Origin: an uncultured Alphaproteobacteria bacterium
GTDB lineage: Bacteria > Pseudomonadota > Alphaproteobacteria > VGEJ01
Assembly: GCA_913041535.1 (NCBI GenBank)
Contig: CAJWJK010000010.1
Location: 1-57,895 of the forward strand
Length of the DNA stretch: 57,895 nt
Direction: 5' to 3'
How positions within the stretch are numbered: the stretch's first letter is position 1; the number at the start of each line of letters is the position of its first letter. Below the pieces are notes generated by a model, which ran no database searches, was not told the DNA's origin, and was given only the letters and a program-made list of their open reading frames with translations. Shown here in pieces: positions 1 to 57,895 of the stretch. The translations under genes were made by a program, and so were the position numbers.

Positions 1-434
1 AATGGGATGCTTCTATTAGCTTTACGCATTTTTTGTACAATCGGTTGTGGCGAGAAATGGTCAAGGCCAACGCCGACGGCAAGATTGCGACTACCCTGCG
101 GCGAATACCTCATGGCATCAATGATCTCTCGACAATCGTCAGCAGTGTTGGGGGACGCCATTATGCCGTCAGCTCCTACGTCTAATGCACGGTTTATGTG
201 GTCGAAGCGACTCGTTGGAACGCGTACTATTGAGGGGAGGTCTGCAGCCTGTAGAAAGCATATAAGGCGTTTAAGAACACTGTAACTAAAGCCCGAATAC
301 TCCATATCTATGAGAACGAATTCAGCTCCTGCCGATTTGCAAATATGTCCAATGCCAGGGGTATCAAGTTCGACTACTGTAGTACCAATATTTAGCTTTC
401 GCGATTGGACCATCTCTTTGAGTGATTGCGACAC
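1..434 (-). CDS. HpcH/HpaI aldolase/citrate lyase family protein, C-terminus cut by window edge
   Basis: The minus strand is open from a GTG at 434 to the first base of the window, giving 144 residues with no stop. A strong Shine-Dalgarno (AGGAGG) lies 6-7 bases before the GTG, which decides this start. The reading frame shows the family pattern of 2-keto-3-deoxy acid aldolases: a DMEY segment (usually DxEH), VRVP near residue 70, then LDVGADGIM and RYSPQGSR. Such enzymes cleave or form 2-keto-4-hydroxy acids with a divalent metal. The His usually found after DxE is Tyr here. The substrate cannot be told. The EamA transporter gene lies upstream on the same strand, 189 bp away. Confidence 0.8.
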   Translation of the reverse strand, partial: MSQSLKEMVQSRKLNIGTTVVELDTPGIGHICKSAGAEFVLIDMEYSGFSYSVLKRLICFLQAADLPSIVRVPTSRFDHINRALDVGADGIMASPNTADDCREIIDAMRYSPQGSRNLAVGVGLDHFSPQPIVQKMRKANRSIP

Positions 435-623
435 AGTTAATCCTCCTGTTGTTCATAATATGTAACTGGCTCATGTCATTGTTCCACTGATGAGGTGGCA
501 AAATGTGCTAAGAGACATTTGCTTTAGTGTTGGGGGGCATGCTGTGAATAACTCTGAAGTTTATGAATACGCAGTTCATAGCGTATCAGACGCGTGTCAT
601 CTTTCAAATTGGATTAACCTGCT

Positions 624-1568
624 TCAGGAAGGAAGCCCTGATGAGGATCTGCGGCGGAGCGCAGGTAATACGAGCACAATAGCTATAGAACCACAAACCA
701 GGACTAGGGCGACCAATTCATTCCATAACAACGGATCCCCTAGCAAGAGGGTGGAGGTGAACAAGCCAACTATAGGTACGGCAAGTAAACCCACACTCGC
801 AACATGTGCGGGTGATAATGTTAGAACTTTGAACCAGGCCCACATGCCAAAGAGGGAAGAGCAGAACACTGCAAATAAGAGTGCCAGGCCAACGTCAAGA
901 CTAATGGATAACGGTGAAATTAATGGCTGAGTGATAACTGCGATGATCACGATGGGGATGCTGCCTATCGTGGATTGCCAGCCAGTTAAAACAAGTGTTG
1001 GCATTCCCCATGAGTATCGTTGGGTAAGGACGCTTCCGGCTGCCCAAGAGATGGAAGCTAGGATTAGGAGCGCTGATCCCAATGGTGAGCTGCCCACACT
1101 ATTTAGGTCTGGAACAAGTAGCAATAGTATTCCGCCCATACCAAGTGCTACACCGAGTCCTTGCCAAAGTGTAATGTGCGCGCGAAGTAAAACTGCGCTC
1201 AGTAACATTGCCCACATTGGGAATGTGAACATCAGTATGGATGCGCGTCCAGGGTTGATAAGGTAGACTCCATATGCAGACAGCATCTGTGCGCCGGTTG
1301 TTGTGAGCAAACCGTTTAAAATTAATAGGCCTATTCTGTTACGGGGAATCGCAAGACTTTGGCTGGAAAATACCGCAATCAGTAGCATGCCTAAGCCACC
1401 AATTCCCGCTGTCAGCGTGCGCAGTGTCCAAGGGTCAAGAGCGCTCAGAGCAATCTTTTGTATTGGCCAATTCAGGCCCCAGACAAGTGTATTAATTGAT
1501 AGCAACAGTAGTGCGGTGAGGGGCACAGCAGATTGCGTTAACGTTTTGGGACTATTACTAAATTCCAT
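624..1568 (-). CDS. DMT superfamily (EamA) transporter
   Basis: This 314-residue protein is almost entirely hydrophobic, with about ten predicted membrane segments arranged as two five-helix EamA repeats, and ends in a short basic tail (RRRSSSG). The pattern NTLVWGLNWPIQKIAL in the first helix and a second WAAGSVL-type half near residue 170 fit drug/metabolite exporters of the inner membrane. The start is the ATG at 1568; a TTG directly before it (1571) is also in frame. Its substrate is unknown. It is divergent from dtd across a 143-bp gap and is one of three EamA transporters in the window. Confidence 0.85.
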   Translation of the reverse strand: MEFSNSPKTLTQSAVPLTALLLLSINTLVWGLNWPIQKIALSALDPWTLRTLTAGIGGLGMLLIAVFSSQSLAIPRNRIGLLILNGLLTTTGAQMLSAYGVYLINPGRASILMFTFPMWAMLLSAVLLRAHITLWQGLGVALGMGGILLLLVPDLNSVGSSPLGSALLILASISWAAGSVLTQRYSWGMPTLVLTGWQSTIGSIPIVIIAVITQPLISPLSISLDVGLALLFAVFCSSLFGMWAWFKVLTLSPAHVASVGLLAVPIVGLFTSTLLLGDPLLWNELVALVLVCGSIAIVLVLPALRRRSSSGLPS

Positions 1569-1711
1569 CAACTATATTGATCTACAATTTATCACTGCTT
1601 GAAGCTATGGACTCTATCGTTGAAAGTGTTGGTTCTAAGTTGGGTCTTACGTCCGTATTTTAGACCGGTTTCGATGAAGGCGCGTTAGTTAATTTGTTGG
1701 GAGGCGTTGAT

Positions 1712-2167
1712 ATGAAGGCGTTACTGCAGAGAGTAAGCAGAGCTGAGGTTACGGTTGAGGGAGAGTCACTAGGGTCAGTTGCGAGCGGGTTATTGGTTCT
1801 TCTCGGTGTTGAGAAAACAGATACAAAGCTACACGCTGAATGGTTGGCACGAAAGATTATTTCTCTGCGAATTTTTGAAGACTCCGACCAAAAGATTAAT
1901 CGTTCAGTCATAGATATCTCAGGGTCGGTTCTTGTCGTCAGCCAGTTTACTTTATGTGCTGACCTTAGCCGCGGTAATAGGCCCGGCTTCTCGTATGCAG
2001 CTGCCCCTAACTTTGCTGAGCTCCTGTATAATGAATTCTGTGTGCAGCTAAAAGGGCACGGCGTACCTATTGCAGAGGGACGTTTTGGAGCAGAAATGAA
2101 GGTTGACTTGGTAAATGATGGGCCGTTTACCATCTGGCTAGATACGGGGGATCTAATGCGATCCTAA
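1712..2167 (+). CDS. dtd: D-aminoacyl-tRNA deacylase
   Basis: This 151-residue cytoplasmic enzyme hydrolyses D-amino acids (and glycine mis-attached to tRNA-Ala) from tRNA. The family hallmarks are visible: an N-terminus MKALLQRVSRAEVTVEG, the SQFTL motif at 77-81, and the cross-subunit Gly-Pro motif in NDGPFT (about 135-140). Length matches the bacterial family (about 145). The ATG at 1712 is preceded by GGGAGG at good spacing; an earlier in-frame TTG would add six unlikely residues. It ends 19 bp from the convergent esterase gene. Confidence 0.96.
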   Translation: MKALLQRVSRAEVTVEGESLGSVASGLLVLLGVEKTDTKLHAEWLARKIISLRIFEDSDQKINRSVIDISGSVLVVSQFTLCADLSRGNRPGFSYAAAPNFAELLYNEFCVQLKGHGVPIAEGRFGAEMKVDLVNDGPFTIWLDTGDLMRS

Positions 2168-2186
2168 GACATACCACTGATGAATC

Positions 2187-3152
2187 TCAAACAGTGCCAA
2201 ACGCCTTTTGAAGACTTCTCGCAACATCAGCGTGGGCTTTTCGAGCAGCGTCAATTCTTCCTCCCATAAACCAAAAACCGTGGAACATATTCTGAAAATC
2301 GTTGTGTTCGACTTTGATGCCGGCTGATTGCACCATGTTAATGTATTGAAGTTCCTCGTCACGAAGAGGGTCAAAGCCAACCGTCAGCATGCACAAGGGT
2401 GGTAAACCCGAAAGGTCATCTGTAAGCAAAGGTGATGCTTTAGGGTTATATTTGTCTTCGTCGCTATTCAAATATTGATCAATAAACCACCGCATAACCG
2501 GGGCAGTTAGGTTATACCCTTCTGCATAGGTGTCATACGATGGTGTATTAGCTGCCATATCTAACGGTGGGTAGATCAGAACCTGAAGGCAGAACGCTAG
2601 ATTGTCGGTAGTTGCTACCCTCTGTGCTATAACGGCAGCATTATTTCCGCCGGTGCTATCTCCCAATACAGCCACTCGGTCTCGGTCTCCACCCAGCTCT
2701 TTGAGATGGTCAAATGTCCAGTTTGTGGCAACCCAACAATCATCGATAGCCGCGGGAAACTTGTTCTCCGGGGCTTTTCGGTAATCAACAGCCACTACTA
2801 TACAGTCAGCCTGAAGGCATAAGGTGCGACAGATAGCATCATGGCTTTCAAGCCCACCAACGATAAAACCACTCCCGTGGAAATGTATAAGTACGGGGAG
2901 TTGAGGGCGAGGGTCACTGTCTGTTGGGATCGTCCTTGGCCAATAGATCCTTAAAGGTACAGGTCCATGAGGTCCGTCAATAGCAAGGTTTTTAACCCGT
3001 GATACAGGTTGTGCTGAAATGCCTACGGTGCCAATAAATTCCTCAAAGTCAGCTCGAAACTGTACAATGGAGTTTTCCCATGGAGGGGACCCGCCAGCAT
3101 CAGCTGCTTCGTCCAGGAATGCTCTCGCTTGTGGATCAAGTGACATATTCAT
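2187..3152 (-). CDS. alpha/beta hydrolase, hormone-sensitive-lipase-type esterase
   Basis: The product (321 residues from the ATG at 3152) has the family IV esterase signature: an oxyanion-hole HGSG at about 92-95, the nucleophile elbow GDSTGG with Ser166, an Asp in GFDPLRDE and a His in FHGFW near the end. It should hydrolyse short-chain esters in the cytoplasm. Starts at 3188, 3152 and 3146 are all in frame; 3152 or 3146 suits the usual N-terminus (MSLDPQARAFLD), while 3188 lacks a ribosome site. The gene lies 49 bp downstream of the PLP decarboxylase on the same strand, so the two are probably co-transcribed. Confidence 0.88.
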   Translation of the reverse strand: MNMSLDPQARAFLDEAADAGGSPPWENSIVQFRADFEEFIGTVGISAQPVSRVKNLAIDGPHGPVPLRIYWPRTIPTDSDPRPQLPVLIHFHGSGFIVGGLESHDAICRTLCLQADCIVVAVDYRKAPENKFPAAIDDCWVATNWTFDHLKELGGDRDRVAVLGDSTGGNNAAVIAQRVATTDNLAFCLQVLIYPPLDMAANTPSYDTYAEGYNLTAPVMRWFIDQYLNSDEDKYNPKASPLLTDDLSGLPPLCMLTVGFDPLRDEELQYINMVQSAGIKVEHNDFQNMFHGFWFMGGRIDAARKAHADVARSLQKAFGTV

Positions 3153-3201
3153 TTTTCCATAAAAATTGTTAGACCAGCATATATCCATATGCGGACGGAG
3201 G

Positions 3202-4623
3202 CTAGAGTGGAAGCGATCGGGCTGTTTCCTTTATTGTGGCCCAAGCTTGCCTTACATGCTGCCTTTCTGTCCGTTGTGCACCTATAGCAAATCGAAGGCA
3301 AAATTGATCTTGTATTCGAGTATGAGTTAGATACACCTCCCCAGAGTCATTTAGTGACTCGATCAATTGTTGGTTGATGCTGTTAAGGGTTTGTTCGCTC
3401 ACATTGCCCGTTGGTCGATAACGAAAACAAAGGAGCGTTAACGTCGGGGGTACCAGTAGTTGAAAGTCTTCTTCGGCCTCTATTAGATCTCCCAATTCTT
3501 GGGCGAGCTTTACGTGTACGCGAATATGTTTCTGTATTCCTTCAATTCCATAATACCTGAGAACAAACCACAATTTCAGAGCCCGAAAACGCCGTCCAAG
3601 CGGTATGCCCCAATCTCGGTAGTCAGTTACTAATTGTTGGTTTGTAGTTTTAAGGTATTCGGGTTGGATAGAGAGAGCCTTAACTAGTTCCTCTGGGTGT
3701 CGGACAAAATGGGCGGTGCAATCAAAATTAGTGAGGAGCCATTTATGGGGGTTTATTACAATGCTATCAGCCTTACTGATACCGTTGATCATCCAACGGA
3801 ATTCTGGTGCGGCTAGAGCTGAACCGGCCCAGGCAGCATCGACGTGTAGCCACAAATCGTGTTGTCGGCATAAGTCTCCGATTGGGACAAGAGGGTCAAA
3901 ACCGGAAGTGCTTGTAGTGCCGAGTGTGGCGACTACGCAAAATGGTCTACAACCGGCAGCGATATCCCGCTGAATCGCATCTTTTAGAAGATCTGGCTGC
4001 ATGGCAAACTGAGAGTCGACTGGTATAGAACGCAAGTTATCACTTCCCAAGCCGAGGATCTTTACAGCTTTTGCGACAGATGAGTGGGCTTCAGCTGAAC
4101 AGTAAAGAGTCAAAGGAGAGACAGTCTTTAAACCATACTGATTGGTTCTATGCGCAGTAGCCGATTCTCGTGCAGCTAATAAAGAACAAAGGGTGGCAGT
4201 GGAGGCGGTATCTTGGATGACACCTACTAGCCCAAGTGGCAATCCGAATAACTCACGCAACCATTCCAAAACTTGGGTTTCGAGCTCAGTTGCTGCTGGT
4301 GAAGTTTGCCATAACATACAAACCGGACCCATGGTAGCAACCAGCATTTCTGCCAGTATTGATGGAGGACTAGCGTTAGCCGGAAAATAGGCAAAGAAAC
4401 TTGGGTGTTGCCAATGAGTTATCCCTGGAACGACTATTTGGCAGAAATCATTCATGATTCTGGCCATCGATTCACCGTGTTGTGGGGGAGAGATTGGGAT
4501 TTGTGCAGTAATCTCTCCCGGTTTAACTGGCGCCCGTACCGGTCGATTTTCAATATTTTCGAGATAATCAGCCATCCAATCGACCATAAGGTGTGCCTGT
4601 TTTTTAAATTCAGCGTTGTCCAC
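3202..4623 (-). CDS. pyridoxal-phosphate-dependent aromatic-L-amino-acid decarboxylase family protein
   Basis: This 473-residue group II decarboxylase should convert an aromatic amino acid (tryptophan, tyrosine, phenylalanine or DOPA) to its amine. The start is the GTG at 4623, chosen because AGGAGG sits just upstream and the N-terminus (VDNAEFKKQAHLMVDWMADY) matches the family; an upstream in-frame extension to 4689 lacks support. Visible active-site parts are WQHPSFFAYFPAN (about 71-83), the cofactor-stacking His180 in SAEAHSS, HVDAAWAG with Asp262, and the Schiff-base Lys294 in NPHKW. The exact substrate cannot be read from the sequence. It is followed by the esterase on the same strand. 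Confidence 0.92.
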   Translation of the reverse strand: MDNAEFKKQAHLMVDWMADYLENIENRPVRAPVKPGEITAQIPISPPQHGESMARIMNDFCQIVVPGITHWQHPSFFAYFPANASPPSILAEMLVATMGPVCMLWQTSPAATELETQVLEWLRELFGLPLGLVGVIQDTASTATLCSLLAARESATAHRTNQYGLKTVSPLTLYCSAEAHSSVAKAVKILGLGSDNLRSIPVDSQFAMQPDLLKDAIQRDIAAGCRPFCVVATLGTTSTSGFDPLVPIGDLCRQHDLWLHVDAAWAGSALAAPEFRWMINGISKADSIVINPHKWLLTNFDCTAHFVRHPEELVKALSIQPEYLKTTNQQLVTDYRDWGIPLGRRFRALKLWFVLRYYGIEGIQKHIRVHVKLAQELGDLIEAEEDFQLLVPPTLTLLCFRYRPTGNVSEQTLNSINQQLIESLNDSGEVYLTHTRIQDQFCLRFAIGAQRTERQHVRQAWATIKETARSLPL

Positions 4624-4869
4624 GGGGAACCTCCTAAGTGAGCATTGATACTTGTGGTTTCCACGAGACATGAATCCCGTGCTGAGCAAGTCTGGATTGC
4701 GCTACAAGCTTGCTGTCTTGGACAGGCATTCGAACCGTAAGATAGTAAGATTGGGTGAGTATTCGGTAGTTTGAGAAGTCGGGGATATGGTCATAATTTG
4801 TATAGGGGTTGAACATCGTAGAGGATCAAGGAATTTTATTATTATCAGTTGAAATTTCAGTGCTGATAA

Positions 4870-5133
4870 CTAGTGACGATGCCAGCGCTTTATTATTTCG
4901 CCAACAAAACGGCCTGGGTCTGTACGAGGGTTTGCCACTTTTGCGGCTTCATCAATCTTTTCTCGTGCTTCATCAATCTTTTCTCGTGCTTCATCAATTC
5001 GCGGTTGGGCTTTACGCCAAGCACTTTCGGCCTGTGGTCGAATATTTTTGTTAAACTCCTCTCGGAGCTTCGCTTGTACTCGAGGATCAGAAGCTGCTTT
5101 TATGGCGAGGTGTATCATCAAGCGACGAAGCAT
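4870..5133 (-). CDS. small helical protein with tandem heptad repeats, function unknown
   Basis: I do not recognise a characterised homologue. The 87-residue product from the ATG at 5133 is charged and predicted helical: an N-terminal MLRRLMIHLAIKAASDPRVQAKLREEF, then a run of REKIDEA heptads and a basic end (GEIIKRWHRH). Short proteins of this style occur in alphaproteobacteria, which favours a real gene. The heptads are encoded by a perfect 21-bp tandem DNA repeat, so copy number may vary between strains. No convincing ribosome site is visible. It stands alone, 246 bp upstream of the decarboxylase on the same strand and divergent from the VUT gene. Confidence 0.6.
   Translation of the reverse strand: MLRRLMIHLAIKAASDPRVQAKLREEFNKNIRPQAESAWRKAQPRIDEAREKIDEAREKIDEAAKVANPRTDPGRFVGEIIKRWHRH
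4946..4999. repeat. in-frame 21-bp tandem repeat, about 2.6 copies
   Basis: Two perfect 21-bp units occupy 4946-4966 and 4967-4987, followed by 12 bases of a third copy. Read on the minus strand they encode the REKIDEA heptads of the small helical protein. The period is a multiple of three, so gain or loss of units keeps the frame. Confidence 0.95.
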
Positions 5134-5363
5134 CAAATTACCACTGTATCAATGACATGCGGTCAGGACGGGAGGAGGAAAAAAAGTGTGTAAAACCAGA
5201 TATCTCTGACAATCAGCGTGGACAGTGAAGTAAGGATTCATTTTAATCTCAGTCAAGAAACAATTATACTTATAATCGCCTCTTATCGCATATTCTGCTA
5301 AGGAAAGCGAAAAGTTCTGCTGTTTTTGATATTTCTACCTAAAAGTGTGAGACGGTTAGACTA

Positions 5364-5837
5364 ATGTGGTTTGCAATTTACGTTGGCACGGTGGTGCTGC
5401 TGAACGTAGCATTTATGTTCATACCTATCGTTGAAACTGGTATTGGTCCGTGGCCACCCGCGGCATTGCTTGCGGGGTTAGTATTTATCGTTCGTGATTT
5501 TGCTCAGAGAGCCCATGGGCATTGGGTATTGGTAGCCATGGTGCTTGGCGGAGCTATCTCTTATTTTGCTGCTTCCCCCGAGGTAGCTAAAGCTTCTTTG
5601 GTCGCATTCGCTGTGTCAGAAGGAATAGATTGGTTGGCCTATACCTTGCTCAGGCGGCGTAGCTTCCAATCGCGTATAGCTGTGTCCAGTGCGGTGTCAA
5701 CGCCTGTGGATAGTGTGGTTTTTCTTGGGATGTTAGGTTTTCTATCGCCCGCTTCCTTTATTCTCATGACACTCTCAAAGCTTGCGGCATTGTTAATATT
5801 GCCGTTATTTCGTGATTCCACCGATTCTAGTAAATAG
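5364..5837 (+). CDS. VUT family (YhhQ/DUF165-like) membrane protein
   Basis: The 157-residue product has about five hydrophobic segments and the family-like stretch GLVFIVRDFAQR near residues 37-48, plus SAVSTPVDSVVFLGMLG in the C-terminal half. VUT/YhhQ proteins are inner-membrane carriers, several of which import queuosine precursors; this one is shorter than the usual 200-230 residues and may belong to a short subfamily. The specific cargo is not deducible. The ATG at 5364 has only a weak upstream purine stretch (GAGACGG). It is divergent from the small helical protein gene across 230 bp. Confidence 0.7.
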   Translation: MWFAIYVGTVVLLNVAFMFIPIVETGIGPWPPAALLAGLVFIVRDFAQRAHGHWVLVAMVLGGAISYFAASPEVAKASLVAFAVSEGIDWLAYTLLRRRSFQSRIAVSSAVSTPVDSVVFLGMLGFLSPASFILMTLSKLAALLILPLFRDSTDSSK

Positions 5838-5946
5838 CAATTATAATAGATAAGTTGGATCACATGATTAGATCGGCAGTTCACTCGAAGACAAGCTGAA
5901 TTGACGAGTCATCAGGTCGCGTTAGCATCAAACACTTAATCTGGAT

Positions 5947-6123
5947 TTATTCATCATCAAAGTAGGCATCTTCAAATTCTCGAAGGTCATCACGCACCTG
6001 ATTGATTAGAGCAAGAACTACTCTTTTATCGGGGCTTGCACATAAAGCTTCGTTAATTGCGTCCCCAAGCGCTTTTGAAGTTTGGGCGAGAAGCTTTGTA
6101 GCCATTTGATCTGTATACTTCAT
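5947..6123 (-). CDS. small conserved-looking protein of 58 residues, function unknown
   Basis: Reading the minus strand gives an intact frame from ATG 6123 to TAA 5947, beginning MKYTDQMATKLLAQTSKAL and ending in an acidic DAYFDDE tail. It is amphipathic and helical in style with no membrane segment. It starts 42 bp after the stop of the SDR gene on the same strand, so it could be the last gene of that transcript. The upstream sequence GGCGGA is a modest ribosome site. I do not recognise a family; the evidence is the clean frame, position and protein-like composition. Confidence 0.5.
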   Translation of the reverse strand: MKYTDQMATKLLAQTSKALGDAINEALCASPDKRVVLALINQVRDDLREFEDAYFDDE

Positions 6124-6164
6124 GAGTCCGCCGCAAGAATTGTTATGTGTTTCCGCATAATACT

Positions 6165-6917
6165 TTAGTACGTGGCACGACCACCGGAGATGTCAAAAAC
6201 TCCGCCTGTGGAGAATGTGCATTCATCAGAGGCAAGCCAAGCCACCATTGCTGCAACCTCTTCAACCTTGCCAAATCTACCCATTGGAATTTTAGATAAC
6301 ATATAGTCGATGTGTTCTTTTGTCATTTGATCGAATATATCTGTTTTTATGACAGCGGGAGTGACGCAGTTTGCTCTTATGTCAGTTCCTGAAAGCTCTT
6401 TCCCGAGTGACTTCGTTAAGCCAATTACGCCGGCCTTGGCAGCACTGTACGCGGGTGCATTAGGTGTGCCTTCTTTACCAGCAATAGAAGCCACGTTCAC
6501 TATACGGCCATACCTATTTTCTAGCATGACAGGCACAACAGCCCTGCAGCAAAAAAAGACACCGGTAAGATCAACAGCTAGCACTTGATGCCAATCCTCT
6601 ATCGGATACTCCCACGTTTTAAGGTTTGGTCCAGAGATGCCCGCGTTATTAACCAGGATATCAATATTTCCAAACCGCTTGACAGCTTTTTGCACTGCGG
6701 CATCGATACTTGTTGGATTGGTGACATCGACAGTTGCGGATTCCACTTGTGAAGAGAATTGTACGGTGGATTTTTCACTTTCTGTGATTATAGGGTCAAT
6801 ATCCCAGATTATTACGTTTGCTCCAGACGAGGAGAGTCGTTGAACAATAGCCAGACCGATACCTCGGCTCCCACCCGTTACAACAGCGGTTCGTCCATTA
6901 AGGTCATATGTGTTCAT
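6165..6917 (-). CDS. SDR family NAD(P)-dependent oxidoreductase (FabG-like)
   Basis: A 250-residue classical short-chain dehydrogenase. It shows the cofactor-binding TGGSRGIG at about 14-21, NNAG near residue 90, the catalytic Ser in NVASIAG, the YSAAKAG active site (Tyr and Lys) near 157-161, and the C-terminal GGVFDISGG typical of FabG-like members. Asp in WDID at the end of the second strand suggests NAD preference. The substrate is unknown. The start ATG at 6917 has AGGGA about 9 bases upstream. It lies between a small lipoprotein gene (upstream) and the 58-residue gene (downstream), all on the minus strand. Confidence 0.92.
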   Translation of the reverse strand: MNTYDLNGRTAVVTGGSRGIGLAIVQRLSSSGANVIIWDIDPIITESEKSTVQFSSQVESATVDVTNPTSIDAAVQKAVKRFGNIDILVNNAGISGPNLKTWEYPIEDWHQVLAVDLTGVFFCCRAVVPVMLENRYGRIVNVASIAGKEGTPNAPAYSAAKAGVIGLTKSLGKELSGTDIRANCVTPAVIKTDIFDQMTKEHIDYMLSKIPMGRFGKVEEVAAMVAWLASDECTFSTGGVFDISGGRATY

Positions 6918-6994
6918 GCAAGAAAATCCCTTATGCCATTAGCCCCTTTAAACTTGTCTAATAGCCTTCTGCTAGGGGTCAGCATGTATATGAC

Positions 6995-7240
6995 CTAGTG
7001 GTCATCTAACGGATTGATGGGTAAATCTTCCTCAATAATTAGCACATCTCCGTTTGGGTCGCGTTTTGGTCGTTTTTTGAAGAGTTCGTCCTCAAAAAAC
7101 TCCTGACCCATATAATGGTCGCGAATCTTTGGCGTGAGGTCTAATTCACCACAACTTGAAATTGCAAAAGGCAAGGCAGCCAGTATCAGGATTGAAAATG
7201 TATTTCTGCTGCAGCGGCAGATATCGTATCCTTTAGTCAT
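6995..7240 (-). CDS. small outer- or inner-membrane lipoprotein, function unknown
   Basis: The 81-residue product has a positively charged start, a hydrophobic stretch (FSILILAALPFA) and a lipobox ISSC followed by Gly, so Cys at about residue 30 would be lipidated after signal peptidase II cleavage. The mature part is about 50 residues, acidic and basic mixed, with no domain I recognise. The ATG at 7240 follows GGGAG at short spacing. It is divergent from the amidase gene and 77 bp upstream of the SDR gene. Confidence 0.7.
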   Translation of the reverse strand: MTKGYDICRCSRNTFSILILAALPFAISSCGELDLTPKIRDHYMGQEFFEDELFKKRPKRDPNGDVLIIEEDLPINPLDDH

Positions 7241-7343
7241 TTACTCCCATCCGTAAACTTGTTTCTGACTAGATGAGTTATATGCCTTCGATAAGGTGTT
7301 TAATGGTAGTTAATTGCAGGTGTTCCTCGGTATTATAGCAGAG

Positions 7344-8744
7344 ATGTCAGACAAACTTACCTTCATGCCAGCTACCGTGCTTTTGGAGCATTATGCTTCT
7401 AAGAAACTTTCTCCGATGGATGTGACCAAGGAGGCATTAGAACGTATCCGAAAACATAATCCCAGTCTAAATGCTTATTATCTTGTTGATGAAGAAGGTG
7501 CATTGAAAACCGCTCGTGAGTCGGAAAATCGATGGTTTTCTCGAAGTACCTTGGGCCCATTAGATGGTATTCCCACTTCAATTAAGGACCACCAACTTAC
7601 GAAAGGGTGGCCTAGTCCTCGCGGTTCTCTTACTACTGACCCTAATGAACCTTGGACTGAGGATTCACCAGCGGTTGCGCGGCTTCGTGAAAGTGGTGCG
7701 GTGTTTCTGGGGAAGACTACAATGCCAGAATTTGGTTGGAAGGGGGTCACAGACAGCGAATTGTTTGGTGTAACTCGTAACCCGTGGAATCAGAATAAGA
7801 CACCAGGGGGTTCGAGTGGTGGAGCATCGGCTGCGCTAGCATCAGGGATGGGCCAGTTGGCACTTGGAAGTGACGGTGGTGGCTCAATACGCATTCCATG
7901 TGCATTGACGGGCTTGTTTGGTTTGAAGCCAACGTTTGGTCGTGTGCCTCTCTATCCCCAGAGTCCAATGGGGACCCTCTCGCACGTCGGGCCTATGAGT
8001 CGCAGGGTGGCAGATTCTGCTCTTATGCTCAACGTTATCAGTAAACCAGACTATAGGGATTGGTTCGCGCAATCACCTACGGATATTGATTATTTGGAGG
8101 ATATCGATTTAGGTGTTTCGGGTTTAAGAATAGCATACAGCCCAACTTTGGGTTATGCCAAAGTTGAATCAGAGGTGGCGGCACTTGTAGAGGCGGTCGC
8201 TCAAAAATTTATTGATCTTGGTGCGATAGTTGAAGAATTGGATCCCGGTTTCAGCGATCCAACGGAAATGTTTATGACTCATTGGTATGCGGGAGCAGCA
8301 AATGCTCTGAGGGGAAAGGGTGAAGAGAAGCTCAAACGGGTTGAGGAGTCGTTTTTGATGATGGCTCGGAAGGGTCAAGAGATTACTGCTGTGGAGTATC
8401 TTGCCGCTGTATCCCAACGGACCGAATTGGCCTTGCATATGGACCAGTTTTTTTTCAATTGGGATTTGCTCATTACTCCAGCGGTGTCGGTTCCTGCATT
8501 TGATGTAGGACAGATTGCTCCAAAAGGTTACGATGATTTGTATTGGACGCAGTGGACGCCTTTTACGTATCCCTTCAATCTAACCCAGCAGCCGGCTGCT
8601 AGCCTGCCTTGCGGTTTTACTGCGGAGGGACTACCGGTTGGTGTGCAGCTTGTTGGTGCAAAAAACATGGAGTCAATTATATTTAGGGCTGGCCAGGCAT
8701 ATGAAACCGTATCTTCTCATTTGTGCCTTTTCCCGGATCTGTAA
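7344..8744 (+). CDS. amidase (amidase signature family)
   Basis: This 466-residue enzyme has the complete amidase signature: the catalytic Lys in TSIKDH (about residue 80), the cis-Ser and nucleophile Ser region GGSSGGASAALASG (about 155-168), then GSDGGGSIRIPC and GLKPTFGRVP. It hydrolyses a C-N amide bond; the substrate is unknown. The ATG at 7344 gives the usual N-terminus; TTG 7314 and GTG 7320 upstream are in frame but unlikely. Its stop codon overlaps the start of the methyltransferase gene by one base (TAATG), pointing to an operon with that gene and nnr. Confidence 0.9.
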   Translation: MSDKLTFMPATVLLEHYASKKLSPMDVTKEALERIRKHNPSLNAYYLVDEEGALKTARESENRWFSRSTLGPLDGIPTSIKDHQLTKGWPSPRGSLTTDPNEPWTEDSPAVARLRESGAVFLGKTTMPEFGWKGVTDSELFGVTRNPWNQNKTPGGSSGGASAALASGMGQLALGSDGGGSIRIPCALTGLFGLKPTFGRVPLYPQSPMGTLSHVGPMSRRVADSALMLNVISKPDYRDWFAQSPTDIDYLEDIDLGVSGLRIAYSPTLGYAKVESEVAALVEAVAQKFIDLGAIVEELDPGFSDPTEMFMTHWYAGAANALRGKGEEKLKRVEESFLMMARKGQEITAVEYLAAVSQRTELALHMDQFFFNWDLLITPAVSVPAFDVGQIAPKGYDDLYWTQWTPFTYPFNLTQQPAASLPCGFTAEGLPVGVQLVGAKNMESIIFRAGQAYETVSSHLCLFPDL

Positions 8745-9436
8745 TGGCAGACTTTGGTGATTCTAGCGACATCGATGTAGTTTGCCATTTAGTCGCTCCA
8801 AAAGGGCGAGTCTTCGTTGATGTAGGATGCGGAAAAGGTGAATTGTCCCGAGATCTTGCAAAGCATGGGGCACATGTACACGGTCTCGACCCTGATTCAG
8901 TGCAATTAGCTCGGAACAGGCTGTCACAATCACCCGGGGTAAATTTTCATGATGCCCGTGCAGAATCTATTTCTCTTCCCGACCAAAGTGCGGACGTTGT
9001 CATATTTTGTAGATCTCTTCACCATGTTGAACTGTCTGCGATGCCTATGGCCATTCAGGAGGCCTTCCGTTTACTACGGCGGCCTAATGGAATGCTAATT
9101 GTTATAGAACCAGACATAAACGGAAGCTGGTCGCAGTTGCTCAAGCCATTTCATGATGAGACAGAGGTTCGTAAAAGTGCGTTGCGGGCGCTAGACGAAT
9201 ACGCAAGACCAATCTTTGGCGAATTTGAAGAACATTTGTACCAAAACACCATTGAATTCGGGGATTTTGGGGACTTTTTAGCGAGTCAAACAAATGTGAC
9301 GTTTAGGGCTACAGAACGAGAGTGTGTGGACGATCCAGTGGTTCGCGCGTTGTTTGAAGCAGCTGGTAATGATGGTAAATACACATTTCATCAGCCGCTC
9401 TTTGTTCGGCTATATCGTGATCCAATCTCAATTTAG
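8744..9436 (+). CDS. class I SAM-dependent methyltransferase
   Basis: The 230-residue protein carries methyltransferase motif I as DVGCGKGELSRDLA (about 26-39), an acidic loop GLDPDS after the second strand, and DQSADVVIFCRSLHHV as the motif II/III region, as in Methyltransf_11 proteins. It should transfer a methyl group from S-adenosylmethionine in the cytoplasm; the acceptor is unknown. Its ATG overlaps the amidase stop by one base, which favours translational coupling. The nnr gene follows after 11 bp. Confidence 0.88.
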   Translation: MADFGDSSDIDVVCHLVAPKGRVFVDVGCGKGELSRDLAKHGAHVHGLDPDSVQLARNRLSQSPGVNFHDARAESISLPDQSADVVIFCRSLHHVELSAMPMAIQEAFRLLRRPNGMLIVIEPDINGSWSQLLKPFHDETEVRKSALRALDEYARPIFGEFEEHLYQNTIEFGDFGDFLASQTNVTFRATERECVDDPVVRALFEAAGNDGKYTFHQPLFVRLYRDPISI

Positions 9437-9447
9437 ATGAGAGAATC

Positions 9448-10959
9448 ATGTTCCAGATGCGACGACAAACTGTCACACTGCTTACCACCTCACAAATGAT
9501 TGCTGCCGACGAGCAAACTGTCGCTGGCGGGAAACGTTCGATAGAGTTGATGGAGGCTGCTGGTGCAGGGGTTGTGCGAGAAATCCGTAAGCGATGGGAA
9601 CCCCGGCCGACACTAGTTCTTTGTGGCCCCGGCAATAATGGTGGTGATGCATACATTGTTGCAAGTCTTCTTGATAAGGCTGGTTGGCCCGTCCGTGTTG
9701 CTGCTGTTTCCTCGAGTAAAGATAGTACAGACGATGCAAAGATGGCGGCGGCAGGTTGGGACGGTGACGTGCTTGACATTAGCCCGGATGTTCTCGAGGG
9801 ATGTGATCTAATTGTCGACGGAATATTTGGTGCCGGCCTATCACGGGACATAGAAGGAGTTGTGAGTGATACAATACGGGCCATTAACGAAATGGCTATA
9901 CCAACTGTTGCTGTGGATATCCCAAGTGGTATTCACGGGGATACAGGTGCTATATGTGGCGTGGCTATTAAGGCTTCTTTAACAGTAAATTTCTTTTGTA
10001 GGAGGCCGGGTCATTGGCTTTATCCAGGTCGACGATACGTGGGCCAGTCAGTTGTCGTTGACATCGGAATACCTTTGAACGTGCTTGAAAGTATCAAACC
10101 TCTTATTTTTGAGAATTCACCTTTTGTTTGGGGTCAGCAATACCCCGTGCCGGCAGATGATGGCCATAAATATGATCGCGGACATGCCGTTGTGGTGTCT
10201 GGAACTGTTGGAAAAACTGGGGCATCTAGACTGGCTGCACGTGCAGCGCTGAGAGTCGGAGCAGGAGCTGTTACACTAGCAGGGCCTCCATCAAGTATGT
10301 TCGTCAATGCAGCCCACCTAACGGCGGTAATGACTGAAACCTTTCGTGACCTGGGAGAACTCTCTGACATTATTTTGAAGCGTATGAGAAGCTGCGTTTT
10401 GGTTGGTCCTGGCAATGGAGTGGGCGAGGACACCCGAGACTTAACACTACAGATTCTTTCATTGTCGTTGCCGACCGTATTGGATGCCGATGCTTTGACG
10501 AGCTTCGAAGCCAATCACCACGATTTGCTTGAAGCTTTACACGATAGATGCGTCCTTACTCCGCATCAAGGAGAGTTCCAACGCTTATTTGGGGAAGGAT
10601 TTGGAAAGGACAAACTGTCTAAAGCTCTTTCTTCTGCTTCCAAGTGCAATGCAACAATCATCGTCAAAGGTGCAGATACTGTGGTTGCATCTCCAGATGG
10701 AAGGGCCGTGGTAAATTGCAATGCTCCTCCAGAGCTTGCTACGGCGGGAAGTGGCGATGTATTGGCCGGTATTGTAGCTGGTTTACTTGCACAAGGAATG
10801 CCAACATTTGAGGCAGCTTGCGCGGGAGTGTGGTTACATAGTGCATCAGCTCGAGAAGTTCGATTTGGTCTTATTGCTGAGGATATAGCTGAGGCTTTAC
10901 CTGCTTCTATTCGTGACCTTTTTAGCCGTTATGGCGAGTTTTTTGAGGTAAAGTCCTAA
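9448..10959 (+). CDS. nnr: bifunctional NAD(P)H-hydrate epimerase / ADP-dependent NAD(P)H-hydrate dehydratase
   Basis: This 503-residue fusion repairs damaged NAD(P)HX. The N-terminal epimerase (about 1-215) shows CGPGNNGGDAYIVASLL and VDGIFGAGLSRDI; the C-terminal dehydratase (about 230-500) shows VGPGNGVGEDT, VLDADALT, LTPHQGEFQRL and ATAGSGDVLAGIVAGLLAQG. This is the normal bacterial YjeF fusion length. The ATG at 9448 has GAGAGA upstream. It is the third gene after the amidase and methyltransferase and probably the end of that transcript; 169 bp separate it from the next gene. Confidence 0.95.
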   Translation: MFQMRRQTVTLLTTSQMIAADEQTVAGGKRSIELMEAAGAGVVREIRKRWEPRPTLVLCGPGNNGGDAYIVASLLDKAGWPVRVAAVSSSKDSTDDAKMAAAGWDGDVLDISPDVLEGCDLIVDGIFGAGLSRDIEGVVSDTIRAINEMAIPTVAVDIPSGIHGDTGAICGVAIKASLTVNFFCRRPGHWLYPGRRYVGQSVVVDIGIPLNVLESIKPLIFENSPFVWGQQYPVPADDGHKYDRGHAVVVSGTVGKTGASRLAARAALRVGAGAVTLAGPPSSMFVNAAHLTAVMTETFRDLGELSDIILKRMRSCVLVGPGNGVGEDTRDLTLQILSLSLPTVLDADALTSFEANHHDLLEALHDRCVLTPHQGEFQRLFGEGFGKDKLSKALSSASKCNATIIVKGADTVVASPDGRAVVNCNAPPELATAGSGDVLAGIVAGLLAQGMPTFEAACAGVWLHSASAREVRFGLIAEDIAEALPASIRDLFSRYGEFFEVKS

Positions 10960-11128
10960 CCGGGTTTACTGAGGGATGAGATTTGAATCTATTCCAACTT
11001 CAAACAGACGCATAGACTACTTTGTAAATGTAGGTTCCTTTGGATTAAGCTTACCTCTGCGATAGGGATCATATGAAGTCTTCTAGCTTTGATACCATGT
11101 TTGCCCAGCTGATAAGGAGCGCTTTGTG

Positions 11129-13510
11129 ATGGCAGCATCGCCGCGAAAACATAAAGGGAAAGATACCGAGTCACTCGGACATAGCCCAGACCTTATAGCG
11201 AACCTGAGGGCTTTGGAGCGAAAAGTGCTTTGGTTAGCAGCATGGACTATCCACCATGCTAATCATATCAGACCGAGTCGGGACGGATTGAAGGTTGGTG
11301 GCCATCAAGCTTCTTGTGCTTCGCTTGCCACACTCATGACAGCGTTATACTTCGAGGTATTGCGTCCTGAGGACCGGGTGGCTGTAAAGCCCCATGCGAG
11401 TCCAATATACCATGCGATACAGTACCTTATGGGCAAGCAAACTCGTGAAAACCTCGAGGGATTTAGGGCATTTGGTGGAGCTCAATCATACCCTTCTCGC
11501 ACTAAAGATACTGATGATGTGGATTTTTCAACCGGATCTGTGGGTCTCGGTGTTGCTGTAACGGCGTTTGCCTCCTTGGTTCAGGATTATGTTCGGCTTA
11601 GGGGTATGGTTGATTCGGAGCAACCCCCCGGTCGAATGATTGCTTTGATGGGTGATGCAGAATTGGACGAAGGAAATGTTTTTGAGGCGATGCTTGAGGG
11701 TTGGAAGCATGATATCGGAAACACTTGGTGGATTGTTGACTATAATCGACAAAGTCTTGATGCGGTAATTTCTGACAGGCTGTTTGCGCGTGTAGGTGAC
11801 ATTTTTAGGACGACAGGCTGGGAAGTGACCACTCTAAAATACGGTAAGTTACTACAGAATGTATTTGGCGAGACGGGAGGTGATGCTCTTCGCCAATGGA
11901 TTGATGACTGTCCAAATTCCCTTTATTCGGCGCTTGCGTACAAGGGAGGAGCTAGCTGGCGAGAGCATTTAACGCGTGACTTGGGAACGACTGCAGGTAT
12001 TAAGAATATTCTGGATGAGTACGACGACCAATCGCTTCACGCCCTAATGACCAATTTAGGTGGCCATGATATGGAGACCGTACTCGAGGCCTTTAAAGGA
12101 GCTACGGATTCGCGGCCACATTGTTTCATAGCTTACACCATAAAAGGACGAGGTTTGCCCTTCGAAGGACATAAAGATAACCATGCGGGCATAATGAGTC
12201 CTGAGCAAATGACAATTTATCAGGAACTAGAAGGCATACCAGAGGGAGAGGAGTGGGAGTTTTTTTCGGGCCTTGGAATTCCAGCGGAACAGCTTCAGGC
12301 TTTTATCAACGCTGTACCAATTTTGAAAAACACCAGCAGAACGTATCAAGCTCCTCTGGTTGACATTCCTAAAGTGCTTCCCGTTCCTGTCTCGACGGTA
12401 ATCTCCACTCAAGATGCGTTTGGCAGAATTCTTAATGAGCTTGCACGCGGCGATAGTGATTTGGCTGAGCACATTGTAACGGCATCGCCTGATGTGACTG
12501 TTTCGACTAATCTGGGTGCGTGGGTTAATCGTCGCGGGATATTTGATCGTCATGATAGGGCTGATACATTTCGCGAAGAGAAGGTAGTTTCAGCGCAACG
12601 CTGGGCAATGTCGAGTCAGGGACAACATATCGAGCTTGGTATTGCTGAGAACAATCTCTTTCTACTCTTGTCTGCGTTTGGCCTTTCTGCCCCATTATTT
12701 GGTGCTCGCGTGTTACCGATTGGAACACTATACGACCCTTTTATTATGCGGGGTTTGGATGCTCTCAACTATGCTTGCTATCAGGATTCGAGGTTCATGT
12801 TAGTTGCTACGCCATCAGGGATATCCCTTGCTCCCGAAGGAGGGGCACATCAATCAATTGCTACTCCGCTAATTGGTTTAGGTCAGGATCAATTGGTATC
12901 TTTTGAGCCCGCGTATGTCGATGAGTTGGGCATAATTATGCGGTGGGCATTTGAGTTTATGCAGGCCGATGAAGGGGGGTCTGTTTACTTGCGGTTATCA
13001 ACCCGAATTATTGATCAGCCAAACCGTACGATGAATAATAAGTTAAGCCACTCAATCCTAGATGGTGGCTATTGGCATATTGCTCCGACAAAGGGAGCTG
13101 AGTTGGCGATTGCCTACTGCGGCGCTGTTGCTCCAGAAGCAATAGCCGCGCATGATGCTATTTTGGAGGATGTGCCGGGTGCGGGGCTGTTGGCGTTGCC
13201 TTCACCGGACCGTCTGCATAGGGGATGGCTTGCATCAAAGCGTGCGCGGATGAGTCAAAGTAATACGGGGCTTTCGGCTATAGAGGCTTTATTGGCTCAA
13301 TTACCAGCTCATGCGACGATCGTAACCGTGCATGATGCTCATCCGGCGACTTTGTCGTGGCTTGGGTCGGTTGCCCATCATCGCGTGCATCCTTTGGGAG
13401 TGGAGCAATTTGGGCAATCGGGAGACATCCCGGATCTTTATCGAGTGCACGAGATTGATACTGATGCCATTCTTGACGCCTGTGCGGCAGCGTGCCTTAT
13501 GCAGAAGTAG
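11129..13510 (+). CDS. AceE/transketolase-like thiamine-diphosphate-dependent enzyme
   Basis: A 793-residue protein with the domain order of homodimeric 2-oxoacid dehydrogenase E1 and transketolase. KVGGHQASCASLATLMTAL lies near residue 55. The ThDP/Mg motif GDAELDEG runs on to VDYNRQSLD near 175-210. The pyrimidine-domain glutamate region GIAENNLFLLLSAFG is near 510, and a transketolase C-terminal domain follows. It may be a pyruvate or other 2-oxoacid dehydrogenase E1, or a transketolase-type carboligase; it is shorter than AceE (about 890) and longer than transketolase (about 660). No E2 or E3 gene is nearby. ATG 11129 has AAGGAG upstream; a GTG one codon earlier is in frame. Confidence 0.85.
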   Translation: MAASPRKHKGKDTESLGHSPDLIANLRALERKVLWLAAWTIHHANHIRPSRDGLKVGGHQASCASLATLMTALYFEVLRPEDRVAVKPHASPIYHAIQYLMGKQTRENLEGFRAFGGAQSYPSRTKDTDDVDFSTGSVGLGVAVTAFASLVQDYVRLRGMVDSEQPPGRMIALMGDAELDEGNVFEAMLEGWKHDIGNTWWIVDYNRQSLDAVISDRLFARVGDIFRTTGWEVTTLKYGKLLQNVFGETGGDALRQWIDDCPNSLYSALAYKGGASWREHLTRDLGTTAGIKNILDEYDDQSLHALMTNLGGHDMETVLEAFKGATDSRPHCFIAYTIKGRGLPFEGHKDNHAGIMSPEQMTIYQELEGIPEGEEWEFFSGLGIPAEQLQAFINAVPILKNTSRTYQAPLVDIPKVLPVPVSTVISTQDAFGRILNELARGDSDLAEHIVTASPDVTVSTNLGAWVNRRGIFDRHDRADTFREEKVVSAQRWAMSSQGQHIELGIAENNLFLLLSAFGLSAPLFGARVLPIGTLYDPFIMRGLDALNYACYQDSRFMLVATPSGISLAPEGGAHQSIATPLIGLGQDQLVSFEPAYVDELGIIMRWAFEFMQADEGGSVYLRLSTRIIDQPNRTMNNKLSHSILDGGYWHIAPTKGAELAIAYCGAVAPEAIAAHDAILEDVPGAGLLALPSPDRLHRGWLASKRARMSQSNTGLSAIEALLAQLPAHATIVTVHDAHPATLSWLGSVAHHRVHPLGVEQFGQSGDIPDLYRVHEIDTDAILDACAAACLMQK

Positions 13511-13603
13511 TGGATGGACTAGGCTGTATAGTGTGTTTGTACTGTCTCCTTAGTCCTGTGCTATAGAATGGCGTCCGTTAAGGGAGATTTAACTCTGACC
13601 CGT

Positions 13604-13688
13604 GCGGGCGTGGTGGAACTGGTAGACACGCCAGATTTAGGATCTGGTGACGAAAGTCGTGGGGGTTCGAATCCCTCCGCCCGCACCA
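13604..13688 (+). tRNA. tRNA-Leu (anticodon TAG)
   Basis: The cloverleaf is complete: a GCGGGCG/CGCCCGC acceptor stem, D arm, anticodon stem CCAGA/TCTGG with loop TTTAGGA (TAG anticodon), a long variable arm as expected for leucine, the T arm GGGGGTTCGAATCCCTC, discriminator A, and an encoded CCA (13686-13688). It lies 49 bp upstream of tig, the classical alphaproteobacterial position. Confidence 0.98.
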
Positions 13689-13736
13689 GTGCTCACTTGC
13701 TGTTGTGAGGCTCAACATCCGGGAGTAATGGCGCAT

Positions 13737-15323
13737 ATGCAAGTTACAGAAACTAATTCAGAAGGCCTTAAGAAAGAATTTAAGGTCATCATGGACGCGG
13801 CAGAGATAGAAGGGAAACTGAAGGAACGGCTTGCAGGGATGCAAGGTACTGTGCAATTGCCGGGATTTAGGCCGGGAAAAGTCCCAGTAGAGCTATTGCG
13901 TCAACGCTTCGGCCAAACGGTAATGGGGGAAGTGGTCCAGGAAGCAATAAATACTGGAGCTCAAGAGGCTATAAAGAGTGGCGATTTCAAACCAGCGCTT
14001 CAACCCAAAATAGAGGTAACCAGCTTTGATGAGGGCGCTGACTTAGAATATACGATAGAGATAGAAGTATTGCCTGATATTGAGCCGGGAGATCTATCTA
14101 GTTTGAAACTAGAGAGGTTGACTGCGGAGGTTGGAGATAACGACATAGAGGAACAATTGGGTAAAATTGCCCACCAGCAGCGACGTTTTACTGCTGCCGA
14201 CGCACAACACAAGAGTGAAACAGGTGACGCCTTGCGAATCGATTTTACCGGCATGATAGACGGAGAGAAATTTGAGGGAGGTACTGGTAAAGATGTAACC
14301 TTGGTGCTTGGCGATAGTCAGTTTGTTCCAGGGTTTGCCGAACAGCTTCTAGGTGTTGCGAAGGATCAATGCGTGATAGTCGATGTAACTTTCCCAGAGG
14401 CTTATCATGAACAGTTAGCTGGTAAGAATGCCTCTTTTGAAGTCGACGTACGTGAGATCCGATGTCCTCAAATTGTTGAAGTTGACGATGAATTAGCCTC
14501 TGAGCTTGGACTCGAGAGTCTGGCAGATCTTCGAGATGCGGTTAAGGAGCAATTGGAAAAAGAGTATGCGGGTTTATCACGAGCACGATTAAAACGCAGC
14601 CTTTTAGATATTCTAGCAAACCAACATAAATTCGAACTTCCGGAAGGGCTTGTGTCGCAAGAGTTTGAGGCGATTTGGCAGCAAGTTGTGCGGGATCGTG
14701 AAAATGGTCGTCCCGATCCTGATTTAGAGGGGCGGTCGGACGATGATATCAAATCAGAGTTTCGGCAGATTGCAGAGAGGCGGGTTCGGCTGGGTTTGCT
14801 GATAGCTGAGGTTGGTAGTCGCAATAACGTTGAGGTAGAACAAGAAGAGGTTCAGCGGGCTATTGCTGATCAGGCGCGGCAACTGCCGCCCGAACAACAA
14901 AGGCAAGCATTTGAGTTTTATAGGGATAACCCAGATGCTGCTGCGCAGTTACAGGCCCCTATCTTTGAAGATAAGGTGGTTGATTTTATAATAGAAATGG
15001 CAGAAGTAAGTAGTAGGTCGGTAACGCTTGAGGATCTCGTAAGGGATCCAGATGATGAAGAAGGATCAACTGAGCCAAAAACCAAGGTAAAATCCAAAAC
15101 GAAGCGTTCGAAAGATTCTACTAGGAAACGTGCTGGTTCAAAATCATCGAAGCGTGAGTCGTCCAAGGGCACTTCCAAAAAGGCCGATAGGTCATCGAAG
15201 AGTGCCTCCAAAAAGGCCGATAGTAAGAGTACGGGAAAGAAGACGAAGGATACGGCCCCTGCTAGTTCAGGAAAGGATGCTAAAGCGAGAAAGAGTACTA
15301 AAGCGAGATCTGATACTAAATGA
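13737..15323 (+). CDS. tig: trigger factor, with a long Lys/Ser-rich C-terminal tail
   Basis: This ribosome-bound chaperone and peptidyl-prolyl isomerase helps nascent chains fold. The N-terminal ribosome-binding domain has the LPGFRPGKVP signature (GFRxGKxP, about 41-50); the FKBP-type PPIase domain covers about 150-245 (GDALRIDFTG, FVPGFAEQLLG); and the C-terminal cradle runs to about 435. An unusual tail of about 90 residues then follows, very rich in Lys, Ser, Arg and Thr. Total 528 residues against about 430-450 normally. The start at 13737 (MQVTETNSEGL) matches the family and has GGGAG 11 bases upstream; ATG 13728 is an alternative. clpP follows after 28 bp. Confidence 0.95.
   Translation: MQVTETNSEGLKKEFKVIMDAAEIEGKLKERLAGMQGTVQLPGFRPGKVPVELLRQRFGQTVMGEVVQEAINTGAQEAIKSGDFKPALQPKIEVTSFDEGADLEYTIEIEVLPDIEPGDLSSLKLERLTAEVGDNDIEEQLGKIAHQQRRFTAADAQHKSETGDALRIDFTGMIDGEKFEGGTGKDVTLVLGDSQFVPGFAEQLLGVAKDQCVIVDVTFPEAYHEQLAGKNASFEVDVREIRCPQIVEVDDELASELGLESLADLRDAVKEQLEKEYAGLSRARLKRSLLDILANQHKFELPEGLVSQEFEAIWQQVVRDRENGRPDPDLEGRSDDDIKSEFRQIAERRVRLGLLIAEVGSRNNVEVEQEEVQRAIADQARQLPPEQQRQAFEFYRDNPDAAAQLQAPIFEDKVVDFIIEMAEVSSRSVTLEDLVRDPDDEEGSTEPKTKVKSKTKRSKDSTRKRAGSKSSKRESSKGTSKKADRSSKSASKKADSKSTGKKTKDTAPASSGKDAKARKSTKARSDTK
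15174..15223 (+). repeat. 33-bp-period repeat in the trigger factor tail
   Basis: A 17-bp segment (TCCAAAAAGGCCGATAG) occurs at 15174-15190 and again at 15207-15223, a spacing of 33 bases (11 codons). It encodes the repeated SKKAD motif of the basic tail, suggesting the extension grew by in-frame duplication. Confidence 0.8.
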
Positions 15324-15351
15324 AAGTAATTATGCTACTGGATGAGGTCTT

Positions 15352-15990
15352 ATGCGCGATCCTTTTGAAATTTATATGAATACGCTTGTACCGATGGTGG
15401 TCGAACAGACCAACAGAGGTGAGAGAGCCTACGACATATACTCACGTCTCCTGAAGGAAAGGATCATATTCCTTACAGGGCCAATTAACGATCACGTGTC
15501 AACGCTGATGACAGCTCAGTTGTTGTTTCTGGAGGCGGAAAACCCTAATAAAGATATAGCATTATACATCAATTCACCGGGAGGTGTCGTTTCTTCGGGT
15601 TTAGCTATATATGATACGCTGCAGTATATTCGGCCGAAAGTCTCTACCCTCTGTATTGGCCTAGCGGCATCCATGGGATCGTTATTATTGGCTGCTGGTG
15701 AGAAGGGGATGCGATTCGCGTTGCCGAATTCGCGGATCATGGTTCACCAGCCGTCAGGAGGCTTTCAGGGGCAGGCTTCTGACATAGAGATTCATGCGCG
15801 GGAGATTATAGAACAGCGGCACAGGCTTAACCAAATTTATGTATCCCACACCGGGCGCAAGATTAAGGCCATAGAGGAAGCTGTTGATAGAGATACATTT
15901 ATGGGGCCGGAAGATGCTAAGGCATTCGGTATAATTGATGAGGTGATCACGGAACGCCCTCCGGCGTTGGAGGATGAGGGTGCTAAATAG
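15352..15990 (+). CDS. clpP: ATP-dependent Clp protease proteolytic subunit
   Basis: The 212-residue serine protease forms the two-ring ClpP chamber that degrades substrates delivered by ClpX or ClpA. The catalytic triad is visible as Ser107 (LAASMGS), His132 (MVHQPSGG) and Asp181 ([11 protein letters not shown]). Length and the start [19 protein letters not shown] match alphaproteobacterial ClpP. The gene sits between tig (28 bp upstream) and clpX (204 bp downstream). Confidence 0.98.
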
Positions 15991-16194
15991 TAAGCAATGT
16001 GCAACTCGCAGTTTTCTGCGTGATCAGCGTTGTTCTGACGGATCTATTTGCGGCATGTGCAGAATTGAACTATGTGCCACATGATTAGTAAATTGATTTG
16101 ATGAAGGTTTATTGTGGATTTTTGTGGGGATATTGGGTTGTGTCCCTGGAACTTCAGCAGGTAAGATTCGTCGGCACTGCGAACAGGAAAACCA

Positions 16195-17463
16195 ATGAGT
16201 AGATCAAATAACACTGATTCGAAAAACACACTTTATTGTTCCTTTTGTGGAAAGAGTCAGCATGAGGTGCGTAAACTTATAGCTGGTCCAACGGTTTTCA
16301 TATGTGATGAGTGTGTTGAGCTTTGCATGGATATCATCCGTGAAGAGCATAAGGGAGCTTTGGTGAAATCGAAGGATGGAGTGCCTCCTCCTGCGGATAT
16401 ATGTGACGTTCTAGACGATTATGTTATAGGGCAGGTCCATGCTAAACGTGTTCTATCGGTGGCAGTTCATAATCACTACAAACGTTTAAGCCACGGTGCT
16501 AAGAACAATGATGTTGAGCTTGCTAAGTCGAATATTCTTCTAGTCGGACCAACAGGTTGTGGAAAGACTCTTCTTGCTCAGACTTTGGCACGCATACTGG
16601 ATGTTCCCTTTACGATGGCCGATGCGACAACTCTTACTGAGGCAGGGTACGTTGGTGAGGATGTTGAAAACATTATTTTGAAGTTGTTACAATCTGCTGA
16701 TTACAATGTAGAACGCGCACAGCGCGGGATCGTATATATTGATGAAGTGGATAAAATAAGTCGCAAGGCTGATAACCCGTCAATAACCCGAGACGTTTCC
16801 GGAGAAGGCGTTCAACAGGCTTTGTTGAAAATTATGGAGGGTACTGTGGCTTCAGTTCCGCCACAGGGAGGTCGGAAGCATCCTCAGCAAGAGTTTTTGC
16901 AGGTTGACACAACAAATATTTTATTCATTTGTGGCGGTGCTTTTTCAGGCCTTGAAAAGATTATATCAGATCGAGGCAAAGGTCAGGCAGTTGGATTTGG
17001 GGCTGATGTTCGAGCTCCCGATGACCGCAAAACAGGAGATATACTTCAAGCAGTTGAGCCTGAGGATCTTTTGAAGTTTGGCCTTATACCAGAGTTTGTT
17101 GGACGTCTTCCGGTCGTAGCGACTTTAACTGACTTGGATAAGGTTGCGTTGATTGAAATTCTTGAAAAACCCAAGAATGCACTTATCAAACAGTATGAAC
17201 GCCTTTTCGCAATGGAGGACGTCACATTAACGTTTTCCAAAGATGCCTTGGGTGCTATAGCAAATAAAGCTATTACCCGAAAAACGGGGGCACGTGGGCT
17301 GAGATCAATACTTGAAAGTATCTTGCTTGAGCCAATGTATGAATTGCCTTCCCTTGACGGTGTTGAAGAGGTTGTAATTAATAGTGAAGTTGTAGAAGGA
17401 CGTGCGCAACCTCTACGTATTTATGCAGATCGTCTTGGTGATATTGGTAGCAACGCATCTTAA
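16195..17463 (+). CDS. clpX: ATP-dependent Clp protease ATP-binding subunit ClpX
   Basis: This 422-residue AAA+ unfoldase feeds proteins to ClpP. The N-terminal zinc-binding domain has Cys15, Cys18, Cys37 and Cys40 (CSFCGK and CDEC). The AAA+ core has Walker A GPTGCGKT (118-125), Walker [11 protein letters not shown] (about 179-188), the pore-loop GYVGED (151-156), the RKH/IGF-type loops ([17 protein letters not shown]), and sensor 2 in the [12 protein letters not shown] segment. Length is normal. The 204-bp gap after clpP suggests its own promoter. Confidence 0.98.
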
Positions 17464-17583
17464 GGCGGCAGCGGTCTTGAACTCTTGTAGAGTCGTCACT
17501 ACGTTATCTTTACGTTCTTTTTCGATGCTGGTCTGTTTTTTCGTGTTGCGCAACATGACGTGCAAAAACTAACTGGAGCATTT

Positions 17584-20007
17584 ATGACAGATGTAATTGC
17601 CCCCCCAAGCTTTCCTGTTTTGCCTCTTCGCGATATCGTCGTATTTCCTCATATGATCGTTCCCTTATTTGTCGGGCGGGAGAAATCCATACATGCGCTT
17701 GATGATGTGATGAGTGAGGATAAACAGATACTGTTAGCTGCTCAAAAAAGTGCCGCGGATGACAACCCTAGTGTTGAAGATATATATCGCGTTGGAACGA
17801 TTGCAGCGGTCTTGCAGTTATTGAAACTACCAGACGGCACTGTCAAGGTTTTGGTTGAAGGTGTAGCGCGTGCACAGATTAAAGAACTTACTGATAATGG
17901 TGAGTTTTTTGAAGCTCGTGCCGATGTCATTGATGATGCAATCCCTGAAACGAGAACCGAAGAAGGAAACGAATTAGAGGCTTTGGCGAGGTCAGTTGTT
18001 AGTCAATTTGAGGACTACGTCAAACTGAATAAGAAGATTCCGCCTGAAGTTCAGGTATCGCTAGGGCAGATTGACGATCCAAGTAAGCTTGCCGATACAA
18101 TTGCATCACATCTTACGCTGAAGGTGGCTGAGAAGCAGGAACTTTTGGAAGTGCGGACTGTAAATGAGAGGTTGGAACGTATCTGTTCACTCATGGAGTC
18201 AGAGATTGGAATGCTCCAAGTGGAGAAGAAGATTCGCGGTAGAGTGAAGCGCCAGATGGAAAAGACTCAGCGGGAATACTACCTCAATGAACAGCTCAAG
18301 GCTATTCAGAAGGAGTTGGGGGAGGGCGAAGATGGGCGTGATGAGCTTGCTGATCTGGAAGAGGCGATAAAGAACACAAAATTTTCAAAAGAGGCACGGG
18401 AGAAGGCATCAAACGAACTCAAGAAATTACGCAATATGAGCCCTATGTCTGCTGAGGCTACGGTGGTTCGTAATTATCTTGATTGGCTCGTTGCTATTCC
18501 CTGGGGAAAGCGTGGGCGTGTGAAAAAGGATATCGTCCGCGCTGAGTGTGTGCTCGATGAGGATCACTACGGCCTTGAGAAAGTTAAAGAGCGAATCATT
18601 GAATATTTAGCGGTTCAGCAGCGCACGAAGAAGATGAAAGGCCCAATTTTGTGTTTGGTTGGAGCCCCTGGTGTTGGAAAGACATCGTTGGGGAAATCTA
18701 TTGCCCGCGCGACAGGTCGGAATTTTGTCAGGATGTCGCTCGGTGGTGTGAGGGATGAGGCGGAAATCCGCGGACATAGGCGCACCTATATTGGATCGCT
18801 TCCGGGCAAAATCATACAATCAATGAAGAAGGCCAAAACAGTCAACCCGCTTTTTCTGTTGGATGAAATTGACAAACTAGGTGCAGATTTTCGAGGTGAT
18901 CCGGCCTCGGCATTATTGGAAGTTCTTGATCCAGAACAAAATGTGGCCTTTAATGACCATTATCTGGAGGTAGATTACGACCTTTCAGAAGTGATGTTTA
19001 TTACGACAGCAAATACTCTTGCCATTCCTCCTGCTCTTTTGGATAGAATGGAAATAATCCGTTTGGCTGGTTATACAGAGGATGAGAAAGTCGAAATTGC
19101 TCAGCGTCATCTTATTGAAAAACAGCGGAAGGCACACGCGCTTAAACCGAATGAATGGAGTATTTCAGAAGATGCGCTACGACATCTTATTCGTTATTAC
19201 ACTCGAGAGGCAGGCGTCCGTAATTTAGAACGTGAAATCGCTAATCTTACTCGCAAGGCAACGCGGGACATTGTAAAGGGTGACACTCAGTCAGTTCGGG
19301 TAACCCGCCGAAATCTAAAGAAGTTTTCCGGTGTTCCACGTTATCGTTTTGGTGAAATGGAAGCTGAAGATCTTGTGGGGGTAACTACGGGGTTGGCTTG
19401 GACGGAAGTCGGTGGTGAACTTTTGACAGTTGAATCAGTTACATTGCCAGGAAAAGGCAAGATGACCATTACTGGTAAGTTGGGCGATGTAATGCAGGAA
19501 TCCGTTCAAGCTGCTGCTAGCTACGTGAGAGCAAATTCGGTTAACTTTGGGGTGCGTCCTACGCGGTTTGAAAAAATTGATACACATATACATGTGCCTG
19601 AAGGTGCGATTCCTAAGGATGGTCCCTCAGCTGGTGTCGCTATGATTACCTCGATTGTGTCAGTATTGTCCCAAAATCCTGTGCGTAGGGATGTGGCTAT
19701 GACAGGTGAAATCACCCTTCGTGGGCGGGTACTGCCCATTGGCGGCTTAAAGGAAAAACTTTTGGCAGCTCTCCGTGGTGGGATTAATACCGTCATTATT
19801 CCAAAAGAAAATGAGAAAGATCTTGCTGAAATACCTGATAACGTGAAACGAGGTCTTGAGATAATACCCGTGCAAGATGTGAGTGAGGTGTTGTCACGAG
19901 CTCTAGTCAAGCCTCTGGTGCCCATAGAATGGAGCGATGATGATGCAGTTGAGGGAGTCACATCGAAGGGAAGTGACGCAACACCGGATGGTGTTGTTGC
20001 CCATTGA
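17584..20007 (+). CDS. lon: ATP-dependent Lon protease
   Basis: The 807-residue cytoplasmic AAA+ protease degrades damaged and regulatory proteins. The N-terminal substrate domain begins [15 protein letters not shown]; Walker A GAPGVGKT is at 360-367 with Walker [10 protein letters not shown] after it; the protease domain has the catalytic dyad Ser682 ([10 protein letters not shown]) and Lys723 ([10 protein letters not shown]). The ATG at 17584 is chosen because GGAG lies just upstream and [17 protein letters not shown] matches family starts; an in-frame upstream start at 17560 is unlikely. It follows clpX by 120 bp and precedes hup. Confidence 0.98.
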
Positions 20008-20135
20008 TTGACCTCAGGGGGTAATTAGTCTGCAATAATCTGATAAATTGGCTAACAATAAGCGTCAATATCGTATCACGGGGAAGAAATCGTACATTCT
20101 GATGCGAAAAAGGTGGGGATATCTATTTTTTCTCT

Positions 20136-20165
20136 TTGACGTAGGGACTAGGCGGTGGCTAAACT
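20136..20165 (+). promoter_or_regulatory. possible promoter of hup
   Basis: TTGACG at 20136-20141 and TAAACT at 20160-20165, spaced 18 bases, resemble a housekeeping promoter about 85 bp before the hup start. This rests on pattern matching alone. Confidence 0.3.
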
Positions 20166-20250
20166 TTTTCTGTATCTTGGGGATAGCGAATAACGTTAGT
20201 ATGCTTGATACGTACATATTAGGAAAAATTGACTAGCGAGGGGGCGAGCC

Positions 20251-20523
20251 GTGAACAAAAATGATCTGATTGCGGAAGTAGCCGGTAGCGCGGGTCTGTC
20301 TAAGGCAGACGCAACCAAGGCCGTCGACAGCGTATTTGGAGCCATATCCAACAGTTTGGCCCGCGGGTCCGATGTTCGACTAGTCGGATTCGGAACGTTT
20401 AGTGTCGCTAAACGTGCAGCGTCGCAGGGGCGCAATCCACGTACGGGTGAAACCATACGTATAGCGGCTTCCAAGCGTCCTAAGTTTAAGGCTGGTAAAG
20501 CCTTAAAGGATGCCGTGAATTAG
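20251..20523 (+). CDS. hup: HU family DNA-binding protein
   Basis: The 90-residue histone-like protein binds and bends DNA as a dimer. The sequence is textbook: N-terminal [12 protein letters not shown], the dimer core VGFGTFSV near 46-53, and the DNA-binding arm tip [12 protein letters not shown] at about 61-72. The start is a GTG at 20251 preceded by GAGGGGGCGAG, the best ribosome site available. It follows lon, as in most alphaproteobacteria, and precedes tRNA-Val. Confidence 0.97.
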
Positions 20524-20551
20524 GCAGATTACCCTGAGACAGCGCTCTGGT

Positions 20552-20567
20552 CAGTCATCCATGACTG
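20552..20567 (+). terminator. inverted repeat after hup, possible terminator
   Basis: CAGTCAT and ATGACTG form a 7-bp hairpin with a two-base loop, 28 bp after the hup stop. No T-run follows, so a rho-independent terminator is doubtful. Confidence 0.3.
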
Positions 20568-20622
20568 GCTGGAGTGGCTTGTTTCTAGGCTAAATTTGAT
20601 CGTTATTGATTTGCTGCCGAAT

Positions 20623-20699
20623 GGGCGGTTAGCTCAGTCTGGTAGAGCGCCACGTTTACACCGTGGATGTCGGCGGTTCGAGCCCGTCACCGCCCACCA
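20623..20699 (+). tRNA. tRNA-Val (anticodon TAC)
   Basis: A complete 77-base cloverleaf: acceptor GGGCGGT/ACCGCCC, anticodon stem CCACG/CGTGG with loop TTTACAC (TAC), T arm with GGTTCGAGCCC, discriminator A and encoded CCA at 20697-20699. It is the usual last member of the tig-clp-lon-hup neighbourhood. Confidence 0.98.
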
Positions 20700-20797
20700 T
20701 GGTGGGTTGACTGCTTTGCTCAGTTTTGGAGATTCTATCGTTAGCCCTTTCTAAGAATCAGGTCAGGTTCTAAGTTCTGGGTGCGATTAATTTTCGT

Positions 20798-22009
20798 TTG
20801 TATAGGGTTGTTTTGCTTTCACCTCCGCGCCGGCCGCATTTAGCACTATTAATTGCTATAACGGGTCTTGGGCCACTAGCTCTCAATATACTTGTTCCCT
20901 CGATGCCTGGGTTACAGAGAGAGTTTGCCTGCGGGTACGATACCATACAGCTTGCTCTTAGCCTTTTTCTAATGGGATTTGCTATAGCCCAGTTGGTTTA
21001 TGGACCAGCCTCTGATTATTTTGGGCGACGGCCTGTCCTTTTAGTTGGGCTTGGAATATTTCTGGTTGGCACAACGCTATGCGCTTTATCTACAAATGTT
21101 GAGCTTCTTGTAGCTGGCCGCATACTACAAGCACTTGGCGGCTGTGCTGGCGTTGTTATGGGCAGGGCAATGGTGCGGGATCATTATGGTAAGGAAAAAG
21201 CTGTAAGTGCATTAGCGTATGTAACAATGGCAATGGTTATTGCACCGATGCTAGCGCCAACCATTGGTGGCTTTCTTGATACATGGATGGGTTGGCGTGC
21301 AGGTTTCATATTTGTGCTTTGCTGTGGTGGGATAGTACTGGCTGCTATAATATTTTTTCTTTCTGAAACATATACTGGTGAGAAAGAAAAGAGCTACTCC
21401 GCTGCTTATGTTGTAAGTTTAGTGCGGCTTTTGCGTATGCCTAGCTTCTGCGGGTACGCGTTTAACGTTGGATTTACGTCTTCCGTATTTTTTGCGTTTC
21501 TTGGCGGTTCGCCCTATATCATGGTTGAGTTGTTGGGCCGTCCCACTAGTGAGTTTGGGCTCTATTTCATCGTTGTTTCTGGGTTTTACATGTCTGGCAA
21601 TTGGTTGGCTGGTCGTTACTCAATAGTTCTCGGTGCCAACTTTATGATTACTCTTGGGTGCTTTTTGGCAGTAATTGCTTGTGCGAGTCTTTATGGAGTA
21701 ACAATTTATGGCCTATTGTCGCCTGGAATTATGTTCTCAGCTATGGGCGTGATCGCACTAGGAAATGGATTAAGCATGCCGAATGGCATTTCGGCGGGTG
21801 TAAGCGCCGATTCGCGGTACATTGGTGCTGCGTCAGGTCTAATTGGGTTTTTGCAGATGACCATTGGCGCCGGCACCTCCTTCTTAGTTGGTTCTTTAGT
21901 GAGTGAAAGTGCCACTCCGATGGCTGTTGTTATGCTGTCAGCTAGCGTTCTGGCTGCAGTGGCCTTTGGCATTGCAGTTAGATCGAGATACAACGCTAAC
22001 AGCATCTGA
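20798..22009 (+). CDS. MFS transporter, Bcr/CflA drug-resistance type
   Basis: A 403-residue protein (from TTG 20798) with about twelve membrane segments. The early sequence LVPSMPGLQREF and the motif A region YGPASDYFGRRPVLLVGLGIF, then GRILQALGGCAGVVMGRAMVRD, match multidrug efflux carriers of the Bcr/CflA group driven by the proton gradient across the inner membrane. No ATG fits the start; TTG 20798 or TTG 20813 (with AGGG upstream) are the options. Substrate unknown. It stands 98 bp after tRNA-Val and converges on the NIPSNAP gene. Confidence 0.88.
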   Translation: MYRVVLLSPPRRPHLALLIAITGLGPLALNILVPSMPGLQREFACGYDTIQLALSLFLMGFAIAQLVYGPASDYFGRRPVLLVGLGIFLVGTTLCALSTNVELLVAGRILQALGGCAGVVMGRAMVRDHYGKEKAVSALAYVTMAMVIAPMLAPTIGGFLDTWMGWRAGFIFVLCCGGIVLAAIIFFLSETYTGEKEKSYSAAYVVSLVRLLRMPSFCGYAFNVGFTSSVFFAFLGGSPYIMVELLGRPTSEFGLYFIVVSGFYMSGNWLAGRYSIVLGANFMITLGCFLAVIACASLYGVTIYGLLSPGIMFSAMGVIALGNGLSMPNGISAGVSADSRYIGAASGLIGFLQMTIGAGTSFLVGSLVSESATPMAVVMLSASVLAAVAFGIAVRSRYNANSI

Positions 22010-22031
22010 ATTGCAGGTCTTTAGCGTTGTC

Positions 22032-22400
22032 TTACAATTGGTTTTTTACCCGAAGAGCACCTTCTCCTTTGTAAGGTTTGCTGCCGCCGAGTGGTGAGAA
22101 AGAGGCTGGTAGCAAAATACGGTTTTTCATTGTCATAATACATTCAAGTAGGGGTGTCGCATTGGCTATGAACGTTTTATTTTTAAAAAGGCGTGCACGG
22201 CGACGGTCGCGGTCTTGCATATTTTTGTAGCCCCACATATGTACTACTTCACTTAATTCTCCCCCAATGTCGGTTTCCCACATTCCTATAAAGCAGCCTA
22301 GGATCTGAGTTTGGATTTCTAGGCAGCCGTCTTGGTATATTTGTAGAAAGTCAGTTGTTTTTCCGGGATAGCAAACGTATGAACGTTCCTCAATAATCAT
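22032..22400 (-). CDS. NIPSNAP family small protein
   Basis: The 122-residue product begins MIIEERSYVCYPGKTTDFLQ, and continues ILGCFIGMWETDIGGELSEVVHMWGYKNMQDRDRRR, the typical NIPSNAP pattern (E-x-R-x-Y, then a G-x-W-x-x-E-x-G segment and a W-x-Y-x-x-x-x-x-R segment). The fold is a dimeric alpha/beta barrel. Cellular role in bacteria is poorly known. The ATG at 22400 has GAGG six bases upstream, better than an upstream in-frame start at 22439. It converges with the MFS gene (22 bp gap). Confidence 0.8.
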   Translation of the reverse strand: MIIEERSYVCYPGKTTDFLQIYQDGCLEIQTQILGCFIGMWETDIGGELSEVVHMWGYKNMQDRDRRRARLFKNKTFIANATPLLECIMTMKNRILLPASFSPLGGSKPYKGEGALRVKNQL

Positions 22401-22632
22401 TGCCGACCTCAAGTCATTATGCATGGTATAGGTACACACTTTATTTCATGAACAGTGAATTTTCTAATAGTCTATAGACTGAAGACCTAAGCAATAATTG
22501 AAACTTTAGTGCCCATGCTTGGGGAACTGCATTTGGAGGGGTTTGGGGCGTTATGGGTATTGGGTTAGTATGTTTTTAATAGTTCGTTGAATAGTAGGTA
22601 TGATGACTTATGTTTATTAAGGCGTTACTGAA

Positions 22633-23784
22633 ATGAAGGCGCAACAGGACTTTCCCGATCTACATTTGCCGCAGACGCTTGCTGAGTCACATAGTACGGG
22701 GGTGCTTCCATCTCAATCACTTCGTGCCGCAATCGAAAGAGAAGAAATTACGGCGGATCAAGAAATTTCTGAAGAACAGATACAACCGGCAAGCCTTGAT
22801 CTTCGGCTTGGTGATGTTGCGTATCGTGTGCGGGCAAGTTTCCTGCCTGGTCGCAGATGCTCAGTGCGACAGAGAGTAAAAGAGCTTGCAATGCATAGTG
22901 TGGAACTGGGCGACGGCGCTGTTCTGGAGAGAGATTGTGTTTATGTGGTTCCATTGGTTGAAAGGCTCAACCTATCGTCGAATACCTCGGCCATCGCAAA
23001 TCCAAAGAGTTCAACAGGTCGCCTGGATGTTTTTGTACGTCTAATTACAGACTATGGACTCGAGTTTGATCAAGTAGGGCAGGGTTATGCAGGTCCGTTA
23101 TGGGTGGAAGTTGCGCCACGCTCGTTTAGCATCCTTGCTCGTGCTGGATCTCGATTAATGCAATTGCGATTAAAGCGTGGGTCGCCTCGCCGAACGGACG
23201 TGGGTCTTCGGCGTCTCCATGAGTCGGTAGGGTTGGTAGATGATGCATCGGGACCGGCTGATATTAAGGAAGGATTGCTCGCCCTAAGTGTTGATGCTGT
23301 CGGCACGCCATCGTCAGACATTGTGGGTTTTAGAGCTAAAAAGAATACGGGTTTGATAGATCTTGAAAAGGTGAATCAGTACGAGCCAGATGAATTTTGG
23401 GAACCAATTTATTCCAGGGTGCAAAAGGATATCATTCTTAGTCCTAATGATTTTCACATATTGGGTTCAAAAGAGGCAGTTACAGTTCCGTTAGATCACG
23501 CTGCAGAGATGATAGCTTATGATACGTTAGTGGGCGAATTTCGGGTTCATTATGCTGGCTTCTTTGACCCAGGATTTGGGCATCACGATATGGGGGCCGC
23601 AGGTACACGAGCGGTTTTAGAGGTACGATCACATGAGGTGCCGTTTGTGATAGAGGATGGCCAAATAGTGGGTAGGTTGCATTATGAACGCCTTACCGAA
23701 CGTCCCGATAAATTGTATGGAGCAGCTATTGGTTCATCATATCAGGGACAAGGACTAGCTCTCTCAAAACAATTTAAGAGGTGA
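22633..23784 (+). CDS. two-domain 2'-deoxycytidine 5'-triphosphate deaminase
   Basis: A 383-residue cytoplasmic protein of the long alphaproteobacterial Dcd type, made of two tandem dUTPase/Dcd-like barrels. The first half contains QIQPASLDLRLGD (about 54-66) and NPKSSTGRLDVFVRLITDYG; the second half has FHILGSKEAVTVPLDHAAEMIAYD and HYAGFFDPGFGH followed by RAVLEVRSHEVPF. It should deaminate dCTP to dUTP for thymidylate supply. The ATG at 22633 gives the expected N-terminus. tRNA-Asp follows 49 bp downstream. Confidence 0.9.
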   Translation: MKAQQDFPDLHLPQTLAESHSTGVLPSQSLRAAIEREEITADQEISEEQIQPASLDLRLGDVAYRVRASFLPGRRCSVRQRVKELAMHSVELGDGAVLERDCVYVVPLVERLNLSSNTSAIANPKSSTGRLDVFVRLITDYGLEFDQVGQGYAGPLWVEVAPRSFSILARAGSRLMQLRLKRGSPRRTDVGLRRLHESVGLVDDASGPADIKEGLLALSVDAVGTPSSDIVGFRAKKNTGLIDLEKVNQYEPDEFWEPIYSRVQKDIILSPNDFHILGSKEAVTVPLDHAAEMIAYDTLVGEFRVHYAGFFDPGFGHHDMGAAGTRAVLEVRSHEVPFVIEDGQIVGRLHYERLTERPDKLYGAAIGSSYQGQGLALSKQFKR

Positions 23785-23833
23785 TGGTGCTTGCTTGTCC
23801 TGCGGAAGCTGCTTAATTAATATCCGATGGTCT

Positions 23834-23911
23834 GGGGGTGTAGCTCAGTTTGGTTAGAGCGTCGGCCTGTCACGCCGAAGGTCGCGAGTTCGAGTCTCGT
23901 CACTCCCGCCA
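23834..23911 (+). tRNA. tRNA-Asp (anticodon GTC)
   Basis: A 78-base cloverleaf with acceptor GGGGGTG/CACTCCC (one G-T wobble), anticodon stem TCGGC/GCCGA and loop CTGTCAC (GTC), T arm GCGAGTTCGAGTCTCGT, discriminator G and encoded CCA (23909-23911). Confidence 0.98.
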
Positions 23912-23938
23912 ATTATATTAATGATTTTATTTGACTAG

Positions 23939-23956
23939 AGCCGCCTTCGGGTGGCT
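23939..23956 (+). terminator. probable terminator of tRNA-Asp
   Basis: AGCCGCC and GGTGGCT form a 7-bp stem (one G-T pair) closed by a TTCG tetraloop, followed by TTGTTCT. The stable CTTCGG-type loop and position 28 bp after the tRNA support a terminator; the T-run is broken. Confidence 0.6.
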
Positions 23957-23987
23957 TTGTTCTGTTGATCTAACAATTTTATAGGAC

Positions 23988-24386
23988 ATGAAAGGTTTAA
24001 AAATGGGAGACCTAAACGCAAGATCAGACCGCATAATTCTCTTAATTCAATGCAGTGTGAAATCCAACCCTGACGAATTTCAAAAATGGGCTAGGGACCG
24101 TGCATCGAAATACGTCTTCGACCTGAAAGAAGAAAAAAGCATTAGTTATGAATGGTATTTGTCTGATGACAATACAGAGGCGACATTAGTTGAGTCCTTC
24201 GTTGACAGCGATGGCACAATGCAACGCTTATCAAACCATGCAGCAAGCCCCTTAGCGGCTGAGGTATTGGAACGAGTTGATATTAATGGTGTGCTTTGCT
24301 TTGGGAATGCAAAACAAGATCTGATAGATGCACTCACTGCTTGGGGTGCTATTTTTCAACGTCACTATTGTGGATATCATAAATAG
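23988..24386 (+). CDS. antibiotic biosynthesis monooxygenase (ABM)-like small protein
   Basis: The 132-residue product has the beta-alpha-beta pattern of dimeric alpha/beta-barrel proteins: IILLIQCSVKSNPDEFQKWARDR, then SYEWYLSDDNTEATLVESFVDSD and an H-A-A-S-P-L segment. Similar proteins are annotated as quinol monooxygenases, but activity is mostly untested. ATG 23988 has AGGA upstream; ATG 24003 is an alternative with AAAGG upstream. It ends 7 bp before the nuclease gene, so the two may be co-transcribed. Confidence 0.65.
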   Translation: MKGLKMGDLNARSDRIILLIQCSVKSNPDEFQKWARDRASKYVFDLKEEKSISYEWYLSDDNTEATLVESFVDSDGTMQRLSNHAASPLAAEVLERVDINGVLCFGNAKQDLIDALTAWGAIFQRHYCGYHK

Positions 24387-24393
24387 ATGAGAT

Positions 24394-24888
24394 ATGCGTA
24401 CTTTGATTGCTGCTCTGACGTGCCTGGTATTCGCAACTGCTTTCGCAGAAGATTTACACGGGGAAATCAAAGGAAAACCGTACATTATCGACGGTAATAC
24501 AATTAAGATTGAACACCAACGCATTCGGATCCATGGTATTGATGCACCTGAAGCACAGCAGAGATGTACAGATCAACGTGGCCAATGGGATTGCGGATTA
24601 GAGGCCGCCAACGCGCTTAAGTTTTTTTTGGCTGGTAATTGGATTACCTGCATTGAGAAAGATAGAGACCTATACGGACGCATTGTGGCGGTTTGTTATG
24701 TGGGAGAGGTCGGGAGACCTGACGTTGGCGAGACAATGGTAGTTGAGGGCTGGGCGGTTGCTTATCGGAGGTTTTCTATCGCATACCTCGACGAGGAAGA
24801 CGTTGCCAGAAACAAAGGCAGGGGTCTTTGGAGGGGTGATTTCATCGTGCCTTGGGAGTGGCGGCGGGGAAAACGTCTCAATTTCTAA
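24394..24888 (+). CDS. exported thermonuclease (SNase)-like protein
   Basis: A 164-residue protein with an N-terminal Sec signal (MRTLIAALTCLVFATAFA, cleavage before ED). The mature part shows the staphylococcal-nuclease OB fold: IIDGNTIKIEHQRIRIHGIDAPE (binding Asp in IDAPE), the Arg/Glu region CIEKDRDLYGRIVAVCYVG, and GWAVAYRRFS followed by ARNKGRGLWRG. It would cut nucleic acid in the periplasm or outside. Four cysteines could form disulfides. It follows the ABM-like gene after 7 bp. Confidence 0.88.
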   Translation: MRTLIAALTCLVFATAFAEDLHGEIKGKPYIIDGNTIKIEHQRIRIHGIDAPEAQQRCTDQRGQWDCGLEAANALKFFLAGNWITCIEKDRDLYGRIVAVCYVGEVGRPDVGETMVVEGWAVAYRRFSIAYLDEEDVARNKGRGLWRGDFIVPWEWRRGKRLNF

Positions 24889-25160
24889 ATTACAACTAAG
24901 TATACAAGGGTAAAGTCACAGTCGGTTGGGAGTATGCAAGCTAGTTTTGCGCACGGATTACTTGATGCACAAGCCGTCCTTGAATGTCCCTTTTTTTAAT
25001 TTCTGTCTGTTGGCGTGATACGGCTCCCAAGGACCACTTCTTTCTCGGTCTATAATTCTAGGTACGCTATTCTAATCTACAAAAGCATGGTTGAACCTAG
25101 AGAGAGATATCAAGATCTTACCCCAGACGTCGAGGAATGCTTGTGTTTAACTTTCTTAAA

Positions 25161-25586
25161 CTATTCATCGACCGTTTCGCCTGACCCCCCAAATTCTTCG
25201 GGAAAATCCTTGAACTTTGGCAGGTTGTCTCGGAACGGAAGAACGCTTTCGGAATAGTTCACATGCACGCCGGGTTCAAATTTCAAAGAAGGTATTGTGG
25301 CGGCATAAACGTCAACTAAACCGAGAGGGGCATGTCCCGTCATTACATGTCCACCGCAGTTGCTGCAAAATTGCCGTTGGCTCACCTCCGTTTTCTCAAA
25401 TACTTTTAATTTATCACCATCTTGAACCACACGAACGGCTTCTGGCTTCCATAATGTGAAAGCGTTTACTGGGGCGGCTGACCAAGATCTACAAGACGAA
25501 CAATGACAGTACCCCATTCCTACTGGGCTGCCGGTTACCTCGATCTGTATTTGTCCACAAAAACACTGTCCTGTGTGCTTTTTCAT
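25161..25586 (-). CDS. GFA family (CENP-V-like) zinc protein
   Basis: The 141-residue product has the Cys pattern of the glutathione-dependent formaldehyde-activating family: GQCFCGQI at the start, YCHCSSCRSWSAAP (about 27-40), and FCSNCGGHV (about 73-81), enough for two zinc sites. Members may assist formaldehyde or other glutathione adducts, but most are untested. The ATG at 25586 is preceded by AGGAG at 10 bases. It is isolated, with 272 bp downstream to the nuclease gene end and a long empty region upstream. Confidence 0.88.
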   Translation of the reverse strand: MKKHTGQCFCGQIQIEVTGSPVGMGYCHCSSCRSWSAAPVNAFTLWKPEAVRVVQDGDKLKVFEKTEVSQRQFCSNCGGHVMTGHAPLGLVDVYAATIPSLKFEPGVHVNYSESVLPFRDNLPKFKDFPEEFGGSGETVDE

Positions 25587-26135
25587 CAACTAACTACTCC
25601 TAGCTATTAGGGATAAATCGATTGCCTTTATAATAACGTAGCGTTGATTAGAGGTTTTGCTAACGTTCTGTGTAAGTAATCCCTAGTTTTTCCTGATTAG
25701 TACAAGAGCGCGACCGCAATTATCTTTAACATTCTCCGATATGTCTATTGAACACATGGCCGCATTGTACGGCACAATTGCACATAATTTATATTTTTCT
25801 ATGCCATGTTTTCTTTATCATTAAACCCTAAAATAATAGATCATAGTCCAAAATTATGACGGGTTCTATGTCCCTGGACGTCAAATCGGTATCAGTGGAT
25901 GGCGGCTGATAGTCGTATCAGATGGGTTGATACTCTGTTATCAGACTTGGTGGATTATTAGATAGAAACGCAATGTTGATTGAGACGTGAAATTGAGGAA
26001 CTGCCACCTCACGTTGTCTCCTATATTCGGTCATATGGTTATGAATCAGCGTTACCATTTGTGTATGCGACCGCTAATTATCTCTCTGACCTTCTTGATA
26101 TTGATTGCCGTGCCCCTCGGCCAGCTATTTCCGGA
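25587..26135. other. 549-bp region without a convincing gene; contains clustered TATCAG motifs
   Basis: I see no protein-like reading frame of useful length here. The region is AT-rich and between 25890 and 25944 holds five TATCAG/CTGATA-type hexamers in both orientations, including GTATCA and TGATAC seven bases apart (25915-25933). It lies upstream of the GFA gene and beyond the end of the class II aldolase gene. Confidence 0.5.
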
Positions 26136-26915
26136 CTATTCCTTGTAGTCAGGTTGCTCTCGATCGAGAATGCGTTTTAATGCCTCAAAATGGTTTTTGG
26201 CATTGGAGCGGTCGTAGTAGCGGGGGGAGTCCTTAAATTCGGCGATAGTCTTATCGACAATCTCTTGACTTAAAACGTGGAGAGGCTGACCCGTCCACAT
26301 CGCGTATAGCTGCACCTGTGCCACTCGCTCCAGATAATATAAACGATCATATGCTTTAGCTACTGTACGTCCAATGGTGACAGCGCCATGGTTAGCCATG
26401 AGTAAGATAGTCTTATCACCAAGAACCTTCAGTAGACGCTCTCCTTCTGCTGGGTTGGAGGCTGGGCCTGCGTAGTGGTCGTCATAGGCGGTCTGCATGG
26501 ACACTGCTAATTCAGTTTGTCCAACAGGTAAAATGCGCTGGTCTTGTAGACGGGTGAGAGCCGAGGCGAAAGGCATGTGGGTATGCAGAACGCATGAGGC
26601 CTTTTCAGAAAGCCGATGCATAGGCGCATGAATACAATAGCACGAACGTTCAATTTCGCCTTTGCCTAAAAGTAATTCTCCGTCGTAGCTAACTTCCATA
26701 AAGGAACTCGCCGAGACCTCAGACCAATGCAAACCAAACGGAATCTGATAATAACGATCGTCAGTATTTGGTACGGCCAATGTAAAGTGATTAAAGATTC
26801 CTTCATGCAGTCCATCCTTGACTGCTAGACGATGGGCGGCAGCCAAGTCAACCCGCGCTTGCCACTGGGCTGGATCGTGCGCGGAATCTTTACTGGTAAG
26901 TATCGTAAGACTCAT
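26136..26915 (-). CDS. class II aldolase/adducin family protein
   Basis: A 259-residue metal-dependent aldolase or epimerase-like protein. The expected pattern is present: GIFNHFTLAVPN (about 39-50), the zinc-binding pair in CVLHTHMPFASAL (about 108-120), and ILLMANHGAVTIG (about 172-184) supplying the third His. It may act on a sugar phosphate or a decarboxylation substrate; this cannot be resolved. The N-terminus carries an extra segment before the domain, common in adducin-type members. It stands alone with about 500 bp of empty DNA upstream. Confidence 0.88.
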   Translation of the reverse strand: MSLTILTSKDSAHDPAQWQARVDLAAAHRLAVKDGLHEGIFNHFTLAVPNTDDRYYQIPFGLHWSEVSASSFMEVSYDGELLLGKGEIERSCYCIHAPMHRLSEKASCVLHTHMPFASALTRLQDQRILPVGQTELAVSMQTAYDDHYAGPASNPAEGERLLKVLGDKTILLMANHGAVTIGRTVAKAYDRLYYLERVAQVQLYAMWTGQPLHVLSQEIVDKTIAEFKDSPRYYDRSNAKNHFEALKRILDREQPDYKE

Positions 26916-27412
26916 AAACTTTCTCCGAGGTCGGACGGATGTGAGTTATACTCATTGTCTTTTCAGATGAAGATACCTGTCAATAACCGAATTTCATGTG
27001 CCCAAGTAACACCAGGAAACCAATATTATTGCACCTTACCAACATAAGGTGGCCCACTAACAGACAAGCTCAAGTTGTAACTTCTTTTCTGTCGTCATGG
27101 TCTTTGTTTGAAGATATGTTCTTATCCTATGTCATGCGTATAGATGGAAGTTTGACGTTTGCCAATCATCAAGACTGATGAAGGTGAGGAGGCTAAGAAG
27201 AATATGTTACGAGTCTCGTTGGGGTGTAAAGAGAGTACGGAGTATGCATTGCCAAAGGTGGCATTGAGAGAGTGAGGAAACGGTATTTTCCTGCTTTGGA
27301 TCTTGCAGGCTCAAACTGATTTAGACGTCTTCTATACACACAAGGAGAAGCCCTTAGGATAAATGCTATTTGTTAGGGTTTTAAATAGAAAATTGGTTGG
27401 GTACCTTTAATC
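26916..27412. other. 497-bp region without a recognised gene, upstream of the RND operon
   Basis: No credible coding frame was found. A 23-codon frame beginning at the ATG near 27204 follows a good ribosome site (GAGGAGG) but ends in TGA and matches nothing I know; it could be a leader peptide or chance. The stretch probably holds the promoter region of the efflux operon. No repressor gene is adjacent. Confidence 0.4.
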
Positions 27413-28519
27413 ATGAAGCTGTTTTCGCAGATAAGTATAGTTGCTGTTCTGGCGGGAGCTGTTGCTGGAGCATACGCATATAGGGAACAATTATTTCTGG
27501 GTGGAGGTAGTAAGAAGTACGAAGTTCACTCTTCAGTGGTTTCAGATCAGGTTATTCCTGTTGAGGTAACTCCGGCAGTCAAGGAAGCGGTTTCCACCAC
27601 GGTTGAGGTCGCTGGCATAGCTCGTGCATACGAGGCGGTTACGGTTACTACTTCAGTTCAAGGTATTGTAACACGGGTAGCCTTCGAAGAGGGTCAATGG
27701 GTTGAGCACGGAACTATATTGGCTGAATTGTATGCGGGTTCTACACTAGCCGAGCGTGAAGAGATTCGTGCAGAACTCAATATCTCTAAAAGTCTCTATG
27801 AACGCGCTAAAAAGCTGATAGAAAAAGGTGGAATAGCTACATCGCGTCTGGAAGAGCTGGCTGCTACGGTTGAGATTAACCAAGCACGGTTAGAGGCACG
27901 AGAGATTAAACTAGCCGAGTATTTCATAAAGGCTCCATTTTCGGGCCATCTTGGGTTGCGCCGAATTAGTGTTGGAGCATTAATTAAACCTGGCGATTCC
28001 ATTACTACTTTAGATGATACGACCCGTATTAAAGTCGATTTTCGTGTACCGGAAGTTTCACTTAGTGCTATCGAGGTTGGTCAATCTGTTGAGGTGCGTA
28101 GCGTAGCTTATCCAGAACAGGCATTTTTAGGGAGTGTGGAAACAATTGATTCAAGAATTGATCCAATAACTGGCTCAATTGAAATTCGTACTCTTTTGTC
28201 AAACGAAAATGGTTGGCTGAAACCAGGAATGTATTTGACGGCGAAGTTAATTGTATCAAGTCGAGTTGAAGCTATCCTTGTTCCCGAAGAGGCAATAATT
28301 AACAACACAGAAGGCCAACATGTTTTTGCAGCAATAGATGGAATCGCAGTACTTATTCCGGTGGATTTAGGTGTTCATGTTGGCGGTAGGGTTGAAATTA
28401 CCGGGGGTATAGTAGCTGGGGTGCCAGTAATTACGGGTGGAATTCAGAAGATTCGTGAGGGCTCACAAGTACATATCATTTCTGCATCGGAAGATACATC
28501 GAAAGGTGAAGGAGCGTGA
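27413..28519 (+). CDS. RND efflux periplasmic adaptor (membrane fusion protein)
   Basis: The 368-residue product has an N-terminal membrane anchor or signal (LFSQISIVAVLAGAVAGAYAY), then the lipoyl-half pattern TVTTSVQGIVTRVAFEEGQWVEHGTILAEL, a helical hairpin (AELNISKSLYERAKKLIEKGG), the second lipoyl half FIKAPFSGHLGLRRISVGALI, and beta-barrel and membrane-proximal domains. It links the inner-membrane pump to an outer-membrane channel. Its TGA overlaps the GTG of the pump gene (bases 28516-28519), showing tight coupling. No TolC-type gene is beside it. Confidence 0.94.
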   Translation: MKLFSQISIVAVLAGAVAGAYAYREQLFLGGGSKKYEVHSSVVSDQVIPVEVTPAVKEAVSTTVEVAGIARAYEAVTVTTSVQGIVTRVAFEEGQWVEHGTILAELYAGSTLAEREEIRAELNISKSLYERAKKLIEKGGIATSRLEELAATVEINQARLEAREIKLAEYFIKAPFSGHLGLRRISVGALIKPGDSITTLDDTTRIKVDFRVPEVSLSAIEVGQSVEVRSVAYPEQAFLGSVETIDSRIDPITGSIEIRTLLSNENGWLKPGMYLTAKLIVSSRVEAILVPEEAIINNTEGQHVFAAIDGIAVLIPVDLGVHVGGRVEITGGIVAGVPVITGGIQKIREGSQVHIISASEDTSKGEGA

Positions 28520-31500
28520 CGCTTACTGATCTTTCGGTGCGAAGGCCTGTTTTAGCAACGGTCATGAGTATGGTGCTTGTGATATTTGGTGCTTTTGCAT
28601 TTGACCAACTGACCGTTCGTGAATATCCCGATATTGATAAACCAGTGATTTCGATAAACACTACATATCGTGGTGCGTCTGCACGAGTTGTCGAGACACG
28701 GGTCACTCAAATTCTTGAAGATTCAATTTCTGGTATTGCCGGAATTGATACCATCAACTCGACGAGTCGCGAAGAATCTTCTTCCATAAGTATTGAGTTT
28801 AGTAACACTCGAGACATCGATAGTGCGGCTAATGATGTTCGCGACCGTGTCTCCCGAGCAATTTCAAATCTTCCAGATGACTCTGGAATTCCCCAGGTCG
28901 CAAAGGCCGATTCGGATGCTCGGGCCATTATCTGGGTGGTGTTAACCAGTGATCGAATGAACCAGTTAGAATTGACCGACTACGCAGAGCGATATCTCAT
29001 TGATTCGTTTTCGACCGTTTCTGGCGTGGCAAGCGTTAGAGTTGGCGCGGGGCGGCGATATGCGATGCGTATATGGCTTGATGTATCTGCAATGGCTGCT
29101 CGTGGGATAACTGCGCAGGACGTAGAAAGTGCTTTGAGCAATCAACATGTGGAAATCCCTTCGGGCCGTATTGAGTCGATTAATCGTGAGATTTCAGTCC
29201 GAACTGACTCAGCGCTCAGAACGCCAGAAGAATTTCGGAATGTTGTGATTAAGAGAGGAAGCCGTGGTTATCTAGTTCGTCTTGGTGAAATTGCAGATGT
29301 TGCGCTGGGACCACAGGATGTTCGCAGTGAACTTCGGGCTAATGGGGAAAGTGCGATCGGTCTGGGAATAGTCAAGCAATCAAAAGCCAATACACTCGAT
29401 GTGGCGGATGGGGTGGCAAATCAAGTGTCGCGCCTGAAGCCCACACTGCCTCAATCGATGAATCTAGATGTTTCGTACGATCAGTCAATTTTTGTGCGTC
29501 AGTCTATTAAGGAGGTGTTTATTGCTCTTAGTATTGCTTTAGTTCTAGTGGTTGGAGTGATCTTCATCTTCCTGAGGTCACTTTCTGCTACGTTAATACC
29601 AGCGATAGTTATCCCGGTTTCCGTAGTAGCTTCGTTTATTGTTCTCGCGGCTTTGGGCTATTCAATTAACGTTTTGACACTCTTAGCGTACGTGCTCGCG
29701 ATTGGTCTCGTGGTGGATGATGCTATCGTGGTGCTGGAGAATATTCATCGTCGTATAGAGAATGGAGAACCTCCTTTGCTTGCTGCTGTGCGAGGTGGTC
29801 GGCAAATAACCTTTGCTGTGGTTGCAACCACGGCTGTATTGGTTGCGGTTTTTGTACCTATCTCCTTTATGGAAGGGAATACTGGTCGCTTGTTCCGTGA
29901 ATTCGGTGTTGCGGTGGCAGTGGCCGTGATTATGTCATCCGCTGTGGCTCTTTCGCTGGTGCCAATGTTAAGTGCCCGATTATTGCCTGCCAAAGGTCAA
30001 TCCGTCGGATTATATCGTCTGACCGAGCCGGGTTTTGCTGTTATGCATCGGATTTACCGATGGATATTGATGCGATGTTTAAATGTGCCACTGGTTATAC
30101 TGGCTGTGGGGCTTGGAATTTCAGGAATCGCTTACGAGTTAATGCGTGAATTGCCTCGAGAATTTGTGCCGGTGGAAGATCGTGGAATGATCTTTATTCC
30201 TGTCTCAGCTCCTGAAGGTGCAAGCCTAGAATATACTCGCAGATACGTTCTTGACATAGAAAAGGCATTGTTGCCCCTGCGCGACCGTGGTGATGCAGAA
30301 AGGATATTTACGATCTTGGCTCCGTCGTTTGGCAGACCAGGTCAAGTTAACTCGGCATTTTCGGCAGTTAGGTTAACGGATTGGTCAGACAGAAAATTAA
30401 GCCAGCAGCAGATTGTCGCAGAGATCGCTCCAAAACTTGCTGCAGTGCCTGGTGTTCGTGCATTTCCGATTAATCCAGCGAGTCTTGGTCAGCGTTCGTT
30501 TTCTGCTCCTATCCAGATGGTGCTGGGCGGACCAACTTACGAGAAACTCGCGGAATGGAGCAATCGAATCGTGGAACGCATACGGGCTGATAATCCAAAC
30601 CTTTTAAATGTTAATGCGGATTACACGGAGACTCGTCCTGAGCTTAAGGTCACAATCTACCGTGATCGAGCAAGCGAATTAGGAATATCTATCGAGGAGG
30701 TTGGGAGAACTCTAGAAATGTTGCTGGGTGCCAGGTTTGTAACAACATTTATACACGGGGGAAAGGAATATAACGTAATCATTCAATCTCGTGCTGAAGA
30801 CCGGGAAACTCCCCAAGACCTTCATCGGATTTACGTGCGGTCACAGACATCGGGTGAGCTGATTGCGCTATCGAACTTAATCAACTTTGAAGCGGTAGCC
30901 AGTGCGAGTGAGCTTAAGAGAGTTGATCGGTTGCGGGCCATTACAATCTCCGCGTCCTTGGCGCCGGGTTATCCTATGGGGGATGCGGTGGCTTTTTTAG
31001 ATCAAGTTGCTTCGGAAGTAATGCCGCACGAGGCACGAGTTAGCTACAAGGGAGAATCCCGGGAATATAAGAGGTCATCGACATCGATTTACACTACGTT
31101 TGGGTTGGCGTTGCTGATAGTGTTTCTTGTCCTTGCAGCGCAGTTTGAAAGTTTTATCCATCCGCTAATCATTATGTTGGTAGTACCACTAGCCGTAACC
31201 GGTGCATTCGGCGCTATGATGTTAAGTGATCTTTCTATCAATATTTACACACAGATTGGTATTATTATGCTTATAGGGTTGATAGCTAAGAACTCAATCC
31301 TGATTGTTGAATTCGCCAATCAATTGCGTGACCGTGGGGAGAGCATTCACGCGGCAATTAGTGCTGCGGCTCTTGCCCGACTTCGACCAATATTGATGAC
31401 GACTATTGCAACAGCATTCGGTGCGATGCCGCTTGCGTTTTCCTCTGGGGCTGGCTCAGAAGCTCGTGTGTCGCTTGGTATTGTTATTATAGGTGGGGTT

Positions 31501-31650
31501 GGATTCGCTACTCTTCTTAGTCTATTCGTTGTTCCAGTGCTGTATTCTGTGCTAGCCAGATTTACACATCCAAGTGGCAGAATTGCGCGCCGATTGAGTG
31601 CTCTTGAACTTGAACATACCACATCTGTGGTCACGCCAGTTACTGATTAA
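28516..31650 (+). CDS. RND efflux pump, inner-membrane permease (AcrB/MexF type)
   Basis: A 1044-residue HAE1/AcrB-family pump. It begins LTDLSVRRPVLATVMSMVLVIFGAFAF, and shows two large periplasmic loops, the TM4 acidic pair in GLVVDDAIVVLENIHRR (about 400-416) used for proton relay, and the repeated-half equivalent near 930 (GLIAKNSILIVEFANQL). Length is normal for the family. It exports hydrophobic or amphiphilic compounds; the substrate is unknown. The GTG start at 28516 overlaps the adaptor stop. Confidence 0.96.
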   Translation: MTLTDLSVRRPVLATVMSMVLVIFGAFAFDQLTVREYPDIDKPVISINTTYRGASARVVETRVTQILEDSISGIAGIDTINSTSREESSSISIEFSNTRDIDSAANDVRDRVSRAISNLPDDSGIPQVAKADSDARAIIWVVLTSDRMNQLELTDYAERYLIDSFSTVSGVASVRVGAGRRYAMRIWLDVSAMAARGITAQDVESALSNQHVEIPSGRIESINREISVRTDSALRTPEEFRNVVIKRGSRGYLVRLGEIADVALGPQDVRSELRANGESAIGLGIVKQSKANTLDVADGVANQVSRLKPTLPQSMNLDVSYDQSIFVRQSIKEVFIALSIALVLVVGVIFIFLRSLSATLIPAIVIPVSVVASFIVLAALGYSINVLTLLAYVLAIGLVVDDAIVVLENIHRRIENGEPPLLAAVRGGRQITFAVVATTAVLVAVFVPISFMEGNTGRLFREFGVAVAVAVIMSSAVALSLVPMLSARLLPAKGQSVGLYRLTEPGFAVMHRIYRWILMRCLNVPLVILAVGLGISGIAYELMRELPREFVPVEDRGMIFIPVSAPEGASLEYTRRYVLDIEKALLPLRDRGDAERIFTILAPSFGRPGQVNSAFSAVRLTDWSDRKLSQQQIVAEIAPKLAAVPGVRAFPINPASLGQRSFSAPIQMVLGGPTYEKLAEWSNRIVERIRADNPNLLNVNADYTETRPELKVTIYRDRASELGISIEEVGRTLEMLLGARFVTTFIHGGKEYNVIIQSRAEDRETPQDLHRIYVRSQTSGELIALSNLINFEAVASASELKRVDRLRAITISASLAPGYPMGDAVAFLDQVASEVMPHEARVSYKGESREYKRSSTSIYTTFGLALLIVFLVLAAQFESFIHPLIIMLVVPLAVTGAFGAMMLSDLSINIYTQIGIIMLIGLIAKNSILIVEFANQLRDRGESIHAAISAAALARLRPILMTTIATAFGAMPLAFSSGAGSEARVSLGIVIIGGVGFATLLSLFVVPVLYSVLARFTHPSGRIARRLSALELEHTTSVVTPVTD

Positions 31651-31804
31651 TGTCATCGATTTTATGCTAGAACTATTTTGTTCGCCGTCAAAACAACTAA
31701 GGGGCAAAGTAGACAAACGTAGCAATACGGTTTTGAAAACTTTCAATACGCATTGTTACGCATTTCAATGATTCTATGTAACCAGTAGCTTATTTACCAA
31801 GATC

Positions 31805-33487
31805 TTATTCGGCTGCAAAATTTGAGGAATTTTTGGTTTTCTTTAGCCTTGATAAGGTGAAACCACGATAGCCGTCGGCGACGATTTCATCGCAGGTTTT
31901 ACAGTAGCGATCGAAGCCCCCAAAGTAAGGCATGTAGACGCGCTTTTTGCCTGGAATGTTTGCTCCGACATACCAAGAATCAGCGATTGGCATAAGGGTT
32001 GCTTCAGCGACCTCGCGTGCGTGTTCGACCCAATCATTTTGGGCCTGTTTCGTCGCTTCGATTCGATCAAAACCTTTAACGGAAACGTAATCCAGTAGGT
32101 CCATGATCCAGTCAGTATGATGTTCGATAGTAATTATCATGTTGGATTTCACTGATGGGCTACCGGGGCCATTTATAATAAAAAAATTGGGAAGGCCAGC
32201 GACCATAAGCCCAAGGTAAGAATCAGGCCCTTGTGACCACAGATCTTGCAGCCTTGCGCCACTCTCGGTTCTGATGTCGATGGCCAATAAAGCGCCAGTC
32301 ATGGCATCGAATCCGGTCGCGAAGATGAGGATGTCAAAGTTGTACTCAGCGCTACCCGTTTTCAGGCCCGTCGGTGTGATGTGTTCAATAGGGTCTCTTC
32401 TCACATCGACAAGGGTTACATTTTTTCGGTTATAGGTCTCGTAGTAGTCCGTATCAATGGGTAAGCGCTTAGATCCGATAGGTAAGTCTTTTGAGGGTGC
32501 CAGTAGGGCAGCAACTTCGGGGTCGTTAACGGTTTCATGAATCTTGTCGCGAACGAAGTTCGCCACGATCTCGTTAGCTTTGGCGTTAATGTTGATATCT
32601 GTATACGTTCCCAGCATGGATTGGAGCATGCCGCCTTCTTTCCAGCGTTTTTCGAAATATGCCAGCCTCTCTTCTGGTGTGTCTTCATGGAGGCACTTAG
32701 TAGGGATAGGAAATCCTGTTACTCCCGAAAAAGTATGCCGCACCTTATTGTAATATTCGGCGTGGCACGAGTTGAATTCGCGTTGCTCTTCAACTGTGAT
32801 GGGCTTGTTGCGCGCAGGTGTTGTGTACTGAGCTGTGCGCTGGAATACCGTCAAGTGTTTTGCTTGTTCCGCGAGGACTGGGATTGCTTGGATTCCTGTC
32901 GATCCTGTCCCGATAATTCCGATTCGCTTGCCACTTAATTTGACTTCTTCGTGCGGCCATGTTGCCGTTTGGTAGCAGTCGCCACCAAAACTCTCCAGTC
33001 CGGGAAGGTTTGGTTTAAAGGGTGCCGACAAGCTCCCTGTAGCCATAATACAATATGATCCCGTCGCGATATCACCTTGGTCAGTTTTAAGACTCCATAA
33101 ATTGGCGTTCTCGTCAAAAACCGCGGAAGTGACACGTGTATTGAATCTAATATCGCGGCGAAGATCAAAGCGGTCAGCAACATGATTGATATAGCGTAGA
33201 AGTTCGGACTGGCTTGCAAATTTCTCGGTCCAAACCCATTCCCTTATGAGCTCATCCGAGAAGTTGTAGCTATACTGCACGCTATCCACATCTACGCGAG
33301 CGCCTGGATAGCGGTTCCAGTACCAAGTGCCGCCAACATCGCTGGCTGCTTCGAAGGCGCGTGCCGTTAGCCCCCGTTGTCTTAGAGAATAAAGAATGTA
33401 TAACCCGGCCAGCCCTGCGCCGACGACTAGAACGTCGGCGTGGTGGGTATCAGCGTTTTCGTGACCGATGTTTGAAGCTTGGAACAT
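31805..33487 (-). CDS. flavin-containing monooxygenase, Baeyer-Villiger type
   Basis: The 560-residue flavoprotein has the FAD-binding VVGAGLAGLYILYSLRQRG (about 20-38), GGTWYWNRYPGARVDVDS (about 51-68), and the NADPH-binding GIIGTGSTGIQ (about 178-188). The Baeyer-Villiger fingerprint FxGxxxHxxxWP reads FGGDCYQTATWP, with Gln in place of the conserved His. It resembles cyclohexanone/phenylacetone monooxygenases that insert oxygen beside a ketone. The ATG at 33487 has GAGAAG upstream. It converges with the RND pump gene and is divergent from the Sel1 gene. Confidence 0.9.
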   Translation of the reverse strand: MFQASNIGHENADTHHADVLVVGAGLAGLYILYSLRQRGLTARAFEAASDVGGTWYWNRYPGARVDVDSVQYSYNFSDELIREWVWTEKFASQSELLRYINHVADRFDLRRDIRFNTRVTSAVFDENANLWSLKTDQGDIATGSYCIMATGSLSAPFKPNLPGLESFGGDCYQTATWPHEEVKLSGKRIGIIGTGSTGIQAIPVLAEQAKHLTVFQRTAQYTTPARNKPITVEEQREFNSCHAEYYNKVRHTFSGVTGFPIPTKCLHEDTPEERLAYFEKRWKEGGMLQSMLGTYTDININAKANEIVANFVRDKIHETVNDPEVAALLAPSKDLPIGSKRLPIDTDYYETYNRKNVTLVDVRRDPIEHITPTGLKTGSAEYNFDILIFATGFDAMTGALLAIDIRTESGARLQDLWSQGPDSYLGLMVAGLPNFFIINGPGSPSVKSNMIITIEHHTDWIMDLLDYVSVKGFDRIEATKQAQNDWVEHAREVAEATLMPIADSWYVGANIPGKKRVYMPYFGGFDRYCKTCDEIVADGYRGFTLSRLKKTKNSSNFAAE

Positions 33488-33758
33488 GTTATCTTCTCAA
33501 ATGAGGCGGGAATACCGTAATTATGGCGCATTGAAGTGTGTAAGCAATGGGTACACACCCAAAACTGTTTCAAGATGATTGAGGCGAGTGCACCACTACA
33601 ATTCTTTTTTCAGCATCTGTTACACCAACAATGGAGCGTATAAAGAAAAGCCCGTATGGATTTCTATAAGAGTTTTTATGTGTTGTTTATTGCTCAGCAT
33701 GTGGTTAGCCATTTAGCTAACCGTTCCCACGATTATGAATCAGAGCTAACATACACGT

Positions 33759-34244
33759 ATGCGTACGTTGATTGCTGTTGTCACGGGTCTGATGCTGTTA
33801 GGAGCATCTGCGACCGCTGAGGATTATTGGGATGCACGCGCCGCCTATATCGAGGGTAATTACCCAAAAGCCTTTCGTCTTTATAGGCAGCTTGCTGAGG
33901 AGGGCGATGTTATGGCGCAGAATAGCCTTGGTTGGATGTACGCAAACGGGGAGGGAGTTGTTGAAGATGATGCCGAAGCGGTTTACTGGTATCGTAAGGC
34001 TGCAGAACAGGGATTTGCAGCAGCTTTTCAGGCTCTCGGAGTGATGTACTCCCGTGGAGAAGGTGTGCCCCAAAACGATGTGCAGGCTTACGCATGGTCC
34101 AACGTTGCTGCCATACAGGGCTCTACAATTGCCGTGCATGACAGAGCTCTAATTGAAAAAAGAATGACCAGCTACCAAATTACGGAAGGCCAGAGATTAT
34201 CGTTTGAGATTTGGGAAAAGTATGTAAGTTCCAATAAAAAATAA
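33759..34244 (+). CDS. exported Sel1-repeat protein
   Basis: A 161-residue protein with a Sec signal peptide (MRTLIAVVTGLMLLGASATA, cleavage before ED) and two to three Sel1-like helical repeats: ARAAYIEGNYPKAFRLYRQLAEEGD, then AQNSLGWMYANGEGVVEDDAEAVYWYRKAAEQG and AFQALGVMYSRGEGVPQNDVQAYAW. Such proteins act as scaffolds for protein contacts in the periplasm. Its partner is unknown. It is a single-gene unit, convergent with the EamA transporter (33 bp gap). Confidence 0.9.
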   Translation: MRTLIAVVTGLMLLGASATAEDYWDARAAYIEGNYPKAFRLYRQLAEEGDVMAQNSLGWMYANGEGVVEDDAEAVYWYRKAAEQGFAAAFQALGVMYSRGEGVPQNDVQAYAWSNVAAIQGSTIAVHDRALIEKRMTSYQITEGQRLSFEIWEKYVSSNKK

Positions 34245-34277
34245 CGGAAGCTGTTGGCTGATGATAGTTCGCCAACC

Positions 34278-35162
34278 CTACGATGGGTGCTTTTGAGACA
34301 CGCCAACTAATGTCAAGATCACTAATGTACCCAATATCAGGAAGCCACCAAGAAATGTTTCTGTGGTTGGTAATTCAGTAAATACAAGCCATACCCACAG
34401 TGGTCCAAGCAAAGCCTCAAGCAGCGAGACCAGTGCAATGTCGGGGGCAGGGAGATAACGCGGTGCTATAAAAAGCAACGAGTATGCTATGGGGAGAACC
34501 ACAAGGCCAAGTAATAACAGATAAGCAAAAGAACCTAAGTCGATTGAAAATGGATTGGCTAGGGGAGTCACGCTGATACTGATCAATACCCCCATAAGCA
34601 ATATTGTGGGTAGAATATTAATATTTTTGGCTCGCCTAAGAACGACAAATGTTGCTGCAAATGTGAAAGCAGTACCCAAAGCGCATACGTCGCCAAGAAA
34701 CCTTCCCGTTGTCAATCCACCACTAAAAATCACCACCATTCCCACGGCAACTATAACAACGCCATACCATGTGCGTGGTGCGATATATTCGTGTAGGAAT
34801 ACTCGACTCATTACGCCAGCAAAAACGGGAGCTGCACTCAAAATAACAAGCGTATTCGATACCGCTGTTAATCGTATGGAGTGAACAAATAGAATCGAAC
34901 TTCCTGCCATAAGTATGGCTACACATATACCATGCACTCCCACTCCACTTACTAATTGATGCGCATTCAAACGACGGGTCAAGAATAGAACTACTGCAAA
35001 AGCCAATGATGATAAGAAACCGCGCCAAAACAGGAGGGTCCACGAATCTACGGAGATAAGTCGGATAAGAAGTGAGTCCGGACTGAGTATGATTACGCCT
35101 AAAACCGCCAGGTACATACCTGTGGAATAGTCGTTTTTGCATAATTTATGCAGTTGATTCAT
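34278..35162 (-). CDS. DMT superfamily (EamA) transporter
   Basis: A 294-residue inner-membrane protein with about ten hydrophobic helices in two EamA halves. LLFWRGFLSSLAFAVVLFL (about 43-61) in the first half and SLLEALLGPLWVWLVFTELPT near the C-terminus are typical for this exporter family. Substrate unknown. The ATG at 35162 lacks a clear ribosome site. It converges with the Sel1 gene and has a long empty region upstream. Confidence 0.88.
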   Translation of the reverse strand: MNQLHKLCKNDYSTGMYLAVLGVIILSPDSLLIRLISVDSWTLLFWRGFLSSLAFAVVLFLTRRLNAHQLVSGVGVHGICVAILMAGSSILFVHSIRLTAVSNTLVILSAAPVFAGVMSRVFLHEYIAPRTWYGVVIVAVGMVVIFSGGLTTGRFLGDVCALGTAFTFAATFVVLRRAKNINILPTILLMGVLISISVTPLANPFSIDLGSFAYLLLLGLVVLPIAYSLLFIAPRYLPAPDIALVSLLEALLGPLWVWLVFTELPTTETFLGGFLILGTLVILTLVGVSQKHPS

Positions 35163-35712
35163 AACTATTTGTTTCTATTACATATTTAATCCGCCATCAA
35201 ACTCGACAGTGGAAATTCGCAGTTCTACTCCACCATAAGTTGTATTTTCGAAACTTTTTATCGGTGGGGGTAGTTGGCAGCCAATAATATTAGATTAAGA
35301 ATATAATTCTGCACGCTCGGTGGTCATGCATGACAGGGAATAGTGTTCTTTTTTGGAAAATGGGAAGCTTCTTTAACAGTATGGACCTGGTGCACCCTCT
35401 TGAAGGCATAATGACCATGCATTAAACGGAGAAGGTAATACATTTGCAATAATGAGAACAAATTTAGAGCATTGATTGTGAGAGGAAACCGTGAGCAATG
35501 TTTAATATTAAAGGAAATAATGGCGGCCCATACGAAAAGTGATATTTTCACCCATCATATATAGGGTTTGGAACGAGTACATAATTTAGTGCCTCGAAAT
35601 GGTCGATCAATCTGGGACAATCAAAAGAGATTAACGTTACATCCCTTGGATCCAAACAATAGACCAATCGACGCATGCTTTCATCGATTGGTCTATTTGC
35701 GCAATCAAACGG
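35163..35712. other. 550-bp region without a recognised gene
   Basis: AT-rich DNA between two minus-strand genes. Short open frames in it have no protein-like composition. Its right end holds a 14-bp perfect inverted repeat; otherwise it probably carries the EamA transporter's promoter. Confidence 0.5.
35658..35697 (-). terminator. 14-bp perfect inverted repeat downstream of the cupin gene
   Basis: AATAGACCAATCGA (35658-35671) and its exact reverse complement (35684-35697) enclose a 12-base loop. It begins 16 bases after the cupin stop codon on the minus strand. On that strand a weak GTTTGG follows, so it may be a terminator or a 3'-end stabiliser. Confidence 0.55.
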
Positions 35713-36084
35713 TTAGGCTGTTGTTTTCCATGGCCCAAAGTCTTTTCCAGTTTCTGAAAACTCGTAGCCAATGAACGTTTCGTCACCAATAACCCAACCA
35801 TCATGGCCAGGTGCAAAGTAGTAGGCGTCGCCCGCGGATGCCACAATTTCTGAACCATCATCGTGGACGCATTTCATTTGTCCCTGGACAATCACACCCA
35901 CATGCCCTGCTTGGCAACTTTCACCACCAACTGCCGGTTTCACACATTCAGACCATTTCCACCCTGGTTCCAATACAACTTTTGTCGCATTAATGTTGCC
36001 GAGCTTTATCGTTGACGCATGGGTCTTTGGGGGGGCTTTTACTTCGTCTGCATCGTCAAAAGATTTTTTAAATAAGCTACTCAT
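35713..36084 (-). CDS. small cupin-domain protein
   Basis: The 123-residue protein is a single cupin barrel: KVVLEPGWKWSECVKPAVGG, then HVGVIVQGQMKCVHDDG (motif 1 region) and AGDAYYFAPGHDGWVIG (motif 2, with the P-G-H-D-x-W/D pattern). Metal ligands look incomplete in motif 1 compared with classical HxH(x)nE cupins, so an enzymatic role is uncertain; a binding or regulatory role is possible. ATG 36084 is favoured by GAGGA at about 10 bases; ATG 36093 is also in frame. Confidence 0.78.
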   Translation of the reverse strand: MSSLFKKSFDDADEVKAPPKTHASTIKLGNINATKVVLEPGWKWSECVKPAVGGESCQAGHVGVIVQGQMKCVHDDGSEIVASAGDAYYFAPGHDGWVIGDETFIGYEFSETGKDFGPWKTTA

Positions 36085-36576
36085 CTTTTCCATTCCTCAA
36101 TTTGGTTTGGGCAAGTTTGCTATAGCTTGCACTAATCACTTCAGAGTTCATATTATTTACAGATCAAACTCAATCATAATACCGCAATTTATTTGAATGG
36201 CCTATTCAGCCAGTAATGACCATGGTGGTTTATGACTAAAGCATTCGTCCGAATACAACAAGTTGTGGAATGGTGTTGCTGAGAGCCCTTGTCAAGAAAC
36301 AGAGATTTGTAGAGGGAAAACAGGGAGTAGCTCTACAAGGAGCTACTCCCTAGCACAACCGCCGTAGTCCGCCGTGTGCGCGACGGTAACAAGGGAGGTG
36401 TAGATCATACTGACACCAAAAAATGGCAGAAAAATGAATTGAGTGAGGTTTATTTTGGGCAAGCAAAGAACTGATTGAAAAATATTGAATAAAAACCTGT
36501 TAGATGCCGAGATTGCTAATTTTTCTCTCTGCTCGGATGCAAAAATATAAATTAAAAAGAATGTGGCTGCATTTCG
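36085..36576. other. 492-bp region without a recognised gene
   Basis: Nothing protein-like was found. The main structure is the 12-bp perfect hairpin at 36322-36351. The part just upstream of the cupin gene should hold its promoter. Confidence 0.5.
36322..36351 (-). terminator. 12-bp perfect hairpin, candidate terminator on the minus strand
   Basis: AGGGAGTAGCTC (36322-36333) pairs perfectly with GAGCTACTCCCT (36340-36351) around the loop TACAAG. Read on the minus strand it is followed by GTTTTCCCTC, a pyrimidine-rich tail, and lies about 225 bp after the stop of the gene at 36577-36849. Confidence 0.5.
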
Positions 36577-36849
36577 TTAACCTGGTGGATCGAGCGGAGT
36601 GATGGTATAAGGAATATGCGCTTCTACGTATGGCTCAACTAGTTTCTGAAAGTCCGGATCTGCCATCTTCTTTCCCATCGCGTTTAAATCTACGTTGAAG
36701 AGGGTTACGAGGGCGGTTTGTTCATTGGCTTTAGCCACCAATGTACGGTTTTCATCACATATTTGGGACCGACCATCTGCGTCGTCCATGAAAAGTTGAT
36801 GCCATATCTCGTAAGACGATTTAAGTTTTACAATAATGTGAATATCCAT
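36577..36849 (-). CDS. conserved-looking small protein, function unknown
   Basis: The 90-residue product starts MDIHIIVKLKSSYEIWHQLF and continues CDENRTLVAKANEQTALVTLFNVDLNAMGKKMADPDF. The alternation of strands and a helix, and the pattern valine-rich strand - helix - D-x-x-x-M-x-x-x-M-x-D-P-x-F, suggests a ferredoxin-like dimeric barrel related to ABM/EthD-type proteins, but I cannot assign a named family. ATG 36849 has GAGAGA upstream. It precedes nothing obvious on its strand except the hairpin at 36322-36351. Confidence 0.65.
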   Translation of the reverse strand: MDIHIIVKLKSSYEIWHQLFMDDADGRSQICDENRTLVAKANEQTALVTLFNVDLNAMGKKMADPDFQKLVEPYVEAHIPYTITPLDPPG

Positions 36850-36953
36850 TTTGGATCTCTCTACTTTCCTAAATTGATAGTTGGTCCAGTTGTGAAAAAA
36901 TGTGACCGAAACGTGGAGTTAAGCACGGAAAATCCTCAGTAAAAGCACATGAC

Positions 36954-37514
36954 TCATAATTCATCCTCTAGAAACTTATATTCCTGAGCTAAGCGGTTAT
37001 TTGTATGCGCTACGTCTTTGGAGAACTTCGACATATCGGTTGGGACTTCAGGTATTGTAGCAACGTCAATATTGGAGTCTATGTGTTGAGTGGATAGGAC
37101 GTGTCTTTTTGCCGGTATATTGCACCCATCGACTACTGCATTATGACCAACGATACATCCAGCTCCAATCAAGCAATTGAACAGCACACTTCCGAAGCCT
37201 ATGAAACATCGGTCTTTAACAGTGCATGGCCCGTGAACAATTGCACGATGCGCGATTGATGTCCGTTGACCGATGGTGACGGCGCTACCCGATAATGAGT
37301 GAATAATAACCGCATCCTGAATATTTGCGTCTTCCCCGATAACTATTGGTTCCATGTGGCCACGGTCATCGACCTCGTCTGCTCGAATAACAGCGTAAGG
37401 GCCAACGAATACGCCTGAAGAAATCTTAACTTGGCCACATATTATGGCCGTTGGGTCCACAAAGGCGCCATCATGTATTTGAGGCATGTCGCCGCGGTGG
37501 TTTCTGCGAATCAT
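36954..37514 (-). CDS. gamma-carbonic-anhydrase-like (left-handed beta-helix) protein
   Basis: A 186-residue hexapeptide-repeat protein of the gamma-CA/PaaY/CaiE group. It shows DGAFVDPTAIICGQVKISSG, GPYAVIRADEV, the metal-site histidines in IIHSLSGS, IAHRAIVHG (about 94-102) and VGHNAVVDG. Many members hydrate carbon dioxide or act in CoA thioester metabolism; some lack activity. ATG 37514 has AAGGA six bases upstream and is favoured over in-frame starts at 37532 or 37592. It is divergent from tRNA-Arg. Confidence 0.85.
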   Translation of the reverse strand: MIRRNHRGDMPQIHDGAFVDPTAIICGQVKISSGVFVGPYAVIRADEVDDRGHMEPIVIGEDANIQDAVIIHSLSGSAVTIGQRTSIAHRAIVHGPCTVKDRCFIGFGSVLFNCLIGAGCIVGHNAVVDGCNIPAKRHVLSTQHIDSNIDVATIPEVPTDMSKFSKDVAHTNNRLAQEYKFLEDEL

Positions 37515-37714
37515 CAAGCGTCCTTTCTTCATCGCCAATAATGCAAGACAATATAAGCTGAAGTCTAATATGATGTTTAGTGCACATATCATAAAGCAGT
37601 TTGAGGCCCAAGTATTAGTTGTTGATGATGTTTCTACATGTGGCGTCTATTTTATGGATTGTTACGTTTTTCAACTGTACAAATGTATTGGTTAGATAAT
37701 GCGTACGCCCTTTC

Positions 37715-37791
37715 GCGCCCGTAGCTCAGCTGGATAGAGCACCAGACTTCGAATCTGGGGGTCGGGAGTTCGAATCTCTCCGGGCGCGCCA
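37715..37791 (+). tRNA. tRNA-Arg (anticodon TCG)
   Basis: A complete 77-base cloverleaf: acceptor GCGCCCG/CGGGCGC, anticodon stem CCAGA/TCTGG with loop CTTCGAA (TCG), T arm GGGAGTTCGAATCTCTC, discriminator G and encoded CCA (37789-37791). Its 3' 46 bases (from the anticodon loop to just past CCA) are repeated 164 bp downstream. Confidence 0.98.
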
Positions 37792-37794
37792 ATT
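37749..37794 (+). repeat. 46-bp direct repeat, copy 1 (3' part of tRNA-Arg)
   Basis: This copy covers the anticodon loop, variable loop, T arm, acceptor 3' strand and CCA of tRNA-Arg plus three following bases. It is identical over 46 bases to 37913-37958. Confidence 0.95.
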
Positions 37795-37912
37795 TAGGGT
37801 TAATTATAAATAGTTTAGGGGGATGGTTTAAAGAAAACTGCGAGTTCCATGCTGGAACCCGCAGAAAATAAGTGGGGCGAGTGACGGGGTTTAAAATTAT
37901 GACCCCCAAACG
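37795..37912. other. 118-bp segment enclosed by the tRNA-Arg repeats
   Basis: It carries no gene or integrase. It includes a near-perfect hairpin CTGCGAGTTCC/GGAACCCGCAG (one A-C mismatch), and ends with GACCCCC (37901-37907), which can pair with GGGGGTC (37921-37927) of the second repeat copy. This is all that remains between the two repeats. Confidence 0.6.
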
Positions 37913-37958
37913 TCGAATCTGGGGGTCGGGAGTTCGAATCTCTCCGGGCGCGCCAATT
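37913..37958 (+). repeat. 46-bp direct repeat, copy 2 (tRNA-Arg 3' fragment, att-like)
   Basis: Exact duplicate of the 3' portion of tRNA-Arg without a 5' half, so it cannot be a functional tRNA. A displaced tRNA 3' end is the usual product of integration by a tRNA-targeting tyrosine recombinase. Confidence 0.9.
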
Positions 37959-37999
37959 CGAGGTGTCTTATCGGTGAGTTTGGGAAGGGATTTCTAGAG

Positions 38000-38302
38000 A
38001 TGTATCTCGCAATGAATCGCTTTAAGGTGGCACTAGGTAAGGAGTTTGCTTTTGAACAGATATGGAAAAATCGAGAGACTAATCTAAAGAATGTAAACGG
38101 GTTTATCGAGTTTCATTTAATTAAGGGTAGCACAACGGACACTTACACCATCTACGCTTTGCATAGCACTTGGAAATCAGAATCTGATTTCACCAACTGG
38201 ACAAAATCCTAAGCATTTCGCTCTTTTCATAAAAGCGCTGGGCAACACCGTGAGGTTTATCTAGACCATCCAGTATTTGAGGGGTTTGAAGTCATAATAT
38301 AG
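38000..38302 (+). pseudogene. ABM-like monooxygenase gene interrupted by an in-frame TAA
   Basis: The frame starts at ATG 38000 (MYLAMNRFKVALGKEFAFEQ) and reads a typical small ABM domain with NGFIEFHLIKG, YTIYALHSTWKSESDFTNWTKS. A TAA at 38210-38212 then interrupts it, but the same frame continues without shift as AFRSFHKSAGQHREVYLDHP and FEGFEVII to TAG at 38302. This continuation is exactly the C-terminal part such proteins need; the expected residue at the stop is probably Glu (GAA to TAA). The upstream ORF alone would be 70 residues. Either a recent pseudogene or a base error; it lies 41 bp after the tRNA-Arg fragment. Confidence 0.8.
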
Positions 38303-38537
38303 GCCAAATATAGGCCAAAAAGATTAAAACTAGTTTGTTTGAAACGGTCCCCTTGTTGCCACATGGTCGTTTTATGTCTGAATGCAATTGTGTGAGAGGT
38401 AGTTTCAAACTTTAAGTATGGTTTAGATGTTAAACTTTAGATTGCTTTGGGTGTCGTTGTTGTTGAACGAAGTGTTGGCAACCAGATACACTTACGAAAA
38501 TTAACCAGTTCGATGCGTGTACCGAATGGAGGCTTTA

Positions 38538-39326
38538 ATGAATCAGCAAACAAAGGGCGGGGCAATCGTAACGGGTGCCGCAAGTGGTATTGGGAGAGCG
38601 ATAGCAGAAGGATTATCTCTTGATGGATTTTCTGTTTTGATTGCTGACCTTGATGAAGAAAGGGGAAATTTAGCAGCTGATGAAATCGGGGCTGTGAGCG
38701 GTGCTCAGACAGTTTTTCTTTCAACCGACGTAACGCAACGCGATCAAGTTTGTGCGGCAGTTGCTAGATGCCAGGACCAATTCGGTAATATCAAGGTGAT
38801 GGTGAACAATGCAGGGTTTAACAAACCGGAGCCCTTTCTAAACGCAAGTGAAGAGATGTGGCACAAGATACTAGACGTGAACGCATTGGCAGTTCTCATT
38901 GGCACGCAAGAAGCAGCAAAGGCTATGATCGCGGATCAGGTTCGTGGTAAAATAGTAAACGTGGCGTCAATAACGGGCCGAACGGGTTTTGCTGATCATG
39001 CGCCTTACTCTGCAAGTAAGGCAGCCGTCATCAGCCTGACACAGTCGGGGGCTCGGGCACTGGCCGGAAATGGTATTACAGTAAATGCTATTGCGCCGGG
39101 GGTTGTTGCGACTCCTTTGTGGGAGCAACTTGATATTGATCTAATGGAGATGGGTGTGAGTTCGGCTCCAGGAGAAGCCATAGCGGCACTGGAGAAGGAA
39201 ATACTATTAGGGCGCGTGGCCAAGCCTCGCGATATAGTGGGGACGGCTTTATTTCTCTCATCTGAAGGGTCGGACTATATGACCGGTCAAACTCTGATGA
39301 TTGATGGCGGGATGATTTTGCAATAA
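38538..39326 (+). CDS. SDR family oxidoreductase
   Basis: The 262-residue protein is a classical short-chain dehydrogenase: TGAASGIGRAIAEGL (about 13-27), ADLDEERG at the end of the second strand (Asp, NAD preference), NNAGFNKPEPF (about 88-98), VNVASITG with catalytic Ser, and YSASKAAV (Tyr and Lys). 3-hydroxybutyrate or sugar-type dehydrogenases have this layout. The ATG at 38538 follows GGAGG at good spacing. It is the first gene of a same-strand run that includes the VOC protein, the sugar-type ABC transporter and PhyH. Confidence 0.92.
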   Translation: MNQQTKGGAIVTGAASGIGRAIAEGLSLDGFSVLIADLDEERGNLAADEIGAVSGAQTVFLSTDVTQRDQVCAAVARCQDQFGNIKVMVNNAGFNKPEPFLNASEEMWHKILDVNALAVLIGTQEAAKAMIADQVRGKIVNVASITGRTGFADHAPYSASKAAVISLTQSGARALAGNGITVNAIAPGVVATPLWEQLDIDLMEMGVSSAPGEAIAALEKEILLGRVAKPRDIVGTALFLSSEGSDYMTGQTLMIDGGMILQ

Positions 39327-39387
39327 GGGCAGAGAAGTCTTTGACATAGCGTGCTGTTAAAAGTTCCATAGTTGATGGGAGGAAAGT

Positions 39388-40305
39388 ATGTCGGTTCAAT
39401 CATTACAGCATTATTGTCTGGCCATACCTGACCTAGGGATCGGCAGAAAGTTTTACGAAGATTTTGGATTGGAAGCCGAGGATCGTGGAGATCATGTAGC
39501 ATTGCGCTGCGCCGGCCGTAATCAGGATCAGGTGATTCTTGTTGAAGGGGCAGTTAGGCAATTACATCACATCAGTTTTGGCACTAATGAGAGTTCATTA
39601 ATCTCCATAAGGAAGGAGATTTATAAAAGCGGCACTCAACTGGTTGATCCTCCTAACTGCGTATCTCAAGATGGTCTATGGTTTCGTGATCCAGAAGGCG
39701 CGCTCGTTAATGTACGGGTAGCCGAATCGGCTCCCTGGGCTGATGCGCCCAAATGGCAAATCAATACTCCAGGGCACTGTATTCGCAAGGGTGTACGTGG
39801 TGGTCCGCCAAGAGATATTGTTGTCAAACCACGTCGTCTTGGGCACGTGATGACTTTTGCTGCTAACATACAACGCCAAGAGGAATTCTATACACAGGTG
39901 CTTGGTTTGTGCCTCAGTGACAGGTCACAAGATATTGTAACGTTTTTGCATTGTGCGGGAGGCAGTGATCACCATGTGATCGCCTTTCTTTCTGACGCCA
40001 AGCGGGGATTTCACCACGCAAGTTTTGAAGTGGCGAATGTAGATGAGGTGGGATTTGGTGGCCGCCATATGATCGCTAAAGGTTACCGAGATGGCTGGGG
40101 ATTCGGCCGCCATGCCATCGGTTCAAATTTCTTTCATTATATACGAGATCCTTGGGGCGGAATGGCAGAGTATTTTTGTGATATTGACTACATTCCAGCT
40201 GGAACTATGTGGGAAGCACAGAATTGGCCAGCGGAAAGCTCGCTTTACTTATGGGGCCCGGACGTGCCCGAGGATTTCCCTGTTAATTTTGAAAACATGG
40301 AATGA
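39388..40305 (+). CDS. two-module VOC-family extradiol dioxygenase-like protein
   Basis: The 305-residue protein has two vicinal-oxygen-chelate modules. The N-terminal one (about 4-110) begins LQHYCLAIPDLGIGRKFYED; the C-terminal one (about 150-270) carries the likely metal ligands His153 (RLGHVMTF), His209 or 210 (FHHASFEV) and Glu261 (GMAEYF), spaced as in type I extradiol ring-cleaving dioxygenases. A C-terminal tail rich in Trp and Pro (AQNWPAESSLYLWGPDVPEDF) follows. It may cleave a catechol-like intermediate or open another ring. RBS GGGAGG precedes ATG 39388. It lies 61 bp after the SDR gene. Confidence 0.85.
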   Translation: MSVQSLQHYCLAIPDLGIGRKFYEDFGLEAEDRGDHVALRCAGRNQDQVILVEGAVRQLHHISFGTNESSLISIRKEIYKSGTQLVDPPNCVSQDGLWFRDPEGALVNVRVAESAPWADAPKWQINTPGHCIRKGVRGGPPRDIVVKPRRLGHVMTFAANIQRQEEFYTQVLGLCLSDRSQDIVTFLHCAGGSDHHVIAFLSDAKRGFHHASFEVANVDEVGFGGRHMIAKGYRDGWGFGRHAIGSNFFHYIRDPWGGMAEYFCDIDYIPAGTMWEAQNWPAESSLYLWGPDVPEDFPVNFENME

Positions 40306-40336
40306 GACAATCGGAATAGCTTTTGGGCTTTAAGCC

Positions 40337-40371
40337 AGTGTGCTGGAAGAAACACTAGAATTGTTTTTTTT
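40337..40371 (+). terminator. weak terminator candidate after the VOC gene
   Basis: AGTGT and ACACT form a short 5-bp stem with a 10-base loop, followed five bases later by an eight-T run. The stem is weak but the T-run is strong; it may separate the SDR-VOC transcript from the ABC operon. Confidence 0.3.
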
Positions 40372-40464
40372 CAATAAAGCATATGTGAAGTATCCATACG
40401 GTTAAACTGTGTTATGATCTTGATAATAAGACCCAAAGGTCTGTAAAAATCAGGGAGATGACGT

Positions 40465-41529
40465 ATGCGAATATTTCGAATTGTCGGTTTATCGGCGTTG
40501 GGATGCGCTTTAGCTCTTAGCGCCTTGCTTTCAGGTTTTGCAGCATCAGCTGCTGATAAATACCGTGTAATTTACATTGCACCACAACTGAATAATTCTG
40601 CAGACATTGTCATTGGAAGAAATTGGCAAGAAGTTGCACAGAACCTTGGCATGGAAGCCGTGCTTAAGAATGCTGAAACTGATGCCAAACGTGAAGCTGA
40701 CGAGTGGGCAACGGCTATTGCTCTTGGTTACGATGCGATAGTAGGTGGTCCGGTAGACAGCTTCGCTGCTACAATCAACGTACAGAAGGCTAACGCAGCA
40801 GGCATTCCAGTATTCATGCTGGGTCGAACCTCGGCTGGCGGCAAGGTAGAGTTAATCGCTCGAGCGGATAACATTTCACTCGGAACTATTGCTGCCGAGG
40901 AGCTTGTTGCCAGAATAATTGAGCAGCGCGGTGAGGCCTCCGGTAAAGTACTTGAGCTCCATGGTCCTATGGACCAAGTTAATGCGCGCCAGCGCAGCGA
41001 GGCGATTCAAGCCGTACTTGCTAAATATCCTAATATTGAATTAATTCGCAAATTGCAGCATTGGACGCCGGAGGAATTCTTTGACATTACTAAGTCTGTC
41101 GCGAGCAGCAATGATCTAGTTGGGATCACTATGGGTAGTGATGTCATTCCAGGGATTGATGCGGCGCTGGATTCAATCGGTCAGCTGAAAAAGATTGGTG
41201 ATCCAGACCACATCGTATTGTCCGGCATCGATGCGGATCCTCGTATCCTTGATTTGATGGGTGAGGGGATGTGGGATGTATCGGCACTTCAAGATATGGT
41301 CGGCTACGGCACAATCTTGGCGCACTATATCAAGGATTATTTGGACGGGAAGTACAAAATAAGTTCGGCCGGACCGATTGATAATCCTGGTGCACCGTAT
41401 CATGGTATTGAAGCGCGGTGGTCAGAGGATACTGAAGGATGGGAAATACAAACCCCGAGCCGACCAGTGGATCAATCTAACTATACCGATCCCACACTAT
41501 GGGGTAACGCAATTAAGAGATACCAATAA
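40465..41529 (+). CDS. sugar-type ABC transporter substrate-binding protein
   Basis: A 354-residue periplasmic protein with a Sec signal peptide of about 29 residues (LGCALALSALLSGFAASAA). The mature protein has the two-lobed ribose-binding fold: YRVIYIAPQLNNSADIVIG, EWATAIALGYDAIVGGPVDSF, ANAAGIPVFMLGRT, GKVLELHGPMDQVNARQRSEA. This is a Peripla_BP_4-type binder for a sugar, polyol or sugar-like compound. RBS GGGAGATG lies before ATG 40465. It heads a binder-permease-ATPase operon like FrcBCA. The true ligand is unknown. Confidence 0.92.
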   Translation: MRIFRIVGLSALGCALALSALLSGFAASAADKYRVIYIAPQLNNSADIVIGRNWQEVAQNLGMEAVLKNAETDAKREADEWATAIALGYDAIVGGPVDSFAATINVQKANAAGIPVFMLGRTSAGGKVELIARADNISLGTIAAEELVARIIEQRGEASGKVLELHGPMDQVNARQRSEAIQAVLAKYPNIELIRKLQHWTPEEFFDITKSVASSNDLVGITMGSDVIPGIDAALDSIGQLKKIGDPDHIVLSGIDADPRILDLMGEGMWDVSALQDMVGYGTILAHYIKDYLDGKYKISSAGPIDNPGAPYHGIEARWSEDTEGWEIQTPSRPVDQSNYTDPTLWGNAIKRYQ

Positions 41530-41540
41530 CAAGCCTCGAA

Positions 41541-41587
41541 GTCGGGTCGGAAGTGCTTTCCTGATTATACCAGTGCTCCGATCCGAC
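41541..41587 (+). other. intergenic stem-loop between binder and permease genes
   Basis: GTCGGGTCGG (41541-41550) pairs with CCGATCCGAC (41578-41587) through a 10-bp stem with one G-T pair, closing a 27-base loop. No T-run follows, and the permease start is 23 bp away. Such structures in ABC operons usually hold the binder mRNA level above that of the membrane genes. Confidence 0.65.
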
Positions 41588-41609
41588 CTCACATATAGGT
41601 GATATCCAG

Positions 41610-42587
41610 TTGACTAGATTTCTACTACGAAACGCAGTTTGGGTTGTTCTCGTAGTAGTTACGATAGGGTTCGTAGTGTATGAGCCACGGATGTTATCGC
41701 TACGCATACTCATCAACGTGCTTGAGCATTCTTCTATACTTGGCATTTTGGTGATTGGAATGATCTTTTGTCTTCTCGCTGGTCGATTTGATCTATCATC
41801 TGAATCAACATTAGGTTTCAGTGCGATAGTCGGAGCATGGTTGGTTTCGACCAATATACACTTTGGTTCAGGCTGGCTTTGGCCACCGGTAGCGGTGGTT
41901 CTCTTGATGCTTGCGATGGGGGCGGCAGTCGGTTGTATTAATAGCTTCTTCATCATAAAGCTTCGTGTTAATGCCTTTATTGTGACGTTGGCTATGTTGC
42001 TAACGTTACGTGGCTTTACATACGTTTTTACTAACGCCAATACGATGTACGATTTTCCGGAATCATTTATGGCCCTTGGCGGTTACAGTATTAGCGGCAT
42101 GTTGCCGGTGTCGGTCATTCTATTCCTGGGACTATTCTTATTTAGCCAGTTTGTACTCAGCTATACACGCTTTGGCCGTGACCTTTATGCAATTGGTGGA
42201 AACCGAGCAGCAGCATTTGCTGCCGGGATCAGGGTAGATAGACAAACATTTGCTGCTTTCGTTATTTCTGGAATGCTTGGCGGTCTTGCGGGATGGGTGC
42301 TTGCTGGGCGTCTTCAGGCCGTAACTATAGGCCTGGGTGAGGGTATGGTATTCGAGGTATTTGCAGCTGCAGTCATAGGAGGCGTTAGTTTGTCGGGAGG
42401 GAAGGGAAATATGATGGGTCCTCTCGGCGGCGTTCTATTGTTGGGAGTTATCACTACTGGTTTAAGCGTTATGCCTATATCGAGTTTCTGGGTTGACGCA
42501 GTTCGGGGTGTACTTATCCTTGCAGCAGTTGTGCTTTGGCGGATCACAGAAATTTATGAGGAACGATGGAGAAAGAGCATACCGTGA
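41610..42587 (+). CDS. sugar-type ABC transporter permease (RbsC/FrcC-like)
   Basis: A 325-residue inner-membrane protein with about eight to ten hydrophobic helices. LAGRFDLSSESTLGFSAIVGAWL and the EAA-like loop ALGG...GRDLYAIGGNRAAAFAAGIRVDR are typical for BPD_transp_2 permeases; the C-terminal GGVSLSGGKGNMMGPLGGVLLLGV is also standard. The start is TTG 41610, supported by AGGTGA eight bases upstream. The ATPase gene starts 22 bp before its end. It carries the ligand of the preceding binder. Confidence 0.92.
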   Translation: MTRFLLRNAVWVVLVVVTIGFVVYEPRMLSLRILINVLEHSSILGILVIGMIFCLLAGRFDLSSESTLGFSAIVGAWLVSTNIHFGSGWLWPPVAVVLLMLAMGAAVGCINSFFIIKLRVNAFIVTLAMLLTLRGFTYVFTNANTMYDFPESFMALGGYSISGMLPVSVILFLGLFLFSQFVLSYTRFGRDLYAIGGNRAAAFAAGIRVDRQTFAAFVISGMLGGLAGWVLAGRLQAVTIGLGEGMVFEVFAAAVIGGVSLSGGKGNMMGPLGGVLLLGVITTGLSVMPISSFWVDAVRGVLILAAVVLWRITEIYEERWRKSIP

Positions 42588-43336
42588 CACCAGAGGATGG
42601 CGAGGACACTGCAATCCTGAAGGTGCGGGGTCTTTCCAAGACATTTGACCATGTGGTCGCCCTGGATGATGTAAGCTTCGACATCAACTCCCAAGAGGTT
42701 TTAGGTCTCGTCGGAGATAATGGTGCTGGTAAGTCAACTTTGATCAAACTGGTTTCGGGTGTTTACCGAGCGAACGCTGGCAAGGTTGTTTTTGGGGGTC
42801 GTCAAGTTGAGTTTAACAGCCCTCGAGAATCGCGTGATTCTGGCATTGAAGTTATTTATCAAGATATGGCACTCGTAGACGAATTAGAGGTATGGGAAAA
42901 TGTTTTCCTTGGCCGACAATTACGACATGGTTTTGGTGTCATTGATCGAAAACGGATGATCGAAGAGGCTGCAAGTCTGTTGGAACGTCTTGGTCTCGGT
43001 TCTCTTTCGCCAACGACACAGGTTGGCTACCTGTCGGGTGGGCAGAAGAAGGGTGTAGCAATCTCGCGCGCACTCTATTGGGATACCCGCGTGATATTTA
43101 TGGATGAACCGACTGCAGCACTGGCGGTGATCGAAATTCAGCGGGTACTAGAGCTGATTGAGAGGTTGAGAGAAAAGGGGGTAGCTGTTGTGTTTGTCAG
43201 TCATAACCTTAAGGAGATTTTGGGTGTCACTAATCGAATTATTGTGCTTCACCGAGGTCAACTTACGGGCATTCTTGATACTAAGGAGACTGATGAGGAT
43301 GAAGTTATCCGATTAATGATGGGTGGAGAAAATTAG
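42566..43336 (+). CDS. sugar-type ABC transporter ATP-binding protein, single-domain (FrcA-like)
   Basis: The 256-residue ATPase has Walker A GDNGAGKSTLIK (about 51-62), Q-loop in IYQDMALVDELEVWENVFLG, the signature LSGGQKKGVAISRAL (about 155-169), Walker B RVIFMDEPTAAL (about 174-185), and the H-loop VFVSHNLKE. Most sugar transporters of this class (RbsA, XylG) use a 500-residue double ATPase; a single-domain protein matches FrcA. It overlaps the permease by 22 bp, and AGGAACG precedes ATG 42566. It powers import of the binder's ligand. Confidence 0.93.
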   Translation: MEKEHTVTPEDGEDTAILKVRGLSKTFDHVVALDDVSFDINSQEVLGLVGDNGAGKSTLIKLVSGVYRANAGKVVFGGRQVEFNSPRESRDSGIEVIYQDMALVDELEVWENVFLGRQLRHGFGVIDRKRMIEEAASLLERLGLGSLSPTTQVGYLSGGQKKGVAISRALYWDTRVIFMDEPTAALAVIEIQRVLELIERLREKGVAVVFVSHNLKEILGVTNRIIVLHRGQLTGILDTKETDEDEVIRLMMGGEN

Positions 43337-43389
43337 TATTAAGTAACTCTTCGATGAAATCCGCGAAGTGTGGCAAAAGGAGACGATAA

Positions 43390-44361
43390 ATGGCACTTAC
43401 CGAGGCACAGGTGGCAAAGTATGAAAGCGATGGATTTCTAATTGTCGAGGATGTGTTTAAAGACAATGATTTGGAGCTGGTTATCGGTGAGATAGAGAAT
43501 CAAGTCACCGTCCTTGCAGACCGTTTGTTTGCTGCTGGTAAGATCACTAGTAAGTATACGGACAGGGACTGGTACACGAGAATGATTGCTATCGCGAAAG
43601 AGTTTGACGAAGCCCCTGGATTGTTTCAGGTAAGTACACCAATGGGCCAAGAACTTGCTCGTTTATGGTCTTCCGACACCCTTTTGAATATGGTAGAGCA
43701 GTTTATTGGGTCTGATATAGAGGGTGGAGCAATCTGGAATGTTCGGCCAAAGGTTCCAGAGAATGCTTTAATGACAGTCCCTTGGCACCAGGATAGCGGT
43801 TACTTGGCCCCTGACGGGCAATACACGGCCCAGCCAGCCTGCTGGATTCCTCTTCTCGATGTAAATGAAGAGATGGGATGTTTACAGGTAGTTCGTGGAG
43901 GGCACATGCCTCTAGGAAATACAACCCATCACGTTGAGAAAAAGACTGGTGATTCTCGTTCGTGGTACCTTTACATCCAAGAGGACGATCTTCCTTCTGG
44001 CGATATTATCACATGTGAATTGAAAAAAGGGTCGGTTCTCTTTTTGCATGAAAATTTACCCCACCGTGGTCTGTGGAATAGATCCAATTATGTGCGGTGG
44101 GCAATCGATGTACGCTGGCAGCGCCCAAGTGACCCAACTGGATTAGAAGGAGTTCTTATTCGTGGCCCCCGCATGCGTAGTTCTGACGACCCAAGCTTTC
44201 GGCCTGATATGATGAGATGGGCTGCTGAAGAGCGCAAAAAGTATGAAGAGTGGGTTAACCGCGGAGAAAGTGATCCACTGGATCCATCTATCGATGGTTC
44301 GTGGTATTTTGCACGATGGGATTCAGATTTTAAGGATGCAGCATTGGAAACGGAGAGTTAG
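43390..44361 (+). CDS. phytanoyl-CoA dioxygenase (PhyH) family protein
   Basis: The 323-residue Fe(II)/2-oxoglutarate oxygenase has the metal triad His133 and Asp135 (WHQDSGY) and His225 (LPHRGLWN), with a following Arg in NYVRWAIDVRWQ for 2-oxoglutarate. Such enzymes hydroxylate a carbon next to a CoA ester, sugar or amino acid-like group. The ATG 43390 follows AGGAGACG. It comes 53 bp after the ABC ATPase gene and likely acts on the imported compound or a derivative; the substrate is unknown. Confidence 0.9.
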   Translation: MALTEAQVAKYESDGFLIVEDVFKDNDLELVIGEIENQVTVLADRLFAAGKITSKYTDRDWYTRMIAIAKEFDEAPGLFQVSTPMGQELARLWSSDTLLNMVEQFIGSDIEGGAIWNVRPKVPENALMTVPWHQDSGYLAPDGQYTAQPACWIPLLDVNEEMGCLQVVRGGHMPLGNTTHHVEKKTGDSRSWYLYIQEDDLPSGDIITCELKKGSVLFLHENLPHRGLWNRSNYVRWAIDVRWQRPSDPTGLEGVLIRGPRMRSSDDPSFRPDMMRWAAEERKKYEEWVNRGESDPLDPSIDGSWYFARWDSDFKDAALETES

Positions 44362-44541
44362 GTAAATGGTGGGTCCTGTCGGGATCCTATATTAGGATGT
44401 AAAGTTAAGTAACGATGGTATTTAGTTGATATTAAATCAATTTAGTGGCTTACCATTCTCTTCTTTTGCATACGAAGTATTCGAATAAACGTGCGTACAT
44501 TGGTGCGTGGCTAATTGTGTTTCTAAAGTTTTGGTTTAGCA

Positions 44542-45156
44542 ATGCTTTTTCCACAAGATGTTCTAAACTTCTGGTTTGGTCCGAATGGTCCAATTAACTT
44601 AAAGAACGCGAAGCCAATTTGGTTCGAGTGCACAGAGCAAGACGACGAAGAGATTCGTAAGAAGTTCCTGACGACCTATGATCTGGCTACCGCCGGAGAA
44701 TTGGATAAGAACAAAGAGCGTTCGGATGGGTGCTTGGCTCTTATTGTTACGTTGGATCAATTTCCGAGACACATATTTCGTGGCAGTCCTAAATCCTTTG
44801 AATCTGATGAACAGGCGTTAAGTTATGCTCGATGGGCCATTGAAAAACGTTTTGATGAGATCTACCCGCCTTTAGCTAGAGTATTTATCTATCTGCCTTT
44901 TGAGCATAGTGAAAATCTACACGATCAGCAGCGTTGCGTGGAACTGATGCACGCCCTTCCGGATTACAGCTATAAGTCAGAGAACATAAGGTTTGCTTCG
45001 AGACATCTGGAAATAATAGAACGCTTTGGGCGCTTTCCACATCGAAATGAGATTCTTGGGCGTGAAAGTACTCAAGAAGAGCTCGTGTTTTTGAAAGAGC
45101 CAGATTCCTCCTTCATTTGGCCTAAGAGCTGGAATCGCAATGAAAGTGTGAGGTAA
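44542..45156 (+). CDS. DUF924 family protein
   Basis: A 204-residue, mostly helical protein. It shows the family pattern VLNFWFGPNG, CLALIVTLDQFPRHIFRGSP (about 65-84), YLPFEHSENLHDQQRCVELM (about 116-135) and HLEIIERFGRFPHRNEILGRES near the end. The function of DUF924 is unknown; its repeat structure resembles TPR proteins. It is separated by 180 bp from the PhyH gene, and no clear ribosome site precedes ATG 44542. Confidence 0.88.
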   Translation: MLFPQDVLNFWFGPNGPINLKNAKPIWFECTEQDDEEIRKKFLTTYDLATAGELDKNKERSDGCLALIVTLDQFPRHIFRGSPKSFESDEQALSYARWAIEKRFDEIYPPLARVFIYLPFEHSENLHDQQRCVELMHALPDYSYKSENIRFASRHLEIIERFGRFPHRNEILGRESTQEELVFLKEPDSSFIWPKSWNRNESVR

Positions 45157-45205
45157 GGAGGTAATGTGTTAGTGAACCGATCTGAGTTTATACCCATAGA
45201 TCATT

Positions 45206-45561
45206 CTATGCCGTTAACCCTCCATGCATCTTTCCAGTATTAACGACTACCCGTGGCTCAATGATCATAATGCTGCACTCGTCGTTGGCGAAGGGTTTGT
45301 CCTCTACTCCTTTTTGTACAACTATCATCTTGCCTTCACATAGTTTGACGGTCCTATCTCGAAATTCGATATTCATAATCCTTTCAACAACTATAAACAC
45401 TTCGTCCGTATGCTTATGTTCGTGCCACAAAAATGACCGTGGATTTTAACTAGCTTTATCTGATAGTCGTTTACTTCTGCGATGACCTTTGGTGACCAAT
45501 GATCTGAAAACAAACTGAACTTGTGTTCCAAATTGATTGGTGTGGTCATTTTCTGTGGCAT
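45206..45561 (-). pseudogene. cupin gene split by a one-base frameshift
   Basis: From ATG 45561, with AGGAACG upstream, the frame begins MPQKMTTPINLEHKFSLFSD, then NDYQIKLVKIHGHF, after which it goes out of frame. A second frame picks up exactly where needed, WHEHKHTDEVFIVVE, and runs through FRDRTVKLCEGKMIVVQKG to TAA/TGA at 45206. The break lies in a run of five A (five T on the coding strand) at 45429-45433; six would restore one 118-residue cupin with the HxH motif. The downstream part alone reads as 74 residues. It is a frameshift mutation or a homopolymer sequencing error. Confidence 0.82.
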
Positions 45562-45735
45562 GGGAACGTTCCTCTGTATGTTCGGTCCAGGTTTAACATC
45601 GCCATTATTGATCAGAACGGGGTATTTTTAGAGAGGCAATATTTCGTGTTTGATATGTCACCTTGTCTATAGAAAAAATCAATTGGGAAGGGATTCTCCC
45701 CAGTGATCGTTATTGAAAGAGAATGGAGTTAGGCG

Positions 45736-46641
45736 TTGCAAATACCAATCTATTATTTTCTCACTGTGCTCCTTTGGGGGTGCTCGTTCATTGCGATTGC
45801 GAACCTTCATGGCGATGTTGCTCCCGAAATGTCTGTCGTATACCGCAATGTTATGTGCGCTATTTTGATTTTTGCATTTGCTTTGTGGAAAAAGAAGTCA
45901 CTTGGCTTTTCTCGACGTGATCATCTGTTTTTAGCATGCCAGGGATTATTTATTTACGCCCTTAACGATGTGTTTATATGGAATGCGGTAGGATATCTGA
46001 CCAGCGGTTTGGTTGCCCTTATAATCTCCTTAGTAATGATTATGAATGTCGTATTTGGTGCCATATTTCTGGGTTTTCCAATAAGGCTTCGAGTTGTCAT
46101 GGCGGCGTTTTTTGGCATGGCTGGTATAGCTCTTGTTTTCTGGGAAGATCTAATTGTTTTTGATTTAACTAGTGATGTGATCATTGGTTTGGGTCTAGCT
46201 TTGTGTTCTCCAGCTGTGTTCTCTTTAGGTCAGATAATTGTTGCAAGAAACCAGAAAAATGAATTGCCCTTAATGCGAGCTACCGGTGTTGCAATGGCCT
46301 ATGGTGCAGTATTTGCCTTAATTAGCGCCGTCGTTCTTGATCGCCCGGTAACATGGAGCTGGTCACCTGCATATCTGATATCTCTTCTCTATATCTCATT
46401 TGTGGGTACACTTACTGGGTTCTATATGTATTTTACCCTTATCGGTCGTATAGGCCCTGGTCGGGCGGCATACGTGAGTGTGCTGACACCCGTTGTGGCG
46501 CTCGTGGTTTCGACAATATTTGAGGGGTTTGTGTGGACCCACCTGGCATTGGCCGGCGCTGCAGTGATCGTTGTTGGCAATGTGCTAGTTGTGGTTGAGG
46601 GCGGGGGCAAGTCAGGAGTTGTTCGGAAAACTGGAGCGTAG
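45736..46641 (+). CDS. DMT superfamily (EamA) transporter
   Basis: A 301-residue inner-membrane protein with about ten helices in two EamA halves. The start IPIYYFLTVLLWGCSFIAI and MSVVYRNVMCAILIFAFALW, and the second-half segment IGRIGPGRAAYVSVLTPVVALVVS, are standard. The first codon is TTG 45736, backed by GGAG eight bases upstream; no ATG gives an equally complete first helix. Substrate unknown. It is divergent from the broken cupin gene. Confidence 0.87.
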   Translation: MQIPIYYFLTVLLWGCSFIAIANLHGDVAPEMSVVYRNVMCAILIFAFALWKKKSLGFSRRDHLFLACQGLFIYALNDVFIWNAVGYLTSGLVALIISLVMIMNVVFGAIFLGFPIRLRVVMAAFFGMAGIALVFWEDLIVFDLTSDVIIGLGLALCSPAVFSLGQIIVARNQKNELPLMRATGVAMAYGAVFALISAVVLDRPVTWSWSPAYLISLLYISFVGTLTGFYMYFTLIGRIGPGRAAYVSVLTPVVALVVSTIFEGFVWTHLALAGAAVIVVGNVLVVVEGGGKSGVVRKTGA

Positions 46642-46817
46642 GGTGCCTCATCTAACCTCTTAGTGGCGCGTTCTTACCGTCTGTATATAGAGGACTTGTA
46701 GGTATTGTTTTATAAGAGATATTGTTTACTGGTCAGTATGAACGCAAGGTTATTCGTTCATCGTCGTGATTGATGGATTAGGTGATGAGTTCATTGTTTT
46801 TATCAGGAGGTTAAAAC

Positions 46818-47099
46818 ATGTATGCCAGTGTAGTCGATATACAATTTCAGCCTGGGAAGATGGAAGAAGCCATAGGGATCGTTAATAGGGAAGACCTTGG
46901 CCAACTTGAAGGCTTGCAGCAATTTCATATTATGGACAGAGGCGATGATCGGGCGTTGGTCGTTGCGATATATGATACCGAACAGCAGCAAACAGCAGCA
47001 GGTCCTATCGCTCAACAACTTCTGGGAAGAATGGCCAGTCTGATGGCCGCTCCACCAAATCGAGAAGGGTGCGAAGTTATTGTGCATGAAGCGTTTTAA
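46818..47099 (+). CDS. small ABM-like dimeric barrel protein
   Basis: The 93-residue product starts MYASVVDIQFQPGKMEEAIG, with a strand, a helix and a second strand GLQQFHIMDRGDDRALVVAIYDTEQQQ, the fold pattern of antibiotic-biosynthesis-monooxygenase-like proteins. The helix contains the tract QQQTAA. Catalytic activity cannot be judged. AGGAGG is just before ATG 46818. It is alone between the EamA transporter and a minus-strand block. Confidence 0.7.
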   Translation: MYASVVDIQFQPGKMEEAIGIVNREDLGQLEGLQQFHIMDRGDDRALVVAIYDTEQQQTAAGPIAQQLLGRMASLMAAPPNREGCEVIVHEAF

Positions 47100-47378
47100 T
47101 ACACAATGTTATTTGGTGATTGAGAGCGGGTAGGCTTGCGGTCTTTGCTGCGCACTAGATCTGGGTGCATGGTAGGTACTGGTCGCACGCGGGGGAGCGT
47201 TTAGGATTTCTCTTGTGGGGCAATTGTGCGTGTGTCTTAGTTCTCTCATGCAATACTGAAACGGCAGGTCTGTAGGTGATTCTAGAAAATATGCGATATA
47301 TTGCTGGAGTGTTGTTGCTGCTTTTATGGTCTTTTGCCTAAAGGGTCATATCGAGTGCGCGAAGCCCGTGATACAGAC

Positions 47379-47615
47379 TTAGTCTTCCTTTAATTTGGCA
47401 ATGGTGCCTTTGAACCATTTGATTGCATCTTTTCCTAATAACAGAATGCCAATCGCGAAACAGATTTCTCCAGTAACGAATAGAAGACCCATGCGAGTTG
47501 CTATCATTTCCCAGGAAAGGTCTAGAAATGGGATTATTATGAAGGCAACCGCTTGACAGCCCGATACACCAATCAGGGTGAAGCCTAAGGGTCTTCTCAA
47601 TCTTCTTATTTGCAT
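47379..47615 (-). CDS. small two-helix membrane protein, transporter-suffix-like
   Basis: The 78-residue product has a basic start (MQIRRLRRPLGF) and two hydrophobic helices, LIGVSGCQAVAFIIIPFLDL and MGLLFVTGEICFAIGILLLG, then a basic tail (KDAIKWFKGTIAKLKED). The pattern of G-E-I-x-F-x-x-G-x-x-L-L-G-K-x-A resembles small proteins annotated as transporter suffix domain. The role is unknown. AGGT lies upstream of ATG 47615. It is followed upstream by the bcp gene region on the same strand. Confidence 0.65.
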   Translation of the reverse strand: MQIRRLRRPLGFTLIGVSGCQAVAFIIIPFLDLSWEMIATRMGLLFVTGEICFAIGILLLGKDAIKWFKGTIAKLKED

Positions 47616-47691
47616 AGCTTTGCATACCTAAAGCAATAGACGAGGTCGTAGTGCGCAACTAAAATTGCCTATGCTTGATGGAAGTGCGGCC

Positions 47692-48156
47692 TTACATGCT
47701 TCTTATGGCCTCCAGGACGTCATCGACATGGTTTGCTACTCTGACCTTTCTCCAAATCCTTCGAATAACACCTGACTCATCCACAAGAAATGTAGAACGT
47801 TCAATGCCCATGTATTTCCGACCATAGTTCTGTTTCTCTACCCAGACGCCATATGCCCCAACCATGCTTCCCGCGCTATCAGACGCTAAATAAATTTTCA
47901 AATTATGTTTTTGACGAAAGTTTACGTGCGACTCAATACTGTCCTTAGACGTACCAATCACCACTGTTCCAGCGCTGGTGAATTTATCGATAGACTCTGA
48001 AAATTGGACACATTCCTTAGTGCATCCGGGAGTATTATCCTTTGGATAAAAAAATATGACCGCTTTTTTCCCTTTAAAATTCCTAAGGCTAATGTTGCCT
48101 TCAGTATCAGAGGACACATTGAAATCGGGTGCTTTATCGCCCACTTTAAGGCTCAT
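47692..48156 (-). CDS. bcp: thiol peroxidase of the Bcp/PrxQ family
   Basis: A 154-residue peroxiredoxin that reduces hydrogen peroxide and organic peroxides with thioredoxin. The hallmark is GDKAPDFNVSSDTEGNISL, then FFYPKDNTPGCTKEC with the peroxidatic Cys45. A second Cys sits four residues later (Cys49), one position closer than in E. coli Bcp (Cys50), so resolution may use this or another thiol. RKYMGIERSTFLVDESG completes the fold. ATG 48156 has GGAGG upstream; a GTG one codon before is also in frame. Confidence 0.94.
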   Translation of the reverse strand: MSLKVGDKAPDFNVSSDTEGNISLRNFKGKKAVIFFYPKDNTPGCTKECVQFSESIDKFTSAGTVVIGTSKDSIESHVNFRQKHNLKIYLASDSAGSMVGAYGVWVEKQNYGRKYMGIERSTFLVDESGVIRRIWRKVRVANHVDDVLEAIRSM

Positions 48157-48196
48157 CACTTTGCCTCCATTTAGGAATTACTTATAACAGATCAAA

Positions 48197-49597
48197 TTAT
48201 ACTGTGAGCGTCGGACGGAAGTTGCGCCATGGTGTCGCACGTTCATACGCATGGGCGACTGATAGAACCGTTGCCTCATCAAATGGTCTTCCTGCAATTT
48301 GCATGCCAAGGGGTAAGTTCCTTTCAGTAAATCCGTTACATATTGATATAGCGGGTGTGCCTGTAACGTTAAAAGGTGTCATCAATAACGGCCTGGAAAA
48401 GATTACATACCCCTTCGTCTCCTGAAGCTTTGGTGCGCTGCTAAAAGTTGATGCTGTTAACAACACATCATACTGATTGTGCAATGTTATGACTGAGTTC
48501 AGAAGTTCCACTCGCATCCGCAGTGCATCATAGTAATCTGTGGCACTAATAACGCCTCCAAGAATAAGCTTTTCGCGCATTACTCGGCCATAGTTCTCTG
48601 GTTGATTCTGAAGCCAGGGTTTGTGGAGGGCATATGCTTCAGTAAGGAGGATAACCATACAACAGGCTTGGAAATCTTGTAGGGGAGGCAATTGAACATC
48701 CTCCACTGACGCTCCGAGACTCCGAAATACCGATATAGCAGAGTTCATAGCAGAAATGACATCATCGTCGGCACGTTCGTCCTCTTCGTAAAAATGTCGA
48801 ATAACGCCAATCCTGACGCCCTTGAGGTCTTCTTGTAAAAGCTTTGAAAAAGCGGGGACAGGAAGATTAACAGAGGTTGGGTCCCGGGAATCCTGGCCCG
48901 AAATAACTTCCAATATCAGTGCGGAGTCTTCAGCTGTCCATGTTAAGGGTCCGGCGTGATCTGTGGAGTGGGCAAGCGCATACACCCCCGCACGACTAAC
49001 ACGACCATAAGTTGGTTTGATCCCGGTAATTCCACAGTATGCTGCTGGGATTCGAATTGAACCGCCGCCATCAGTGCCCAAGGCGCCCATGCAGAGACCT
49101 GCAGCAACTGCTGCTCCAGACCCCGTACTTGATCCACCTGTAAAATGGTTTGTATTCCACGGGTTGCGCGCTGGTGGGAACGGAAGATCGAACGAAGGTC
49201 CACCAAACGCAAACTCATGGGTTGCTAACTTGCCAAGCAAAACTGCACCAGCTTGGTTTAGACGATCAACACAAGTTGCATCTTGTTTTGGGATGTTGTT
49301 CAGCAGCACTCGAGAGTGGGCCGTTGTAGGAATATCAGCGGTTTCAAATAGGTCTTTAAGTGCAATAGGAATTCCGTGAAGCGGTCCTCGGTAATTTCCA
49401 GCGGCGATCTCCGTGTCAGCACGTGCTGCATCCTCCAGAGCCCTTTCCTCAGTAACACGGATATAGCTATCGATATGTGAGTTTTTTGATTGAATATGTT
49501 CCAGGAAGGCACGAGTCAGCTCCACCACACCAAGCTCCTTCCTGGAGAGGAGGCGGCTGGCTTCGGCAATTGTCAAACGGCAGAGTTCAGGCACCAT
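48197..49597 (-). CDS. amidase (amidase signature family)
   Basis: The 466-residue enzyme has the Ser-cisSer-Lys triad: IALKDLFETADIPTT (Lys near 79), and GGSSTGSGAAVAAGLCMGALGTDGG (about 153-177) with GSIRIPAAYCGITGIKPTYGRVS after it. It hydrolyses an unknown amide in the cytoplasm. The ATG 49597 overlaps the stop of the preceding small gene (TGATG), so translation is coupled. Amidases such as GatA and AtzE also work with small partner proteins. It is not GatA itself, since no gatB lies near. Confidence 0.9.
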   Translation of the reverse strand: MVPELCRLTIAEASRLLSRKELGVVELTRAFLEHIQSKNSHIDSYIRVTEERALEDAARADTEIAAGNYRGPLHGIPIALKDLFETADIPTTAHSRVLLNNIPKQDATCVDRLNQAGAVLLGKLATHEFAFGGPSFDLPFPPARNPWNTNHFTGGSSTGSGAAVAAGLCMGALGTDGGGSIRIPAAYCGITGIKPTYGRVSRAGVYALAHSTDHAGPLTWTAEDSALILEVISGQDSRDPTSVNLPVPAFSKLLQEDLKGVRIGVIRHFYEEDERADDDVISAMNSAISVFRSLGASVEDVQLPPLQDFQACCMVILLTEAYALHKPWLQNQPENYGRVMREKLILGGVISATDYYDALRMRVELLNSVITLHNQYDVLLTASTFSSAPKLQETKGYVIFSRPLLMTPFNVTGTPAISICNGFTERNLPLGMQIAGRPFDEATVLSVAHAYERATPWRNFRPTLTV

Positions 49598-49797
49598 CAG
49601 GAATTACCATTGAGAAGCTTCGATATATGCGCGGGGTCCGCGTCAAGGCCACGATGAGCCTCTAACCGTTTCAAATATTCTTCAAGGTAGCCAACTCCTT
49701 CTTCCAATAGTTCGAGTTGGGCCTGATCTGTTTCCAAACCAACAGATTTGGCTAGTTCTATAAGTTCTTCAAGGCGACTTGCACTTGAATCGGGCAT
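49597..49797 (-). CDS. small coiled partner protein coupled to the amidase
   Basis: The 66-residue product (start MPDSSASRLEELIELAKSVG) is acidic and helical and ends DADPAHISKLLNGNS. Its TGA overlaps the amidase ATG by two bases, showing the two are made together. GatC (about 95) and AtzG (about 68, DUF4089) are small partners that stabilise amidases; this one is similar in size and position. I see weak pattern resemblance only, so membership of either family is an inference. It is divergent from ctaA. Confidence 0.7.
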   Translation of the reverse strand: MPDSSASRLEELIELAKSVGLETDQAQLELLEEGVGYLEEYLKRLEAHRGLDADPAHISKLLNGNS

Positions 49798-49970
49798 AAG
49801 ACTTACCTCATTGAAGAATTATACAATTGTATTGTGAAGACAATATCACCACAAATACGGTTTTTTATCGAGGATAAAGAAAGCATTTGTCCATAAAGTG
49901 CAGGCGAGGGGACTTGGGTTTATAACTGCTATCCTATAACGTCCAAACCGCGACCAATTAAGTAGACCTT

Positions 49971-51056
49971 ATGAGCAGTAAACGTTTTGCGGATTATTTG
50001 GAAGTGTGTAACCGTTTTCCAGCGGTTGCAATCTGGCTACTGGTCTGTGGCGCGCTCATATTTGTGATGGTTCTTCTTGGCGGTGTTACTCGGTTGACCG
50101 ATAGTGGCTTGTCTATGGTTGACTGGCATTTCGCGGGCGGACTTCCACCTGCCACAGAGGGGGAATGGAAGGATGCATTTGAGGACTACAAAGAGTTTCC
50201 TGAGTATATACAGTTAAGATCATCGCTAACACTTGATGAGTTTAAGAGGATTTATTGGTTTGAGTACTTACATCGCACTCTAGGCAGGGTGATAGGAATT
50301 ATCTATGCGGCACCATTTCTATTTTTTGTTGCCACTAAGCGCGTTCGGGGATGGCTAACAGTTAAGCTTTCGCTTGTTTTATGTCTGGGGGTCCTTCAGG
50401 GACTGCTTGGCTGGTTTATGGTTCAAAGTGGGTTAGTTGATAAACCTCATGTGGATCATTATCGATTAATGGCCCATCTTGGGTTGGCCGTCATACTGTA
50501 TGGTTGTGTGGTTTGGTTGACGATAGATACTTTGGTGTCACGAAAACGCCTGTACTGGCCATCAAGAGGCTCTTTGGCTTTGGTCGCTCTTATCTTCATT
50601 ACCATATTATCTGGAGCTTTGGTGGCTGGGCTCGATGCTGGCTTTGCCTACAATACATTTCCATTGATGAATGGTCAGCTAGTGCCTAACGGACTAATTG
50701 AGCTTTACCCATGGTACATGAACTTTACTGAAAATATTATTACCGTCCAATTTGAACACCGCCTTTTAGGAATGTTGCTGACGGTTTTTGTAATAGGGCA
50801 GTGGCTTGTGCGATGTCGTAGACCTTGGCGTTATAGAGTATTCCACTTGCTTCCTGTTATTGTCTGTATTCAGATGGGGCTTGGAATATTCACTTTGCTG
50901 TTTTTTGTCCCCGTACAACTAGCGATTGCTCACCAGGCAGGCGCGCTAGTACTCTTGACTATTGCCTTAGTTGTCGCTCACGCGACGACAAGAGTTAATG
51001 TTTTTCGATCAGGTAAGAATATTGGCAAAATTTCTTCGACTGTCAGAAGCCATTAG
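49971..51056 (+). CDS. ctaA: heme A synthase (COX15/CtaA)
   Basis: A 361-residue inner-membrane enzyme that oxidises heme O to heme A for cytochrome aa3 oxidase. Eight hydrophobic helices are visible, with GGVTRLTDSGLSMVDWHF (about 38-55), the histidines of EYLHRTLGR, HYRLMAHLGLA, FEHRLLGM and IAHQAGALVL, which bind the hemes. Length fits the proteobacterial COX15 type. The gene begins a plus-strand unit followed closely by the MFS gene. The organism therefore makes an aa3-type oxidase and respires oxygen. Confidence 0.96.
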   Translation: MSSKRFADYLEVCNRFPAVAIWLLVCGALIFVMVLLGGVTRLTDSGLSMVDWHFAGGLPPATEGEWKDAFEDYKEFPEYIQLRSSLTLDEFKRIYWFEYLHRTLGRVIGIIYAAPFLFFVATKRVRGWLTVKLSLVLCLGVLQGLLGWFMVQSGLVDKPHVDHYRLMAHLGLAVILYGCVVWLTIDTLVSRKRLYWPSRGSLALVALIFITILSGALVAGLDAGFAYNTFPLMNGQLVPNGLIELYPWYMNFTENIITVQFEHRLLGMLLTVFVIGQWLVRCRRPWRYRVFHLLPVIVCIQMGLGIFTLLFFVPVQLAIAHQAGALVLLTIALVVAHATTRVNVFRSGKNIGKISSTVRSH

Positions 51057-51079
51057 AGCTGCTGTCAAGTTTAAGCGTG

Positions 51080-52258
51080 ATGTCTAAATTATCGCCTCGC
51101 CTTTTGTTAGTTTTTACAAGTTTGGCACATACTTTCTCGCACCTATTGATGCTTCTTTACCCGACTGTTGTGTTGGTAATGGGCGATGTGTACCAACTGG
51201 ACTATGACCAATTGATTGCTCTTGCGTTGCCTGGGTTTATTTTGTTTGGAGCCGGTGCTTTGCCAGCTGGCTGGTTGGCTGATCGCTGGAGTAGCCGTGG
51301 AATGATGGCTATTTTTTTTCTGGGCACTGGTGCAGGAACAGTTTTTGCTGGATGTAGTAGAACACCATTTGAGTTGTCGGTTGGTCTCGCTCTTATAGGG
51401 TTATTCGCGTCAATTTATCATCCAGTCGGTATAGCTTGGCTTGTGGGGAATGCTGTTAATCCAGGGAGAGCTCTAGGCATTAATGGTGTTTTTGGAAGTA
51501 TTGGGACAGCGAGCGGGGCATTAGTTGCAGGTGGTCTGGCTGATATGATGGGTTGGAGGGCTGCTTTTGTTATTCCAGGGGTTTTCTGTGTTATCGCTGG
51601 TGTCATGTTTCTCCTGTTATATAGAGGGGCATCGGACACTCATTCACATGCAAAATTGCATAGAGTTGAACATGTTACAGGTAATGGTCTGCGACGTGCG
51701 CTTATGTTAATGGCTTTTACGACTGTAATGATTGGCTTGATCTATCAGAGTGCGACGGTAGGCCTTCCTAAACTGTTGACGGAAAAATTTCCTGAACTGG
51801 ACACTGATATGTTTGGTGTTGGGTTGCTGGTTGGAGTCATATTTATAGTGTCAGGTGTAACGCAGGTCTTGGGTGGCGAGCTTGCTGATAGATTTCAGTT
51901 AAAAAGTATATACGTTTTTGGCTTGTTGGCTGGTGTGCCGTTTTCTCTCTTTGCTTATGTAGCTGGCCAATATTGGTTCGTTGTGGCGATGGCGGCCGTT
52001 ATGGGCATGCAAACTATAGTAATGCCAGCGGAGAACTCGCTCCTTGCTAGTTATACCCCATCTGAGTGGCGTGCGCGCGTGTTCGGCGCCAAATTTGTTC
52101 TTACCCTTGGTGTTAGCTCGTTGGGGGTAGCGCTGATACCTTTTTTGCACAACATCACAGGTACTCTAAATACTTTGCCTTTCTTGATTTGCATTATGGC
52201 GTTGGCTGGCGGGTTGGTTGCTTGTCGCCTTCCCCAACAGAATTTAAGAGGTAGGTGA
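51080..52258 (+). CDS. MFS transporter, fosmidomycin-resistance (Fsr)-like
   Basis: The 392-residue protein has about twelve membrane helices and the motif GLFASIYHPVGIAWLVGNA (about 113-131) characteristic of Fsr-type MFS efflux carriers, with motif A GWLADRWSSRGMMAIFFLG. ATG 51080 begins MSKLSPRLLLVFTSLAHTFSHLL; a GTG one codon earlier is also in frame. Substrate unknown. It lies 23 bp after ctaA, so the two are probably co-transcribed, and its stop is two bases from the end of the convergent metY gene. Confidence 0.88.
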   Translation: MSKLSPRLLLVFTSLAHTFSHLLMLLYPTVVLVMGDVYQLDYDQLIALALPGFILFGAGALPAGWLADRWSSRGMMAIFFLGTGAGTVFAGCSRTPFELSVGLALIGLFASIYHPVGIAWLVGNAVNPGRALGINGVFGSIGTASGALVAGGLADMMGWRAAFVIPGVFCVIAGVMFLLLYRGASDTHSHAKLHRVEHVTGNGLRRALMLMAFTTVMIGLIYQSATVGLPKLLTEKFPELDTDMFGVGLLVGVIFIVSGVTQVLGGELADRFQLKSIYVFGLLAGVPFSLFAYVAGQYWFVVAMAAVMGMQTIVMPAENSLLASYTPSEWRARVFGAKFVLTLGVSSLGVALIPFLHNITGTLNTLPFLICIMALAGGLVACRLPQQNLRGR

Positions 52259-52260
52259 GC

Positions 52261-53595
52261 TTAGGTGTTAGTCAGTGCTTGCTTCAAATCAGCAATGATA
52301 TCATCAAGGGTTTCGATGCCGATCGAAACCCGAATGACGTCTGGGCCGGCACCGGCAGCAATTTTCTGTTCTTCTGTCAGTTGCCTGTGGGTGGTTGAGG
52401 CAGGGTGAATGATCAAACTTCTTGTATCGCCAACATTTGCAAGGTGTGAGAATAACTCAACACTATTTACCAAATTTTTTCCTGCTTCATATCCTCCTGT
52501 AAGGCCAAACGTAAAGACAGCTCCTGCACCTTTTCTGAGGTATTTTTTCCCTAGCTCAAAATAAGGACTTGTTCTTAGTCCTGCATATGATACCCATCCA
52601 ATTTTTGGGTGAGCATTTAAGTACTCGGCTACTGCTAACGCATTAGAGCAATGCCGCTCCATTCTTAAGGGTAATGTCTCTACCCCTTGTAGTAAATTCC
52701 AGGCAGCAGTGGCTGCCATCGTCGGCCCAAAGTCTCGCAAAGCTACTGAACGCATCTTCATTGTGAATCCAAAGTCTCCGAATGTTTCGGCAAACGTTAT
52801 TCCATGATATGCATCATCGGGTTTGGTTAGGCCGGGAAACTTGTCATTTTGAAACCAGTCGAATCGCCCTGATTCTACAGTAACGCCTCCCATGGTATTG
52901 CCATGCCCACCTATGAACTTAGTAGCGGAGTGAATTACTAAATCAGCACCCCAGTCTATTGGGCGGCAGAGGTAGGGCGTTGCAAGGGTATTATCCACTA
53001 TTAGGGGAACCCCATGCCGGTGAGCGATGTCGGATAGTGGCTCAAGGTCGCAAATCACACTGCCCGGGTTTGCAAGGCTTTCACAAAAAATGAACTTTAC
53101 GTTTTTGTTCATAGCAGCTTCAAAAGAATGGGGATCTGTTCCGTCTACAAAATGACATGTCCACCCAAGTTTGGGGAAGCTGGTGCCAAACTGAGTGATT
53201 GAACCTCCGTACAAATTGCTTGACGATATAAAGGCATCTCCTTGTTCGAGGAGAGTGGCTGCAGTCAGAAACTGTGCCGCATGACCGGTGGCAGCTGCAA
53301 CAGCCCCACGTCCTCCTTCTAGTGCGGCTATTCTTTCCTCTAGTACGGAAACTGTGGGGTTGGAGATTCGAGAGTAGATATAACCAAATGTCTGTAAATT
53401 GAAAAGTTCTGCGGCATGCTCTGAATCGTCAAACACAAAGGAGGTGGTTTGGTAGATTGGTGTTGACCTGGACCCTGTAGCCGGATCGACACGAGCCCCA
53501 GCGTGTACGGATAGTGTTTCAATGCCATGAGATTCGTCTGGATGTTCGTCATGTTTTTCTATGCCTTTGTTCAAAATCTTTGGCCTATTAATCAT
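52261..53595 (-). CDS. metY: O-acetylhomoserine sulfhydrylase (aminocarboxypropyltransferase)
   Basis: The 444-residue PLP enzyme joins O-acetylhomoserine with sulfide or methanethiol to form homocysteine or methionine. Cys/Met-metabolism features are seen: HAGARVDPATGSRSTPIYQT, YIYSRISNPTVSVLEERIAALEGG (about 72-95), VDNTLATPYLCRPIDWGAD and the PLP Lys in VIHSATKFIGGHG near residue 220. Length matches MetY. The start ATG 53595 overlaps the 3' end of the CoA-binding gene by 8 bases, so they form one transcript. No SAM riboswitch was recognised upstream of that pair. Confidence 0.92.
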   Translation of the reverse strand: MINRPKILNKGIEKHDEHPDESHGIETLSVHAGARVDPATGSRSTPIYQTTSFVFDDSEHAAELFNLQTFGYIYSRISNPTVSVLEERIAALEGGRGAVAAATGHAAQFLTAATLLEQGDAFISSSNLYGGSITQFGTSFPKLGWTCHFVDGTDPHSFEAAMNKNVKFIFCESLANPGSVICDLEPLSDIAHRHGVPLIVDNTLATPYLCRPIDWGADLVIHSATKFIGGHGNTMGGVTVESGRFDWFQNDKFPGLTKPDDAYHGITFAETFGDFGFTMKMRSVALRDFGPTMAATAAWNLLQGVETLPLRMERHCSNALAVAEYLNAHPKIGWVSYAGLRTSPYFELGKKYLRKGAGAVFTFGLTGGYEAGKNLVNSVELFSHLANVGDTRSLIIHPASTTHRQLTEEQKIAAGAGPDVIRVSIGIETLDDIIADLKQALTNT

Positions 53596-54142
53596 GATGG
53601 GGCCCCCTCAAACGCTTTGAGGTGATAATCTTTGAGTTGATACCATACCAACCCAGTTCTCCTGAAAGGCGCGCAAACTCAATCTTTGGGCAGCGGTTCA
53701 TTATAACAGTGAGGCCAGCTTCTTCCGCTAGCTTTGCCGCAGTGTCGTTTCGTACACCAAGTTGCATCCACAGTACCTGGGTGCCTTTATCATCTTTGTT
53801 TGCAATTACCTCTTTTGAAATATCCAGTGCTGCTTCGCTATTACGGAATATGTCTACCATGTCGATAGAGCTGGGAACCTCACAGATTCTTGGATGGATA
53901 ACTTCGCCAAGGACCTCTTGGCCGGCTCGAAGGGGGTTTATTGGATATACCTTATACCCCTTCCTTTGTAAGTACTTCATAGCGTAGTAACTTGGGCGTC
54001 TCCACTGAGTGCTTGCCCCCACAAGCGCAATGGATCTGACGCTGGATAGTATGCTACGAAGAGTGCGGTCGGAGTAGTGATCGTGGCGCTTTGGTGACTC
54101 TGGGTTTTTTGCCAGTGTGTTTGGTTTGATAGTGTTTCCCAT
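53588..54142 (-). CDS. CoA-binding protein (YccU-like, CoA_binding_2)
   Basis: A 184-residue protein with a Rossmann-type CoA-binding domain: SIALVGASTQWRRPSYYAMKYLQRKGYKVYPINP and GEVIHPRICEVPSSIDMVDIFRNSE, VLWMQLGVRNDTAAKLAEEAGLTVIMNRCPKIEFARL. Its role is not known, but the gene often lies beside metY in alphaproteobacteria. It overlaps metY by 8 bases and starts at ATG 54142 with a modest site upstream. Confidence 0.88.
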   Translation of the reverse strand: MGNTIKPNTLAKNPESPKRHDHYSDRTLRSILSSVRSIALVGASTQWRRPSYYAMKYLQRKGYKVYPINPLRAGQEVLGEVIHPRICEVPSSIDMVDIFRNSEAALDISKEVIANKDDKGTQVLWMQLGVRNDTAAKLAEEAGLTVIMNRCPKIEFARLSGELGWYGINSKIITSKRLRGPHHD

Positions 54143-54219
54143 AAAATGGTTCCTGATGGGTTAATGTCGGCAATTTGAACTGGAGATAGTCCGTGATTGG
54201 TAGCACGCAGACTAACTGA

Positions 54220-55035
54220 CTAGTTATTGCTCAGCCATCGTGGAGACTTTTTATGTAAAAATGCGCTGATTCCTTCATCGCTTTCTTTCATCAGCAAGTT
54301 TTGTACCATCACCTCACTTGTGAGTTCATAGGCAGATTTTAAATCGAGTTCTCGCTGTTTATAATATGCCTCCTTACCTATACTCACCACCCGAGTTGGC
54401 GTTGAACACAGTTTCTCTGCATACGTGGCAACGGTCTTATCAAGGTTTTCAATTGATACCACTTCGTTCACTAGGCCAAAGCGCCATGCGGTTTCCGCGT
54501 CAATTGGATCACCCGTTAACAGCATCTGCATAGCATGCTTTGATGCAATGCAACGACTTAGAGCCACCATTGGTGTAGAGCAGAAGAGCCCAATCTTTAC
54601 GCCTGGTGTGGCAAAACTTGCGGTATCAGATGCAATGGCTAGATCACAACTGGCAACTAGTTGGCATCCAGCTGCGGTAGCCGTGGCATGAACTTTAGCG
54701 ATGACAGGTTGTGGTAGGCAGGTAATTGACAGCATCAGATTGCTGCACTGTGACATCAGTTCTTTAATATCGTCTGGATTTGAGAGAGAGCGCAATTCCT
54801 TTAGGTCGTGGCCGGAGCAAAATGCGGGTCCCTTAGCAGCAATAACAACTACTTGGATGTTTTGATTCTCAGCAATTCTGTTAAGCTCAATCTGCAGTGA
54901 TGAAATCAGGTTGGACGAAAGAGCATTGCGACTTTTTGGTTGATTAAGTGTAAGGGTTGCAATTCCATTACTATAATGGGATTCAATCTTCGATTCATCG
55001 ATTATTTCATTTGAAACATATTCATTGTTGGTCAT
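54220..55035 (-). CDS. enoyl-CoA hydratase/isomerase (crotonase) family protein
   Basis: The 271-residue protein has the crotonase core: YSNGIATLTLNQPKSRNALS, VVVIAAKGPAFCSGHDLKELR (about 63-83, oxyanion residues), AGCQLVASCDLAIASDTASF (about 118-137), GLFCSTPMVALSRCIASKHAMQML. The equivalent of the first catalytic Glu position (Q-L-V region) is not Glu here, so hydratase activity is uncertain; ECHDC3-type roles are likely. It is 77 bp upstream of the CoA-binding gene on the same strand and divergent from rplM. Confidence 0.9.
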   Translation of the reverse strand: MTNNEYVSNEIIDESKIESHYSNGIATLTLNQPKSRNALSSNLISSLQIELNRIAENQNIQVVVIAAKGPAFCSGHDLKELRSLSNPDDIKELMSQCSNLMLSITCLPQPVIAKVHATATAAGCQLVASCDLAIASDTASFATPGVKIGLFCSTPMVALSRCIASKHAMQMLLTGDPIDAETAWRFGLVNEVVSIENLDKTVATYAEKLCSTPTRVVSIGKEAYYKQRELDLKSAYELTSEVMVQNLLMKESDEGISAFLHKKSPRWLSNN

Positions 55036-55091
55036 TATTCCCCACTACTATGTTACCGCTCTCTAAAGTATTGAAAAAAAACATGAATCAT

Positions 55092-55121
55092 TTGACAGAT
55101 AGGCGTGCATTATCATAAGTA
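55092..55121 (+). promoter_or_regulatory. candidate rplM promoter
   Basis: A perfect TTGACA (55092-55097) is followed by CATAAG (55114-55119) or TAAGTA (55116-55121) at spacings of 16 and 18. Either would start transcription within about five bases of ATG 55130, leaving almost no leader. Confidence 0.35.
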
Positions 55122-55129
55122 TAATAGCA

Positions 55130-55603
55130 ATGACAGCTCCAACTACATACTCTGCCAAACAATCAGATATTCACAAGTCTTGGGTTTTGATTGATGCTAA
55201 CGGTCTTGTATTGGGACGGTTGGCCAGTATCGTCGCTAATCGTCTGCGGGGAAAGCATAAGCCCACATACACGCCTCATATGGACGACGGAGATTGTATC
55301 GTAGTCGTAAATGCTGAAAAGGTTTATCTCACAGGGCGAAAGCGTAGTAATAAGATTCATTACCATCACACAGGGTATCCAGGAGGTATTAAGTCCTTCA
55401 CTCCGGAACAAATTCTCTCGGGCAGTAGGCCAGAGAAATTGATTCGCCAAGCAGTTAGACGTATGGTTCCAAGAGGGCCTTTGGGCCGTCAGCAGCTTTC
55501 CAATCTCTATCTATACTGTGGGCCTAGCCACCCGCACGAAGCGCAAAATCCCAAACCGCTGGATGTCGCAGCCATGAATACTAAGAACAAACCAGACCAA
55601 TAG
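55130..55603 (+). CDS. rplM: 50S ribosomal protein L13
   Basis: The 157-residue large-subunit protein shows the L13 pattern: [38 protein letters not shown] (about 19-56) and [29 protein letters not shown], then [22 protein letters not shown]. Its C-terminal tail ([20 protein letters not shown]) is typical for alphaproteobacteria. No Shine-Dalgarno precedes ATG 55130. It is co-transcribed with rpsI (7 bp gap). Confidence 0.98.
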
Positions 55604-55610
55604 GACCGTA

Positions 55611-56081
55611 ATGAGCGAATCAACAGGCCTTAGCGCATTAGCAGATGTAGAAACGCTAGAGACGCACGAAGTACAAGAGCCCCGTATTGGGAGTGATGGT
55701 CGCTCTTATGCGACAGGAAAGCGAAAAAATGCTGTGGCACGCGTCTGGATCAAGCCGGGCACTGGTCAGATAATTGTGAATGGCCGCTCGTATGATACCT
55801 ACTTTGCTCGACCTGTGTTGCAGATGATCATTAACCAGCCTTTTTCTTTAGCTAACAGGGAAGGGCAATATGATATTTGGTGTACCGTAAAAGGTGGGGG
55901 GTTATCCGGTCAAGCTGGAGCAGTGCGTCATGGTGTAAGTAGGGCATTGACGTATTATGAACCGGATCTACGGTCGGTTCTGAAAAAAGCAGGCTTCTTA
56001 ACCCGCGATTCTAGAGTTGTTGAACGAAAGAAATATGGTCGTCGTAAGGCTCGGCGCAGTTTTCAGTTTTCGAAACGATAA
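55611..56081 (+). CDS. rpsI: 30S ribosomal protein S9
   Basis: The 156-residue small-subunit protein ends in the expected basic tail [13 protein letters not shown] that reaches the decoding centre. Other S9 features are [20 protein letters not shown] (about 29-48), [18 protein letters not shown] and [25 protein letters not shown]. The N-terminal extension before YATGKRK (about 28 residues) is common in alphaproteobacteria. It follows rplM by 7 bp and is closed by a strong terminator. In many relatives argC comes next; here an integrase gene does. Confidence 0.98.
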
Positions 56082-56111
56082 TCCACAAAAACAAGTTTTT
56101 CGTTATATTTC

Positions 56112-56141
56112 AAGGGGTTGGATGTTTTCCAACCCCTTTTT
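56112..56141 (+). terminator. rho-independent terminator of rplM-rpsI
   Basis: AAGGGGTTGGA (56112-56122) pairs perfectly with TCCAACCCCTT (56128-56138) around a five-base loop, and the stem runs into TTT. It starts 31 bp after the rpsI stop. Confidence 0.9.
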
Positions 56142-56143
56142 CT

Positions 56144-56181
56144 ATGAGGCGCAAATGAGGCGCACTCCACAGAATCTGTGG
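56144..56181. other. direct repeats and 15-bp palindrome beside the integrase gene
   Basis: ATGAGGCGCA occurs at 56144-56153 and again at 56155-56164, 11 bp apart. CCACAGA and TCTGTGG form a 7-bp inverted repeat with one central base at 56167-56181. Between the terminator and the integrase, these could be recombinase arm sites, an operator or an attachment core. A further pair, CCAGTTCTCA, occurs at 56235-56244 and 56254-56263. Confidence 0.5.
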
Positions 56182-56276
56182 GTTTCCCAAATCTAAAACT
56201 TGACGAAAACGCACAAAAGAGACACTTTCTGGTTCCAGTTCTCATACTTGAAACCAGTTCTCAAAAAGGCGCGTTG

Positions 56277-57722
56277 ATGTCGGCAACATATAGAGACAGA
56301 CAAGACAGCAAAATCTACGGAAGCAGGTTGATTATCTTTCGTAGGAAAGACGCACAGGATAATGGGTCATTCTCGTATCGGGCAAAGATAGAGGGTCATA
56401 AGGGATACATTCGCAGAAGCATCAAGGAAACTGACCCTGATAAAGCGATGGTTCTGGCAGAGCAGGAATATGAAAATCTGCGAGTAAGGCATAAGGGCGG
56501 TTTCTCCCTTACAGAAATCTTCGTTGATAAGTTTTTTGATGCGTGGATAGAAACGCAAAAGACGCGTCTTACCGATAGTCGTTATAAGTGGAAGACCTCT
56601 GTTTATGAGCGGTATGTATCGGGGTTTATGGGGAAGAGAAACCTTACAGACCTCAACAAAAGTTTTGTTGATGGGTATTGGTCTTACCGACTGAACTTTT
56701 GGAACTCCAAAGAAGGTAAAGAACGCATACAACTCAACGAAAAACGGATGGGGTCAAAAACAAAGTCATCTCATAATGTCGCACAGAAACCTTCTTTTGC
56801 GACATTGCGAGCAGAGGCATCCCTGATAAATGAGATTTTGAGAGCAGCGGTTGATGAGGGGCATTTGTCTCGCACCATCAAAATCACCGCACAAGATGCG
56901 GTTTCCAAAGCAGACAGAATGGTTCAGCACAGAGATACATTCACATTGGAAGAGTGGCGAGTTCTTACTACCAATCTCTACAACTATTATCTGTGTCGGG
57001 GTCGTTGGAAGGATACTCGTATCAACTCCCTTCATCGTTTCCAAAGACATATGTTGCGAACATATGTTCTGTTGGCATCCTCAACAGGATTACGAACAGG
57101 TGAAATAAAAAATCTGCGATGGAGTGATTTTAGGATTGAGATAGATGATGAAGGCAAGAGTGTTCTATTAGTATCCGTAAGAGGTGAAACATCCAAAGTT
57201 CGTAGAGGCAGAACAGCAGTCGCACATAGTGAAAATATAATCGGTGTTTTGGATGAATATAAAGAAGCATCCCAACACACCGAAACCAACGACTTGGTAT
57301 TTTATTCTATCAAATCAAACGGAGAGACATTACCAGTTGATTTATCAACCAACTTCAAGTCATTCCTAAAACGATGTGATTATAAGGGCAGAGAAGAAGG
57401 GTTGCGATTATCCGTTGATGGAAAGGCAAGAACTCTTTACTCGTTGCGACATTTCTTTGCGATACAACGACTTCAGCAGAATGTTGATATTTACCAACTG
57501 GCAACCACGATGGGCACAGGTGTAACGCAGATACGCAATCACTATGGAAGGCACATTTCTGGTGATGCGTTCATCAAGGAACTCACCAAATACCAGAGCA
57601 AATCAGGTCAACACGCAAAGAACGCAGCAGTTCGCAAACTGGTGGATATGGTTGAGAGTGGTGTTCTAAACGAAGAGATTGCGTTAGACGCATTTAGACA
57701 GGTGGCAGAACGACGAGAATAG
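56277..57722 (+). CDS. tyrosine recombinase / phage-type integrase
   Basis: The 481-residue protein has an N-terminal SAM-like DNA-binding region (FVDKFFDAWIETQKTRLTD onward) and a C-terminal catalytic domain with Arg273 (STGLRTGEIKNLRW), box II YSLRHFFA with Arg391 and His392 (Tyr388 stands where the first His often is), and the nucleophile Tyr423 (NHYGRH). It would integrate and excise a mobile element. ATG 56277 with AAGG upstream is favoured; an in-frame GTG at 56178 is less likely. The Asn- and Lys-rich composition differs from its neighbours and suggests transfer. It is the first gene after rpsI. Confidence 0.93.
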   Translation: MSATYRDRQDSKIYGSRLIIFRRKDAQDNGSFSYRAKIEGHKGYIRRSIKETDPDKAMVLAEQEYENLRVRHKGGFSLTEIFVDKFFDAWIETQKTRLTDSRYKWKTSVYERYVSGFMGKRNLTDLNKSFVDGYWSYRLNFWNSKEGKERIQLNEKRMGSKTKSSHNVAQKPSFATLRAEASLINEILRAAVDEGHLSRTIKITAQDAVSKADRMVQHRDTFTLEEWRVLTTNLYNYYLCRGRWKDTRINSLHRFQRHMLRTYVLLASSTGLRTGEIKNLRWSDFRIEIDDEGKSVLLVSVRGETSKVRRGRTAVAHSENIIGVLDEYKEASQHTETNDLVFYSIKSNGETLPVDLSTNFKSFLKRCDYKGREEGLRLSVDGKARTLYSLRHFFAIQRLQQNVDIYQLATTMGTGVTQIRNHYGRHISGDAFIKELTKYQSKSGQHAKNAAVRKLVDMVESGVLNEEIALDAFRQVAERRE

Positions 57723-57732
57723 TATCCTCTGT

Positions 57733-57895
57733 CTATTTTCCCTTATGTAAGGCATACATCAACGCACCAAGAACGAGGTTTTGACGCGAGTTGATAATCA
57801 GCATCTCGTTGATTTCGCGTAATCTCTCCTCAATCGTCTTCGCTGATTTTGCGCGTGCGAGTATGGATTTTGATTTGTTGTAATCTTTGAGGATG
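57733..57895 (-). CDS. hypothetical protein, N-terminus cut by the window edge
   Basis: The minus strand is open from the right edge to TAG at 57733-57735 (54 codons, no start in view). The sequence is basic and helical, with KSILARAKSAKTIEERLREI and ending LGALMYALHKGK. No family is recognised. It is convergent with the integrase gene at 10 bp, and probably belongs to the same element. Confidence 0.6.
   Translation of the reverse strand, partial: ILKDYNKSKSILARAKSAKTIEERLREINEMLIINSRQNLVLGALMYALHKGK

Follow-up and report, generated by a model that had tools for sequence, protein, structure and literature searches.

How did two identical 3′ halves of one tRNA-Arg gene come to lie 118 bp apart, with no integrase gene between them? 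The locus that raises this question is part of a window of 57,895 nt, by which we mean the whole stretch of DNA analysed, from an uncultured alphaproteobacterium. The complete gene, tRNA-Arg(TCG), occupies positions 37715–37791 on the plus strand (ARAGORN; Rfam tRNA score of 70.1 bits), and a 46-bp block that starts at its first anticodon base and ends 3 nt beyond its CCA (37749–37794) recurs downstream, also on the plus strand, at 37913–37958. The two copies are identical at 46/46 positions and spaced 164 bp from start to start, with an approximate expectation of 3e-19 chance pairs of exact 46-mers in a window of this length. The displaced copy thus covers the tRNA from the anticodon region to the 3′ end, and the edges are abrupt on both sides of both copies, similarity ending immediately outside the block. 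An earlier note, made from the letters alone, had described the exact repeat, the 118-bp spacing and the lack of an integrase in the interval, and all three are borne out: there is no integrase gene in the 118 bp or adjoining it, the nearest in the window being at 56277–57719, and no phage-like genes are left in the interval.

A complete tRNA with a displaced 3′ fragment is the signature of islands placed at anticodon sites by tyrosine integrases, the complete gene being read here as the rebuilt tRNA on the attL side and the fragment as the attR side. Since the interval has neither an integrase nor room for one, a deletion scar is the reading that fits it best, and we posit that the site is probably what remains of a tyrosine-integrase element in the tRNA-Arg gene of which a later deletion spared only the two ends.

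A reversed tRNA-His half within the interval

The 118 bp contain a tRNA remnant and a predicted terminator that the earlier note had missed. On the minus strand, 37910–37873 is, by sequence comparison, a decayed 3′ half of tRNA-His ending at its CCA: an ungapped alignment with the tRNA-His gene of the same genome shows 29/38 identities, against a best match of 22/38 among 1000 dinucleotide shuffles. The next best tRNA of this genome reaches 24, and when 300 shuffles were compared with its whole tRNA set the highest score was likewise 24. In 385 class genomes the 118 bp had only two foreign matches, both to tRNA-His 3′ ends. A comparison of this segment with phage, plasmid and satellite sequences matched nothing outside the tRNA part, and a phage, plasmid or satellite origin was therefore rejected. 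Two further candidates were set aside, namely an integron attC site, the outer repeats being of the wrong polarity (by eye), and a known RNA family, Rfam returning only tRNA and weak matches below gathering scores.

Structurally, the minus strand continues beyond the tRNA-His CCA with CTTATTTT, then a hairpin with a 12-pair stem and a 3-nt loop (37864–37838), and then TTTTCTTT; the fold z-score for 37826–37912 is −3.52. The hairpin that had been noticed in the enclosed segment is therefore real and, being followed by TTTTCTTT on the minus strand, reads as a predicted intrinsic terminator (37830–37864) downstream of the fossil tRNA-His end. By eye, the tRNA-His gene of genome G028 has a similar layout, with CTTATT, a different hairpin and a T-rich tail. 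The tRNA-His half itself has decayed, with TTTAAAC in the T loop and a broken T stem, beside a tRNA-Arg half that is perfect. That the interior is a coherent fossil tRNA-His end with its terminator, and that the feature, about 210 bp in all, sits well inside the contig, both argue against an assembly artefact, which we regard as extremely improbable even with an estimated contamination of 4.25% and with three other contigs (C11, C21 and C34; L006, L123 and L120) beginning inside tRNA genes.

The tRNA-His and tRNA-Arg 3′ halves are joined head to head, anticodon loop against anticodon loop, and this is why GACCCCC at the end of the segment can pair with GGGGGTC in the second copy, a pairing that had been pointed out before and that proves to be real. 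An inverted repeat with an 11-pair stem, at 37901–37927, runs across the tRNA-His/tRNA-Arg junction and is a candidate pair of core-type integrase sites; the anticodon stems of the two tRNAs are here one and the same inverted repeat, CCAGA/TCTGG. Neither IMG/VR nor the 384 remaining genomes of the class yielded another head-to-head His/Arg junction, and we found no convergent Arg/His gene pair as its possible source in 337 genomes, in which two other matches to the search pattern were without tRNA-like sequence between the pattern ends as printed. These searches bear on a reading in which nothing was deleted and the 164-bp unit (tRNA-Arg 3′ half, flank, terminator and reversed tRNA-His 3′ half) is itself a tiny integrated piece, a minimal circle served by an integrase in trans. 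Both ends of the unit do lie at anticodon loops, and no trace is left of anything larger, but with neither a further copy of the unit or junction in the 385 class genomes or IMG/VR nor a source pair among the 337 genomes, we consider this origin decidedly unlikely.

Integrative elements with the same signature

The genome was searched for displaced fragments with 3′-end queries from its 31 distinct tRNAs, each query combining the final 45 nt of the tRNA with 15 nt of flank. Besides a weak tRNA-His match in the window, clear fragments were found for tRNA-Thr(CGT), tRNA-Lys(TTT) and tRNA-Arg(TCG) only, and this search found none for the tRNA-Arg(ACG) gene on contig C4. The tRNA-Thr(CGT) fragment belongs to an integrative element split over two contigs (7161–7805 of L120 on C34; 1–1664 of L122 on C1), with a 49-bp duplicated block on C1 and C34 and a 20-bp arm repeat common to both ends. 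The gene adjoining the displaced fragment encodes an integrase that has Arm-DNA-bind_3 and SAM-like domains, whereas the tRNA side has genes of the HTH_17 and DUF5681 families. A second such element occurs in G001, the only genome of the same family that was compared, where tRNA-Arg(ACG) has a 52-bp displaced fragment beside an Arm-DNA-bind_3 integrase and both ends (4563–5348 of L139 on C203; L020 on C111) share a 24-bp double repeat, read as arm repeats. The earlier note had named, as support for a scar, loci of relatives in which the repeat flanks a full island; G001 offers part of this support, its island being flanked by 3′ ends of a tRNA-Arg gene, albeit a tRNA-Arg(ACG) that need not be orthologous to the gene in the window, and with the ends of the element, as in the tRNA-Thr case, on different contigs. 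Rhodobacter phage RcXuper likewise carries a tRNA-Arg 3′ half from the anticodon onward, 95 bp from its integrase gene. At the tRNA-Arg locus itself, a scan of GTDB contigs by way of the hexapeptide-repeat protein encoded upstream led only to distant genomes, the order being represented by two genomes, so that no relative showed this locus in either its empty or its filled state.

The attL/attR interpretation first offered for the repeat gains support from these two integrase-bearing elements, whose duplications (49 and 52 bp) match that of the window in position and nearly in length; the window thus holds an attachment duplication that has neither recombinase nor cargo, and its lineage is one in which elements of this kind occur. 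The window site lacks the arm repeats that the tRNA-Thr and G001 tRNA-Arg elements have at their two ends, and among the real sites examined none had a counterpart of the tRNA-His half at its left end, which counts against the scar. The agreement in block extent also bears on a rearrangement in which no integrase took part, with a replication or repair error at palindromic anticodon stems joining the 3′ half of a tRNA-His gene to an additional 3′ half of tRNA-Arg. The CCAGA/TCTGG repeat in both anticodon stems of this genome would lend itself to such an error, but the error would explain neither why the block has the extent of real attachment duplications of the same genome nor why a perfect tRNA-Arg half stands beside a decayed tRNA-His half, and we give it very little credence.

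A proposed history of the locus

We infer from these remnants that a larger element once occupied the tRNA-Arg site, that it was deleted, and that the tRNA-His half had an origin of its own. Mechanistically, the tyrosine integrase of an incoming element would have acted by crossover at the anticodon loop of a tRNA-Arg gene that, before the interruption, would have been followed directly by CGAGGTGTC. The element would have brought a new 3′ half (37749–37794), by which the tRNA was rebuilt, and the original 3′ half of the host would have been pushed to the far side (37913–37958). A later deletion would then have taken the element with its integrase, leaving 118 bp of its two ends. The right one would be a short arm (37795 to roughly 37821), and the left one (from roughly 37822 to 37912) would hold the decayed tRNA-His 3′ half and its putative terminator in reverse orientation. 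The anticodon stem of the tRNA-His half, to which the anticodon stem of the tRNA-Arg fragment stands as an inverted repeat, could have been the left core-type integrase site, and the half probably stems from a second attachment event at a tRNA-His gene, by accretion or target capture.

Evolutionarily, integration at tRNA-Arg seems to be younger than the capture of the tRNA-His half, since the tRNA-Arg half is unchanged whereas 9 of the 38 tRNA-His positions differ, part of this difference perhaps being one between lineages. The site is of a known kind and its composite make-up is unusual. A bolder version, which we think improbable, would have the lost element carry a two-faced attachment site, in which tRNA-Arg and tRNA-His 3′ halves stood head to head around one anticodon-loop crossover, such that both tRNA-Arg and tRNA-His genes would be open to it as targets, in opposite orientations, and the tRNA would be restored in either case. 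If the head-to-head junction did once work as an attachment site, it would show how an element changes or doubles its tRNA target.

The 3′ flank and the rare isoacceptor

The 30 bp that follow tRNA-Arg(TCG) (37792–37821, plus strand) recur after the tRNA-Arg(ACG) gene on C4, with 25/27 identical positions beyond the block and 95% identity overall between 37715–37821 and C4:19449–19555, and are a candidate element arm or an inherited tRNA trailer. As the C4 gene shares this flank and showed no displaced fragment, the flank could be a trailer inherited through gene duplication and not an element arm, a point against the scar. Within it, 37807–37818 (plus strand) is a 10/12 variant of TCAATRGGTTAG, a motif also found after the CCA at the attL side of both real elements (tRNA-Thr and the G001 tRNA-Arg). 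At a match of at least 10/12, TCAATRGGTTAG occurs at +6/7 or +16/17 after the CCA in 3/31 tRNAs here and 4/29 in G001, and at 10/12 or better in none of the upstream controls; two of the three tRNAs with displaced fragments in this genome have it at that threshold (p about 0.02, for a motif chosen post hoc), tRNA-Lys reaching 9/12. The motif is possibly a site for integrase arm binding, or else part of a host trailer that elements copied, and having been found after these loci were inspected it is a lead rather than a test. The two positions are one helical turn apart (G000, G001 and class loci L008–L036), in a minority of tRNAs.

The flank further bears on a tandem duplication of the tRNA-Arg gene, with subsequent loss of the 5′ half of the second copy. 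Tandem tRNA-Arg(ACG) genes exist in the class (G052 and G044), and genome G335 has a tRNA-Arg(TCG) with an ACG gene nearby. However, copy 2 is not followed by the 30-bp flank seen after copy 1, it is preceded by a reversed tRNA-His half and not by a decayed tRNA-Arg 5′ half, and both edges are abrupt and placed where integrase sites sit; such a duplication is thus an unlikely source of the repeat. In E. coli tyrT/rtT, too, the 3′ end of a tRNA is copied downstream of its gene, there as a tandem repeat unit; the window likewise has a 3′-end copy downstream, but a single one, cut abruptly at the anticodon and separated from the gene by foreign sequence.

Among the 385 class genomes, tRNA-Arg(TCG) of this stem type is represented by three genes (loci L131, L129 and L130), a fourth pattern match not being a tRNA, and in all three genomes there is a further tRNA-Arg, as a gene or a 3′ fragment, no more than about 1.2 kb away. 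It is as if the TCG isoacceptor arose from duplicated or integration-disturbed ACG genes. A switch of the anticodon from ACG to TCG by the integration itself was also considered. The changed base is precisely the first of the block, and few TCG genes are found in the class, but both junctions would need the same resolution, and the switch, though possible, is not needed.

Comparison with known systems

The tRNA-plus-fragment signature and the anticodon-centred class of attachment sites were defined with Islander (PMC4383910), and the islands described there share with the window site a complete tRNA followed by a 3′ fragment in the same orientation, with a block that begins at the anticodon; the window site differs in having no integrase and only 118 bp between the copies. 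Because Islander rejects candidates that are shorter than 2 kb or lack an integrase (PMC4383910), and island finders thus discard intervals of this kind, counts of past integrations are likely too low. Partial tRNAs have been explained as fragments left by integrated elements (PMC9897764), and integration would likewise account for the partial tRNA here, whereas at the window site only 118 bp separate the full tRNA from its fragment, and another tRNA fragment, in reverse, lies within them. In Methylopumilus, repeats of the tRNA-Lys 3′ end (its last 20 bp) mark additive islands that carry genes (PMC10872708); repeated tRNA 3′ ends would mark integration points in the window as well, but the window interval holds no genes. 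Finally, tRNA-dependent lysogeny uses an integrase attB inside a tRNA gene, with a common core of only some 10 bp that does not restore the tRNA (PMC10865867), in contrast to the 46-bp block of the window, which restores a complete tRNA. The window site suggests that tRNA integration scars can be readable even at such a small size, and that they can hold the fossil attachment half of a second tRNA.

Neighbouring genes and other tRNA loci

Several further features were seen around the locus and elsewhere in the genome. A gene for an ABM-family monooxygenase (38000–38302) begins 42 bp beyond the displaced tRNA-Arg fragment and has an in-frame TAA after residue 70, so that it looks like a pseudogene. 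The phage-type integrase ORF at 56277–57719 lies just downstream of rpsI at the contig end and is probably part of another island cut by that end; as it adjoins rpsI and has no link to the tRNA-Arg site, it was rejected as the responsible enzyme. The contig starts of C11, C21 and C34 in tRNA genes are possibly assembly breaks at repeated tRNA 3′ halves. The tRNA-Lys(TTT) fragment (2190–2235 of L121 on C13) is a decayed orphan 3′ half, 89% identical over 46 bp, beside which no element was recognised. Two tRNA-Ser(TGA) genes, in L063 (C6) and L067 (C25), lie in a 502-bp duplicated region of 79% identity, and the copy on C25 has an altered T loop.
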